From NCBI GenBank assembly GCA_027310565.1, contig DAIDAP010000032.1, positions 1 through 51,610 of the forward strand: a DNA stretch of 51,610 nucleotides, read 5' to 3'. This DNA is from Chloroflexota bacterium. Its GTDB lineage: Bacteria > Chloroflexota > Limnocylindria > P2-11E. Position 1 is the first letter of the stretch. Each line of letters opens with the position of its first letter. Below the pieces are notes generated by a model. It made no database searches. It was not told the DNA's origin and saw only the letters and a program-made list of their open reading frames with translations. Both the position numbers and the translations under genes were made by a program. Below, piece by piece: positions 1-51,610 of the stretch.

Positions 1-296
1 TTGCCGCCGTTCACCCAGATCGCGGCGTTCTCGAACGGGAGCTCGGCGCGCTTGCCCTGCAGTCCGATCGACGCGAGCGCACCCACGACCTTCGTTTCCC
101 GCGCGTTCAGCGGTGGCGGAGTGTACGGGCCTGACGTCGGGTTTGGAGAGACCTGCGCAGCGGGTGCCGTCGGTGTGAAGCTGGGCTGCGGCGTGGACGC
201 GCACGCCGCGAGCACGAGGGCCGCGACACAGGTGAGGGCGAAGAGCGCGGCGTGCGCGCGTCTTGATCGGGTGAGCACGCCGCGCCTTCTTCTCAC
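1..296 (-). CDS. Lipoprotein, N-terminal part (runs off the left window edge)
   Basis: Reading leftwards from a GTG at 296 the frame stays open to the window edge (about 98 residues seen). The N-terminus has a basic stretch (MRRRRGVLTRSRR), a hydrophobic core and a lipobox LVLAAC with the modifiable cysteine near residue 32, so the product should be exported and lipid-anchored. The next part is rich in Pro, Thr and Ser, a typical linker, before the frame leaves the window. A purine-rich stretch (GAGAAGAG) lies just before the GTG. It follows the gene ending at 325 by 28 bases on the same strand, so co-transcription is likely. The mature domain is mostly outside the window and no function can be assigned. 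The call rests on the lipoprotein signal and the continuous frame. Confidence 0.6.
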   Translation of the reverse strand, partial: MRRRRGVLTRSRRAHAALFALTCVAALVLAACASTPQPSFTPTAPAAQVSPNPTSGPYTPPPLNARETKVVGALASIGLQGKRAELPFENAAIWVNGG

Positions 297-324
297 AGCT
301 CTTCTCGACCCGCGTTCGCGCTGC

Positions 325-1269
325 TCATGGCGCGGACGGAGCGGCGTTCGTCTCTAGGTATGCGCGAAACGCCTGGTCTTCCCTGATCGTCTTCATCGCG
401 TCTCGATACCGATCCTGCGCCGCGCGCAGCACAGCTCCATTTCGCTGCACAAAGTCTCGTTGCACGGCGACCTCAGCGGTCCGGTACGCGGCTGCCCACA
501 CTGCTGCGCACTGCTTGAGTGCGACGCCAGCCGCGGGAGCACGAGATGCGTCCGTCGCTGCGACACGCTCAAGGTCCCCGGGGCCGCGTGCCGTGATCCC
601 GCCAGCCCGCTCGGCGCACGCTGCGTACTTGTCCGCCGCCCCGTTCGCAGCGGCAGCTGCGATGTCCTTGCGCATGGCCTCGAGCTCGCTCCCTAGCTTC
701 CGCTGGAGCGTCCAGATACTCGGGAGTGTGTTGGCCTCGCCGGTGCAGCCGCCCTGGGCGAAGTCGCTCCCTCGTCCGTCCGGCACTGCACCGGTACGCC
801 GCATCGCGGTGATGTCTGCTGCGCTCTCGCCGTAGAGCGCACGGGTGTAGCGGTCTTGATCCCCAGATGAGAGTGACGCTTCGTACGCACGGTTCTGCTG
901 CTCGGGCGACAGGCCGTCACGTGAGCTTCGTACGGTCACACCGAGGCCGCGCGCGACACCTGCGAGCGCTTCCTCGGGGAAGGCCGCCGTCACGACGTAG
1001 CTGAAGCCGGCGCGCACCATGCACGCCCTGATCGTCTGCTCACGCTGGAAGGCCTCCCAGGCGGCGATCGTTTCGTCACGTTGGGCGGCCGCTGGTGAGC
1101 GCCCCAGCCCAGGAGTGCCGTCCAGTGGGAACGCCTCCTGCGCCTCGGCTCGGTTCGCGAAGCTGACGACGCCAACGACGGCGAGAGCCAACCCGAAGAC
1201 CTGTATCGCGGCCAGCCACGAGCGCGGTCGCACGCTGGGAAGTGACGCGGGGATCTTTCCGAGCTTCAT
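325..1269 (-). CDS. Hypothetical exported or membrane-anchored protein
   Basis: A 314-residue protein. The ATG at 1269 is preceded by GAGAGGAG, a good ribosome-binding site, and is preferred to longer frames that would run into the upstream gene. Residues about 18-42 are a hydrophobic segment ending in ANRAEAQ, compatible with a cleaved signal peptide (AEA-Q) or a single anchor. The rest is Ala/Arg-rich and mainly helical, with a few cysteines (for example around IRACMVRAGF and KYAACAERAG) that could form disulfides outside the cell. It lies 20 bases after the Amidase_3-like gene and before the partial lipoprotein gene, so the three look like one leftward transcript for exported proteins. No family is recognised. 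Confidence 0.6.
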   Translation of the reverse strand: MKLGKIPASLPSVRPRSWLAAIQVFGLALAVVGVVSFANRAEAQEAFPLDGTPGLGRSPAAAQRDETIAAWEAFQREQTIRACMVRAGFSYVVTAAFPEEALAGVARGLGVTVRSSRDGLSPEQQNRAYEASLSSGDQDRYTRALYGESAADITAMRRTGAVPDGRGSDFAQGGCTGEANTLPSIWTLQRKLGSELEAMRKDIAAAAANGAADKYAACAERAGGITARGPGDLERVAATDASRAPAAGVALKQCAAVWAAAYRTAEVAVQRDFVQRNGAVLRAAQDRYRDAMKTIREDQAFRAYLETNAAPSAP

Positions 1270-1289
1270 CCGTCGACTCCTCTCTACCG

Positions 1290-2072
1290 CTACCGTGGGT
1301 ACCCAAGGATCACGTCGACCGCGTAGCCGTACCGCCAGCTCTCCGTGACACCGCCGGCGCCCTCGGCGCCGCTCCCTTGGAACCAGTTCTTCGCGGCAGT
1401 GTTGGTGTGGAAGAACAGCTCCACGTACGAGCGGTACCAGGCCCACGGATTCGTGCACTCGTAGTCCGTGCATGGCCAAGAGTTGTTTGCACCCGGCGTG
1501 GCACCGTCCAAGGCTGAGATGAGCTGGGTCTTCAGCGTTTCGCTGGTCGCCGAGCCCCCATCGTACATCACGAGGAGGTAGCTCGCACTTCCGCCGCATC
1601 CACCTGACTGTGCGTTGGTCTGCGTGACGATGTAGATCTGCGCTCCCCAGTTGTTCGCGTAGGTCACGTGACTCACGTACGAGTCGTCACGTGGGTTGCC
1701 GCTGGTGATTACGTAATATCCGCGGTCGAAGAAGGAACCCGCGCCCTGGGTGAACACGCTCGCGGCGTACACGTTGAAGTAACGACCGTTGATGTTCTCC
1801 TCCCATCCGCACTCGCCCCGGTGACCGCTATCCGCATGGGTGGGCGCCGACAGGTACACCTTGTATCCGTTCCATGGCGTCGGGAACCAACCGAATGTCG
1901 CCGAGGTGATGATCGTGTGATCCGCGTATGCCGTCGTCGACAGCAGGATCGCGATCAGTCCGGCCGCCGGGACTCCGGCGAGGACCGACCGCACCGAGCG
2001 CGAGATGCGCGCACGGACTAGGGTCGCGACCGCGAACAAGACAACTCCGAAGGCGACGGCGTAGGTCTCCAT
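1290..2072 (-). CDS. Secreted Amidase_3-like protein with an altered active site
   Basis: A 260-residue protein. The ATG at 2072 has a strong site, GGAAGGAGAGGT, directly upstream. Two hydrophobic stretches (about residues 4-16 and 31-46) end in STTAYADH, an export signal. The mature part follows the order of zinc N-acetylmuramoyl-L-alanine amidases (Amidase_3): a His motif (HADSGHRGE), a Glu in WEENINGR, the DxSxxxHVxxAN helix, a strand-plus-NA motif (YIVTQTNAQ), then the Glu strand VELFFHTN. In the family the strand motif is normally S-x-H-x-N-A; here the histidine that binds zinc is a glutamine. The protein may bind peptidoglycan or have another activity. It is divergent from the LuxR-type gene at 2219 and heads a likely three-gene transcript. 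The family assignment is by motif order only. Confidence 0.55.
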   Translation of the reverse strand: METYAVAFGVVLFAVATLVRARISRSVRSVLAGVPAAGLIAILLSTTAYADHTIITSATFGWFPTPWNGYKVYLSAPTHADSGHRGECGWEENINGRYFNVYAASVFTQGAGSFFDRGYYVITSGNPRDDSYVSHVTYANNWGAQIYIVTQTNAQSGGCGGSASYLLVMYDGGSATSETLKTQLISALDGATPGANNSWPCTDYECTNPWAWYRSYVELFFHTNTAAKNWFQGSGAEGAGGVTESWRYGYAVDVILGYPR

Positions 2073-2218
2073 ACCTCTCCTTCCGCGTACTAGTTCGTGC
2101 ACGCGGCCGACCCGTCTGCAGCACGGTGGAGCGTGCCGACGCCAGGCTACGCACCGACGTGACGGGCGCTACCTGTCAATCGGTGCAGACTGTGCGCACG
2201 TTGGCCGGGGGAGCAAGC

Positions 2219-2578
2219 ATGCGCCGCTTGCCAGTAGATATGCTTAATGTTCATGATGATGTCATGTCGTCCACCGATTCGCTGACGTTGCAGCAGCGCC
2301 GCGCCCTCCGCTTAGTGGCCCTCGGCTTGAACGACAAGCTCATCGCGGTGCACCTGGGGGTGGCCGAACGGACCGTGCGGTTTCACATCTCCCAGGCGAT
2401 CAGGCGACTGGGGGCAGCGAATCGCTCGCACGCAATCGCACTCGCCGTTGGCCGCGGCGAGATCGCAGGACCGACACAGACGAGTGGGAAGCGTCCTGCC
2501 CTTGAGCCATCTGCAACCTCCGACCTTCATGAATCGCGGGCTACGGTCGGGACCCACCGCAAACGCGATCCGGCGTGA
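2219..2578 (+). CDS. Stand-alone LuxR/GerE-type HTH regulator
   Basis: A 119-residue protein starting at the ATG at 2219, which has GGGGGAG six bases upstream. Residues about 22-80 form a GerE/LuxR helix-turn-helix: LTLQQRRALRLVALGLNDK, then IAVHLGVAERTVRFHIS and a final helix RRLGAANRSHAIALAVGRG. There is no receiver, PAS or autoinducer domain, so it is a DNA-binding module with no visible input domain. The tail is short and polar. The gene is divergent from the secreted Amidase_3-like gene, with about 150 bases between them that can hold both promoters, so control of that exported-protein cluster is a reasonable inference. A similar HTH, now broken, sits near another secreted-protein gene at 50337-50615. 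Confidence 0.75.
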   Translation: MRRLPVDMLNVHDDVMSSTDSLTLQQRRALRLVALGLNDKLIAVHLGVAERTVRFHISQAIRRLGAANRSHAIALAVGRGEIAGPTQTSGKRPALEPSATSDLHESRATVGTHRKRDPA

Positions 2579-2882
2579 GGGAGCTCCTCGTGACGTGTCG
2601 GGGCAGACTCCGCGTATGACGGGCAGCACATTAGAAAGCACTCGTCGATGGACAGAATGTTGAGTGCCATACACCCATGTGCTACCAGGTTGAGTCCGAA
2701 GGTGCGCACCGCCGGAGCCGCCCGCATGGCAACACAAGCTGGTTGCGCGACACCGAATCGAAACGAACTTCGCGATGCATCGCAAACGAAGAGACAGAAG
2801 GTCACCATCTACGCGGAGCGCCTCGCTCCGAGTGACCTGACCAACATGGTCTGCCGCACACCGTCGGCGACCGAGGGTCCTT
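2579..2882. other. Intergenic stretch without a recognised gene
   Basis: About 300 bases between the LuxR-type gene and the end of the leftward gene 2883-4079. The open frames here have poor codon use for this genome and no convincing start. It contains GCACTC at 2638 and GAGTGC at 2662 as an inverted pair with an 18-base spacer; no function is claimed. GC content is lower than in the flanks. Confidence 0.4.
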
Positions 2883-4079
2883 CTAGTCCGGCAGCGCGGC
2901 TGATGGCGGTCGCTTCACGGGAATCCGCCATAGCCCCCGGACCTCGACGAGCAGATGCTGCAGCACCAGTCGTCGAGGGTTTGGCCCAGCCAAGGCGTGG
3001 TCGAGGAGGAGTCGCCTCACGGGTTCTGGCGCAGATGCGCGCATGCCCCCGATGAAGCTGAGCGCGGTCGGGTTGCCGTCGGCGAACCCCTCCCAAGGAG
3101 CGATGAGACGGCGCGACCCGACCCAGCCACCCGTCTCAACGCTGAGCTCAGTCATCGGTCGCGCCGGCGCCTCGCCCTCTTGGATGCTCGTCAGCTGCCT
3201 TCCGACGACGGTGAGTGAGTACGGCCCAAGTCGGCATGTGATCGGAAGCCGCTCCAGATCTAGTTCTGCCCGCCTGCCGCCTTCTTCGAGGAAGATCGTT
3301 GGCACCTCGAGCTCCAGGTCGTGTGCATCGCTCGCGAGCGGCGGGAATACCGCGTAATCGCGTTCATCCTCGCGCAGTGCCCTGACCGGTCTGAAGCGCT
3401 CCGGATAGATTCGACCATGCTCGTCGCGCAAGATGAGCGCGCTGGCGTCCCGCCGAAAGCCGAACAGGCCGCCGATTCCGCGGACATGGGCCACCCCTTT
3501 TGGTCGTACGACTTCAAGCTCGATGGCCGTGGTTCGAGCATCGGTGGCGATTGCGGTCACCTGGATCGTTACGCCGTCGCGCTCAGCTGTTCCGGTGATG
3601 TCGACGCGTCCAGGACCCTCGGCCTGGACGAGCTCCGTCGCGAGCCTCCACGCGCCTAGATGCTCGACTTCGATCACGAGCTCGACCCGTCGCGTAGCCG
3701 GCGGTAGGGCCGGTAGCGAGACCGTCTGCGCGAAGTTGCTTCCGAATCTGCGGGGCCATCCCTGCGCATGGGCGCTCTCCTTGTAGCCATCCGCGATAAG
3801 AGTCGTGTGCAATGAGATCGTCTCGGTGTCTTCGGCCATCGGCTTCGCCGGCGCGGGCAACCCGCGAATGTCATAGCTGAGCTCCGTTCGCTCGAATCCG
3901 GCGATGAGGTGGTGCAGACAGAGCGTCACACCGGACCGTTCGACGGTCAGAGAACGAGCCAGCTGGACTCGAGCCGCCCTGAAGCCGACGCCGTCTACGA
4001 AGATCAGGCTCGGAATCTTCAGGTTGTCGACCGGTCGACCCAGAACCGCGCGCACTCGCGCGTCGTCGTTCGCAGTCAT
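2883..4079 (-). CDS. Hypothetical beta-rich protein
   Basis: A 398-residue protein with an ATG at 4079 and a GGGAGG site upstream. It has no signal peptide and no membrane segment, so it is probably cytoplasmic. Hydrophobic and polar residues alternate (for example VTIQVTAIATDARTTAIELEV), suggesting several beta-sandwich segments of the kind found in DUF4179-like proteins, but that is a resemblance in texture and not a family assignment. GGLFGFRRDASALILRDEHG and the APWEGFADGNP stretch are the most motif-like parts. It stands alone between the LuxR-type gene and the histidine kinase, on the kinase's strand, 58 bases after it. Codon use is like the core genes. Function unknown. Confidence 0.65.
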   Translation of the reverse strand: MTANDDARVRAVLGRPVDNLKIPSLIFVDGVGFRAARVQLARSLTVERSGVTLCLHHLIAGFERTELSYDIRGLPAPAKPMAEDTETISLHTTLIADGYKESAHAQGWPRRFGSNFAQTVSLPALPPATRRVELVIEVEHLGAWRLATELVQAEGPGRVDITGTAERDGVTIQVTAIATDARTTAIELEVVRPKGVAHVRGIGGLFGFRRDASALILRDEHGRIYPERFRPVRALREDERDYAVFPPLASDAHDLELEVPTIFLEEGGRRAELDLERLPITCRLGPYSLTVVGRQLTSIQEGEAPARPMTELSVETGGWVGSRRLIAPWEGFADGNPTALSFIGGMRASAPEPVRRLLLDHALAGPNPRRLVLQHLLVEVRGLWRIPVKRPPSAALPD

Positions 4080-4137
4080 GTCGTGCCTCCCTCATGCATC
4101 TGAGCGATCTCCTCGCCTGACACACCCAGGGGGGCCG

Positions 4138-5343
4138 TCATAGCGGCAGCGTCACCCGCACCGTCGTGCCCTGATCCTCGCCGGCGCTCTCGATCCGCAG
4201 CGACCCGCCGTGGGCCTCGGCGACGAGCTTGGCCACGTGGAGCCCGATGCCCATCCCGGCGAAGGTCGCCGCCTTCCCCGACCCGCGGGTGAACGCGCCG
4301 CCCAGGCGGGCAAGGTCCGCCGAAGGGATGCCGATGCCGTCGTCGGCGATGGTCACGACCGCGGCGTCGTCGGCGGGCGCCACCGACACGCGCACCGTCC
4401 CACCGTGTGGCGAGTACTTCACCGCGTTCCCGATGAGGTTCATGAGGACCTGCTCGACGCGCGCCTCGTCGGCGTTCACCCGCAGGCTGGCCGGCGCGTC
4501 GAGCGCGAAGCGGTGCCGCCCCTCTTCACGTGTCGCATCGACGTACCGTGCGACCGCGTCGCGGACGCTCTCGGCGAGGTCGAAGGGCCGGCGGTCCATC
4601 TCGAGCGCGCCGCGGCCGGCGCGCGAGACGGAGAGCAGGTCCGTGACCAGGCCGTTCATGCGGTCCACCTGCCGCTCGATGGTGCGGAGGTTCCGCTCGA
4701 GCGACTCGAGGTCCACCGGCTGCCCGCGCTCGCGCGAACGCGCGATGCGCGAGATGAGGAGCTGCGCGAGCGCCTTGAGCGGGGTGAGCGGCGTCCGCAG
4801 CTCGTGCGACACGATCGACAGGAACCGCTCCTTCTCCTCCTGCTCGCGCGCGAGCTGCGCGAAGAGCCGCGCGTTCGCGACGGCGACGCTCGCCTCCGCG
4901 GCGAGGACGTGGGCGAGGTCGATGTCCTCCTCGGAGAAGGACGCGGTCGCGTCGCGCAGGTAGGCGTTGAGCGCGCCGGCGAGCTCACCGTCGCGGACGA
5001 GCGGGATGGCGAGCACCTTGCCGAGCCGCTCCTCCTCGAACAGCGCCGGATCGCCGATCGGCGAGCGCGAGAGGTCCACGACGAGGTGCTCCTCGGGCCC
5101 GCGGTAGAGCGCGCGCCCGGCGGCCGCCGGGGTGCGCGCCGCGCGGACGTACCGCTCGGAGAGGCCGGCGGACGCGACGATCTCGAAGTGCGTCCCCTCG
5201 TCGTTCAGCAGGGTGATGGACGCCGCGTCGGCCGCGGTGATGTCGCGCATCGCCTCGACGATCTCACCGAGGATCCGCTCGACGTCGAGATCCCGGAGCA
5301 GATGCGTGCTTGCGCGGAACAGGCGCCGGGCACGCTCGGACAC
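4138..5343 (-). CDS. GAF-domain sensor histidine kinase (soluble)
   Basis: A 401-residue kinase. Residues about 15-165 form a GAF sensor domain. A coiled linker follows, then the HisKA dimerisation domain with phospho-acceptor His180 in the H-box SHELRTPL. The catalytic ATPase domain has N-box NLIGNAVKYS, G1 box DDGIGIP and a G2 region with GMGIGLHVAK, ending near the C-terminus. All boxes are intact, so autophosphorylation is expected. There is no membrane segment: the signal is intracellular. No response regulator lies next to it, so it is an orphan kinase whose partner is elsewhere. It follows dnaE by about 10 bases on the same strand and may be transcribed with it, an unusual pairing. The start at 5343 is the first in-frame candidate before the GAF domain. 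Confidence 0.88.
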   Translation of the reverse strand: MSERARRLFRASTHLLRDLDVERILGEIVEAMRDITAADAASITLLNDEGTHFEIVASAGLSERYVRAARTPAAAGRALYRGPEEHLVVDLSRSPIGDPALFEEERLGKVLAIPLVRDGELAGALNAYLRDATASFSEEDIDLAHVLAAEASVAVANARLFAQLAREQEEKERFLSIVSHELRTPLTPLKALAQLLISRIARSRERGQPVDLESLERNLRTIERQVDRMNGLVTDLLSVSRAGRGALEMDRRPFDLAESVRDAVARYVDATREEGRHRFALDAPASLRVNADEARVEQVLMNLIGNAVKYSPHGGTVRVSVAPADDAAVVTIADDGIGIPSADLARLGGAFTRGSGKAATFAGMGIGLHVAKLVAEAHGGSLRIESAGEDQGTTVRVTLPL

Positions 5344-5352
5344 GCGACGAGC

Positions 5353-8300
5353 CTACCGCGGGAGCACGACCTCGACCACGTCGCTGCCGACCTCGCGCTC
5401 GACCGCCGCGGCGACGTCCGCCGACACCGTCGCCCGGAACGACGTCGCGACCCGGCGCGCGCCGCCGCTCGCGCGCGGCAGCTCGAGCACGACGCTCGCT
5501 TGCCCGCTGAAGTCGGCGAGCACCTGCTGGATGCGCTGGAAGATCGCGATCGAGCGCTCGTAGTCGAGCGCCTCGCGGAAGCGGATGACGAGCTCGGTCG
5601 GCCCCGCGTCGGGCGACGCGGACGCCGCCGATGGACGCGGCGCCGGCGCGGCGGGCGCGGTCGTCTCGGTCCGGCCGGAGCCGTTGCCGCCGCGCGCGAA
5701 CTTCGCCCGCTTCGCGACGCGCTGGCGGATCTCGTCGCTCACACGGCGGATCTCGGCGATGCCGGCGTCGTCGAAGCGGACGGCGTGCTCGCAGAGGAGC
5801 TTCGGCGCCTCGTCGCGCTGCTCCACGCGGGCGAGGAGCAGCAGGACCTCGTCGGCGCTCCAGAGCTGCGCGGTCGCCTCGTACGTCCGCGGGAAGACCG
5901 TAACCTCGACCGAGCCGGTGAGGTCCTCGACCTGCGCGAACATCATCAGCTTCTTGTCCTTGGTGATGTGCTTGCGGGCGCTCGTCACGACGCACGCGAC
6001 GGTGACCAGATCGTCCCCCGCCTCGCGCAGCTCCGCGAGGTAGGCCGTGACGACGTCCCCCATCTTCTCGGTGAGCTGCTGGAGCGGATGCGCGGAGAGG
6101 TAGATCCCGAGAAGCTCCTTCTCCCAACCCAGCAGCTCACGGTCGTTCGCCTCCGGCCCGCCCACCGGCGCGGCGACGATCTCGGTGTCGAGGCCGAGGC
6201 TCGCGAAGAGCCCGACCTGGCCGCTCGCGCGGTCGCGTTGCTCGCGCTGCGCGGTCGACAGCACCGCGTCGAGCCGCTGCAGCTGTCCGAGGCGGGTGCC
6301 GAACGAGTCGCACGCGCCGCATCGGATGAGCGACTCGATGACGCGCTTGTTGCAGCGCTGGAGGTCGATGCGGCCGCAGAGGTCGTCGAGCGAGCGGAAG
6401 GGGCCGCCGGCTCCGCGGGCCTCGACGATGCTCTCGACCGCGCCCTCGCCGACGTTCTTGACCGCGCCGAGCCCGAAGCGGATGCCCGCCGGCGTGATGC
6501 GGAATCCGAAGGCGCACTCGTTCACGTCCGGGGGCTGCACCACGATGCCCATCCGCCGGCACTCGGCGACCGCGATCGCGACCTTCTCCGCGTCGCCCAT
6601 CGACGCGGAGAGCACCGCGGTCATGTACTCGGCGGTGTAGTTCGCCTTGAGGTACGCGGTGTGGTACGCGATCATCCCGTAGATCGCGGCGTGCGCGCGG
6701 TTGAACCCGTAGCGCGCGAACGGCTCGAAGTCCTTCCACACCTGCTCGACCACGTCGGCGTGCACGCCGTTTCGGATCGCGCCCTCGACGAACTTCACCT
6801 TCTGCGCGTCGAGCCTGTCCTTGATCTTCTTGCGGATCGTGTAGCAGAGGACGTCGGCCTGGGCCATGGTGAAGCCGGCCAGCGCCTGCGTCACCGCCAT
6901 GACGTCCTCCTGGTAGACCATGACGCCGTAGGTGGAGGAGAGCACCGGCTCGAGGCTGGGATGGGCGTACGTGACCGCCTCCTGCCCGTGCTTGCGCCGG
7001 ATGTAGGTCGGGATGTAGTCCATCGGGCCGGGGCGGAAGAGGGCGACCATCGCCATGACGTCCTCGACCCGGTCGGGCTTGAGCTCGCGGATGTGGCGGC
7101 GCATGCCCGCGGACTCCAGCTGGAACATGCCCGTCGTCTCCCCGGACCCGAGGAGCTCGAAGGTCCTCCGGTCGTCCAGCGGGATCCGCTCGCGCTCGAT
7201 CGCGATGCCGCGCGTCTCGCGGATGAGGCGCAGGGACTCGTCGAGGATCGTGAGGTTCGCCAGGCCGAGGAAGTCGAACTTCAGGACGCCCATCTTGTCG
7301 AGCGCCTTGTCCTCGTACTGCGTCTGGATCGCCTCGGCCTTTCCCTTGCTGCGCTCGAGGGGGACGAGCTGCGTGAGCGGGTCCCGCGTGATGAGCACGC
7401 CGGCGGCGTGCGTCCCGGTCGAGCGCACGAGGCCCTCGACCTTCTCCGCGAGGTCGAGGAGGCGCTGCACGTGCGGCTCCTGCTCCATGTCGCGCAGCTC
7501 GGGCACCATGCGGCGCGCCTCCGCCAGCTCGACGCCGAACGGGATGACCTTCGCGACGCGGTCGGCCTCGCCGTACGGCATGCCGAGCACCCGAGCGACG
7601 TCGCGCACGGCGGCCCGGGCGAGCATCGTGTTGAACGTCCCGATCTGCGCGACGCGGTCCGCCCCGTACTTCTTCGTCACGTAGGCGATGACCTCGTCGC
7701 GCCGGTCGTCCATGAAGTCGACGTCGATGTCCGGCGGGGTGTACCGCTCGAGGTTGAGGAACCGGTCGAAGATGAGCCCGTACCGGATCGGATCGATGTC
7801 GGTGAGGCCGATGGCGTAGTTCACGAGCGACCCGCCGGCGGAGCCGCGGACGGCGGTGAGGATCCCCTGCTCGTGCGCGTGGCGGATGAAGTCCTGGACG
7901 ATGAGGATGTAGCCCGAGTAGCCGGCCTTCGCGATGACGTCGAGCTCGCGGTCGACCCGTTCCTGGAGCGCCGGAGTGAGCGCGCCGTACTTCGCCTTCA
8001 CGCCGGCCTCCGCGAGACGGCGCAGGTGCCGCTCGGGGGTGACGCCCCCGGGGACCTCGAAGTGCGGCATCTTCAGCTCGCCGAGCGGCAGCCGGATGTC
8101 CACCAGCTCCGCGATGCGCAGCGTGTTCTCGCGCGCCTCGGCGTCGTCAGGGAAGAGCGCGGCCATCTGCTCCGCGCTCTTCAGGTAGAGCTCGGGGTGG
8201 TCGATCATCTTGAGCCGGTCCTGCGCGTCGATGGTCTTGCCCTGCTGGATGCAGACCATGACGTCCTGGGCCTCGGCGTCCTCGGCGTGCACGTAGTGCG

Positions 8301-8934
8301 AGTCGTTCGTCACGACGAGCGGGACCCCGGTGCGCCGGGCGACCTCGCGCAGGCCCTCACGCTGCCGCTCCTGCTCGGGGATGCCGTGGTCCATGAGCTC
8401 GAGGAAGTAGCCGCCCTTCCCGAAGATCTCCTGGTGCTCGAGCGCGACGCGGCACGCGGCGTCGACGCCCTCTTCGAGCAGGGCGCGCGCGACCTCGCCC
8501 TGCAGGCACGCGGAGAGGCCGATGAGGCCCTGCGCGTGCTCGCGGAGGAGGTCCCTGTCGATGCGCGGGCGGTAGTAGTAGCCCTCGAGGTGCGCCGCGG
8601 TGACGAGCGCGACGAGGCTCTGGTACCCGGTGAAGTCCTTCGCCAGGAGCACGAGGTGGAACGGCTTGCCGTGCCCCTCGATGCGCGGGTCGCGCTCGAG
8701 GCGGTTCGTCCGCGCGACGTACGCCTCGACCCCGATGATCGGCTTGATGCCGGCCTGCGTCGCTTGCACGTAGAAGTCGATCGCGCCGTACAGCGCGCCG
8801 TGGTCGGTGAGCGCGAGCGCGGGCATCCCGAGGTCCTTGGCGCGCGCGACGAGATCGCCGATGCGGGACAGCCCGTCGAGGAGGCTGTACTCGCTGTGCG
8901 TGTGGAGATGGACGAACTGCTGGACGGCGGGACC
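5353..8934 (-). CDS. dnaE: DNA polymerase III alpha subunit (start codon unclear)
   Basis: The replicative polymerase, about 1190 residues as in DnaE1 proteins. The N-terminal PHP domain begins with HLHTHSEYSLLDG and includes TNDSHYVHAED; the polymerase core has the catalytic aspartates in PDIDVDFMDD; an HhH region and an OB-fold (ITKDKKLMMFAQVEDLTGSV) follow. The start is a problem: the first in-frame ATG, at 8826, would remove the conserved PHP motif. Upstream of it the frame is open to a stop at 8937-8935 and holds no ATG, GTG or TTG. A GTG at 8938 lies in the next frame, so a one-base shift (error or real) between 8938 and about 8910 would restore a normal start. The coordinate given is the first open codon. 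Confidence 0.93.
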   Translation of the reverse strand, partial: GPAVQQFVHLHTHSEYSLLDGLSRIGDLVARAKDLGMPALALTDHGALYGAIDFYVQATQAGIKPIIGVEAYVARTNRLERDPRIEGHGKPFHLVLLAKDFTGYQSLVALVTAAHLEGYYYRPRIDRDLLREHAQGLIGLSACLQGEVARALLEEGVDAACRVALEHQEIFGKGGYFLELMDHGIPEQERQREGLREVARRTGVPLVVTNDSHYVHAEDAEAQDVMVCIQQGKTIDAQDRLKMIDHPELYLKSAEQMAALFPDDAEARENTLRIAELVDIRLPLGELKMPHFEVPGGVTPERHLRRLAEAGVKAKYGALTPALQERVDRELDVIAKAGYSGYILIVQDFIRHAHEQGILTAVRGSAGGSLVNYAIGLTDIDPIRYGLIFDRFLNLERYTPPDIDVDFMDDRRDEVIAYVTKKYGADRVAQIGTFNTMLARAAVRDVARVLGMPYGEADRVAKVIPFGVELAEARRMVPELRDMEQEPHVQRLLDLAEKVEGLVRSTGTHAAGVLITRDPLTQLVPLERSKGKAEAIQTQYEDKALDKMGVLKFDFLGLANLTILDESLRLIRETRGIAIERERIPLDDRRTFELLGSGETTGMFQLESAGMRRHIRELKPDRVEDVMAMVALFRPGPMDYIPTYIRRKHGQEAVTYAHPSLEPVLSSTYGVMVYQEDVMAVTQALAGFTMAQADVLCYTIRKKIKDRLDAQKVKFVEGAIRNGVHADVVEQVWKDFEPFARYGFNRAHAAIYGMIAYHTAYLKANYTAEYMTAVLSASMGDAEKVAIAVAECRRMGIVVQPPDVNECAFGFRITPAGIRFGLGAVKNVGEGAVESIVEARGAGGPFRSLDDLCGRIDLQRCNKRVIESLIRCGACDSFGTRLGQLQRLDAVLSTAQREQRDRASGQVGLFASLGLDTEIVAAPVGGPEANDRELLGWEKELLGIYLSAHPLQQLTEKMGDVVTAYLAELREAGDDLVTVACVVTSARKHITKDKKLMMFAQVEDLTGSVEVTVFPRTYEATAQLWSADEVLLLLARVEQRDEAPKLLCEHAVRFDDAGIAEIRRVSDEIRQRVAKRAKFARGGNGSGRTETTAPAAPAPRPSAASASPDAGPTELVIRFREALDYERSIAIFQRIQQVLADFSGQASVVLELPRASGGARRVATSFRATVSADVAAAVEREVGSDVVEVVLPR

Positions 8935-8986
8935 TCACTCGGCCGCTCGTGGAAGCGCGGCGGCGGGGTCCAGTCTACCCGCGAGC

Positions 8987-10840
8987 TCAGCGGCCACCCG
9001 CCGCGACGGTCACGTTCACGACGAGCGGGCGGTGGTCCGACGCCTGTTTCAGACGGTCGATGTCGTTCAGCGCGGGGATGCGCGCCTGGTCGCCGGTCAC
9101 GCCGTAGCCCCAGATGTAGTCGATGCGCCTCTGGGGGTTCTCGCCGGTCGTCGTCTCGCCGGCAGGCGCGCCGAGGTCGGTGAACCCCGCCGCGCCGAGC
9201 CTGCGGACCTCCGGGGCGCCCGGCTCCGCGTTCAGATCGCCGGCGATGACCGCCGGCGACGCCTTGTCCCAGGCGCCCAGGATCGTGTCGACCTGGCCCT
9301 GCCGCACCTCGCTCGCGTCGGTCACGTCGTCGAGGTGCGTGCAGCCGACCAGCAGCCCGGCGGTGCGCGCGAACACGATCCCGCGCGGCTGGTGCCGCGG
9401 GCCCGGGACGGCCGCGAACGTCACGCGGCGCACGTCGGTCATCGCGAAGCGCGAGAGGATCGCGTTCCCGTAGAGGTCGCCGATGTTCGGGCCCCACGTG
9501 TAGCTCATGCCGAGACGCTCGGCGAGCACCGAGAGCGCGTCCTGGCGCTCGTCGATCATCCATCCGCGCACGACCTCCTGGAGACACACGACGTCCGGCC
9601 GCTCCAGCGCGATCACCCGCGCGAGCTCCTCGAGCGACGGGATCTGTCCGGCGTTGAAGCCCTGATGGATGTTGTAGGTCATGACCCTCACCGTGGGCCG
9701 CGGCGTCTCCACGACGGGTGACGCCACCGTGAGCACCGCGGCGAGCGGCACGGCGAGCCCGAGGGTCGCGACGCCCATCGACAGCGCGCGCCCGAGCGCG
9801 ACCGCGCCGAGCGGCACCGCGAACGCCGCGAGCACGACGATCGCGGTCGCCGCCCACACCGCCGGCTCGTACGCCCAGAAGGCGTAGAAGCCGAACGCGG
9901 TGCCCACGAACAGCAGCCAGCCGAGCGAGAGCGCGACGACGACCGACGCCGGCGACGACGCGAGACGCAGCGGGACGCCGAACAGCGCCGCGGCCGCCAG
10001 AAGCGTGCCCACCGCGAGGACGCCGGCGCCCGCGGTCGAGAGGATCGGGACGTGCGCCCAGAGGAGCGCGGCGCCGACCGCGACCGCGCCCGCCGCCACG
10101 AGACCGCGCGGCGCGGCGCGCGAGAGCGCGATCGCGCCGGCGGCGAAGCCGAGCCCGAGGACGAGCTCGCCGATCTGCGTCGCGCGCGCCGGCTCGGGCC
10201 CGAGGCCGATCCCCCCGGCGAGAGCGGCCTGCGCGCCGTTCGCCGCGCCCGTCTCCGCGACGAGGACGAGCGGCGGCACCGCGAGGAGCGCGACGAAGCC
10301 GCGCGCGCCGACGCCGGTCCAGCGGCGCTCGCCACCGAGCGAGCCCAGGCCCGCCGCGCCGAACACGAGCACCGCGACGAGCACGAGGCCGGTCGCGACC
10401 GGCCACGCGAGGTCGGGCACCGCCACGGTGCGGAAGGCGGCGCGCAGCGCGAGATCGGAGACGAGCGCGATGGGGAGCGCACGCGCGAGCGGCGACGCGC
10501 CGTCGCCCGGGCGCGCGCTGTGGAAGAGCGCGAGCCACCAGAACCCGCCCGCGAGCGCGACGACGGTGAGCGCGAGATCCACCCAGTTGTTCCGTGACGC
10601 GGTCGCGAGGAACGTGCCGAGCGCCAGCAGCACCGCACTCGTCGCGACGGCGCGCCGCGGGCTCATGCGCCAGGCGACGACGAGCGCGAGGAACGAGGCG
10701 GCGAACACGCTCGTCGCCATGATCGCGAGGTTCGTGTTCGGCGCGCCGAAGAACGTCTGCTGGAACGTCGACGTGAAGGTGCGCACGTCGGCGAAGAGGA
10801 AGAGCAGCCCGATGACCCCGAAGGTCACCTCGCCGATCAC
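8987..10840 (-). CDS. Multi-pass membrane protein with C-terminal endonuclease/exonuclease/phosphatase domain
   Basis: A 617-residue protein starting with GTG at 10840. Residues 1 to about 380 are very hydrophobic, with around a dozen predicted membrane segments (for example FGVIGLLFLFADV, ALTVVALAGGFWWLALF). From about residue 385 the chain becomes an EEP-fold domain: MTYNIHQGFN, PDVVCLQEV (metal-binding Glu), AGDLNAEPG, RIDYIWG and a terminal SDHRPLVV (catalytic Asp-His). This is the pattern of the DNase I/Mg-dependent phosphodiesterase superfamily; membrane-linked members often act on lipids or other phosphodiesters, so a nuclease role is not assumed. It begins 9 bases after the multi-GAF gene, so the two are probably co-transcribed. 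Confidence 0.82.
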   Translation of the reverse strand: MIGEVTFGVIGLLFLFADVRTFTSTFQQTFFGAPNTNLAIMATSVFAASFLALVVAWRMSPRRAVATSAVLLALGTFLATASRNNWVDLALTVVALAGGFWWLALFHSARPGDGASPLARALPIALVSDLALRAAFRTVAVPDLAWPVATGLVLVAVLVFGAAGLGSLGGERRWTGVGARGFVALLAVPPLVLVAETGAANGAQAALAGGIGLGPEPARATQIGELVLGLGFAAGAIALSRAAPRGLVAAGAVAVGAALLWAHVPILSTAGAGVLAVGTLLAAAALFGVPLRLASSPASVVVALSLGWLLFVGTAFGFYAFWAYEPAVWAATAIVVLAAFAVPLGAVALGRALSMGVATLGLAVPLAAVLTVASPVVETPRPTVRVMTYNIHQGFNAGQIPSLEELARVIALERPDVVCLQEVVRGWMIDERQDALSVLAERLGMSYTWGPNIGDLYGNAILSRFAMTDVRRVTFAAVPGPRHQPRGIVFARTAGLLVGCTHLDDVTDASEVRQGQVDTILGAWDKASPAVIAGDLNAEPGAPEVRRLGAAGFTDLGAPAGETTTGENPQRRIDYIWGYGVTGDQARIPALNDIDRLKQASDHRPLVVNVTVAAGGR

Positions 10841-10849
10841 GCCGGCAGT

Positions 10850-12400
10850 CTAGGCGAGCAGTCCGGCAAGCTCCCGCGCGGTGTCGTCCACGTATCCGCG
10901 AACGGCCTCGATCGCGCTGAACGTCGCGTCCTCCGCCATCGGCCCGAGCACGAGCGCGCCCGCGGCCTGGTCGTTCACCGCGAGCGGCAGAGTCACCGTG
11001 CGCGGCCCCGGGGCCGCGCGCTCGATCTCCCGTGCGTGATCGATCGCATAGGCGGGGCGCAGGATCTCGAAGAGCGTGGACGCGGGCACGATGCGGCGCT
11101 CGCGGACCGCCCGCGCGATCGCGTTGTCGCGGTCGTCGAGCGGGATCCGCAGCGCGCCGCTCGTGACGCCGAGCGCGGTGTCGAGGCCCTGCGCGGCCGC
11201 CGCGTCCGACACGAGCTCGCCGCGGAGCACCCCGCCCTCGGGATCCACGCCGACGAGGAAGGCGACCGCGAATCCCGCGCCCGCGCAGCGGCGGAGGAGG
11301 TCGAGGAGCACGGCCTCGGGCGTCCGCCGCGGCGGCGCGGGTGTCGGCACCGCGGCGGCCGGCGGGAGGACGCCGGCCGTCGCGGGCTCGAGCGGTGCGG
11401 GCGGCGGCGCCGACGCGGGCTGGAACCGGCCGGCGCCGCGCACCTGCGCGAAGCGCGGCGCGCACGTGTCCACGATGGTCGAGATGAGCCGCAGCTCCCG
11501 GTCGTCGAAGCCCTCGGGGCGGAACGTCTGCACGCTCACGACGCCCACGACCTCCCCGCCGTTGGCCATGGGCACCTGCAGGACCGTGACGCCGCGCGTG
11601 CGCGCATCCGCCCCGTCGCGGATCGCGATATCCCGGGTGAAGAGGTGCCAGCGGCGGTCGCCGGTCGCGGCGGCGCACCGCGGCCCGTCTTCGACGTGCT
11701 GCCGGCCGAGCTCGGCCGAGTCGCGGTCCGGGCCGACGACCTTGTAGCGGTACGCGACCTCCGGGCGCGTCAGGTGGAACAGGGCGACCGAGAACGCGGA
11801 CGCGTCGGTGACCAGGTTGAGGGCATCGCGCACCACGCGGCCGAGCGCGCGCGCGTCGTCGGCCGTCTCGACGCCGCGGCGGACCTGGTCGAGCACGGCC
11901 GCCTCGGGCGACGGAGGCGGCGGCGGGGGCGCGACGGGCTCCGGCTGGGGCGGCGGCGATCCGGGCGGGGCCGCCATCACCGTCACGGACTCGCTCGCGA
12001 CGGCAGAGGCGATCACCTCGCAGGAGAGGTCGAGCGCCTCGCGTGTCTGCTGCGTGATCGGATCGCGCGTGACGAGGGTGCCCAGGAGCACGCCGACGGT
12101 GCGTCCCTGGAACACCAGGCGTGAGATGACGAGGCGCGGCGGCGCGCCGGTCCACTCGGCCTGGAACGGCACCGGCCAGTCGAGGGCGACCGCGCGGTTC
12201 GCCGGGAGGATGTCGTCGGGCAGCTGGAGCGTCACCAGGCGCCGGTCGTGGAGCCACGGCATGCGGCCGACGGACGCGACGACGCCGTCCTCGCCGGGCG
12301 GCTGCCGGACGACGGCCGCGCCCATGAGGGTGGGCACGCTGTTCAGAAGGATGCGCAGTGTCGCCTCGACCGGAGGCGTGATCGGAGCGGTGGCCGCCAA
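10850..12400 (-). CDS. Multi-GAF domain protein
   Basis: A 516-residue protein with a TTG start at 12400, preceded by GGGAGGACACC. Three GAF-like units can be outlined: residues about 10-140, 165-320 (ending with [19 protein letters not shown], a typical GAF strand-helix) and 370-510 ([17 protein letters not shown]). They are joined by proline-rich linkers ([19 protein letters not shown]). There is no kinase, cyclase or HTH domain, so it may be a scaffold or ligand-responsive partner protein. No membrane segment is seen. It lies directly upstream of the membrane phosphodiesterase gene and divergent from malate synthase. The GAF call comes from the pattern of strands and the middle repeat; the first and third units are less certain. 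Confidence 0.65.
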
Positions 12401-12558
12401 CTCTCAGGTGTCCTCCCACCCGTGTGGCTCGGTACAAACTAGGCGCGAGCCTCTTCCCCCGCCAGCCCCCGACGGGTGACAGCGTGCGCCGGCGACCGGC
12501 GCCGGCTTTCTCACCAGGCGGAGCGATGCGGCGGCCGGGCTATGCGAGGATACGGGCG

Positions 12559-14166
12559 ATGGCCCTCAGCGAGGCGGAGGTCCGCATCCCGCCGTCGGCA
12601 TCCGACACGCGCGGCGTCGCCGAGGGGGTCCTCACCCCGGCGGCGCGCGAGTTCCTCACCAAGCTTCATCGCGAGGTGGAGCCCACGCGGATCGGTCTCC
12701 TCGAGACGCGGCAGCGTCGCTGGCGGGAGCTGCGCGACGGCGCGACGCCCGCCTTCCCGGAGGAGACGGCGGCGCAGCGGCGGTCCGAGTGGCGCGTCGC
12801 CGAGGCGCCGCGCGACCTGCGGGTCCGCAAGGTCGAGATCACCGGACCGACCGATCGCAAGATGCTCATCAACGCCCTGAACTCGGGCGCGTCGGTGTAC
12901 ATGGCCGACTTCGAGGACGCCAACGCGCCCACCTGGCGCAACATGATCGAGGGGCAGCGCAACCTCGTCGACGCGATCCAGCGAGCGATCGAGTTCCGCA
13001 GCCCCGACGGGCGCGTCTACACGCTGAGCGACCGGACCGCGACGCTGGTGGTCCGCCCGCGCGGCTGGCACCTGGGCGAGAAGCACTTCCTCGTCGACGG
13101 CGACCCGATCGCCGGCGCGCTCTTCGACTTCGGTCTCTACTTCTTCCACAACGCCCGACGGCTGCTCGAGAAGGGCAGCGGCCCGTACTTCTACCTGCCG
13201 AAGCTCGAGTCGTACCGCGAGGCGCGTCTGTGGAGCGAGATCTTCCGCTGGTCCGAGGACGCCCTGGGCATCCCGCGCGGCAGCATCCGCGCGACGGTGC
13301 TCGTAGAGGTCATCACCCTCGCGTTCGAGATGGACGAGGTGCTCCACGAGCTGCGCGACTACTCCGGTGGCCTCAACGCCGGCCGCTGGGACTACATGTT
13401 CAGCATCATCAAGAAGTTCGCCGGGCGGCCGGAGTTCACCCTGCCGGACCGCGCGCAGGTGACGATGGCCGTCCCGTTCATGCGCGCCTACACCGAGCTC
13501 CTCGTGAAGACCTGCCACCGTCGCGGCGCGTTCGCGCTCGGCGGCATGGCCGCGTTCATCCCGAACCGGCGCGACCCCGCGGTGACCGAGGCCGCGCTCG
13601 CGAAGGTCCGCGACGACAAGGTCCGCGAGGCGACCGACGGGTTCGATGGCACCTGGGTGGCGCACCCCGACCTCGTCGAGACCGCGATGACCGAATTCGA
13701 CCGCGCGCTCGGCACCAGGCCCAACCAGCTCGACCGCCAGCGTCCGGAGGTGGACGTGAGCGCGCGGCGGCTCCTCGACGTGAAGATCCCCGGCGCAACC
13801 ATCACCGACGCGGGCCTGCGGACCAACGTGAACGTCGGCATCCAGTACATCGCATCGTGGCTGCGCGGGACGGGCGCCGCGGCGATCAACAACCTCATGG
13901 AGGACGCGGCCACCGCGGAGATCTCGCGCTCGCAGATCTGGCAGTGGGTCCACCAGCGGGCCAGGCTCGCCGAGGGACCCACGGTGACGCGCGAGCTCGT
14001 CGCGAAGGTGCGCGACGAGGAGCTCGCCCGGATCAGGACGGCCGTCGGCGATCAGGCCTACGCGCAGGGCAGGTATGACGAGGCCGCCGCGCTCTTCGAC
14101 GACGTCGCCCTCGCCGAGGACTTCGTCGAGTTCCTCACGCTCCCGGGGTACGCCCGGCTGGACTAG
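12559..14166 (+). CDS. aceB: Malate synthase A
   Basis: Condenses glyoxylate and acetyl-CoA to malate, the second step of the glyoxylate shunt, in the cytoplasm. The chain is 535 residues from ATG 12559, close to the usual length of the A isoform. Conserved parts include [30 protein letters not shown], the RPRGWHL segment with catalytic Arg, the ETI-like [13 protein letters not shown] and [12 protein letters not shown]. An alternative in-frame ATG at 12526 has GGCGGAG upstream; 12559 is chosen because homologous N-termini align there. No isocitrate lyase gene is next to it, so the partner enzyme must be elsewhere. The stop codon TAG is the first part of the repeat at 14163-14208. Confidence 0.95.
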
Positions 14167-14208
14167 TGTCGCGATACGGAATACATGTGACTTCCGGGTC
14201 ACGACACT
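14163..14208. repeat. Hairpin copy of the 35.8-kb terminal repeat
   Basis: The right arm TTCCGGGTCACGACACT (14192-14208) is identical to the right end of the element at 35827-36010. The left arm (TAGTGTCGCGATACGGAA, 14164-14181) matches the same repeat in inverse orientation with three differences. The arms are separated by ten bases containing CATGTG, also found next to the repeat at 35.8 kb. The TAG of malate synthase is the first three bases of the left arm. It looks like two element ends with the interior lost, and could also work as a transcription terminator. Confidence 0.7.
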
Positions 14209-14234
14209 GGCGCGGCCTGCGGTACGGTAGTCCC

Positions 14235-15488
14235 GTGCACGTCGCGTTCGTCAACGTGCCGGCGCACGGCCATGTGAACCCGACGATCGGCGTGGTCGCG
14301 GAGCTCGTGCGTCGCGGCATCCGCGTCACGTATCACTGCGGCGAGCCGCACCGCCAGGCCGTCGCGGCCGCCGGTGCGGAGTTCCATCCGTACGAGCCGG
14401 GCGCGATCGACAACGACATGCCGCACGACGGCGACGTCCTCGGGCTCGTGCGCGTCGTGCGCGAGGCGTCGTCGCGGATCGCGCCGCGCCTGCTCCCGCT
14501 CCTGCGGGTCGACCGTCCGGACGTCGTCGTCCACGACTCGCTGGCGCCGTGGGGCAAGGAGGTCGCGCGCGCCCTCGGCATCCCCGCGGTCTGCTCGATC
14601 ACGACCTTCGTCTTCGACCATCGCGTCGCGCTGAGCCGGCCGGAGCTCCTCGCGCGCTTCGTGCGGGGCCACCTGCGGCGCGCGTCGAACGTCCGCTACC
14701 TCACGGGCGCGCTGGACGCGATCAGCAACCGCGAGCCGACGAACCTCGTGTACACCTCGCGCGCGTTCCAGCCCTTCGGGGACCGCTTCGACCATCGGTT
14801 CGTCTTCGTCGGAGCGATCCCGCGTGACGAGCCGGCGCTCGACGCCGAGGTCGCCCGGCTCGATCGCGTGATCTACGTCACGCTGGGTACGCTCTTCAAC
14901 GACCGGCCGGAGCTGTTCCGCGCCGCGATCGACGGCCTCGCCGACCTCGGCCGCCCGCTCGTCGTGTCCACCGGCGGCCGGCTCGACCCGGCGCACCTGG
15001 GCCGGCTCCCCCAGGGAATCGTGGCGCGGCGCTGGGTCCCCCAGCTCGCGCTGCTGCGGCGCGCCTCGCTCGTCGTGACGCACGGCGGGATGAACACGGT
15101 GAACGAGGCGCTCCTCCACGGCGTACCGCTCGTCGTCGTTCCGCAGGCCGCGGATCAGTCCTGGGTCGCGCGCCGCGTCGCCGACGTGGGTGCGGGCGTG
15201 TCGGTCCACGACGCGACCGCGGAGGTGCTGCGCCGTGCGGCGCGGCGGGTACTCGACGATCCGGCGATGCGCGCCGCCGCGGGGCGCATCGGGGCGACGC
15301 TTCGTGAGGCCGGCGGCGCCGGTCGGGCGGCGGACGCGATCAGCGCGTCGATGGGGAGCGGTTCGCGCGCTCGTCGGAGCGCGCGTTCGGCGACTCCAGG
15401 TCGCGCGGACGAGCGTCCCGGCGAGCCACGGGCGCCTCGTACGCCGCCTGCCCCGACGCCGGTGTCGTCCGCGCGAGACCGCGAGTGA
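14235..15488 (+). CDS. MGT-family glycosyltransferase (GT1, GT-B fold)
   Basis: A 417-residue glycosyltransferase from GTG 14235, which starts directly with HVAFVNVPAHGHVNPT, the conserved N-terminal motif of the macrolide/UDP-glucuronosyl transferase group. The C-terminal donor-sugar domain has the signature WVPQLALLRRASLVVTHGG, then NEALLHGVPLVVVPQAADQ. Such enzymes move a sugar from an NDP-sugar to a small hydrophobic acceptor; the acceptor here is unknown. The last 45 residues are Arg/Pro/Ser-rich and probably disordered. A longer reading from 14166 would start inside the repeat and is not preferred. It is on the malate synthase strand but separated from it by the hairpin repeat, and it converges on gatB. 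Confidence 0.85.
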   Translation: MHVAFVNVPAHGHVNPTIGVVAELVRRGIRVTYHCGEPHRQAVAAAGAEFHPYEPGAIDNDMPHDGDVLGLVRVVREASSRIAPRLLPLLRVDRPDVVVHDSLAPWGKEVARALGIPAVCSITTFVFDHRVALSRPELLARFVRGHLRRASNVRYLTGALDAISNREPTNLVYTSRAFQPFGDRFDHRFVFVGAIPRDEPALDAEVARLDRVIYVTLGTLFNDRPELFRAAIDGLADLGRPLVVSTGGRLDPAHLGRLPQGIVARRWVPQLALLRRASLVVTHGGMNTVNEALLHGVPLVVVPQAADQSWVARRVADVGAGVSVHDATAEVLRRAARRVLDDPAMRAAAGRIGATLREAGGAGRAADAISASMGSGSRARRSARSATPGRADERPGEPRAPRTPPAPTPVSSARDRE

Positions 15489-15519
15489 TCTCGGAGGCGT
15501 ATGCGCGCGGCCGCGCCGG

Positions 15520-16986
15520 TTACCGGGTGGCCTCACCCCGAGCGATGCGCTCCGCCAGCACCCGGTTCACCACCGAGAGGTTCGCCTTCCCGCCCGTGCG
15601 CTTCCTCACCTGCCCCACGAGTGCGCCGAGCGCCCGCGCGTTCCCGGCCCGGTAGTCGGCGACGGCCTTCGCGTTCTCCGCGAGCACCGCGTCCACCGCG
15701 GCCGCGATCGCGCCCTCGTCGGATACCTGCGTGAGCCCCTTCGCGCGCACGATCTCCGACGGCGGCCTGCGCGTCGTCCACATGTCCCCGAACACCTCCT
15801 TCGCCGCGCTGCCGCTCACCTCGCCCGACGCGACGAGCTCCACCAGCGCGGCGAGCTGCTCCGGAGGGAACGGGACGCCCGCGCCGTCGCCGGCGTCCTT
15901 CATCCGCCGCCGCACCTCGCCGGTGACCCAGTTCGCGATCTGCTTCGGGTCGCGCGTGGAGGCCTTGACCGCCGCCTCGAAGTAGTCGGCGAGCGCGCGG
16001 TCGGCGACGAGGACGCGCGCGTCGTAGTCCGAGAGCGCGTACACGCGCGCGAAGCGCGCACGGCGGTCCCCCGGGAGCTCCGGGAGCGACGCGCGCAGGC
16101 GCTCCACGGTCTCGCGCGACGGCGTGAACGACACCAGGTCGGGGTCCGGGAAGTAGCGGTAGTCCTCGACCTCCTCCTTGCTGCGCTGGAGGAACGTCTC
16201 GCGGCGTTCGGGGCTCCAGCCGACGGTGATCTTGCCGGTCCGCATGCGCAGCTCGCCGCCGTCGCGCCACGAGCGCCAGAGACGCTCGGCCTCGTGCGGC
16301 ACGGCCTCGCGGATCGCCGCGTACGAGTTGAGGTTCTTGATCTCGCTCTGCGGCGGCCAGCGCACCTCGCCGTCCTCGGTGAAGCGGATGGAGACGTTCA
16401 CGTCGAACCGGCCGGCCCCCTCCTCGAGACGCATCTCGCTCACGCCGGCGAAGACGAGGATCTCGCGCAGCGCCTGCACGTAGGCGACGGCCTCGTCCGC
16501 CGAGCGCAGGTCCGGCTCGCTCACGATCTCGAGGAGCGGCACGCCCGAGCGGTTGAAATCGATGAGCGCGTAGCCCTCGCCGTGCTTGCTCGTCGCCGTG
16601 TCCTCCTCCAGGTGCGCGCGCCGGATGCGTACCCGCTTCGGCCCGTCGGGCGTGTCGAGCGCGAGCCAGCCGCTCACGTTGAGCGGCAGGTCGTACTGCG
16701 AGATCTGGTAGCCCTTCGGCAGGTCCGGGTACAGGTAGTTCTTGCGGTCGAACTTCGTGTGCGCGGGGACCTCGCAGTGGAGCGCGAGGCCGGCGGTCAT
16801 GGCGAGCTCGATCGCCCGGCGGTTCGGGACCGGCAGCGCGCCGGGGAGGCCGAGGCAGACCGGGCAGACGAGCGAGTTCGCCGGCGCGCCGAACCACGTG
16901 GCCGAGCACGGGCAGAACATCTTCGACCGCGTCGCCAGCTCGACGTGCGTCTCGACGCCGATGACGGTCTCGTACGGAAGGCTCAT
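15520..16986 (-). CDS. gatB: Asp-tRNA(Asn)/Glu-tRNA(Gln) amidotransferase subunit B
   Basis: The kinase-like subunit of GatCAB, which converts Glu-tRNA(Gln) and Asp-tRNA(Asn) to the amide forms. 488 residues, the normal length. The start is MSLPYETVIGVETHVELAT; the zinc-site region has CPCSATWFG and CPVCLGLPGALP; DFNRSGVPLLEIVSEPD is the GatB signature. The C-terminal YqeY-like tail (RKRTGGKANLSVVN) is complete. The ATG at 16986 overlaps the stop of the preceding membrane-protein gene by four bases (ATGA), so translation is coupled. It is the last gene of the run gatC-gatA-aminotransferase-HEAT protein-membrane protein-gatB. Confidence 0.96.
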   Translation of the reverse strand: MSLPYETVIGVETHVELATRSKMFCPCSATWFGAPANSLVCPVCLGLPGALPVPNRRAIELAMTAGLALHCEVPAHTKFDRKNYLYPDLPKGYQISQYDLPLNVSGWLALDTPDGPKRVRIRRAHLEEDTATSKHGEGYALIDFNRSGVPLLEIVSEPDLRSADEAVAYVQALREILVFAGVSEMRLEEGAGRFDVNVSIRFTEDGEVRWPPQSEIKNLNSYAAIREAVPHEAERLWRSWRDGGELRMRTGKITVGWSPERRETFLQRSKEEVEDYRYFPDPDLVSFTPSRETVERLRASLPELPGDRRARFARVYALSDYDARVLVADRALADYFEAAVKASTRDPKQIANWVTGEVRRRMKDAGDGAGVPFPPEQLAALVELVASGEVSGSAAKEVFGDMWTTRRPPSEIVRAKGLTQVSDEGAIAAAVDAVLAENAKAVADYRAGNARALGALVGQVRKRTGGKANLSVVNRVLAERIARGEATR

Positions 16987-17594
16987 GGCGCCCGCGGCGT
17001 CGGGATGCCGGTCGGGACCGGTCCGCTCGTGCGCTCGGCGGCCATGATGACGCGGCTGAGGTTCACGATGATGCGGTCGCCGCTCATGCTCACAAGATAC
17101 CGGTCGAGGCCGCGCGTCGCGGGAGCGTTCGCGGGATTCCCGAGAAGGTCGAAGGTCGCCTGCTCCGCCGGACGGAACGCCTCGCAGTCCCGGGTCCCGA
17201 ACTCCGCACGCTCGCGCACGGTGAGCGGCGCGACGCGGCACTCGGGGTCACCCGGGCGCGGCGCCCAGGTCGCCCGCAGCGCGAGCACGTCTCCACCGGC
17301 GCGCACGAGGTAGAAGGCGCGGCCGTCGCCGAGCCACGGGTAGTCGACGAGACGGCCCGACGCGCCGTCGGCGGGCAGGTCCGCGGCGGCGAGCACGAGC
17401 CGGTCCCCCGCCACGAGCGCAGGCGGCGTCGCGAGCTGCGGCGCGAGCGCGAGGAGGGACACCGCGACGACGACGACCAGCCCGGCGAACAGCAGCGCGG
17501 CGACCAGGACGTACTGCTTCCACACCGGCGTGGGGTCGAGCGACTCCGGCCCGGCCCACTGCTCGACGGGCTGGTCCTCGTACCGGGTGCCCAT
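16983..17594 (-). CDS. Single-pass membrane protein of the gat operon
   Basis: A 203-residue protein. The first 28 residues are polar and cytoplasmic (ending PTPVWKQY), then one hydrophobic segment (VLVAALLFAGLVVVVAVSLLAL, about residues 29-50) and an external domain of about 150 residues. That domain has three cysteines (ECRVAPL, TRDCEAF) and a repeated pattern of short beta strands ([34 protein letters not shown]). The texture resembles a Rieske-type ferredoxin fold, but the Cys-x-His ligands are absent, so no such function is claimed. The ATG at 17594 shares one base with the upstream stop, and its own stop overlaps the gatB start, so it is translated as part of the operon. Confidence 0.75.
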   Translation of the reverse strand: MGTRYEDQPVEQWAGPESLDPTPVWKQYVLVAALLFAGLVVVVAVSLLALAPQLATPPALVAGDRLVLAAADLPADGASGRLVDYPWLGDGRAFYLVRAGGDVLALRATWAPRPGDPECRVAPLTVRERAEFGTRDCEAFRPAEQATFDLLGNPANAPATRGLDRYLVSMSGDRIIVNLSRVIMAAERTSGPVPTGIPTPRAP

Positions 17595-18415
17595 CAGGTC
17601 GCGACCGTCTGCGCGGGCGCGGGCGCGCGCGCGGCGAGGCGTCTGCGCGCGGCGAGGGCGCCACGACGCACGAAGGTGCTGCGATCCCGCGCGAGCGTGT
17701 CGAGGAGCGCCAGCCCAACTCCGGCGTGACGCGCCGCGCTCGCCGCGGAGAAGGCCATGGCCGCGTTCCAGCGCACGTTCTCGTCCTGGTCGTGCGCCCA
17801 GCGCGCGATGCGCGCCAGCGTCGCGTCGGGATACGAGCGCAGGAACTGGTCGCCGATGGCGAAGGGGCCCAGGTTCCTGCGCACGTACTCGTCGTGGTCG
17901 CGCAGCGCGGGCTCGATGAGGTCGAGGAGCGCCTCGGCGCGGTCCGGCCGCCGCTCGCGGGCGGCGTGCTTCGCGCCGACGACGACGGCCCGCCGCAGCC
18001 GCGCGTCGCCGCCCCTCACCCACTCGCGCGCCGTCGGCGCGAACGCGTCGAACGCCGCGGTGAGGAGCCGGCCCACGAGCGTCGCGGCGGACTCGCGGAC
18101 CTCCCAGTCCTCCTCCCGCGCGAGCCGGTGCGCCGCGCGGGCCACCTCCTTCGGGTGCGAGGCGGCGAGGGGCAGCAGGATGAGCGCGGCGAAGTCCTTG
18201 TCGACGCGGCGCGGGTGCGCGAGCAGCCGCTGCGCCCAGTCGAGACGGACGATCGGCGGCGGCCTGAGCGCATCGACGACGCGGATCGCGGCGCCGAACC
18301 GCTCCTTCTTCACCCAGCCGTTCGCGCCGGTCTTGCGCAGGATGTCCGACGCGGCGAGCGGGTCCCCGCGCCGCAGCTGCTCCTCGAAGCGCGCGAGCCA
18401 CTCGTCCGGGATCAC
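17594..18415 (-). CDS. HEAT-repeat protein related to the AlkD DNA glycosylase family
   Basis: A 273-residue all-helical protein with a GTG start at 18415 in a GTGA overlap with the aminotransferase stop. The helical repeats match DNA alkylation repair proteins: REEDWEVRESAATLVG in the middle and DEYVRRNLGPFAIGDQF, then NVRWNAAMAFSA near the end. In AlkD the tryptophan of the WDLVD-type motif is followed four residues later by the catalytic Asp; here that position is Glu. It may still excise alkylated bases, or may be a non-catalytic HEAT adaptor. Its place in a gat/aminotransferase operon gives no hint of a DNA repair role. The HEAT call is firm; the glycosylase function is not. Confidence 0.7.
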   Translation of the reverse strand: MIPDEWLARFEEQLRRGDPLAASDILRKTGANGWVKKERFGAAIRVVDALRPPPIVRLDWAQRLLAHPRRVDKDFAALILLPLAASHPKEVARAAHRLAREEDWEVRESAATLVGRLLTAAFDAFAPTAREWVRGGDARLRRAVVVGAKHAARERRPDRAEALLDLIEPALRDHDEYVRRNLGPFAIGDQFLRSYPDATLARIARWAHDQDENVRWNAAMAFSAASAARHAGVGLALLDTLARDRSTFVRRGALAARRRLAARAPAPAQTVAT

Positions 18416-19578
18416 AGCCGCCCGACGAAGCGCTCGATGCGGTCGCAGGCCTCGCCGATCTGCTCGATGGACGCGGCGTAGCAGGCGCGCACGTGCCCGC
18501 GGCCGCGCTCGCCGAAGGCGTTCCCCGGCACGACGACGACCTTCTCCTCCTCGAGGAGGCGCTCGCAGAACTCGTCGTCCGACAGTCCGGTCGACGCGAC
18601 GTTCGGGAAGCAGTAGAAGGCGCCGCGCGGCTCGAAGCAGTGCAGGCCCATGTCGCTCAGGCGCCGCCACATGAGCCTCCGGCGCTCGTCGTACGCGTCG
18701 TGCATGCGCACGACCTCCGGCTCGCCGCTGCGCAGGGCCTCGAGCGCCGCGTACTGCGCGGCCGTCGGGACGCACATCACCGTGTACTGGTGGATCTTCA
18801 TCATCGGCTCGATGACGTCGGCGGGGGCGCAGGCGTAGCCCACGCGCCACCCGGTCATCGCGTAGGACTTCGAGAAGCCGGCGAGGTGGATGGTGCGCTC
18901 CTTCATCCCCTCGACCGCGGCGATCGAGTAGTGCGTGACGCCGTACACCAGGCGGTCGTAGATCTCGTCGGCGTACACGAGCAGGTCGTGGTCGCGCGCG
19001 AGCGCGGCGATCCCCTCGACGTCGTCCTTCGTCAGCACCGCGCCGGTGGGATTGTTCGGGAATCCCAGCATGATCGCGCGCGTGCGCGGCGTGATGGCAG
19101 CCGCGACGGCCGCCGGCGTGAGCCGGAAGTCCTCCTCCTCACGCGTCGGCACCCCGACCGGGACGCCGCCGGCGAGCACGATGCCCGGCACGTACGCGAC
19201 GTACGAGGGGTCGGCCAGGATGACCTCGTCGCCGTCGTTCAGCGTCGCCCGGAGCGCGAGGTCGACCGCCTCGGAGACGCCGACGGTGACGAGGATCTCG
19301 CGGTCGGGGTCGTAGCGCACGCCGCGCAGCCGCTCGGTGTGCTCGCCGATCGCGGCCCGCAGCGGCCTGATCCCGTAGTTCGACGTGTACTTCGTCTTCC
19401 CCTCCCTGATGGAGCGGATCGCCGCCTCGCGGAACCGCTCGGGTGTGACGAAGTCCGGCTCGCCGACGCCGAGCGAGATCACGCCTTCGACGCCGGCGGT
19501 GAGGTCGAAGAAGCGCCGGATGCCGCTCGCCGGGATGCCCGACACGCGCGCGCTGACGCGTGGACGCATCGTCTTCAT
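18412..19578 (-). CDS. Class I/II pyridoxal-phosphate aminotransferase (aspartate type)
   Basis: A 388-residue fold-type I aminotransferase. SLGVGEPDFVTP marks the N-terminal substrate segment, LGFPNNPTGAVL and VYADEIYDRLVY the PLP pocket, and SKSYAMTGWRVGY carries the Schiff-base lysine near residue 234. The closing RACYAAS holds the carboxylate-binding Arg. Enzymes of this subgroup use aspartate or aromatic amino acids with 2-oxoglutarate. The start ATG at 19578 overlaps the gatA stop by four bases. Because it sits between gatA and gatB, a link to aspartate/glutamate supply for tRNA-dependent amidation is a reasonable but unproved reading. Confidence 0.9.
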   Translation of the reverse strand: MKTMRPRVSARVSGIPASGIRRFFDLTAGVEGVISLGVGEPDFVTPERFREAAIRSIREGKTKYTSNYGIRPLRAAIGEHTERLRGVRYDPDREILVTVGVSEAVDLALRATLNDGDEVILADPSYVAYVPGIVLAGGVPVGVPTREEEDFRLTPAAVAAAITPRTRAIMLGFPNNPTGAVLTKDDVEGIAALARDHDLLVYADEIYDRLVYGVTHYSIAAVEGMKERTIHLAGFSKSYAMTGWRVGYACAPADVIEPMMKIHQYTVMCVPTAAQYAALEALRSGEPEVVRMHDAYDERRRLMWRRLSDMGLHCFEPRGAFYCFPNVASTGLSDDEFCERLLEEEKVVVVPGNAFGERGRGHVRACYAASIEQIGEACDRIERFVGRL

Positions 19579-21026
19579 GCCGCCACCTCCGGCCGCTTCT
19601 CGTGGAATCCGGTCGCGCGCTCGTACGCCGCGGCCACGCGGAACAGCGTCGCCTCCTGGAACGAGCTCGCCATCACCTGCAGCCCGATGGGGAGCCCGTC
19701 CGAGAACCCGCAGGGGACGCTGATCCCGGGCAGACCGGCGATGTTGCCCGGCAGCGTGAACACGTCGTTCAGGTACATCGCGAGCGGGTCGTCCACCTTC
19801 TGACCGATCCGGAACGCCACCGTCGGCGACGTCGGCGTCACGATCGCGTCGCAGCGCTCGAAGGCGCGGTCGAACTCGGCCTTGATGAGCGTGCGCACCT
19901 TCTGCGCCTTCACGTAGTAGGCGTCGTAGTAGCCGGCCGAGAGCGCGTACGTGCCGAGGATCATGCGGCGCTTCACCTCGGGGCCAAAGCCTTCGCCGCG
20001 CGTGCGGCGGTACGTCTCCAGGAGGTCGCGTCCCTCGACACGCAGCCCGTAGCGGACGCCGTCGTACCGCGCCAGGTTCGACGACGCCTCGGCCGGCTGG
20101 ATGATGTAGTAGACGGCGAGGCCGTGGTCCGTCGACGGGAGCGAGATGTCGACGAGCGCGGCGCCCTGACGCTCGAGCTCCGCGAGCGCGTCGCGCACCG
20201 CGCGCTCCACGTCGGGCTCCATCCCCTCGATGAAGAACTCCTTCGGCACGCCGATGCGCAGCCCCTCCACCCCGCGGTCGAGGTCGCGGCGCAGATCCTC
20301 GGCCGGGAGCGGCATCGTCGTCGCGTCGTGCGGGTCCTTCCCGAAGAGCGCCTGGCACACGATCGCGCAGTCCTCGACCGTCCGCGTGAACGGCCCGACC
20401 TGGTCGAGCGACGACGCGAACGCGACGACGCCGTAGCGCGACACCCGGCCGTAGGTCGGCTTCATGCCGACGACGCCGGTGAGCGCCCCCGGCTGCCGGA
20501 TGGAGCCGCCGGTGTCGGTGCCGAGCGCGAAGAGCGCGTGGCCGGCCGCGACGGCGACGGCGCTTCCGCCGGACGAGCCCCCGGGCACGCGATCGGCGCG
20601 CCACGGGTTGCGCACCGGCCCGAACGCGGAGTTCTCGTTCGAGGAGCCCATCGCGAACTCGTCGAGGTTCGTCTTCCCCACCATCACCGCGCCCGCGGCG
20701 TCGAGGCGCTCGACGACGGTCGCGGAGTACGGCGGGACGTAGCCGTCGAGGATCCGCGACCCGGCGGTCGTCTCGACGCCCTTGGTCCCGATGATGTCCT
20801 TGCAGGCCCACGGGATGCCGCAGAGCGGCGGCGCGTCGCCGCGCCGGAGCCGCTCGTCGGCCGCCTTCGCCTGCGCGCGCGCGCGCTCGTCGGCGACGAG
20901 GAGCCAGGCGTTGAGGCGATCGCGGTGCGCGCGCTCCAGCGCGACCTCGGTGAGCTCGGCGGCGCTCGTCTCGCGCCGGCGCAGGCTGGCGGCGGCCTCG
21001 GTGATCGAGGCCGGAAGCGCGTTCAC
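19575..21026 (-). CDS. gatA: Asp-tRNA(Asn)/Glu-tRNA(Gln) amidotransferase subunit A
   Basis: The glutaminase subunit of GatCAB, releasing ammonia for use by GatB. 483 residues with the whole amidase signature: the catalytic Lys in GKTNLDEFAMGSSNE, the GGSSGGSAVAVAAG loop and the nucleophile in DTGGSIRQPG. PVRNPW before the loop and KPTYGRVSRYG after it are typical of GatA. The start is GTG at 21026, overlapping the gatC stop in a GTGA quadruplet. It is the second gene of the operon. Confidence 0.97.
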   Translation of the reverse strand: MNALPASITEAAASLRRRETSAAELTEVALERAHRDRLNAWLLVADERARAQAKAADERLRRGDAPPLCGIPWACKDIIGTKGVETTAGSRILDGYVPPYSATVVERLDAAGAVMVGKTNLDEFAMGSSNENSAFGPVRNPWRADRVPGGSSGGSAVAVAAGHALFALGTDTGGSIRQPGALTGVVGMKPTYGRVSRYGVVAFASSLDQVGPFTRTVEDCAIVCQALFGKDPHDATTMPLPAEDLRRDLDRGVEGLRIGVPKEFFIEGMEPDVERAVRDALAELERQGAALVDISLPSTDHGLAVYYIIQPAEASSNLARYDGVRYGLRVEGRDLLETYRRTRGEGFGPEVKRRMILGTYALSAGYYDAYYVKAQKVRTLIKAEFDRAFERCDAIVTPTSPTVAFRIGQKVDDPLAMYLNDVFTLPGNIAGLPGISVPCGFSDGLPIGLQVMASSFQEATLFRVAAAYERATGFHEKRPEVAA

Positions 21027-21322
21027 CGCTCCTGCAGGACCTCCTGCACCCGGAAGAACTCGCCGTCGCGGCCACCGCGCGGCGCGTTCGCGAGCGCCTC
21101 CTCGGCGCCGAGGCCCGGCCGCGGCTCGTCGTCGCGCTCGACGTTCCGCAGCGGCAGCGTCGAGGCCGACGGCGGGATCGCGCTCGTGTCCACCTCGGCG
21201 AGGCGCGCGACCGCGTCGAGCACCACCGAGAGCTGGCCGGTGAAGCGCTCGACCTCGGCGTCGGTCAGGGCGATCCGCGCGAGGTCGGCGGCGTGGACGA
21301 CGGTCCGGCGGTCGATGGGCAT
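21023..21322 (-). CDS. gatC: Asp-tRNA(Asn)/Glu-tRNA(Gln) amidotransferase subunit C
   Basis: The small stabilising subunit of GatCAB, 99 residues, the usual size. It has the family pattern HAADLARIALTDAEVERFTGQLS followed by VDTSAIPP, and the strand/loop region ending in NAPRGGRDGEFFRVQEVL that wraps around GatA. The ATG at 21322 lies inside a perfect 12-base palindrome, GGGCATATGCCC (21317-21328). It is the first gene of the operon; the stretch between it and the tctC hairpin is only about 30 bases, so the promoter must be very close or inside the tct transcript. Confidence 0.93.
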   Translation of the reverse strand: MPIDRRTVVHAADLARIALTDAEVERFTGQLSVVLDAVARLAEVDTSAIPPSASTLPLRNVERDDEPRPGLGAEEALANAPRGGRDGEFFRVQEVLQER

Positions 21323-21358
21323 ATGCCCAGTCTATTGACCGTTCCCGGCGAGAGGAGA

Positions 21359-21392
21359 GGGGGCCGGCGCGGCCACCGCCGCGCCGGCCCCC
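21359..21392. terminator. Rho-independent-like hairpin after tctC
   Basis: A perfect 15-bp stem (21359-21373 with 21378-21392) and a four-base loop, CACC. It begins six bases after the tctC stop. There is no clear T-run on either side, so termination efficiency is uncertain, but the position between tctC and gatC is right for separating the two transcripts. Confidence 0.75.
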
Positions 21393-21398
21393 GCGATG

Positions 21399-22466
21399 TC
21401 AGGCTCCGAGGATGGCCTTGAGCTTCACGCGGAGGTTCTCGGGCGTCTCGAAGATCTTCTTGACGATGTCCTCGACCTCCTTGCCGCTCCGTGGGTTGAC
21501 CTCGAGCTTCTGCTTGTCGGCGTCGGCCTTGAACGCCGGGTCGTTCAGCGTGTCCATGAAGGCCTTGCGGATCGCGTCGACGCGTGCCTGCGGGACCCCC
21601 GGCGGGAGCGTGAACGGCCGCCCCATGGCCTGGCGCGAGAACACCACGAGCAGGAGCTGCTTCGTGTCGCTGTCCTTCGCGAAGTCCATCACCAGCGGGA
21701 CGTTCGGGAGCTCCGCGTGCTTCGCCGCGGACATCTGGGTGAGGATCGTGACGAACTTGTCGGTGAGCCACTGGCCCTTCGTGCTCTTCAGCGACGAGTA
21801 CGAGAACCCGCAGCGGCCCTGCACCTCGCCCCGCTCGATCGCGAGGTTCACGTCGTTGCCGCCCGGGTACCCCGTGACGAGCTCGAACTTGGTGCCCAGC
21901 AGGGCGTTGAGGATGCGCGGGAACGAGCCCGTGTCGTCGTCAGGGCCCGTCGCGCCCACCTTCATCGGCGTCGTGTAGAGGTCCTCGAACTTCTTGATGG
22001 GCGAGTCGGAGCGCGCGATGCACACGCTGACCTCGTCGTTCATCGAGCCGACCCAGTTGAACTGGGTCGACTTGAACTGGGCCTCCGCCTGCCCGGTCAG
22101 CTCGTTGGCCGGGAGGCCGCGTCCGAAGATGCCGAACTCGGTGCCGTCCTTCGGGGCCGCGGTGAAGAGGTAGTTCGCGGACTTCATGCTGCCGGCGCCG
22201 GCCATGTTCTCTACGATGACCGTGGGCTTGCCGGGGATGTAGTCGCCGATGCGCGCGGCGAGGGCGCGCGCGTACACGTCGTAGCCGCCGCCCGGGGAGT
22301 AGCCGACGATGATCTTCACCGTCTTGCCCCTGTAGAACTCGGCGACCGGGTCGGGTGTCGCCGTGGCCGCGACGGCGGACGTAGCCGGCGCGGTCGTCGC
22401 CGCCGGCGTGCCGCCGCACGCCGTCGCCACCAGCGCCGCCACGCCCAGGATCGTGAGGATCCGCAT
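21399..22466 (-). CDS. tctC: Tripartite tricarboxylate transporter, substrate-binding lipoprotein
   Basis: The extracytoplasmic binding protein of a TTT system (Bug/TctC family), which delivers a carboxylate to the membrane subunits. 355 residues; lipobox VATAC with the lipidated cysteine at residue 17, then a Thr/Ala linker. Family marks are GKTVKIIVGYSPGGGYD, VENMAGAGSMKSANYL and VGATGPDDDTGSFP. The ATG at 22466 is preceded by AAGGAGGT, a full Shine-Dalgarno. It is the last gene of tctA-tctB-tctC. The ligand (citrate, tricarballylate or another carboxylate) cannot be told from sequence. Confidence 0.92.
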   Translation of the reverse strand: MRILTILGVAALVATACGGTPAATTAPATSAVAATATPDPVAEFYRGKTVKIIVGYSPGGGYDVYARALAARIGDYIPGKPTVIVENMAGAGSMKSANYLFTAAPKDGTEFGIFGRGLPANELTGQAEAQFKSTQFNWVGSMNDEVSVCIARSDSPIKKFEDLYTTPMKVGATGPDDDTGSFPRILNALLGTKFELVTGYPGGNDVNLAIERGEVQGRCGFSYSSLKSTKGQWLTDKFVTILTQMSAAKHAELPNVPLVMDFAKDSDTKQLLLVVFSRQAMGRPFTLPPGVPQARVDAIRKAFMDTLNDPAFKADADKQKLEVNPRSGKEVEDIVKKIFETPENLRVKLKAILGA

Positions 22467-22510
22467 GCCTGACCTCCTTCTGCTGTCTTGTGCGCACGCC
22501 CGGATGGTCG

Positions 22511-22972
22511 TCAGGAGAGGCCCGGTGGAGAGAAGCCGATCACCCCCTTCGGGAACGGGATGTGGAGGAGCGAGCCGAACACGAACCACACGAACGCGAC
22601 CGCGACCGCCGCGTAGACGACGGCCGCGAGCCACGAGAGCTTCGCCTCCACACGGAGGTACGTGACCGTGAAGACGGGGATCGTGACGATCATCCCGACG
22701 ACGAGGACGGCGCCGAAGAAGGCCGCCATCCACGCGGCGGCGGCCCCGGTCACCGCCGCGTCGGGCGGGCCCGGCATGAGCACCGCGGCCCGGGCGCGCC
22801 CGCCTTCGCGAACCACCTGCACCGCGGCGAGCAGCACCGCCGGGCCGACGATGACCTGCGCGAACAGCCGCGCCCGGGTCGACCAGCTCTGCGTGTCGGC
22901 GAAGAGGTACAGGAAGATCGCGAGCGCGCCGACCGCGACGACGACGCCGCCGTAGCGCCGCCAGATCACCAT
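22511..22972 (-). CDS. tctB: Tripartite tricarboxylate transporter, small membrane subunit
   Basis: 153 residues with four hydrophobic segments (for example VVVAVGALAIFLYLFA, VIVGPAVLLAAVQVV, FFGAVLVVGMIVTIPVF and VVYAAVAVAFVWFVF), the layout of TctB. Sequence conservation in this subunit is low; the call rests on topology, size, position between tctA and tctC, and the closing FGSLLHIPFPKGVI, which is typical for the family end. The ATG at 22972 overlaps the end of tctA by seven bases. The subunit is needed for transport with TctA, but its exact part in the cycle is not known. Confidence 0.87.
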   Translation of the reverse strand: MVIWRRYGGVVVAVGALAIFLYLFADTQSWSTRARLFAQVIVGPAVLLAAVQVVREGGRARAAVLMPGPPDAAVTGAAAAWMAAFFGAVLVVGMIVTIPVFTVTYLRVEAKLSWLAAVVYAAVAVAFVWFVFGSLLHIPFPKGVIGFSPPGLS

Positions 22973-24513
22973 GCGCCCGCCCCCGTCGCCGAGCGTCTGC
23001 GGATGGCGAAGACGACGCCGAGGATCGCGACGAGCCCGAGGACGATCACCCCCGGTCGCAGGAGCCACAGCAAGCCGTACAGCTGCGTCGAGATGAACAG
23101 GTAGCGCTCGCTGATCGCTCCGAGGACGAAGGCGAGGAGGAGCGGCGCGCGAGGCCAGCCCCAGCGGAGCGCGGACCATCCGACGACGCCGAAGACGAGC
23201 ATCACGCCGATGTCGAGCGGGTCGTTGGTCGTCGTGAACGCGCCGATGGTGATGAGCAGGAGCAGGGCCGGCACGATGAGCCCGCCCCTCACGAACGTGA
23301 TCGCGACCAGCTGGCGCAGGAGGAGGAAGCTGACCGCCACGGCGATCATGTTCGCGATGACGATGATCCAGACCAACGAGAAGGTGACGTCGAGTCTGCG
23401 CGTGAGCATCTCGGGGCCCGGCACCAGGCCGAGGATGAGGAACGCCCCGAGGAGGATGGCCGTCGAGGTGCTCCCGGGCACGCCGAACGCGACCGTCGGG
23501 ATGAGGGTGCCGCCCTCCTTCGAGTTGTTCACCGAGCCCGCGGCGAGCACGCCCTCGATCGACCCCTTCCCGAACTCCTCCGGGTGCTTGGAGGTCTGCT
23601 GCGCGTGCGCGTACGCGAGGAACTGGGCGGTCGCGCCGCCCATCCCGGGGATGATCCCGATGGCGACGCCGATGAGACTGCAGCGGACGGTCAGCCACCA
23701 GTAGCGGAACGTGTCGGTGACGCCCTGCATCACGCCGCCGAGCTTCGCCGGAGCCGACCGCTCCGCGATGCTCCCCTTGGTGCTCATGAGGTGGAGCACT
23801 TCGGGGATGGCGAACAGCCCGAGCACGACCGGGATGATGCTGAGGCCGTCCCAGAGATACAGCAGCCCGAACGACATGCGCGGGGTGCCGGAGAACGGAT
23901 CGACGCCGACGAGCGAGAGCGCGTACCCGAGGAGCGCCATGACGCCGCCCTTCACGAGGTACCGTCCCGAGAGCGCTACGATGAAGGACAGGCCGACGAC
24001 GGTCAGCATGAGGAACTCGGGCGGCCCGAACGCGAGCACGAGCGGCCGCACGATGGGCACGGAGATCGCGAGGAACGCGGCGCCGACGACGGCCCCGAGC
24101 ATGCTGCTGGCGAGGACGGCGCCCAGGGCCCGCCCGGCCTCGCCGTGCTGGGCCATGGGATGGCCGTCGAGGATGGTCGCCACCGTCGTGGCCTCTCCGG
24201 GGATGCCGAAGAGCACCGACGTGATGTCGCCGGTCGTCGAGACGACGGCGTGCATGCCGAGCAGGAAGGCGAACGCCGGGATGGGGTCCATCCCGTAGAT
24301 GAAGGGCAGCAGGAGCGCGAGCGTGACCGCGCCGCCCAGGCCGGGCAGGATGCCGACGACGAAGCCGAGGCCGACGCCAAGGACGAGCAGGCCCGCCGCG
24401 GGCCATTGCAGGACGGTCCCGAGGCTGCCGATGAAGACGTCCAGCGTCCCCTCCCAGAACCCGAGCGAATCTTCGAGGGAGCGAATGGTATGACCTTTCG
24501 GCCGGAACGCCAA
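22966..24513 (-). CDS. tctA: Tripartite tricarboxylate transporter, large membrane subunit
   Basis: The permease subunit, about 515 residues and about 12 membrane segments. Signature regions are VVGILPGLGGAVTLALLLPF near the start and, as an inverted repeat of it, AIGIIPGMGGATAQFLAYA in the middle, plus GIPGEATTVATILDGHPMA and KEGGTLIPTVAFGVPGS. No ATG or GTG is found in frame close to the first membrane segment; a TTG at 24513 has AAGGAG ten bases before it and gives a normal N-terminus. That start lies inside the first codons of the divergent MpaB gene, so the 5' ends of the two genes overlap by 24 bases. The gene leads the tct operon. Confidence 0.92.
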   Translation of the reverse strand: MAFRPKGHTIRSLEDSLGFWEGTLDVFIGSLGTVLQWPAAGLLVLGVGLGFVVGILPGLGGAVTLALLLPFIYGMDPIPAFAFLLGMHAVVSTTGDITSVLFGIPGEATTVATILDGHPMAQHGEAGRALGAVLASSMLGAVVGAAFLAISVPIVRPLVLAFGPPEFLMLTVVGLSFIVALSGRYLVKGGVMALLGYALSLVGVDPFSGTPRMSFGLLYLWDGLSIIPVVLGLFAIPEVLHLMSTKGSIAERSAPAKLGGVMQGVTDTFRYWWLTVRCSLIGVAIGIIPGMGGATAQFLAYAHAQQTSKHPEEFGKGSIEGVLAAGSVNNSKEGGTLIPTVAFGVPGSTSTAILLGAFLILGLVPGPEMLTRRLDVTFSLVWIIVIANMIAVAVSFLLLRQLVAITFVRGGLIVPALLLLITIGAFTTTNDPLDIGVMLVFGVVGWSALRWGWPRAPLLLAFVLGAISERYLFISTQLYGLLWLLRPGVIVLGLVAILGVVFAIRRRSATGAGAW

Positions 24514-25296
24514 CGGCGGGGGCTCCTTGCCGCCGACTCGGTCGCCCGCCGCGTCGACGCCGAGACGTTCGTCCTGCTCGGCGGACACGCCGCGCTCCTG
24601 CTCCAGGTCGCGCATCCGCTGGTCGCGGCCGGCGTCGACCAGCACTCCGACTTCCGCCGCGATCCGCTCGGGCGCCTGCTGCGGACGCTCGATACCACTC
24701 TCGCCGCGGTGTTCGGCGACGGGCCGCGCGCGCGGCGCGCGCTCCGGCGGATCGACCGCCGGCACGCGCGGGTGAGCGGGACCAGCGCGGACGGCCGCCC
24801 GTACTCGGCGCGGGACCCGGAGCTCATGCTCTGGGTCCAGTGCACCCTCGTGCTCACGTCGCTCCGCCTGTACGAGGCCGTCCGCGGGCGTCTGCCGAGT
24901 GCCGACCGCGAGCGCTACTGGAGCGAGGCGAAGGTCATCGCGCGCGAGCTGGGCGTCGCCGACGATGCGTTCCCGCCGACGCTCGCCGACCTCGAGCGGT
25001 ACGAGCGCGAGCAGCTCGCCACGGCGGTCGTGCCCGACGCGACCGCGCGCGCCGTCGCCCGGGACGTGCTGCGCCCGCTGCGCCGGCTGCCCGACGCGGC
25101 GTACTGGCCGCTCGACGCGTTCACCGCCGCCCTGCTGCCGTCGGCGATCCGGCGGGCGTTCGGGCTGCGCTGGGGCACGCGCGAGCGCCTCTGGTCGCGC
25201 TTCGTCGTGGTCGCGCTGCGCCTGGGCGTCCCGCTGCTGCCCGCGCGGCTGCGCCTGGTGCCGCAGGCGCGCGGCATCGGCACGACGGCGCGCTGA
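24490..25296 (+). CDS. MpaB-family (DUF2236) oxygenase
   Basis: A 268-residue protein from ATG 24490, with GAGGGAG nine bases upstream. The DUF2236 signature is clear: DSVARRVDAETFVLLGGHAA, then LLQVAHPLVAAGVDQHSDFR with the His residues thought to bind the haem or metal, and the later RYWSEAKVIARELGV. The family includes latex-clearing protein-like and MpaB oxygenases; the substrate here is unknown. There is no signal peptide. It is divergent from tctA and convergent with the GH27 gene, so it is a single-gene unit. Confidence 0.87.
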   Translation: MTFRPERQRRGLLAADSVARRVDAETFVLLGGHAALLLQVAHPLVAAGVDQHSDFRRDPLGRLLRTLDTTLAAVFGDGPRARRALRRIDRRHARVSGTSADGRPYSARDPELMLWVQCTLVLTSLRLYEAVRGRLPSADRERYWSEAKVIARELGVADDAFPPTLADLERYEREQLATAVVPDATARAVARDVLRPLRRLPDAAYWPLDAFTAALLPSAIRRAFGLRWGTRERLWSRFVVVALRLGVPLLPARLRLVPQARGIGTTAR

Positions 25297-25309
25297 CGGT
25301 CGGCGAGTC

Positions 25310-26365
25310 TCAGGCCCTGCGCACCCTCAGCAGCGCGCACGCGTGCGCCGCGAGCGCGACCTCGTGGCGCTCGCCGAGCTCGCCCACGTCGCGGCGTGCC
25401 CAGGCGTCGCGCACGACGAGCGCGCCCCGCGCGGGCCCGAGGTCGGATCGGGCGAAGCCGACCCGCCCGCTCGACTCGCCGCGGTTCAGGAGGAGCACGG
25501 CGGTGGAGCCGTCGGCGAGATCGCGCACCCACACCTCGGCGCCCCGCTCCGAGCGCAGGCGCCGCGCCTGCCGGCCGAGCGGGTCCTGGTCGATCGCGAT
25601 GACCTCCGGCGCGGTGAGGGTCGCGCGCGTCGGCTCGCTCATGGCCCGCAGGTCGTTCCCCGCCATGAGCGGCGCGGCGAGCATCGCCCAGAGCGCGAAG
25701 TGGCTGCGGTACTCGTCGTCGGTCATGCCGCCGTTCCCCACCTCGAGCATGTCGGGGTCGTTCCAGTGGTCCGGACCGGCGAAGGGGTGCAGCTCGACCT
25801 GACGATCGAGCGCGTCCAGCACGCTCGCCCAGGTGTCCTGGATGTCGGGCCCCGTACGCCACAGGTGGCCGAGCGCGGGCGCCCACTCCCACGGACGATG
25901 ACGCCCCCACTCGCAGATCGAGAGCACCGTCGCACGACCCGCGGCGCGCAGCGCCTCGCTCCAGACGCGATACGTCGGCTCTCCGTCGAGCCCCGCGGTG
26001 TGACACCAGTCCACCTTGACGAAGTCCACGCCCCACGACGCGAAGCGGCGTGCGTCGCGCGCCTCGCAGCCGCGGCTCGCCGGGTACCCCTGGCAGGTGC
26101 GCGTCCCCGCGCAGGTGTAGAGCCCGAAGCGCAGGCCGCGGCGGTGCACCTCGCCCGCGAGCCAGGCCATGCCGTGCGGGAAGGCCCAACGGTTCTCGAC
26201 GAGCTCGCCCGCGTCGTCACGCACGCTCTCGTGCCACGCGTCGTCGACGACGACGTAGCGGTAGCCGGCGTCGCGCATGCCGGTCTCGATGAGCGCGTCG
26301 GCGGTCTCGAGCACGAGCCGCTCCGAGACGAACGGGCCGAAGCGGTTCCACGAGTTCCAGCCCAT
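25310..26365 (-). CDS. Alpha-galactosidase, glycoside hydrolase family 27
   Basis: A retaining alpha-galactosidase with a (beta/alpha)8 barrel and a C-terminal beta domain, about 351 residues. MGWNSWNRFGPF opens the barrel; RYVVVDDAWH, FVKVDWCHT (nucleophile Asp) and DHWNDPDMLEVGNGG (acid/base Asp) are in place, with paired cysteines (YTCAGTRTCQGYP). There is no signal peptide, so it acts in the cytoplasm on imported galactosides. The start is uncertain: the conserved LAPTPP just before MGWNSW lies in frame, but no ATG, GTG or TTG is found between it and the stop of the upstream AAA+ gene region, so ATG 26365 is given. It follows the AAA+ gene on the same strand by about 50 bases. Confidence 0.9.
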   Translation of the reverse strand: MGWNSWNRFGPFVSERLVLETADALIETGMRDAGYRYVVVDDAWHESVRDDAGELVENRWAFPHGMAWLAGEVHRRGLRFGLYTCAGTRTCQGYPASRGCEARDARRFASWGVDFVKVDWCHTAGLDGEPTYRVWSEALRAAGRATVLSICEWGRHRPWEWAPALGHLWRTGPDIQDTWASVLDALDRQVELHPFAGPDHWNDPDMLEVGNGGMTDDEYRSHFALWAMLAAPLMAGNDLRAMSEPTRATLTAPEVIAIDQDPLGRQARRLRSERGAEVWVRDLADGSTAVLLLNRGESSGRVGFARSDLGPARGALVVRDAWARRDVGELGERHEVALAAHACALLRVRRA

Positions 26366-26414
26366 CGGCGGCGTCGGCGCGAGACCGTCCGAGAGCGCGC
26401 CGAGACCCGTGCTG

Positions 26415-27779
26415 CTACGCCTCCTTCGGCGCGCCCGACGGGTCGAGCGTGACGAAGTACGAGTTGCAGGCCATCTCGATGAGCTGCGGGGTGAGCGCGG
26501 CCGGCTGCCCCAGGAAGCGCGACGTGTCAATGAGCTGCTCGAGGATGTCGCGCGGGTGGCACGAGCGCAGGCCGACGTTCTTCTTGCGGTAGATCGCGAG
26601 GATCTGGCTCATCGCCTCGGCGCGGTACTCGACGTTCTTGCGCGCGCACATGCGCTTGAAGATCTCCTCGTACTGCTCGACCGTCGGCGCCTCGATGCCG
26701 ATCTTGTAGCGGATGCGCCGCAGGAAGGCCTCGTCGACGAGGTCAGCGGGGTCGAGGTTGGTCGAGAAGATGATCAGCATGTCGAACGGGATCTCGAGCT
26801 TCTTGCCGGTGTGGAGCGTGAGGTAGTCGACGCGCTTCTCGAGCGGGACGATCCAGCGGTTCAGGAGGTCCTTCGGCGACACGCGCTGCCGGCCGAAGTC
26901 GTCGACCATGAAGATGCCGCCGTTCGCCTTCATCTGGAACGGCGCCTCGTAGAACTTCGACGTCTCGTCGTAGATGAGGTCGAGCGTCTCCAGCGTCAGC
27001 TCGCCGCCGGTCATGACGATGGGACGCTTGCTGATGACCCAGCGGTGGTCGAAGCGGACGCGATCGGCCTGCACCGGGTCGAGGATCGGCCGGTGGTAGA
27101 CCTGATCGAAGACCTTGATCACCTGCTGATCGACCTCGACGGCGTACGGGAGGACGACCTCGCCCGTCAGCAGCGACACGAGCACCTCGGCGATGGTCGT
27201 CTTGCCGTTGCCGGGCGGGCCGAACAGGAAGATCGACTTGCCCGAGTTCACCGCCGGCCCGAGCTGCGCGAGCGTCTCGCGCGGGATGACCATGTGCGAG
27301 AAGGCCTTCACGAGATCGTCGGGCGTGACGTGGATGTTCGCGATGGACTGGCGCTGCACCGCCGCGATGTAGGTGGCGAGCGGCACGGGCGCCCTGCCGA
27401 CGTACTGGCTGCGCGCGAGCGCCTCCTGCGCCTTCTCCGACCCGCGGTCGACGATGACGAACTGGTACGACGCCGACGAGAGGCCGCTGCCGCCGCGGAT
27501 CTCCACCAGGCGCTCGGTCTTGAGGAACTCCATCACCTTGTCGGTGACGCCGGTGATGGCGAGGCCGAGCGCCGACGCGAGCTCGGCCATGGTCATCTGG
27601 CCGCGCAGGTAGAGCGTCTTCAGCGCGAGGTCCGCGAGGAACCCGACCGTCAGGCCGGTCTGCTCGATGGTCTGCGGCTCGGGCGGCAGCGGGATCGCCG
27701 GCAGGTCGGGCATGGCCGACGCCGCGGCGGGCGCGGCGGGGCGCGGCGCGGTCTGCGGCTGGTACACGTTCCCTTCCAC
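26415..27779 (-). CDS. AAA+ ATPase with N-terminal winged-helix region
   Basis: A 454-residue ATPase. Residues about 55-150 look like a winged helix (MTMAELASALGLAITGVTD, then a mixed-charge wing). The AAA+ core has Walker A GPPGNGKT near residue 186, Walker B IFMVDDFG near 290, sensor 1 as FSTN and an arginine pair in FLRRIRY. The C-terminal lid contains CHPRDILEQLID. It resembles MoxR-like and other bacterial AAA+ remodelling proteins, but no MoxR partner (VWA protein) is near. It lies 12 bases after ligA on the same strand, so it is probably translated from the same message. Substrate unknown. Confidence 0.85.
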   Translation of the reverse strand: MEGNVYQPQTAPRPAAPAAASAMPDLPAIPLPPEPQTIEQTGLTVGFLADLALKTLYLRGQMTMAELASALGLAITGVTDKVMEFLKTERLVEIRGGSGLSSASYQFVIVDRGSEKAQEALARSQYVGRAPVPLATYIAAVQRQSIANIHVTPDDLVKAFSHMVIPRETLAQLGPAVNSGKSIFLFGPPGNGKTTIAEVLVSLLTGEVVLPYAVEVDQQVIKVFDQVYHRPILDPVQADRVRFDHRWVISKRPIVMTGGELTLETLDLIYDETSKFYEAPFQMKANGGIFMVDDFGRQRVSPKDLLNRWIVPLEKRVDYLTLHTGKKLEIPFDMLIIFSTNLDPADLVDEAFLRRIRYKIGIEAPTVEQYEEIFKRMCARKNVEYRAEAMSQILAIYRKKNVGLRSCHPRDILEQLIDTSRFLGQPAALTPQLIEMACNSYFVTLDPSGAPKEA

Positions 27780-27791
27780 GCCTCCTTCCGG

Positions 27792-32169
<4,378 letters not shown>

Positions 32170-32272
32170 CGCCGCGGTACTCCCACGACCCACCCCCGCG
32201 ATGACCGCCCGCGCGTCCGAAGGCGCCGATGGACCGTCGGCGGCGACCGGCGGACGAGGCGACGATGGCTTC

Positions 32273-33940
32273 ATGGGCCGGCGCGCGCGCCTGGTCGGAG
32301 CGATGGCCGTCACGCTGCTCCTCGGGACGGCCCTCGTCGCGCTCGCCTACCGCGACCGCGTGCTGCCCGGCGTGCGCGTCGCGGGCATCGAGATCGGCGG
32401 GCTCACCGAGGACGAGGCGCGCGGCCGCCTGGGGCGGATCCCGACGCCGACGATCACGCTCACCGGCGGCGCGCTGAGCGAGACCTACGCCGACACGGAC
32501 CTCGGACTCGCGTTCGACGTCGACGTCGGCGTGCGCGCCGCGTTCGCGGTCGGCCGAGAGGACGGCGTGCTCACGCGGCTCGGCGACTGGCTGCGCACGC
32601 CCTTCGCCGGTCGGGACGTCGGTCTCCCGCGCATCGTGGCCGACGCGCCGCGCCTCGACCTCGTCCTGACCGCGCTCGCGGGGACCGTCGAGCGGCCGAT
32701 CGTCGAGGGCGAGGTGTCCATCGGCGGCGAGGGCGTGCGCGTGCGCGAGCCGCAGACCGGTCTCGCGCTCGACCGCGAGCGGCTCGTCGACGCGCTGCTC
32801 GCCGCGCCGGTCCCCTCCGCGAGCGTCGCGCTGCCGATCGTCACCATCGCCCCGCGTCTCGACGCCGACGCGATCGCGGACGCGCGCGCCGCGGCGCTCG
32901 CCGCGTACGCGCCGCTCACGCTCGTGGCGGGCAGCGAGCGGACGACCGTGGACGCGCCGCGTGTCGCCGCGCTCGTCCGCATCACGGAGCAGGACTCCGG
33001 CGACGGTGCGCGGCTCGTCGCGTCCACCGACGCCGCCGCGGTCACGGCGCTCGCGGCCGACGCGGCCACCCGCCTCGACGGCGACGCGCGCGAAGCGGTG
33101 CTCGTGCCGGGCGGCGAGCGCCTCGTCGTCGAGCCGGGCCGCGACGGCGTGCGCGTCGACCTCGCCGGCGCTGCCGCGGCGATCGACCGCGCCGTCTTCA
33201 CGGCCGACCGTGTCGCGACGCTCCCCGCCGCGGTCGAGCACCCGCGGCTCACGACGGACGCGGCGCGCGCCACCGCCGATCGCCTCGTGCTCGTCGGCTC
33301 GTACACGACGTACTTCCCCGTGAACCAGGCGCGCGCCACGAACATCGGCCGCGCGGCCGCCACGTTCGACGGCACGAGCGTCGCGCCCGGCGAATCCTTC
33401 TCGTTCTGGGGCCGCATCGGGGAGGTCTCGACGCGGACCGGGTACGTCATGGCCGGGACGATCATCAGCGGCGTCTCGTCGTACGCCATCGGCGGCGGGC
33501 TCTGCCAGGTCTCGACGACGTTCTTCAACGCGGTGATCCGCGGCGGTTACCGCATCGACGAGCGACACCCACACTCCTACTACATCGAGCGCTATCCGCT
33601 CGGCCTCGACGCGGCCGTGTTCGCCGGCGCGGCGGACATGCGCTGGACGAACGACACCGCGGAGCCGGTGCTCATCCGGGCGCGGGGGACGGCCACGAGC
33701 GTCACGTTCTGGCTCTACAGCGCGCCGACCGGGCGCAGCGTCGAGATCTCGGACCCGGTGCAGTGGAACATCGTGTGGCCCTCCCCGACCCAGCCCGCCG
33801 ACCCGCAGCACGCGCCCGGCTACGTCGTGCCGGGCCGCGACGCGCTCGTCACGCGCATCGTCCGGCAGGACGGCGTCGAGATCTATCGCGACCGCTGGTA
33901 CAGCCACTACGCGCCGGTCTGGGGCGGCCCCGCGCAGTAA
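32273..33940 (+). CDS. VanW-family protein with peptidoglycan-binding (PG_binding_4) repeats
   Basis: About 555 residues. After an N-terminal anchor (LVGAMAVTLLLGTALVALAY) the chain lies outside the cell. Residues about 35-300 hold two PG_binding_4-type repeats, the first with GVRVAGIEIGGLTEDEARGR. The VanW domain follows: GESFSFWGRIGEVSTRTGY, then IGGGLCQVSTTFFNAVIRGG and HPHSYYIERYPLGLDAAVF, and a C-terminal beta segment. VanW proteins are widespread in Gram-positive-type and Chloroflexota genomes and do not by themselves indicate vancomycin resistance; no vanHAX genes are here. An in-frame ATG at 32201 would add 24 residues; neither start has a clear ribosome site, and 32273 is chosen because it places the anchor at the N-terminus. 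Confidence 0.87.
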   Translation: MGRRARLVGAMAVTLLLGTALVALAYRDRVLPGVRVAGIEIGGLTEDEARGRLGRIPTPTITLTGGALSETYADTDLGLAFDVDVGVRAAFAVGREDGVLTRLGDWLRTPFAGRDVGLPRIVADAPRLDLVLTALAGTVERPIVEGEVSIGGEGVRVREPQTGLALDRERLVDALLAAPVPSASVALPIVTIAPRLDADAIADARAAALAAYAPLTLVAGSERTTVDAPRVAALVRITEQDSGDGARLVASTDAAAVTALAADAATRLDGDAREAVLVPGGERLVVEPGRDGVRVDLAGAAAAIDRAVFTADRVATLPAAVEHPRLTTDAARATADRLVLVGSYTTYFPVNQARATNIGRAAATFDGTSVAPGESFSFWGRIGEVSTRTGYVMAGTIISGVSSYAIGGGLCQVSTTFFNAVIRGGYRIDERHPHSYYIERYPLGLDAAVFAGAADMRWTNDTAEPVLIRARGTATSVTFWLYSAPTGRSVEISDPVQWNIVWPSPTQPADPQHAPGYVVPGRDALVTRIVRQDGVEIYRDRWYSHYAPVWGGPAQ

Positions 33941-33949
33941 CCTGCCGGC

Positions 33950-35131
33950 GTGCTCGGGCGCGCGCGCCGCCGGCTCCCCTGGATCGCGCCGGTCCTCGTC
34001 CTCCTCGTCGAAGCGCCGCTCCTCTGGCCGACCCCGCACGTCGGCGACTGGTTCTACCTGTGGTTCGCCGGGCACGTCGTCGCGGGCGGCGGGTCGCCGT
34101 ACGACGTCACGAGCTGGACGGCGGCGACGACCGACTACGGCGCGCTCGCCGGCGGGATCGCGCACAACTCGATCGCCGGCCAGGACCTCTCGCTCCCGAC
34201 GAGCGACCGCTGGCTGTGGCCGCCGATCACCGCGGCCCTCCTCGCGCCGTTCGGCGCGCTGCCACTCGAGGCCGGGATCCCCCTGCTCCACCTCGCGACG
34301 ATCGCGGTCTCCGTCGCGTCCGCGCTCGTCCTCGTGCGGACGATGCTGCCGCCGGCGATGCGGCCGGTCGGGCTGGCGATCGTCGTTGCCTCGGCGCCGG
34401 CCGTCGAGGTCATGCGGGCGGCGAACCCGAGCGCGGCGATCCTGCCCGCGGTCGCGCTGCTCTTCGTCGCGCTGCGCTCGGGGTCGGCGACCGCGCTCGC
34501 GGGCGGCGCTCTCGCCCTGTTCGTCCGCTGGTCCCTCTTCCCGCTGACCGCGCTGGCGGCGGCGGCGGTGTTCGCCGCGCGGCGCGCCTGGCGGGCGCTC
34601 GCGCTCGCGGGGGCGGCCTGGCTCGCGGTGAACATGGCCGCGTTCGCCCTGACGCCGCCGCGGCTCGACGCGCTGCTCGCGGCGGGCGCCGTCCGCGCGC
34701 AGCAGGACAACGCCTCCACCTGGCGCTTCGCGGCCCAGGTCGCGCCGGCGGCGGACGCTCCGCTCGCGATCGCCATGGTGCTGGCGGCCCTCGGCCTCGT
34801 CGTGGTCGCCGTGCGGGCGGCGCCGATCGAGGCGCGGGGCGAGACGCTCGTCGCGGCCGTGCTCGCGCTCGCCGTCGCGGTCGCGCCGTACACGCGCACC
34901 TACGACGGCCTCGCCCTCCTGCCCGCCTGGCTGCTCGTGCTGCGGGCGGGCGCGGCGAGCGGGCGGGGCGCGCTCGCGATCGGCGCGGTGCTCGTCGCGG
35001 CGGCATACGGATGGGCCGCGTACCTCGTCGGCGCGGTGTCGACGCAGGAGGCCGTCGCGCTCGCGCCGTTCCTCGCGCTGGCCCTGCTGGCGGCCCCGCT
35101 CGCACCCGCGTACCGTCAGGGGGATGGATGA
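33950..35131 (+). CDS. Multi-pass membrane protein, GT87/DUF2029-like
   Basis: A 393-residue protein starting with GTG 33950, nine bases after the VanW gene. About ten membrane segments are visible. Between segments 1 and 2 lies a loop with DWFYLWFAGHVVAGGGSPYD, and a later DRWLWPP stretch, both typical of the GT-C fold polyprenyl-phosphate-dependent glycosyltransferases grouped as GT87/DUF2029. The acceptor and sugar are unknown. The position after VanW suggests work on cell-envelope glycans. The last eight bases overlap the next gene. Confidence 0.72.
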   Translation: MLGRARRRLPWIAPVLVLLVEAPLLWPTPHVGDWFYLWFAGHVVAGGGSPYDVTSWTAATTDYGALAGGIAHNSIAGQDLSLPTSDRWLWPPITAALLAPFGALPLEAGIPLLHLATIAVSVASALVLVRTMLPPAMRPVGLAIVVASAPAVEVMRAANPSAAILPAVALLFVALRSGSATALAGGALALFVRWSLFPLTALAAAAVFAARRAWRALALAGAAWLAVNMAAFALTPPRLDALLAAGAVRAQQDNASTWRFAAQVAPAADAPLAIAMVLAALGLVVVAVRAAPIEARGETLVAAVLALAVAVAPYTRTYDGLALLPAWLLVLRAGAASGRGALAIGAVLVAAAYGWAAYLVGAVSTQEAVALAPFLALALLAAPLAPAYRQGDG

Positions 35132-35807
35132 CGCGCGCGTCGCGGCGACGCTCGAGGCCTGCGAGCGCGCCCTCGCGGCCGGGGGCGCGCCCGACCTGAC
35201 CGCGCTCGGCTTCTGGCGGGCCGTCGCGGCGGCCAAGCGCGATCCGGCGCTCGTCGAGCGCTACGCGGACCGCATCGCCCGCATCGACCGCGACGCGTTC
35301 CGCCGCGGCGTCCCGCTCCGCGTGAGCGCGGCCGCCGGCCTGGCGCTCCTCGCCGCCGGCGCCGCCGCCGGCCTGGCGCTCCTCGCGCTCGCGCCCGCGC
35401 TCGCGACTCCCTGGCTCGAGCTCGTCCTCCTCGCCGGATTCGGCGCGCTGGACACGACGACGCACGGCCTCGCACACGCCGTCGTCGGCGCCCTCGCGGG
35501 GATCCGCTTCAGCGACTGGTTCGTCATCCTCCCGTCGAAGCCGCAGCCCGGCTTCAAGACCGACTACGCGTCGTACCTGCGGACGCCGGCGCGCGCGCGG
35601 GCGTGGATGCACGCGTCGGGCGCGATCGCGACGAAGCTCACCCCGTTCGCCGTCGCGGCGTACGCGCTCGCGGTCGGGGCGCAGGCGTGGGCCGTGGCGA
35701 TCCTGCTCGCGGTCGGCGTGCTGCAGGTCGTCACCGACGTGCTCTTCTCCGTGCGCTCCTCGGACTGGAAGAGGTTCCGGCGGGAGATGCGCGCTGCGCG
35801 CGGGTGA
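35124..35807 (+). CDS. Membrane protein with HGLAH motif, unknown function
   Basis: A 227-residue protein. The first 70 residues are soluble and helical. Two hydrophobic segments follow, the second leading into LDTTTHGLAHAVVGALAGI. Next comes RFSDWFVILPSKPQPGFKTDYASYLR, and two more membrane segments close the protein. HxxxH within a membrane helix, followed by a Pro-rich loop with an Asp, recalls site-2 (M50) metalloproteases, but the catalytic Glu of HExxH is Gly here, so protease activity is not expected without another base. The ATG at 35124 overlaps the preceding gene's end by eight bases, so the two are co-translated. No named family recognised. Confidence 0.6.
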   Translation: MDDARVAATLEACERALAAGGAPDLTALGFWRAVAAAKRDPALVERYADRIARIDRDAFRRGVPLRVSAAAGLALLAAGAAAGLALLALAPALATPWLELVLLAGFGALDTTTHGLAHAVVGALAGIRFSDWFVILPSKPQPGFKTDYASYLRTPARARAWMHASGAIATKLTPFAVAAYALAVGAQAWAVAILLAVGVLQVVTDVLFSVRSSDWKRFRREMRAARG

Positions 35808-35826
35808 CCGCTCGCGGAGGCGCCGG

Positions 35827-36010
35827 CTAGTGTCGTGACCCGGAAGTCATGTGCAGATGCGCGGTACCGGGACGCCGAGGCCAAGGAGCCGAGGAGGACG
35901 CACCGGAGCGCAGCCGCGGCTGCGTGAGCAGCGCCCGGACGAAGGCGACACCGGCATCGGCGGATCCGGTACCGATGCAGCTGCGCATGGATTCCGGGTC
36001 ACGACACTAG
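35827..36010. repeat. MITE-like element with 19-bp perfect inverted ends
   Basis: Ends CTAGTGTCGTGACCCGGAA (35827-35845) and its exact inverse complement (35992-36010) enclose about 146 bases with no gene. The match continues inwards imperfectly for about 25 more bases (CATG-GCAG-TGC-GGTACCGG on both arms). CTAG at the very ends is palindromic, so a TA or CTAG target site is possible. The right end gives the TAG stop codon of pcrA at 36007-36009. The same end sequence occurs at 14163-14208. No transposase for it is in the window. Confidence 0.75.
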
Positions 36011-38271
36011 GCCTTCGCCAGCTTCGCGAACGAGGCCATGAGCTTCTTCACGCCCTTGTCCGGGAACGCGACGGTGACCTCCTCGTCGTCACTGCGCAGC
36101 GTGCTGGACACGACGACGCCCGTCCCCAGGGCCGGGTGGCGCACCCTGTCGCCGGCGCGGAACTTCGTCCCGCTCGGCGGCGCCTTCCTCGGCGCCGGCT
36201 CGCTCCGCCCGGTCCAGGCGCCGGAGAGCCCCGCGAGCGCGGCCTCGCGGCGGGCCTCCCGGCGCTCCTCGTAGCGCGCGCGGCCGCGCTCCCAGTCGAG
36301 CTCGGCCCACGCGTCGCGCTCCTCGGTCTCCACCCTGCCGCGCATCTCGACCCCCTCGGCGGGGAGCTCCGTGAGGAAGCGCGACGGCGGGTTGTCGTTG
36401 GTGCGCCCGAACAGCGTGCGGTGCCGCGCGTACGTCAGGTAGCAGCGGTCCATCGCGCGCGTGATGCCGACGTAGCAGAGGCGGCGCTCCTCCTCGAGCT
36501 GGCGGTCGCTGTCGAGCGAGCGCGCGTGCGGGAACACCGCCTCCTCCATCCCGGTGAGGAACACGATCGGGAACTCCAGGCCCTTCACCGCGTGCAGGGT
36601 GATGAGCGTCGCCGCGGGGGTCGCCTCCTTCCACTCGTCCTGGTCGGAGACGAGCGCGACGCGCTCGAGGAACGCGGGCAGCTGCTCGTCCTGCGGGAGC
36701 GTGAGGAACTCGTCGGCGACGGTGCGCAGCTCGAGCACGTTCTCGTGGCGCTCCTCCCCCTCCGGGGTCCCGTCCTTGAGGTAGGTCGCGTATCCGGTCG
36801 CGCCGATGACCTCGTCGATGAGGTCCGGCAGCTCGCGCGCCGGCACGTCGGCACGGAGGCGCTCCAGCAGCCGCCCGAACGACGCGAGCGCGGTCCGCTG
36901 GCGCGCCGGGATGTCGGCGATCTCCTCCGCCCGCGGCAGCGCCTGGGCGGCCGGGATCGCGGCCGCCGCCGCGAACGCGAGCAGGCTCGTCCGCGTCTTG
37001 TCCCCGATGCCCCGCGGCGGGACGTTGAGGACGCGCGCCAGCGCCACCGAGTCCCGCGGGTTGCGCAGCAGGCGCAGGTACGCGAGCACGTCCTTCACCT
37101 CGCGCCGCTGGTAGAAGGACACGCCGCCGACGAGCTGGTATGCGAGGCCGAACGCGCGGAAGACCTCCTCGATGGGCCGCGACTGCGCGTTCGTCCGGTA
37201 GAGCACCGCGACGTCCTTCGTGCTCTTCACCTCGCCGTGCCGCTGCAGCCGCTCTATCTCGCGCGCGATCATCTCGGCCTCGGCGCGCTCGTCGTACGCC
37301 TCGATGACGACGACGGACGGACCGCCCCGACGCTCCGTCCACAGCCGCTTCTCCATTCGCGCGGCGTTGTTGCGCACGATCGACCACGCCGCATCCAGGA
37401 TGCGCTGCGTGCTGCGGTAGTTGCGCTCGAGCTTCACGACCCGGGCGCCGGGGTAGTCGCGCTCGAAGTCGAGGATGTTGCGCACGTCCGCGCCGCGCCA
37501 CGAGTAGATGCTCTGGTCGTCGTCGCCGACGACCGTGAGGTTCTGCGTGAAGCCGGCGAGGTAACGCAGCAGCACGTACTGGGCGCGGTTCGTGTCCTGG
37601 TACTCGTCGACGAGGATGTGCCGGTAGCGGTCCTGCCACCGCTCGAGCGCGCCGTCGCTCGTCTCGAACAGGCGGCACGCGAGGAGCAGCAGGTCGTCGA
37701 AGTCGACGGCGTTGTTCTCGCGCAGGAGCGCGTCGTACCGCGGCCACACGTTCGCCGCGACGCGCTCGAGCGGGCTCCGCGGCGCCTGCGCGAGATCCGC
37801 CGGACCCAGCAGCTGGTTCTTCGCGCCCGAGATGGTCGCGGCGATCGCACCCGGGGCGAACGTCTTCTCGCCGACGCCGGCCTCGGCCATGGCCTGCCGC
37901 AGCACCGCGCGCTGGTCGCCCTCGTCGTAGATGGCGAAGCCGCGGTCGACGCCCACGAGCGGGCCGTCGTGGCGCAGCAGCCGCGCGCAGAAGGCGTGGA
38001 AGGTGCCCACGGTGAGCTCGCCGAGCTGCGACGAGCCGAGCAGGCGCCCCAGGCGGTCCTTCATCTCGCGCGCGGCCTTGTTGGTGAAGGTCACCGCCAG
38101 GATGGCCCGCGGCGGCACCCCGAGGTCGCGGATGAGGTAGGCCACCCGGTGCGTGAGCACGCGTGTCTTGCCGGATCCGGCGCCGGCCAGGATGAGCAGC
38201 GGACCGGCGCCGCACGTCACGGCGGCGCGCTGCTCGGGATTCAGCCGGTCGAGGACCGGGTCCGCGGACAC
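36007..38271 (-). CDS. pcrA: ATP-dependent DNA helicase, UvrD/PcrA type
   Basis: A superfamily 1A 3'-5' helicase for repair and removal of stalled complexes. 754 residues, usual length for PcrA. Motif I is AGAGSGKT (near residue 30), Ia TFTNKAAREMKDR, II VDEYQDTN, III GDDDQSIYSWRGAD, IV ERNYRSTQRIL, V TLHAVKGLEFPIVFLTGMEE and VI RRLCYVGITRAMDR; all are intact. The C-terminal tail (FRAGDRVRHPALGTGVV) is the Tudor-like domain that contacts RNA polymerase in PcrA. The start is GTG 38271. The gene ends with TAG inside the MITE-like repeat, so its natural stop may have been replaced. Confidence 0.94.
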   Translation of the reverse strand: MSADPVLDRLNPEQRAAVTCGAGPLLILAGAGSGKTRVLTHRVAYLIRDLGVPPRAILAVTFTNKAAREMKDRLGRLLGSSQLGELTVGTFHAFCARLLRHDGPLVGVDRGFAIYDEGDQRAVLRQAMAEAGVGEKTFAPGAIAATISGAKNQLLGPADLAQAPRSPLERVAANVWPRYDALLRENNAVDFDDLLLLACRLFETSDGALERWQDRYRHILVDEYQDTNRAQYVLLRYLAGFTQNLTVVGDDDQSIYSWRGADVRNILDFERDYPGARVVKLERNYRSTQRILDAAWSIVRNNAARMEKRLWTERRGGPSVVVIEAYDERAEAEMIAREIERLQRHGEVKSTKDVAVLYRTNAQSRPIEEVFRAFGLAYQLVGGVSFYQRREVKDVLAYLRLLRNPRDSVALARVLNVPPRGIGDKTRTSLLAFAAAAAIPAAQALPRAEEIADIPARQRTALASFGRLLERLRADVPARELPDLIDEVIGATGYATYLKDGTPEGEERHENVLELRTVADEFLTLPQDEQLPAFLERVALVSDQDEWKEATPAATLITLHAVKGLEFPIVFLTGMEEAVFPHARSLDSDRQLEEERRLCYVGITRAMDRCYLTYARHRTLFGRTNDNPPSRFLTELPAEGVEMRGRVETEERDAWAELDWERGRARYEERREARREAALAGLSGAWTGRSEPAPRKAPPSGTKFRAGDRVRHPALGTGVVVSSTLRSDDEEVTVAFPDKGVKKLMASFAKLAKA

Positions 38272-38309
38272 TGCCCCGATGCTATGGGCCGGGCGCCGTG
38301 CGCGCCGTC

Positions 38310-38542
38310 TGTGGAGAAGCGCCGCGGCGCGTGGACGAGATCGGCCGCGCGGTGTGGATAACCGGCTTCACGGCCGCCGCCGGGGGGCGCACAGTCGGGG
38401 CCAATCCCGAAGGGCTTGCGCGGGGCGACTCCTCGGCCCGCGCAGGAGCTTCGGGATTCGCCTTGTCTGCGGCGCGGCGCTGCAAAGGCGGTGGAAAACT
38501 CACGGCGATTCGTGGACAGCCCGACAGCCCTGTCGTGGATAA
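38310..38542. other. Cluster of DnaA-box-like motifs
   Basis: Six motifs of the form NGTGGANNN, all on the plus strand. First triplet: TGTGGAGAA (38310), CGTGGACGA (38330), TGTGGATAA (38353; exact inverse of the DnaA box TTATCCACA). Second triplet: GGTGGAAAA (38490), CGTGGACAG (38511), CGTGGATAA (38534). Steps are 20, 23 then 21, 23 bases, about two helical turns, and the triplets are 137 bases apart with a long hairpin between. This can be a replication origin part, a DnaA-titrating site or a DnaA-controlled region. The flanking genes are pcrA and an ECF sigma gene, not dnaA or dnaN, and no AT-rich unwinding region is seen. Confidence 0.45.
38403..38458. repeat. Long interrupted hairpin between the DnaA-box-like triplets
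   Basis: Outer stem AATCCCGAAG (38403-38412) pairs exactly with CTTCGGGATT (38449-38458). Inside, GCGCGGG (38418-38424) pairs with CCCGCGC (38437-38443) around a 12-base loop. Five bases on each side between the two stems pair in part. It can form a cruciform or an RNA hairpin. No T-run follows, so a simple terminator is less likely. Confidence 0.65.
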
Positions 38543-38577
38543 GCCGATTGCCGGCCCTCCCGGCGGGCCGTATGTTT

Positions 38578-38778
38578 CCCCTCGTCCCGAGGGGTCTGCT
38601 AAAGGGACCGGACCTGAGATTCCATCAAGGGTGGCGGTCCCCGGGAGCGCAACCGGAGATAGCATCAAAGGCGGTCCGAGAGGAAATCGAGGATCGGCTC
38701 CACGGCCAGGCCGCTGAGCATCGATGCAGCGGTAGGGCACGGAGGCAGGTCGCTCGGGACGCTTCTTTGTCCGCCGGC
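38578..38778. other. Intergenic block with hairpins and a direct repeat
   Basis: Holds a perfect hairpin, CCCCTCG-TCC-CGAGGGG (38578-38594), then two similar copies of a motif: GAGATTCCATCAAGGG ending in GGCGGTCC (38616-38640) and GAGATAGCATCAAAGGCGGTCC as its shorter form (38656-38677). GGGACCG before copy 1 can pair with CGGTCCC after it. The block precedes the sigma-factor promoter. It may be a non-coding RNA or a protein-binding region. No known RNA family is recognised. Confidence 0.35.
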
Positions 38779-38804
38779 GGAACGGGCGGCGCCCGGGGTC
38801 CGTT
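38779..38804 (+). promoter_or_regulatory. Candidate ECF-sigma promoter for the sigma/anti-sigma pair
   Basis: GGAAC (38779-38783), a 17-base spacer, and CGTT (38801-38804) fit the -35/-10 pattern recognised by many ECF sigma factors. Placed about 50 bases before the ATG of the sigma gene, it suggests autoregulation. The pattern is short, so chance is possible. Confidence 0.45.
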
Positions 38805-38855
38805 GTGAGCGATCTGCCCTCATCCGCGGCCGCGCGTCGAACGTACATTCTCCGG

Positions 38856-39425
38856 ATGAGCGAACCCGCCGTCCCGAGCGACGACGCCCTGATGGCCGCG
38901 CTGGCGGCCCGCGACCTGTCCGCGCTCGGCACCCTCTACGACCGCTACGGCCGCGTCGCCTACGGTCTCGCCTACCGGATCCTCGGCGAGTCCGAGGGCG
39001 CCGAGGACGTCGTCCACGACGGCTTCATCTCCGCGTGGCGCGGGGCCGCGAGCTACCGGCCGGAGCGCGGCAACGCCCGGGGCTGGATCCTCTCGATCGT
39101 CCACCACCGCGCCGTCGACGTGCTGCGCCGCAAGACCGCCTTCCGCTCCGCCCCCCTGGACGCCGCCGAGGAGCGTTCCGCCGACGCGGACACGGCCGAG
39201 GAGGCGACGCGGAACCTCGAGCATGCGAGCGTGCGCGCGGCGCTCGAGGCGCTGCCGCCCGCGCAGCGGCGCGCGATCGAGCTCGCGTACTTCGGCGGCT
39301 ACACGCACGTCGAGCTCTCCACGCTCCTGGGCGTCCCGCTCGGGACGGTGAAGGGCCGCATGCGGATCGGCCTCCAGAAGCTGCGGCGCGCGCTGGAGCT
39401 CCAGCGCGCCGAGGGGGCACGATGA
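38856..39425 (+). CDS. ECF-family RNA polymerase sigma factor
   Basis: A 189-residue sigma-70 of the extracytoplasmic type. Region 2 covers about residues 20-90: LYDRYGRVAYGLAYRILGE, EDVVHDGFISAWRG and RGWILSIVHHRAVDVLRR. A linker with many acidic residues follows. Region 4 (about 125-185) has LPPAQRRAIELAYFGGYTHVELST and VPLGTVKGRMRIGLQKLRR. It is close to the SigK group that pairs with RskA anti-sigma factors, as found here. ATG 38856 is chosen because a GTG at 38805 would fall at the likely -10 element. Its last four bases overlap the anti-sigma start (ATGA), so the two are translated together. Confidence 0.93.
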   Translation: MSEPAVPSDDALMAALAARDLSALGTLYDRYGRVAYGLAYRILGESEGAEDVVHDGFISAWRGAASYRPERGNARGWILSIVHHRAVDVLRRKTAFRSAPLDAAEERSADADTAEEATRNLEHASVRAALEALPPAQRRAIELAYFGGYTHVELSTLLGVPLGTVKGRMRIGLQKLRRALELQRAEGAR

Positions 39426-40162
39426 ACGACCACGTCACCGACGACCTCGAGCTCTTCGTCCTCGGTGCGCTCGCGCCCGCCGACGCCGCGCGCGTCGCCA
39501 CGCACCTCGACGCGTGCGCCTCCTGCCGCGGCCAGGCGCGCGCCCTCGAAGAGGTCGCGCTCGCGCTGCCCGACACCCTGCCGGAACGCGACGTGCCGCC
39601 GGGTCTGCGCCCGCGCATCCTCCGAACGGCCGGCGCCGACCTGGCGCCGGCGCGCGGCACCGCGTGGACCGCGCGGCTGCGTCCGCTCGCGGGCAGGCGG
39701 CTGGTCGCGGTCGGGCTCGCGCTCGCGGTCCTGCTGCTCGTCGTCGTCGACGTGCGCGTCGGTCAGGACCTCGCGACGGTGAGCGCCGAGCGCGCGGAGT
39801 ACGCCGCGGTCCTCGAGAAGGTCGCGTACGGCGGGCGGACGTGGTACATGGCCGGTGTCGATCAGTGGGCGGGCTCGGGCGGGACGCTCGTCGCGCCGGC
39901 CAGGCCAGACCTCAAGCCCTTCATGCTGTTCCACGACCTGCGCCCCATCGACGCCGGCAGCGTGTACGCGGTGTGGCTCGTCGACGCGGGCGGGCGCTGG
40001 GTGCGCGCCGCGAGCTTCGTCCCGAACGGCGAGGCGTTGCAGTCGGTGGAGCTGGACGCGGCGATCGACGGCTTCGCGCAGTGCGCGCTCACGATCGAGA
40101 CGTCGCGCGAGGGCGGGCGGCGCGGACCGCTCGTCATGCAGTCGCGCATCGGGAGCCGATAG
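39422..40162 (+). CDS. Anti-sigma factor, RskA type, with zinc-binding N-terminus
   Basis: A 246-residue inhibitor of the sigma factor encoded just before. The cytoplasmic N-terminus has the zinc anti-sigma motif HLDACASC near residues 28-35. One membrane segment follows (LVAVGLALAVLLLVVVDVRV, about 90-110), then an outside RskA domain (RTWYMAGVDQW, KPFMLFHDLRPIDAGSVYAVWLVD). In such pairs, stepwise proteolysis of the anti-sigma factor releases the sigma factor upon an envelope signal. The start overlaps the sigma gene by four bases. A terminator-like hairpin follows the stop. Confidence 0.9.
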   Translation: MNDHVTDDLELFVLGALAPADAARVATHLDACASCRGQARALEEVALALPDTLPERDVPPGLRPRILRTAGADLAPARGTAWTARLRPLAGRRLVAVGLALAVLLLVVVDVRVGQDLATVSAERAEYAAVLEKVAYGGRTWYMAGVDQWAGSGGTLVAPARPDLKPFMLFHDLRPIDAGSVYAVWLVDAGGRWVRAASFVPNGEALQSVELDAAIDGFAQCALTIETSREGGRRGPLVMQSRIGSR

Positions 40163-40177
40163 CCCCGCGATCACGAA

Positions 40178-40203
40178 AGAGCCCCGCCTCGCGGCGGGGC
40201 TCT
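40178..40203. terminator. Bidirectional terminator-like hairpin
   Basis: Perfect ten-base stem AGAGCCCCGC / GCGGGGCTCT with a six-base loop, between the convergent ends of the anti-sigma gene and groEL. Only a short T-run (TTT) is present on the minus-strand side, so it should serve groEL at least. Confidence 0.8.
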
Positions 40204-40228
40204 CGAGCGCGTGGCGTGGAAGGCCGCT

Positions 40229-41860
<1,632 letters not shown>

Positions 41861-42175
41861 CTACCCCTCCAGCACCGCGAGGACGTCCTTCTCCGACAGG
41901 ATCAGGAGCTCCTCGCCCTCGAGCTTGAATTCGGTCCCTGCGTACTTCTGAAAGAGGACGCGGTCGCCCTCCTTGAGCTCCACCGGGATGCGCTTCCCGT
42001 CCTCGTCACGGTCGCCGGGGCCGACCGCCAGGACGCGGCCCTCCTGCGGCTTCTCCTTCGCGGTGTCCGGCAGCACGATCCCGCTCTTGGTGATGTCCTC
42101 GCGCTCGAGGGCCTTCACCACGACGCGGGAGCCGAGCGGCTTGAGCTTGAGCTTCTCTGCGACAGCGGCAGGCAC
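41861..42175 (-). CDS. groES: Co-chaperonin GroES
   Basis: The lid of the GroEL chamber. 104 residues, a few more than usual at the N-terminus ([20 protein letters not shown]). The mobile loop is in [20 protein letters not shown], and [20 protein letters not shown] and [20 protein letters not shown] are family marks. It leads the groES-groEL operon, behind a CIRCE operator and a sigma-70-type promoter. Confidence 0.97.
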
Positions 42176-42235
42176 TCTGGACTCCCCCTTCTTCCCGGCC
42201 CGTGCCGATGCCCGGCCGGGTCCGTCGTTTTGGAT

Positions 42236-42262
42236 TTAGCACTCGCCTGGTGCGACTGCTAG
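42236..42262. promoter_or_regulatory. CIRCE operator (HrcA binding site)
   Basis: TTAGCACTC (42236-42244), nine bases, then GACTGCTAG (42254-42262). The consensus is TTAGCACTC-N9-GAGTGCTAA, so the first arm is perfect and the second differs at two positions. It lies between the -10 box and groES, right for repression by HrcA in the absence of heat stress. hrcA is not in the window. Confidence 0.92.
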
Positions 42263-42263
42263 G

Positions 42264-42292
42264 ACTCTACGGCGGCCCGAAAGGGCCGTCAA
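42264..42292 (-). promoter_or_regulatory. groESL promoter
   Basis: Reading leftwards: TTGACG (42292-42287), a 17-base spacer, TAGAGT (42269-42264). Both boxes fit a sigma-70-type promoter, and the CIRCE operator starts directly after the -10 box where transcription would begin. Confidence 0.7.
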
Positions 42293-42376
42293 GCCGGCCC
42301 CCCGGTGAGCCGGCCGGCGTCGGACAGGTGAGGTGGTGACCATGCCTCGACCGGCTGCCCGAGGGCCTGGGCCCCG

Positions 42377-42640
42377 GCCATCGCTCAGAAGCTCGACCAG
42401 GCCTGGGCTAAGGAGGATCCCGACGAGTCCGAACGAGCTCTCCGGCGTCTCGCCGACTCGCTCGACGAGGCGCATCCCGGAGCGGCGGCCAGCCAGCGCG
42501 AGGGCCTGGAAGAGACGCTCACCATCTCGCGCCTGGGCCTCTCGCCGGCGCTCATGAGGACCTTCAAGTCGACCGCCCCATCGACTCGCTCTGCGACGGC
42601 ATCCACTCGATGCAGCGCAACGTGAAGAGGCGTAGGTGGT
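42377..42640 (+). pseudogene. IS256 (Mutator)-family transposase, C-terminal remnant
   Basis: The plus strand reads RRLADSLDEAHPGAAASQRE and EGLEETLTISRLGLSPALMR, the pattern of the C-terminal part of IS256-family transposases. A one-base shift at about 42575 is needed to go on to IDSLCDGIHSMQRNVKR, the usual S-T-N-x-I-E-S-x-x-R-x-x-x-R-N-V-K-R ending. The N-terminal two-thirds, including two catalytic Asp, are absent, and no terminal repeats are seen. It meets the RHS fragment tail to tail. Confidence 0.75.
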
Positions 42641-42644
42641 GCGT

Positions 42645-43090
42645 CGCGCCCGGTCCGGTGCGCGCTGTGATGTTGCCGGCGCCGTCGAGGGTGAATCTCT
42701 CGGGGTTGGTGGTGGTGACCGCGACCAGGCGGCCCAGTCCGTCGTAGCTCATGCCGAAGCTGTCCGAGGCCCCCGTGGTGATGCCGGAGACGTACTCGGA
42801 AAGCGCGGTGCGGTTGCCGGCGGGGTCCAGGGTGTAGGCGTGGCTGGTGATCGTCACACCCGAGAGGACGTTGGCCAGGCTCACCAGGCGCTGGGCGCGG
42901 TCGTAGGCGTAGGTGGTGACCATGCCGCCGGGCAGCGTCACGGTCTGGGCGAGACCGGAGGGGGTGTAGGCGCTGGTGCGGCCGGCCCAGTCGGTGGGGC
43001 GAGTCCAGGCGCCCGGCGCTGGTGTAGGCGTAGTCGACGGTGAGCGAGCCGGGGTGGTTGGTGCGGTTGGAGTCGCGGTCGGAAGCCCGA
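42645..43090 (-). pseudogene. RHS/YD-repeat protein fragment, frameshifted
   Basis: On the minus strand, VDYAYTSAGRLDS, then after a frame change near 43010, WAGRTSAYTPSGLAQTV, YAYDRAQRLVSLANV, YTLDPAGNRTALSEYVSG, FGMSYDGLGRLVAVTTTN and FTLDGAGNITART: a series of YD/RHS repeat units. RHS proteins form a beta-barrel cage around a C-terminal toxin. Neither the N-terminal secretion part nor the core hallmark (DPxGxxDxxN-type cleavage site) is here. It lies after the immunity-like gene, so it may be a displaced piece of an older RHS gene. Confidence 0.8.
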
Positions 43091-43099
43091 TGACCACCG

Positions 43100-43414
43100 T
43101 CACTGTCCGCGTAGAAGATCTGGGCGCTCCGAAACCCATGCCCGCAACTCTCGACGTGCAGCCCGTGCGACCTTCGACAGCCAGCGATCCACGGGAAGTC
43201 CTTGTCGAATCGCGATCTCCGCCAGGGACTCCCCGCAGGATGAGCTAATCGTCTCGTTCTCGAGGGCGTCGGAGGCGACGGCAGGGAGTGCTGTGATGAC
43301 TTGAGGATCGTCGCTCTTGGCCAGGTCAATCGCAGCATCATCGCGCTCGTCGATGCGCGCTTCTCTATCCAGCAGTAGCCCGACAAGTTGTTTCGTCTTC
43401 GTCTCGATCTCCAT
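43100..43414 (-). CDS. Immunity-like small helical protein
   Basis: A 104-residue protein with ATG 43414 and a strong site, GGCGGAGGAGAC, before it. All-helical, acidic, with HEAT-like texture: LLLDREARIDERDDAAIDLA, ITALPAVASDALENETISSS and CGESLAEIAIRQGLPVDRWL. Small HEAT-like proteins of this type often lie just after RHS or other polymorphic toxin genes as immunity proteins. That is the case here: the reading frame ending at 43428 is a toxin C-terminus. Frame intact, so it may still be active. Confidence 0.65.
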   Translation of the reverse strand: MEIETKTKQLVGLLLDREARIDERDDAAIDLAKSDDPQVITALPAVASDALENETISSSCGESLAEIAIRQGLPVDRWLSKVARAARRELRAWVSERPDLLRGQ

Positions 43415-43427
43415 GTCTCCTCCGCCC

Positions 43428-43583
43428 TCAAGGATCGAGCGGGACGTGGGTGCCAACATCTCGCCCGCCAACTTCGCCCGTGAATGGGTTGACGTAGTCG
43501 CCCGCGCTGTTCAGACCTGCGTCGAAGCGGGGCACACTGCTCCCGGCAGGAATATGCGTTCCACTCGCCGTAACTCGCGAACT
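43428..43583 (-). pseudogene. C-terminal end of a polymorphic/RHS toxin
   Basis: An open frame of about 51 codons without a start, ending 13 bases before the immunity-like ATG. It reads IPAGSSVPRFDAGLNSAGDY, then VNPFTGEVGGRDVGTHVPLD. A closing segment with D-A-G-x-N, NPFTG and GTHVPL is of the kind seen at the ends of RHS/YeeP-type toxins. The body of the toxin and the RHS core are gone. Its place right before an immunity-like gene supports the reading. Confidence 0.5.
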
Positions 43584-43848
43584 TTAGCCCCGCCGACCGT
43601 GGGTCCCCTTCCTACCGCACGCTCGCGCCTCCCTGCGATCGGCCCCAGAGGTCTGTTGGCGGGAGGAGTAGTGCGAAGCTCGCTTGAAACCGCCTAACCG
43701 GGTGACTGTCTCGCGGCGAGGTCTCAACACTCATGAACGCTCTCCCGTATGGACAGACGGAAGTCGGTCTTCTGAAGATCGGACCATGTGAGACGACGGC
43801 AATACACGACGCTGCCGCTCGCCGACAACGCACGAACCGTTTGTCGGC

Positions 43849-43922
43849 GTTCACGGAATCGGCCCACCCCAGCCGATCTCGTTCACGGAATAGACCCACC
43901 CGTTCACGGAATCGACCCACCC
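43849..43922. repeat. IS21 left-end multiple repeats
   Basis: Three 21-base units at 43849-43869, 43881-43901 and 43902-43922, each GTTCACGGAAT followed by CGGCCCACCC, AGACCCACCC or CGACCCACCC. These are the transposase-binding sites at the istA side. Confidence 0.8.
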
Positions 43923-43975
43923 GGCGTCGTCCTGAAATCGGCCCTGCCAGCCTCCGCACTGAGGAGGTGGAAGGC

Positions 43976-44916
43976 ATGGCCCGCAGGAGGATCACCGTGG
44001 AGGACGACGCCGAGATCTTGGTGCACTGGCGAGCCGGCCGAGGCATCCGCCTCATCGCACGCAGCCTGGGATACGCGCGCAACACCGTGCGCGAGCGCAT
44101 CGCGCAGGCCGAGGCCGCTGGCTTCGGTCGGGAGGGGCCGGCCTGGACCTCGGCCGAGTGGAGAGCGGCGCTCGCCGCCGCGGCCTCGGAGACGGACGAC
44201 ACGGCGCGACGCTTCCCGGCGCGCGCCGCGCTCGCGCGGCTGCACGAAGAGATCGCCGAAGCGCTCAAGGCCAGCAGCATGACCACGGTCTGGCAGCGCC
44301 TTTTCGATGCCGGCCGCACCGCCGTGAGCTTTCCGACCTTCCGCCGGTACGTCATCGAACAGATCCGCTCGGTCGACCCCGGTCGGCTCACCGTGCTCCT
44401 GCCCGAGCCCGCCTTCGGCGAGGCCATGGAGATCGACTATGGCCGCCTCGGCATGTGGACCGATCCGCTCGGCGGGAAGCGCCGGACGGTCTGGGCATTC
44501 GTGGCGACCCTGCGCGCGAGCGGCATGCACTTCGTGCGGCCCGTGCTCGTCATGGATCGGCGGACCTGGATGAATTGCCATATCGAGGCGCTCTCCTTCT
44601 ATGGCGACGAGATCCTCGCCGTCCATGACCCGTTCCAGCCGCGGACGCCAGCTGCTCATCGACTCCCCTCCTCCAAAGGCGCGCTTATCCACAGTCCACC
44701 CTCCCCCGCGCCCCCTCCCTCTGCTGCTGCGGGGTGGATGCCTGGGTACGTACATATCCTCGGCTCGGCGCGCTTATGGATCCCCGACAACCTCAAGGCC
44801 GGGGTGCTCAAGGCCGACCTGTACGACCCGAGGCTGAACCGCGCGTACCGCGAGTGTGCCGAGCCTCACGACGCGATCGTCGATCCGGCACGGGCCCTCC
44901 ATCCAAAGGGCAAGGC
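43976..44916 (+). pseudogene. istA: IS21 transposase IstA, interrupted and truncated
   Basis: ATG 43976 has GAGGAGGTGG upstream. The N-terminal HTH (ILVHWRAGRGIRLIARSLGY) and most of the DDE core (GEAMEIDYGRLGMWTDPLGG, with the first catalytic Asp; RRTWMNCHIEALSFYG) are present. At about 44605 the family pattern stops and about 165 unrelated bases follow, still open, before the frame resumes with LWIPDNLKAGVLKADLYDPR (second Asp region) and VDPARALHPKGKAH. The insert holds the 54-bp repeat described separately. The gene then stops abruptly at the end of the recombinase gene. It cannot make an intact transposase. Confidence 0.85.
44685..44739. repeat. 54-bp repeat with TATCCAC/GTGGAT ends, copy A
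   Basis: Lies in the foreign insert within istA. A 27-base core, CCACCCTCCCCCGCG then CCCCCTCCCTCT, is identical to the copy at 50801-50854, which is in the opposite orientation. The ends TATCCAC and GTGGAT are inverse complements. TTATCCACA at 44685-44693 equals a DnaA box, which may be coincidence. Confidence 0.7.
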
Positions 44917-47001
44917 TCACGCAACTGACTGCACCTCATTCGCACCATCGGGGAGAACCCTGTCGAGCGCTCGACGGGAGAACTTGTGCTTGTTCTTGAT
45001 GGGCGCGTCCGCGCCCGGCGGTTCGTACAGGCGCTCGTCCTTGTCGTTGTACGCCTCCGAGCGCAGCAGCCCGGCGCGCCGCCACACCTTGACCGTGTGC
45101 GGCGTCACTCCGAGCCGTGTCGCCATCTCGCCTAGCGTGAGGAGACCGCGCCGGCGCAGCCGGCTGAAGCGGTCCTCGAAGCCGTGATCATGCCGCAGCA
45201 TCCAGACGATGCGCGGCGTGAATCGCTCTGCGATCCCCGGCCGCAGGCCGCGCGCGTTGAGGACGGCCGCGATCTCGGCCTCGGTGTGATCGTCGAGGAG
45301 ACGGTCGATCTCGGCGATGACCGCGGGATCGGTCTGACGCAGCTGCCAGGAGCACAGCGGGAGCGGCAGGCGCACGGTGTGGGTCGCCCCGCCGCGGAAG
45401 CGCACGTGGGCGAGGAGGTCGTCGGCCTTGAGGAGCGTGACGTCCTCGACGAGCAGTCGCGCCATGCGCTTGCGCTCGCGCTGCGGCGTTCGCACGTCGC
45501 GCCACAGGCGCGGGAAGTCCGTGGCCAGGGCGAGGATCTCGGCCCGTCTGCTCTCGTCGAGGGCCAGCGGGTCGGCGTCACGTCGCCGTTCGTACTCCTC
45601 CTGGGCGGCGGCGAGCGCGCGCAGCCTGCTATTCCACTCGGCCTCGAGGGAACCGGCCACCAGACGGTTGTCGGGGTCGACGCGCAGATAGCGCCGCTGC
45701 GCGAGGTCAGCCTCGTACCGCGCGCGCTCGACCTGTTGGCGGCGGATGCGGTCGGCCTCCTCGGCGCGCGAGGAGAGCTCCGCCTCGATCCCGAGGGCGA
45801 CCCCCAGCGCCATCGGGCTGACGGTCTCGACCAAGAGATCGCCGATGGCCCGGTCGAGGTCAGCACCGACGATGTGCTGGCAGATCGGCTCGGCGCGTTC
45901 GATGCCCGCCTTCTGAAAAACGTACACGGGCACGAGCTCGCCGTGACGGCTCTGATAGCGCACGGTCATGCGCTCGCCGCAGCGACCGCAGATGACCAGC
46001 CCCTGGAGGAGCGCGGGGCCTTCGCGGGGCGGGCCGCCGCGGCGGTCCGCGCCGTTGGCTTGCGCGTTCTGGTGCAGCCGCGCGAGGTTCGCCTCGTACT
46101 GGTCCCAGCTGATGTACGCGGCGTGCGCGTCGCGGATGAGCGTGTGCCACTGGTCGCGCGGCAGGCGGACCGCGGTCTGGTGACCGCCGGCGCCGCGTCG
46201 CGTGCGCGTCCGCCCGAACACGAAGGCCCCCGCGTAGCGCGGGTTCTTGAGCGCGCGGAGGGCGGCGCTGTGCCGCAGCGCTCGCCACAGAAGCTCGCCC
46301 TGACGGGCGCCATCGGGGAGGCGCCGCGGGAAGAGCAGGCCCTGGGCGCGGAAGCTCTTCACCGTCGCGGTGGCCGATCCGGTGCGCGCGAACGTGGCGA
46401 AGAAGGCGCGCACCGCGGCCTGGACCTGCTGGTCGGGGTCGAGCACCACCTTGCCCGATGCGTCCGCGACGAGGCCCACCGGCAGACGCATCTCAAGCTC
46501 GCCGCGCGCGGCTTTGGCGCGCTGGCCGCCGATGAGCCGGGCGTGCAGCACGTGCAGCTCGGCCTCCGACATCGTGCCCTTGAGCCCCAGAAGGAGGCGG
46601 TCGTTGAAGTGCGCGGGATCATAGAGGCCGTCCTCATCGCAGATGAGCGTGTCGGTGAGGGCGCAGATCTCCAGGAGCCGATGCCAGTCGGTCGAGCTGC
46701 GCGCCAGACGCGAGACCTCGAGGCCGAGGACGACCCCGACCTCGCCGATCCCGACGGCGGCGACCAGGCGCTGGAAGCCGGCGCGGTCGCTGTCCGCGCC
46801 CGACTGTCCCTGGTCGCTGTCGATGACGACCACATGGTCGAGCGGCCAGCCCAGCGCCACCGCGCGCTCGCGCAGCGCGTACTGGCGCTTGGTCGACTCG
46901 GTGTTCTCGAACACCTGGCGCAGCGTGCTCTGGCGCACGTACAGGTATGCCCGGCGGCGCAGGTGATCGGCCGTGATCTTCTGATGCAGCTCGGCGTTCA
47001 T
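44917..47001 (-). CDS. Large serine recombinase
   Basis: A 694-residue site-specific recombinase. Catalytic domain (about residues 15-170): YLYVRQST with nucleophile Ser25, DQGQSGADSDRAGFQRL, GLEVSRLARSSTDWHRLL. The Recombinase domain follows (PRYAGAFVFGRTRTRR), then a zinc ribbon beginning VICGRCGERMTVRY, a coiled-coil (residues about 430-490) and a C-terminal MerR-like HTH (TLGEMATRLGVTPHTVKVWR). The ATG at 47001 has GGAGGTG upstream and overlaps the preceding 90-aa gene's stop (ATGA). It is complete. It forms a unit with the two genes before it and ends exactly where istA stops, so it probably marks the end of the inserted unit. Confidence 0.93.
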   Translation of the reverse strand: MNAELHQKITADHLRRRAYLYVRQSTLRQVFENTESTKRQYALRERAVALGWPLDHVVVIDSDQGQSGADSDRAGFQRLVAAVGIGEVGVVLGLEVSRLARSSTDWHRLLEICALTDTLICDEDGLYDPAHFNDRLLLGLKGTMSEAELHVLHARLIGGQRAKAARGELEMRLPVGLVADASGKVVLDPDQQVQAAVRAFFATFARTGSATATVKSFRAQGLLFPRRLPDGARQGELLWRALRHSAALRALKNPRYAGAFVFGRTRTRRGAGGHQTAVRLPRDQWHTLIRDAHAAYISWDQYEANLARLHQNAQANGADRRGGPPREGPALLQGLVICGRCGERMTVRYQSRHGELVPVYVFQKAGIERAEPICQHIVGADLDRAIGDLLVETVSPMALGVALGIEAELSSRAEEADRIRRQQVERARYEADLAQRRYLRVDPDNRLVAGSLEAEWNSRLRALAAAQEEYERRRDADPLALDESRRAEILALATDFPRLWRDVRTPQRERKRMARLLVEDVTLLKADDLLAHVRFRGGATHTVRLPLPLCSWQLRQTDPAVIAEIDRLLDDHTEAEIAAVLNARGLRPGIAERFTPRIVWMLRHDHGFEDRFSRLRRRGLLTLGEMATRLGVTPHTVKVWRRAGLLRSEAYNDKDERLYEPPGADAPIKNKHKFSRRALDRVLPDGANEVQSVA

Positions 47002-47270
47002 GCCGTGCACCTCCGGCTCGCGAGGGCCATCTCGGCCAGGACGCTCGCCAGTTCCGCGTTCTGCGGGTCGAACGCGCTCGTCGCGCGGCCGGGGGCGATG
47101 ATCGCGACATCGGAGTGCGCGAGCGATGACCACGCCCTGATCCAGGCCGCCAGCCCCGCATCGAGGATCAGCGCGAGCCCGCGCGGGCTCTCTTCCGTCG
47201 GTCGTCCGATCGCCTGCGCGCGCACCGCTTCGTACGCGCGCGCGAGCTCGGCGACCGGGCGGGCGCTCAC
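46998..47270 (-). CDS. 90-aa protein of the recombinase unit, unknown function
   Basis: GTG 47270 overlaps the HTH gene's stop (GTGA), and its own TGA overlaps the recombinase ATG (ATGA). 90 residues: ARPVAELARAYEAVRAQAIG, LALILDAGLAAWIRAWSSLA, then ELASVLAEMALASRRC. Helical with a hydrophobic centre, no membrane segment certain. The strict coupling with both neighbours suggests a role with the recombinase, such as an accessory or directionality factor. No family recognised. Confidence 0.7.
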   Translation of the reverse strand: MSARPVAELARAYEAVRAQAIGRPTEESPRGLALILDAGLAAWIRAWSSLAHSDVAIIAPGRATSAFDPQNAELASVLAEMALASRRCTA

Positions 47271-47752
47271 GCCCTCGCAGCGCCCCCTTTTTTCCGGCGG
47301 CGCGCCAGCGCGCGCTCGATGCTGCGCGGATGGACGCGCACGTTGAAATGCTCGGCGACACGCGCTGCCAGGTCGGAGGAACGGAGCGTCGGCTCGTCCT
47401 CGAGCGCGCGCTCGAGGAAGTCGACGACCTCGTCCGAGAGCTTGTGCGCCCGCCGGGGGCCCGGACGCTGTGGCAGCAGTCCCGGCAGGCCATCCCGTGC
47501 GAAGCGGGCCGCCGCCTGGTAATAGGAGGGACGTGAAAGGCCGAAGGCCGCCGCCGAGCGGCTGACGCCCTGGCCCTCGGCGCGCACCCGACGGACCATC
47601 TCGTACTTCACCTGGACCAGGTCCGCTCTGTCGAAGAAGGCGTTGCCCGAGGTGAATGCGGGGTCGGCGACCGCCTCGGGCCGCGGATTGAGCGCATGCG
47701 CCTGGCGCAGCGCGCCGATCTTTCGGTCCCGGCGCCGTTCTGCGGCGTTCAC
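47267..47752 (-). CDS. Helix-turn-helix protein of the recombinase unit
   Basis: 161 residues from GTG 47752, with GGAGGT eight bases upstream. Two HTH blocks are seen: EGQGVSRSAAAFGLSRPSYY (a transposase-type HTH) in the middle, and LAARVAEHFNVRVHPRSIER at the end. Similar tandem HTHs occur in IS630/IS481-type transposases, but no catalytic DDE part follows, and the stop is tied to the next gene by overlap. It is the first gene of the unit, behind a strong promoter, and may recognise the element ends or control expression. Confidence 0.8.
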   Translation of the reverse strand: MNAAERRRDRKIGALRQAHALNPRPEAVADPAFTSGNAFFDRADLVQVKYEMVRRVRAEGQGVSRSAAAFGLSRPSYYQAAARFARDGLPGLLPQRPGPRRAHKLSDEVVDFLERALEDEPTLRSSDLAARVAEHFNVRVHPRSIERALARRRKKGGAARA

Positions 47753-47781
47753 GGCCGACCTCCGCGCTGAATGTTAGGAGC

Positions 47782-47809
47782 ATTATGCCGAGACGAATGC
47801 CCGTGTCAA
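47782..47809 (-). promoter_or_regulatory. Strong sigma-70-type promoter of the recombinase unit
   Basis: Reading leftwards: TTGACA (47809-47804), a 16-base spacer, CATAAT (47787-47782). The -35 is perfect and the -10 differs by one base. Transcription would start about 25 bases before the GTG of the HTH gene. Confidence 0.8.
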
Positions 47810-48016
47810 GTCCGACCTGAAGGGGTCCCATATTTGCTGCTAAAGACACGATCCCCGTCAGGGCGCGCCAGGACAGCCGCGCGATCACGGCATAATCTCC
47901 TTGTCGTTTCCGGCGGAATCCGCCTGACGCTTTCGGGCGGAGAGCTCGCGCACGAGGGCGACGAGCGAGACCAGGTCCGCCGTCCGGAAGGGCGTTCGGC
48001 CGCGCGCCAGCACCAC

Positions 48017-48298
48017 GTGACCTCGAACCGGCCGCCAACGGAGTGGTACGCGCTCTTCCCCAATCCCGTGCTCGCCGAAGGCGCGCTCGATCGTCTCATC
48101 AATGCGTCGCACCACCTCACGCTCGAGGGCCGCAGCTTTCGTCCCCGGCAGCGTCCGGACACACGACAGCGCTCAGCGGGCGCGACCCAGGGGCAGGTCG
48201 CCGAAACCGACCGCGCCGGACGCCCCAGGACGCTCGCGACGGGACGAGCGGGTACCACAGCACCCGACACGAAGGAGCGGAAGACGACGACGAATTAG
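48017..48298 (+). pseudogene. istB: IS21 helper ATPase IstB, C-terminal remnant
   Basis: The plus frame reads VTSNRPPTEWYALFPNPVLA, then EGALDRLINASHHLTLEGRS and FRPRQRP, the sensor and C-terminal part of IstB. The P-loop part is missing. Bases before 48017 (from about 47897, LLVV-like) are too changed to follow. It stops with TAG at 48298, just before the right-end repeats of the element, the normal place for istB. Confidence 0.75.
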
Positions 48299-48316
48299 AG
48301 TGGACGCGACGACACC

Positions 48317-48368
48317 GGGTGGGTCATATCGGTGAACGGGGCCCGGGTCATATCGGTGAACGCCGACA
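48317..48368. repeat. IS21 right-end repeats
   Basis: Two 21-base units (48317-48337 and 48341-48361) containing GGGTCATATCGGTGAAC, then GCCGACA to the element tip. On the inward strand they read GTTCACCGATATGACCC, related to the left-end units. Confidence 0.75.
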
Positions 48369-48606
48369 GCCGATGGACCTTGGCGAATCCGCCCAGTACA
48401 TCCGCCACCACCTCGCCCTGGTCGGCCGGCGCGATCCGCTCTTCGCCGACGACGCCGTGGCGCGCGTGCACGGGGCCAGCCTCGGGCTGCCCCGGGCGCT
48501 GGGCAACCTCGCCCGTGACGCGCTCATCGCCGCCGCGGCCGAGGGCAAGGCCCTGGTCGACGACGCCTGCGCGCGCAAGGCCGTCGCCGAGCTCACCCGC
48601 GAGTGA
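48369..48606 (+). pseudogene. Transposition AAA ATPase (ExeA/TnsC-like), C-terminal remnant
   Basis: Starts right at the tip of the IS21 element. MDLGESAQYIRHHLALVGRR, then LFADDAVARVHGASLGLPRA and GNLARDALIAAAAEGKALVD match the lid domain of AAA ATPases that accompany DDE transposases in many actinobacterial-type IS elements. Walker motifs are absent: the first two-thirds are missing. It suggests that the IS21 element sits in, or was recombined with, another transposon. Confidence 0.65.
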
Positions 48607-48739
48607 TCGGCACCGCGTCATCCTCACCGACTGCTGCCGTTCCGGCCGCACTCGATCCTGCCGAACGGTGTGCAGACAATTCGGCCGCCAACAACATACG
48701 TCGATCACACGCTGCCAGGAGAGGCTCGAGACTTAGCGG

Positions 48740-48765
48740 GAAGGGGTCGACAGATCGACCCCTTC
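48740..48765. terminator. Hairpin between convergent genes
   Basis: Perfect 11-base stem GAAGGGGTCGA / TCGACCCCTTC with loop CAGA. It lies between the AAA remnant and the end of the leftward gene at 48808. No long T-run. Termination is likely but not certain. Confidence 0.7.
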
Positions 48766-48807
48766 GCTCGTACTTTCGCTTGCAGCGGTTCTATCCCTCC
48801 GCGACTG

Positions 48808-49281
48808 TCACTTAGGTGCAAGCCATCGCTTCACGTTGTCAGTGAAGGTCACCTCGTACGAAAGACTCCGCAGGTCCTCCGCACTGACATCCAGACCGCG
48901 AGCCCGGGCTAGCTCGGCCAGCCACGTCCAAGGGTGGTCCGCCGCGGGCTCATCATCGGGAAGGACGGTGTTGAGCACGTCTCGGGTCAGGCTCTCCAGC
49001 GTTTCATGCTCCCGGAGGTCTCCAGGATCTGGCTTGCCGGTTGATCTCAAACCAACAGTGAAGCCGCGCTCTGCGTGCAAGATCACACGTCGGCCGTCCT
49101 CCAACGTCACGAACTCGCTCACTGAGAAGTTCTGGGACGGCGAGTCGGCGGACCGGTCTGGCCCGAAATCGCAAATGGCGCCAACGCCTACGACACGACC
49201 TGGCGTGAGAGGCGGGAGGCCATTCGCACGGACATCGTTCAAGTCCGGATGCAGACCCCAGCCACGCTTTCCTCCGCTCAC
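48808..49281 (-). CDS. Hypothetical protein
   Basis: 157 residues from GTG 49281, with GGAGCTG upstream. Residues about 20-45 are Gly/Pro-rich; then VSEFVTLEDGRRVILHAERG forms a beta hairpin, and a helical C-terminal half follows (ETLESLTRDVLNTVLPDDEP, WTWLAELARARGLDVSAEDL). It ends SYEVTFTDNVKRWLAPK. No signal peptide or membrane segment. The composition resembles small immunity-type proteins of toxin islands, but no toxin gene is directly upstream. It lies 150 bases after the secreted-protein gene on the same strand. Function unknown. Confidence 0.6.
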   Translation of the reverse strand: MSGGKRGWGLHPDLNDVRANGLPPLTPGRVVGVGAICDFGPDRSADSPSQNFSVSEFVTLEDGRRVILHAERGFTVGLRSTGKPDPGDLREHETLESLTRDVLNTVLPDDEPAADHPWTWLAELARARGLDVSAEDLRSLSYEVTFTDNVKRWLAPK

Positions 49282-49430
49282 TTCACAGCTCCTACGCCCA
49301 TGGTCACGTGTTCCGCGCGGGGGTAGGCCAACCGCGTTCCCTTCCGGCACTGGCCCGGGCAAGCTCTTGCCAACTCGCACACTGAGGCGCCCTGTTCCGA
49401 GGTGGCCTACACATCCACGTTGAATGATGG

Positions 49431-49988
49431 CTAGCTCGGGGAACAGTTCAGGTTCTGGTACGGCGACTCGGTAAGTCCGGGCGGATCCCACTGGCCATTC
49501 AAGTCGACATCGACAAGGCTGCGCCAACTAACCAAGTTGAGGTTGGCACAGTTGTATCTTGCGGTAATGCGGTTGCCAGAGCCGCCCCCAGCGTAAACGT
49601 CGCCTGAGTTGAAGGCGACAGTGCGCCACTCATAGGTATAGCCGGTCCACCACAACGCCTGAAGGTACGTGTCCACGTTCGCCGTGCTCGGGCAGCTCCC
49701 AGAGACGTAGGTCCACCATCCATGCGAGGAGGCAGCAGTGGGCGGGTCGCTAGAAATGTGCGCGTTGTCGACCTCCTGTGTGTACACGCAGCCAAAGGCG
49801 TCGATGGGTCCTGACGACGCCAACGGCGTGATTTCGCCTCCGGGGTAGCTCGCCCAGCCGGCCGCGTGCGGCCTACCTGGCGAGGCGGAGGGTTTGGTAT
49901 TCGAAGATCCGGGACCCCCGGCAGCCGCGACTGAGGCTGACAACACGAGTGAGAGCAGGCAGATTAAGAGCGTCACCTTGGCGCGCAT
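49431..49988 (-). CDS. Small secreted protein
   Basis: 185 residues. ATG 49988 has GAAGGAG seven to eight bases upstream. The signal peptide is clear: MRAKVTLLICLLSLVLSASV then AAAGG. A Ser/Pro linker follows, then a domain rich in Trp, Tyr, Gly and Asn, with four cysteines (DAFGCVYTQ, SGSCPST, ARYNCANLN, NLNCSPS) able to make two disulfides. Such proteins are common in spore-forming or filamentous soil bacteria as exported factors; none is recognised here. It has the same general setting as the secreted cluster at 0.3-2.1 kb: exported protein on the minus strand and a LuxR-type HTH on the plus strand nearby. Confidence 0.75.
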   Translation of the reverse strand: MRAKVTLLICLLSLVLSASVAAAGGPGSSNTKPSASPGRPHAAGWASYPGGEITPLASSGPIDAFGCVYTQEVDNAHISSDPPTAASSHGWWTYVSGSCPSTANVDTYLQALWWTGYTYEWRTVAFNSGDVYAGGGSGNRITARYNCANLNLVSWRSLVDVDLNGQWDPPGLTESPYQNLNCSPS

Positions 49989-50336
49989 CGCACCAACTCC
50001 TTCTATTTCTCTATCTAGTTGCCAAGAACACGGTGGCCACTTCGTGGATGGGCTCGCGCTACCACTCGCGCGAGCAGAGCTCTATGCGGATGACCCATCT
50101 CCTAGGTGTATTCCACATGGTTCTTGAGACTCCCTCAGGCCGCCGCTGGCCCCCGAGAGGGGACGCACGCTGCCTTCGTGCTGGGATTGGGATGACCGTT
50201 CGCGTCTTTCGCTGCGCAGCGAGATGGCGAAGACCTGCCTCCTTCGCCCTCTTCTCCGCGAGGCGGAGACCCACCCTGCCATGTGACCGCGCAGGCACGG
50301 CGAAACTCAGTGCTGTATAGCTGGGTTTAGCGTTAA
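49989..50336. other. Intergenic stretch without a recognised gene
   Basis: About 350 bases of lower GC content. Short frames exist on both strands, but codon use does not fit this genome. It should hold the promoter of the secreted-protein gene. No repeat or RNA family is recognised. Confidence 0.4.
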
Positions 50337-50615
50337 GTCCATATAGCCAAATGCCTAGTAGCCGGAGGTATCAGTACGCAGGTCCCACGCCGTCGGCCAC
50401 GCACGCATGGAGCCCTAACGTCGCGCCAGCGTGCTGTCGTGCAGTTGGTGGCGGCCGGAAGCACAAACAAGGAAATCGCGCACCGCCTCGCGATCACTCC
50501 CGCCGGTGTGAAGAAGCACCTCGAAGCCTTGTTTCGTCGCTACGGTGTAGCCAATCGAGCTGCGCTCGTAGCAGCCGCCCTCAGGCTCCGAAACATCCGA
50601 CTGCCCCACGATTGA
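50337..50615 (+). pseudogene. LuxR/GerE HTH gene, broken
   Basis: The frame from 50337 to the TGA at 50615 holds a whole GerE HTH: ALTSRQRAVVQLVAAGSTNK, EIAHRLAITPAGVKKHLEAL and YGVANRAALVAAALRLRNIR. There is no ATG, GTG or TTG before the HTH in this frame. An ATG at 50351 is in another frame and would need a shift near 50410 to reach it. Either a truncated larger regulator or a gene with a frameshift. It faces away from the secreted-protein gene at 49988. Confidence 0.65.
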
Positions 50616-50800
50616 GGCTGAGCTCTCGCCGAGGCCTGTCAACGGCGGCCGAAGAGATGCGACACCCCGCGGCCCGATGGTCGAAAGGGTGACGCCGGGC
50701 CAACGCTCGAAAGTTCACTCCTCCCTCGTAGCGCGCCTTGGACTTGCCCCGGCGGCCTCAGGGGGTCATCGCACCACCCGGCCTTCGCGGCGTATCCCAC

Positions 50801-50854
50801 TTATCCACTCGTAGCAGTAGAGGGAGGGGGCGCGGGGGAGGGTGGATGTGGATA
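50801..50854. repeat. 54-bp repeat, copy B
   Basis: Inverse orientation of copy A (44685-44739), about five differences over 54 bases and an identical 27-base core. Ends TTATCCAC and GTGGATA are inverse complements. It lies 32 bases outside the end repeats of the second IS21 element. Confidence 0.7.
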
Positions 50855-50886
50855 CGTTCGTGAGTAGCGTTCGACAATGAGCGGGA

Positions 50887-50940
50887 TGTCAACGGCGCTC
50901 GAAAAGTCACCCACCTTCGGCGCTCGAAAAGTCACCCACC
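50887..50940. repeat. End repeats of a second IS21-family element
   Basis: TGTCAAC at 50887 opens the element; two identical 22-base units, GGCGCTCGAAAAGTCACCCACC, lie at 50894-50915 and 50919-50940. The istB stop follows four bases later. A weaker copy (AACGCTCGAAAGTTCACTCC) stands outside at 50702-50721. Confidence 0.75.
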
Positions 50941-50943
50941 CGC

Positions 50944-51610
50944 TCACTCCGCAGGCTTCGGCCGCCGGTCGCCGTCGAGGTCCTTGCCGCGGAGCCGGTA
51001 ACTGTCGCCCTTGAGCGAGAGGATCTCTGCGTGATGGATGAGCCGGTCGACCATCGCGGTGGCGACGACGTCGTCGCCGAAGATCTCGCCCCAGGCGCTG
51101 AAGGGCTTGTTGCTGGTCATGATCAGCGAGGCGCGCTCGTAGCGGGCCGAGACGAGGTGGAACATGAGGTTGGCGGCCTGTGGGTCGAAGGGTACGTAGC
51201 CCACCTCGTCGACGATGACGAGCGGGACCCGGCCGAGCCGGCGCAGCTCGGCCTCCAGACGCCCCTGGCGCTGCGCGTCGAGCAGACGCGCCACCCACTC
51301 CGTCGCCGTGGCGAAGGCCGTGCGCTGACCGGCGAGGCAGGCGCGCATCCCGAGCGCGATCGCGAGGTGCGTCTTGCCGGTCCCCGGCGGGCCGAGGAGG
51401 ATGACGTTCTCCTTGCCGAGGAGGAAGTCGAGCTGCGCCAGGTGCAGCACCAGGTCCTTCTTCACCGAGCGCTGGAAGGACCAATCGAACTCCTCGAGCG
51501 TCTTGCGGCTCGGGAAGCGCGCGGCGCGGATGCGCGACTCGCCGCCGTGGCTCTCGCGCGATGAGCGCTCGGTGGCAAGGAGCGCCTCGGCGAACCGCTC
51601 GTAGCTCCAC
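50944..51610 (-). CDS. istB: IS21 helper ATPase IstB (cut by the right window edge)
   Basis: The AAA+ partner of IstA that directs target choice. About 221 residues are visible, the start being outside the window. Upstream part: FPSRKTLEEFDWSFQRSVKK. Walker A is LLGPPGTGKTHLA, Walker B LVIVDEVGYVP, then LIMTSNKPFSAWGEIFGDDV, and the C-terminus has AMVDRLIHHAEILSLKGDSY. Frame intact. istA should lie just to the right. It is of a different IstB subgroup from the remnant at 48017-48298 (GEIFGDD against YALFPNP), so the two IS21 elements are not copies of one another. Confidence 0.92.
   Translation of the reverse strand, partial: WSYERFAEALLATERSSRESHGGESRIRAARFPSRKTLEEFDWSFQRSVKKDLVLHLAQLDFLLGKENVILLGPPGTGKTHLAIALGMRACLAGQRTAFATATEWVARLLDAQRQGRLEAELRRLGRVPLVIVDEVGYVPFDPQAANLMFHLVSARYERASLIMTSNKPFSAWGEIFGDDVVATAMVDRLIHHAEILSLKGDSYRLRGKDLDGDRRPKPAE

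Follow-up and report, generated by a model that had tools for sequence, protein, structure and literature searches.

The window, that is, the whole stretch of 51,610 nucleotides that was analysed, contains a non-coding element whose right tip overlaps the end of pcrA, and a smaller related hairpin at the end of the malate synthase A gene:

35827 to 36010, no strand: full-length MITE of subfamily A, 184 bp, non-coding, running from CTAG to CTAG (aligned with 21 other full-length copies)
35827 to 35845, plus strand: left terminal inverted repeat, including the CTAG target/TSD
35992 to 36010, minus strand: right terminal inverted repeat, including the CTAG target/TSD
35937 to 35961, plus strand: conserved-core segment GGACGAAGGCGACACCGGCATCGGC, found in the own genome only within these elements
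36007 to 36009, minus strand: pcrA stop codon TAG, which forms part of the right tip (four same-genus relatives without the element stop there too)
36007 to 38271, minus strand: pcrA, a UvrD/PcrA-type helicase (NCBIfam TIGR01073)
14163 to 14210, no strand: 48-bp internal-deletion derivative, a hairpin made of both tips, running from CTAG to CTGG
14164 to 14166, plus strand: malate synthase A stop codon TAG, which forms part of the left tip (the same codon is TAA, TGA or TAG in relatives)

The first-pass annotation had described a gene-free element of 184 bp with perfect 19-bp inverted ends and had taken the TAG at the right tip as the stop codon of pcrA. Both descriptions were borne out. The 19-bp end, CTAGTGTCGTGACCCGGAA, is perfect at 35827-35845 (plus strand) and at 35992-36010 (minus strand), and the ORF at 36007-38271 on the minus strand ends with TAG at 36009-36007. 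With up to three mismatches, this end matched four times in the window, versus 0.01 matches expected by chance. The best NCBIfam match of the pcrA product was TIGR01073 PcrA (E = 7.5e-252), but the match lies under the curated cut-off of the model. Folding of the 184-bp strand gave -125.5 kcal/mol, versus -74.7 +/- 4.2 kcal/mol in shuffles. The malate synthase A gene (TIGR01344) ends at 14166, and its TAG belongs to the CTAG at one tip of the smaller hairpin, as had been noted earlier; the hairpin, however, extends over 14163-14210 and not 14163-14208. Compared with the 19-bp end, its left arm (tip CTAG) shows three mismatches and its right arm (tip CTGG) one.

The genome to which the window belongs (2.79 Mb in 38 contigs, 97.5% complete) was searched for the tips with a pattern, and pairing of the tips yielded about 30 CTAG-bounded elements in two subfamilies, A and B. 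The second subfamily was exposed by the tip search and has the tip CTAGTGTCGCGCGCCGGAA. Twenty-two copies (13 A and 9 B) are full-length, at 180-185 bp, and eight are short derivatives (32-70 bp) in which both tips are retained; one copy lies at a contig edge. The family has the form of an IS630-type MITE, being short, non-coding, multi-copy and bounded by terminal inverted repeats. CTAG is present at both tips in nearly all copies, the exceptions being CTGG, CCAG, CTCG and CTAA; this corresponds to the flanking duplicated TA, in the CTAG preferred by IS630, of such a MITE. The copy at L073, with the tips CTAG...CTAA, favours TA over CTAG as the exact duplication, although it does not fix the length. 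At L065, a short copy and a full copy have one tip CTAG in common, an arrangement that is the expected outcome of one element entering the CTAG of the other.

Tiny palindromes of 18-32 bp with both CTAG tips were also seen (L060:2933-2964, L061:3040-3071, a 27-bp copy at L065 and one in L182 near 7128). These are apparently internal deletions of the long palindrome. A strict short-palindrome pattern found only one 32-bp copy, a count limited by the strictness of the pattern. The element had no match in plasmid records, and the exact tip had no match in the genome contig set, from which the own genome is possibly absent.

A separate repeat of 1.75 kb was found beside MITE tips. At L054:28-1778 (G000:C11) it contains an ORF of 529 aa and has CTAG at both borders; further left ends lie at C20:103, at C24:132 and at the ends of C36 and C37. 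Each of the five left ends that are visible adjoins a MITE tip in the same orientation (an A tip in three cases, a B tip in two), and four right ends have unique flanks. The 529-aa ORF has no Pfam or NCBIfam match; proteins 37-40% identical to it, labelled 'hypothetical protein', occur on plasmids of Rhodococcus, Caballeronia and Mycobacterium. The repeat appears to be an IS-like element, so far unclassified, with MITE tips as its target.

Genes were called with a codon-usage caller trained on the window. In 22 of the 30 elements, the TAG of a tip is the exact in-frame stop codon of the neighbouring called gene, and the 32-bp copy at L061 stops both of two convergent genes. The strict count is 20 of 30, with L062 and L074, where the ORFs are short and weakly scored, dropped. 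As a background, CTAG was sampled in 20 stretches elsewhere in the same genome (299 kb), where it occurred 93 times, versus 232 expected from the counts of CTA, TAG and TA and 742 from base composition. Among the 93 sites, 39 were stop codons, 50 were intergenic and 4 were coding. For an element directed to CTAG, insertion at a stop codon is therefore expected in about 42% of cases. The share found among the elements was 73% (odds ratio 3.8, Fisher p 0.0025; p 0.016 in the strict comparison without the two weakly supported genes), and the choice of CTAG alone may leave part of this excess unaccounted for.

The proposal that the element targets CTAG/TAG at gene ends, made from two sites, is thus supported genome-wide, and most copies do not lie far from stop codons. 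It is rather unlikely that, over and above CTAG itself, the same mobile element actively seeks out stop codons or the 3' ends of genes, as it might if it were guided by transcription or by the DNA structure of convergent ends. The excess over random CTAGs would agree with such a preference, but purifying selection against promoter-gene insertions would leave the same excess, and about eight copies are located at a distance from all called stops. Most simply, the excess would have arisen because harmful intergenic insertions were purged.

The interior of the element was compared between the subfamilies. Identity between A and B is about 92% in the central 80 columns and 55-75% in the sub-terminal arms. 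The core, at 35880-35965 in the window and in all full-length copies, shows less divergence between subfamilies and between genera than the sub-terminal arms do, and the total length of the full-length copies stays within 180-185 bp. With the core pattern, the same element of roughly 183 bp was found in several Chloroflexi MAGs, with different tips and a similar core. Tips that change around a conserved core are the opposite of what MITEs usually show. One could imagine that the 80-bp core is functional, for instance in RNA processing or in uncoupling transcription at convergent gene ends, that selection or targeting concentrates and retains the element at stops, and that it has been domesticated as a 3'-end module which swaps its tips as the IS630 transposases change; we regard this as unlikely.

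It is still less probable that the hairpin is a 3'-end signal maintained by the host (a terminator, or an mRNA-stabilising or REP-like hairpin) and not a mobile element. A very stable hairpin immediately after stop codons, and a core that is kept better than the arms across genera, would suit such a signal. The element, however, has no U-tract terminator, in which a GC-rich hairpin would be followed by a T run, and no Rfam model matched it at gathering score, the only matches being sub-threshold and at chance level; a terminator or a known RNA was ruled out on these grounds. The distribution is moreover patchy, the same sites being empty in same-genus relatives, one copy lies within the tip of another at L065, and the tips are IS630-like.

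The question of whether the stop or the element came first was analysed with 17 stop-tip genes, which were compared at the C-terminus with orthologues in four same-genus genomes. Element-free orthologues had the identical stop position in 34 of 61 comparisons (one duplicate locus removed), and these 34 stops were 27 TAG, 6 TAA and 1 TGA. TAG is enriched among them relative to its genome-wide share of 103/278 (37%; binomial p 6e-7), a value that is indicative, since related genomes are not independent. The identical codon is a stop, mostly TAG, in one or more relatives at 11 of the 17 sites that could be compared. In all four relatives pcrA ends with ...AKLAKA-stop (TAG three times, TAA once), and malate synthase ends with ...D-stop. 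The far flanks are syntenic with relatives at 11 element sites, and at the best of these the spacing agrees nearly base for base after deletion of the element and one CTAG; the junction of L075 treated in this way reads CACCAAGCGCTAGTAGCCG, versus CACCAAGCGCTAGCAGCGG in L206. Element-free syntenic sites in same-genus genomes show the mobility expected of an IS630-type MITE. From the identical stops and the aligned junctions in element-free relatives, we therefore conclude that the elements were inserted into pre-existing stops. The stops are usually older than the element, which normally enters an existing stop that the target duplication rebuilds.

These facts bear on the claim of the first-pass annotation that the terminal repeat supplies the stop codon. 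If insertion in or near 3' ends had shortened genes, the tip would be a new TAG. At L055 and L056 the genes of relatives extend 1-19 codons beyond, and to judge from this alignment the tip may have created a new stop there. At most sites, including pcrA and malate synthase, this explanation is contradicted by the stops of element-free relatives; it could apply to a minority only, and as a general account it is very improbable. A TAG at the same place in relatives without the repeat, which had been named beforehand as an unfavourable outcome, was found; it counts against a supplied stop and is predicted if an existing stop is targeted. Chance coincidence, allowed for when only two sites were visible, is ruled out by the match statistics of the inverted ends, the copy number of about 30 CTAG-bounded elements and the stop overlap in 22 of 30.

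The tips were then related to insertion sequences. IS630-family transposases (PF13358) were found in the own genome and in 10 others of 61 searched, and an IS with both ends readable has the form CTAGTG...CACTAG. The tips of IS630 elements in related genomes have 16-20 of 25 bases in common with the MITE tips, versus a shuffled mean of about 10.5, so that the family has tips in common with IS630-family IS of its lineage. The MITE tip of G005, TAGTGGCGTGTCCCGGAATGG, is similar to the IS630 tip of that genome, TAGTGGTCCGTCCCGGAATGG. An autonomous IS630 whose tips are identical to those of subfamily A or B was not found. The sole IS630 of the own genome (C16), which is incomplete at 97.5%, was rejected as the exact parent; its tips are different and have fewer bases in common with A and B than those of the relatives.

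All 12 transposase genes whose 3' end could be read terminate with the TAG of the tip or target CTAG:

L091, L151-L157, L161, L162, L164 and L165: IS630 loci with the transposase stop at the tip/target CTAG

IS870 is a member of the IS630 family. According to the studies as cited in later papers, TA in CTAG is the preferred target of IS630 (Tenzen and Ohtsubo 1991, cited in PMC2170065), and IS870 needs CTAG for its own stop codon (Fournier 1993, cited in PMC6471742). The transposase stops found here agree with what has been published for IS870.

We consider it most probable (about 0.88) that the element belongs to an IS630-family MITE that is mobilised in trans by a transposase inserting at TA in CTAG, and that its niche at stop codons arises from the depletion of CTAG in genes. 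An IS630-family transposase (Tc1/mariner-like, DDE) would move the MITE in trans and insert it at TA within CTAG, and duplication of TA or of the whole CTAG would give CTAG at each end of the copy. Because CTAG is strongly avoided in the genes of this GC-rich genome and occurs mainly as C+TAG stops or between genes, insertions would fall mostly on stops. The host protein would be unaltered, because the duplicated CTAG restores TAG in frame. In full-length IS630 relatives, the same property would yield the transposase's own stop codon at the tip. The family is in this sense an ordinary kind of IS630-type MITE that is cleanly documented, and its association with stops would come mainly from CTAG targeting.

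By such a mechanism, insertion without harm would be simple: a transposase whose recognition word is avoided in genes would deliver its cargo largely at stops, and the duplication would rebuild the stop. Both the host gene in this lineage and the transposase gene of the parent IS terminate at this same CTAG. Annotation calls for caution where gene ends and repeat ends coincide. The prediction can be tested in other GC-rich genomes with IS630 elements.

Among known systems, RUP of Streptococcus pneumoniae, an IS630-Spn1-type MITE for which mobilisation by an IS630-type IS has been proposed, is similar in being about 100-180 bp, non-coding and present in many copies, with inverted ends resembling IS630-family IS and a TA target (PMC2229807). 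It differs in sequence and host phylum, has stops in all frames and tends toward IS-rich regions, and no stop-codon niche is given in that review (PMC2229807). IS630 and IS870 also target CTAG, and the large ORF of IS870 takes its stop from the CTAG target, according to the studies cited in PMC2170065 and PMC6471742; they are, however, autonomous ISs with a transposase gene, whereas here a non-autonomous MITE uses the word and the word serves the stops of host genes. MITEPsy1 of Pseudomonas syringae, as presented in an excerpt of PMC3189936, is a 100-bp MITE that enters CTAG or YTAA and duplicates its target; unlike the present family, it is thought to derive from an IS5-type IS (ISPsy2), and the same excerpt does not describe stop-codon overlap. 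The family found here thus fits as a new addition to the known biology of IS630/IS870 and of RUP-like MITEs, in which the stop-codon niche is unusually clear.
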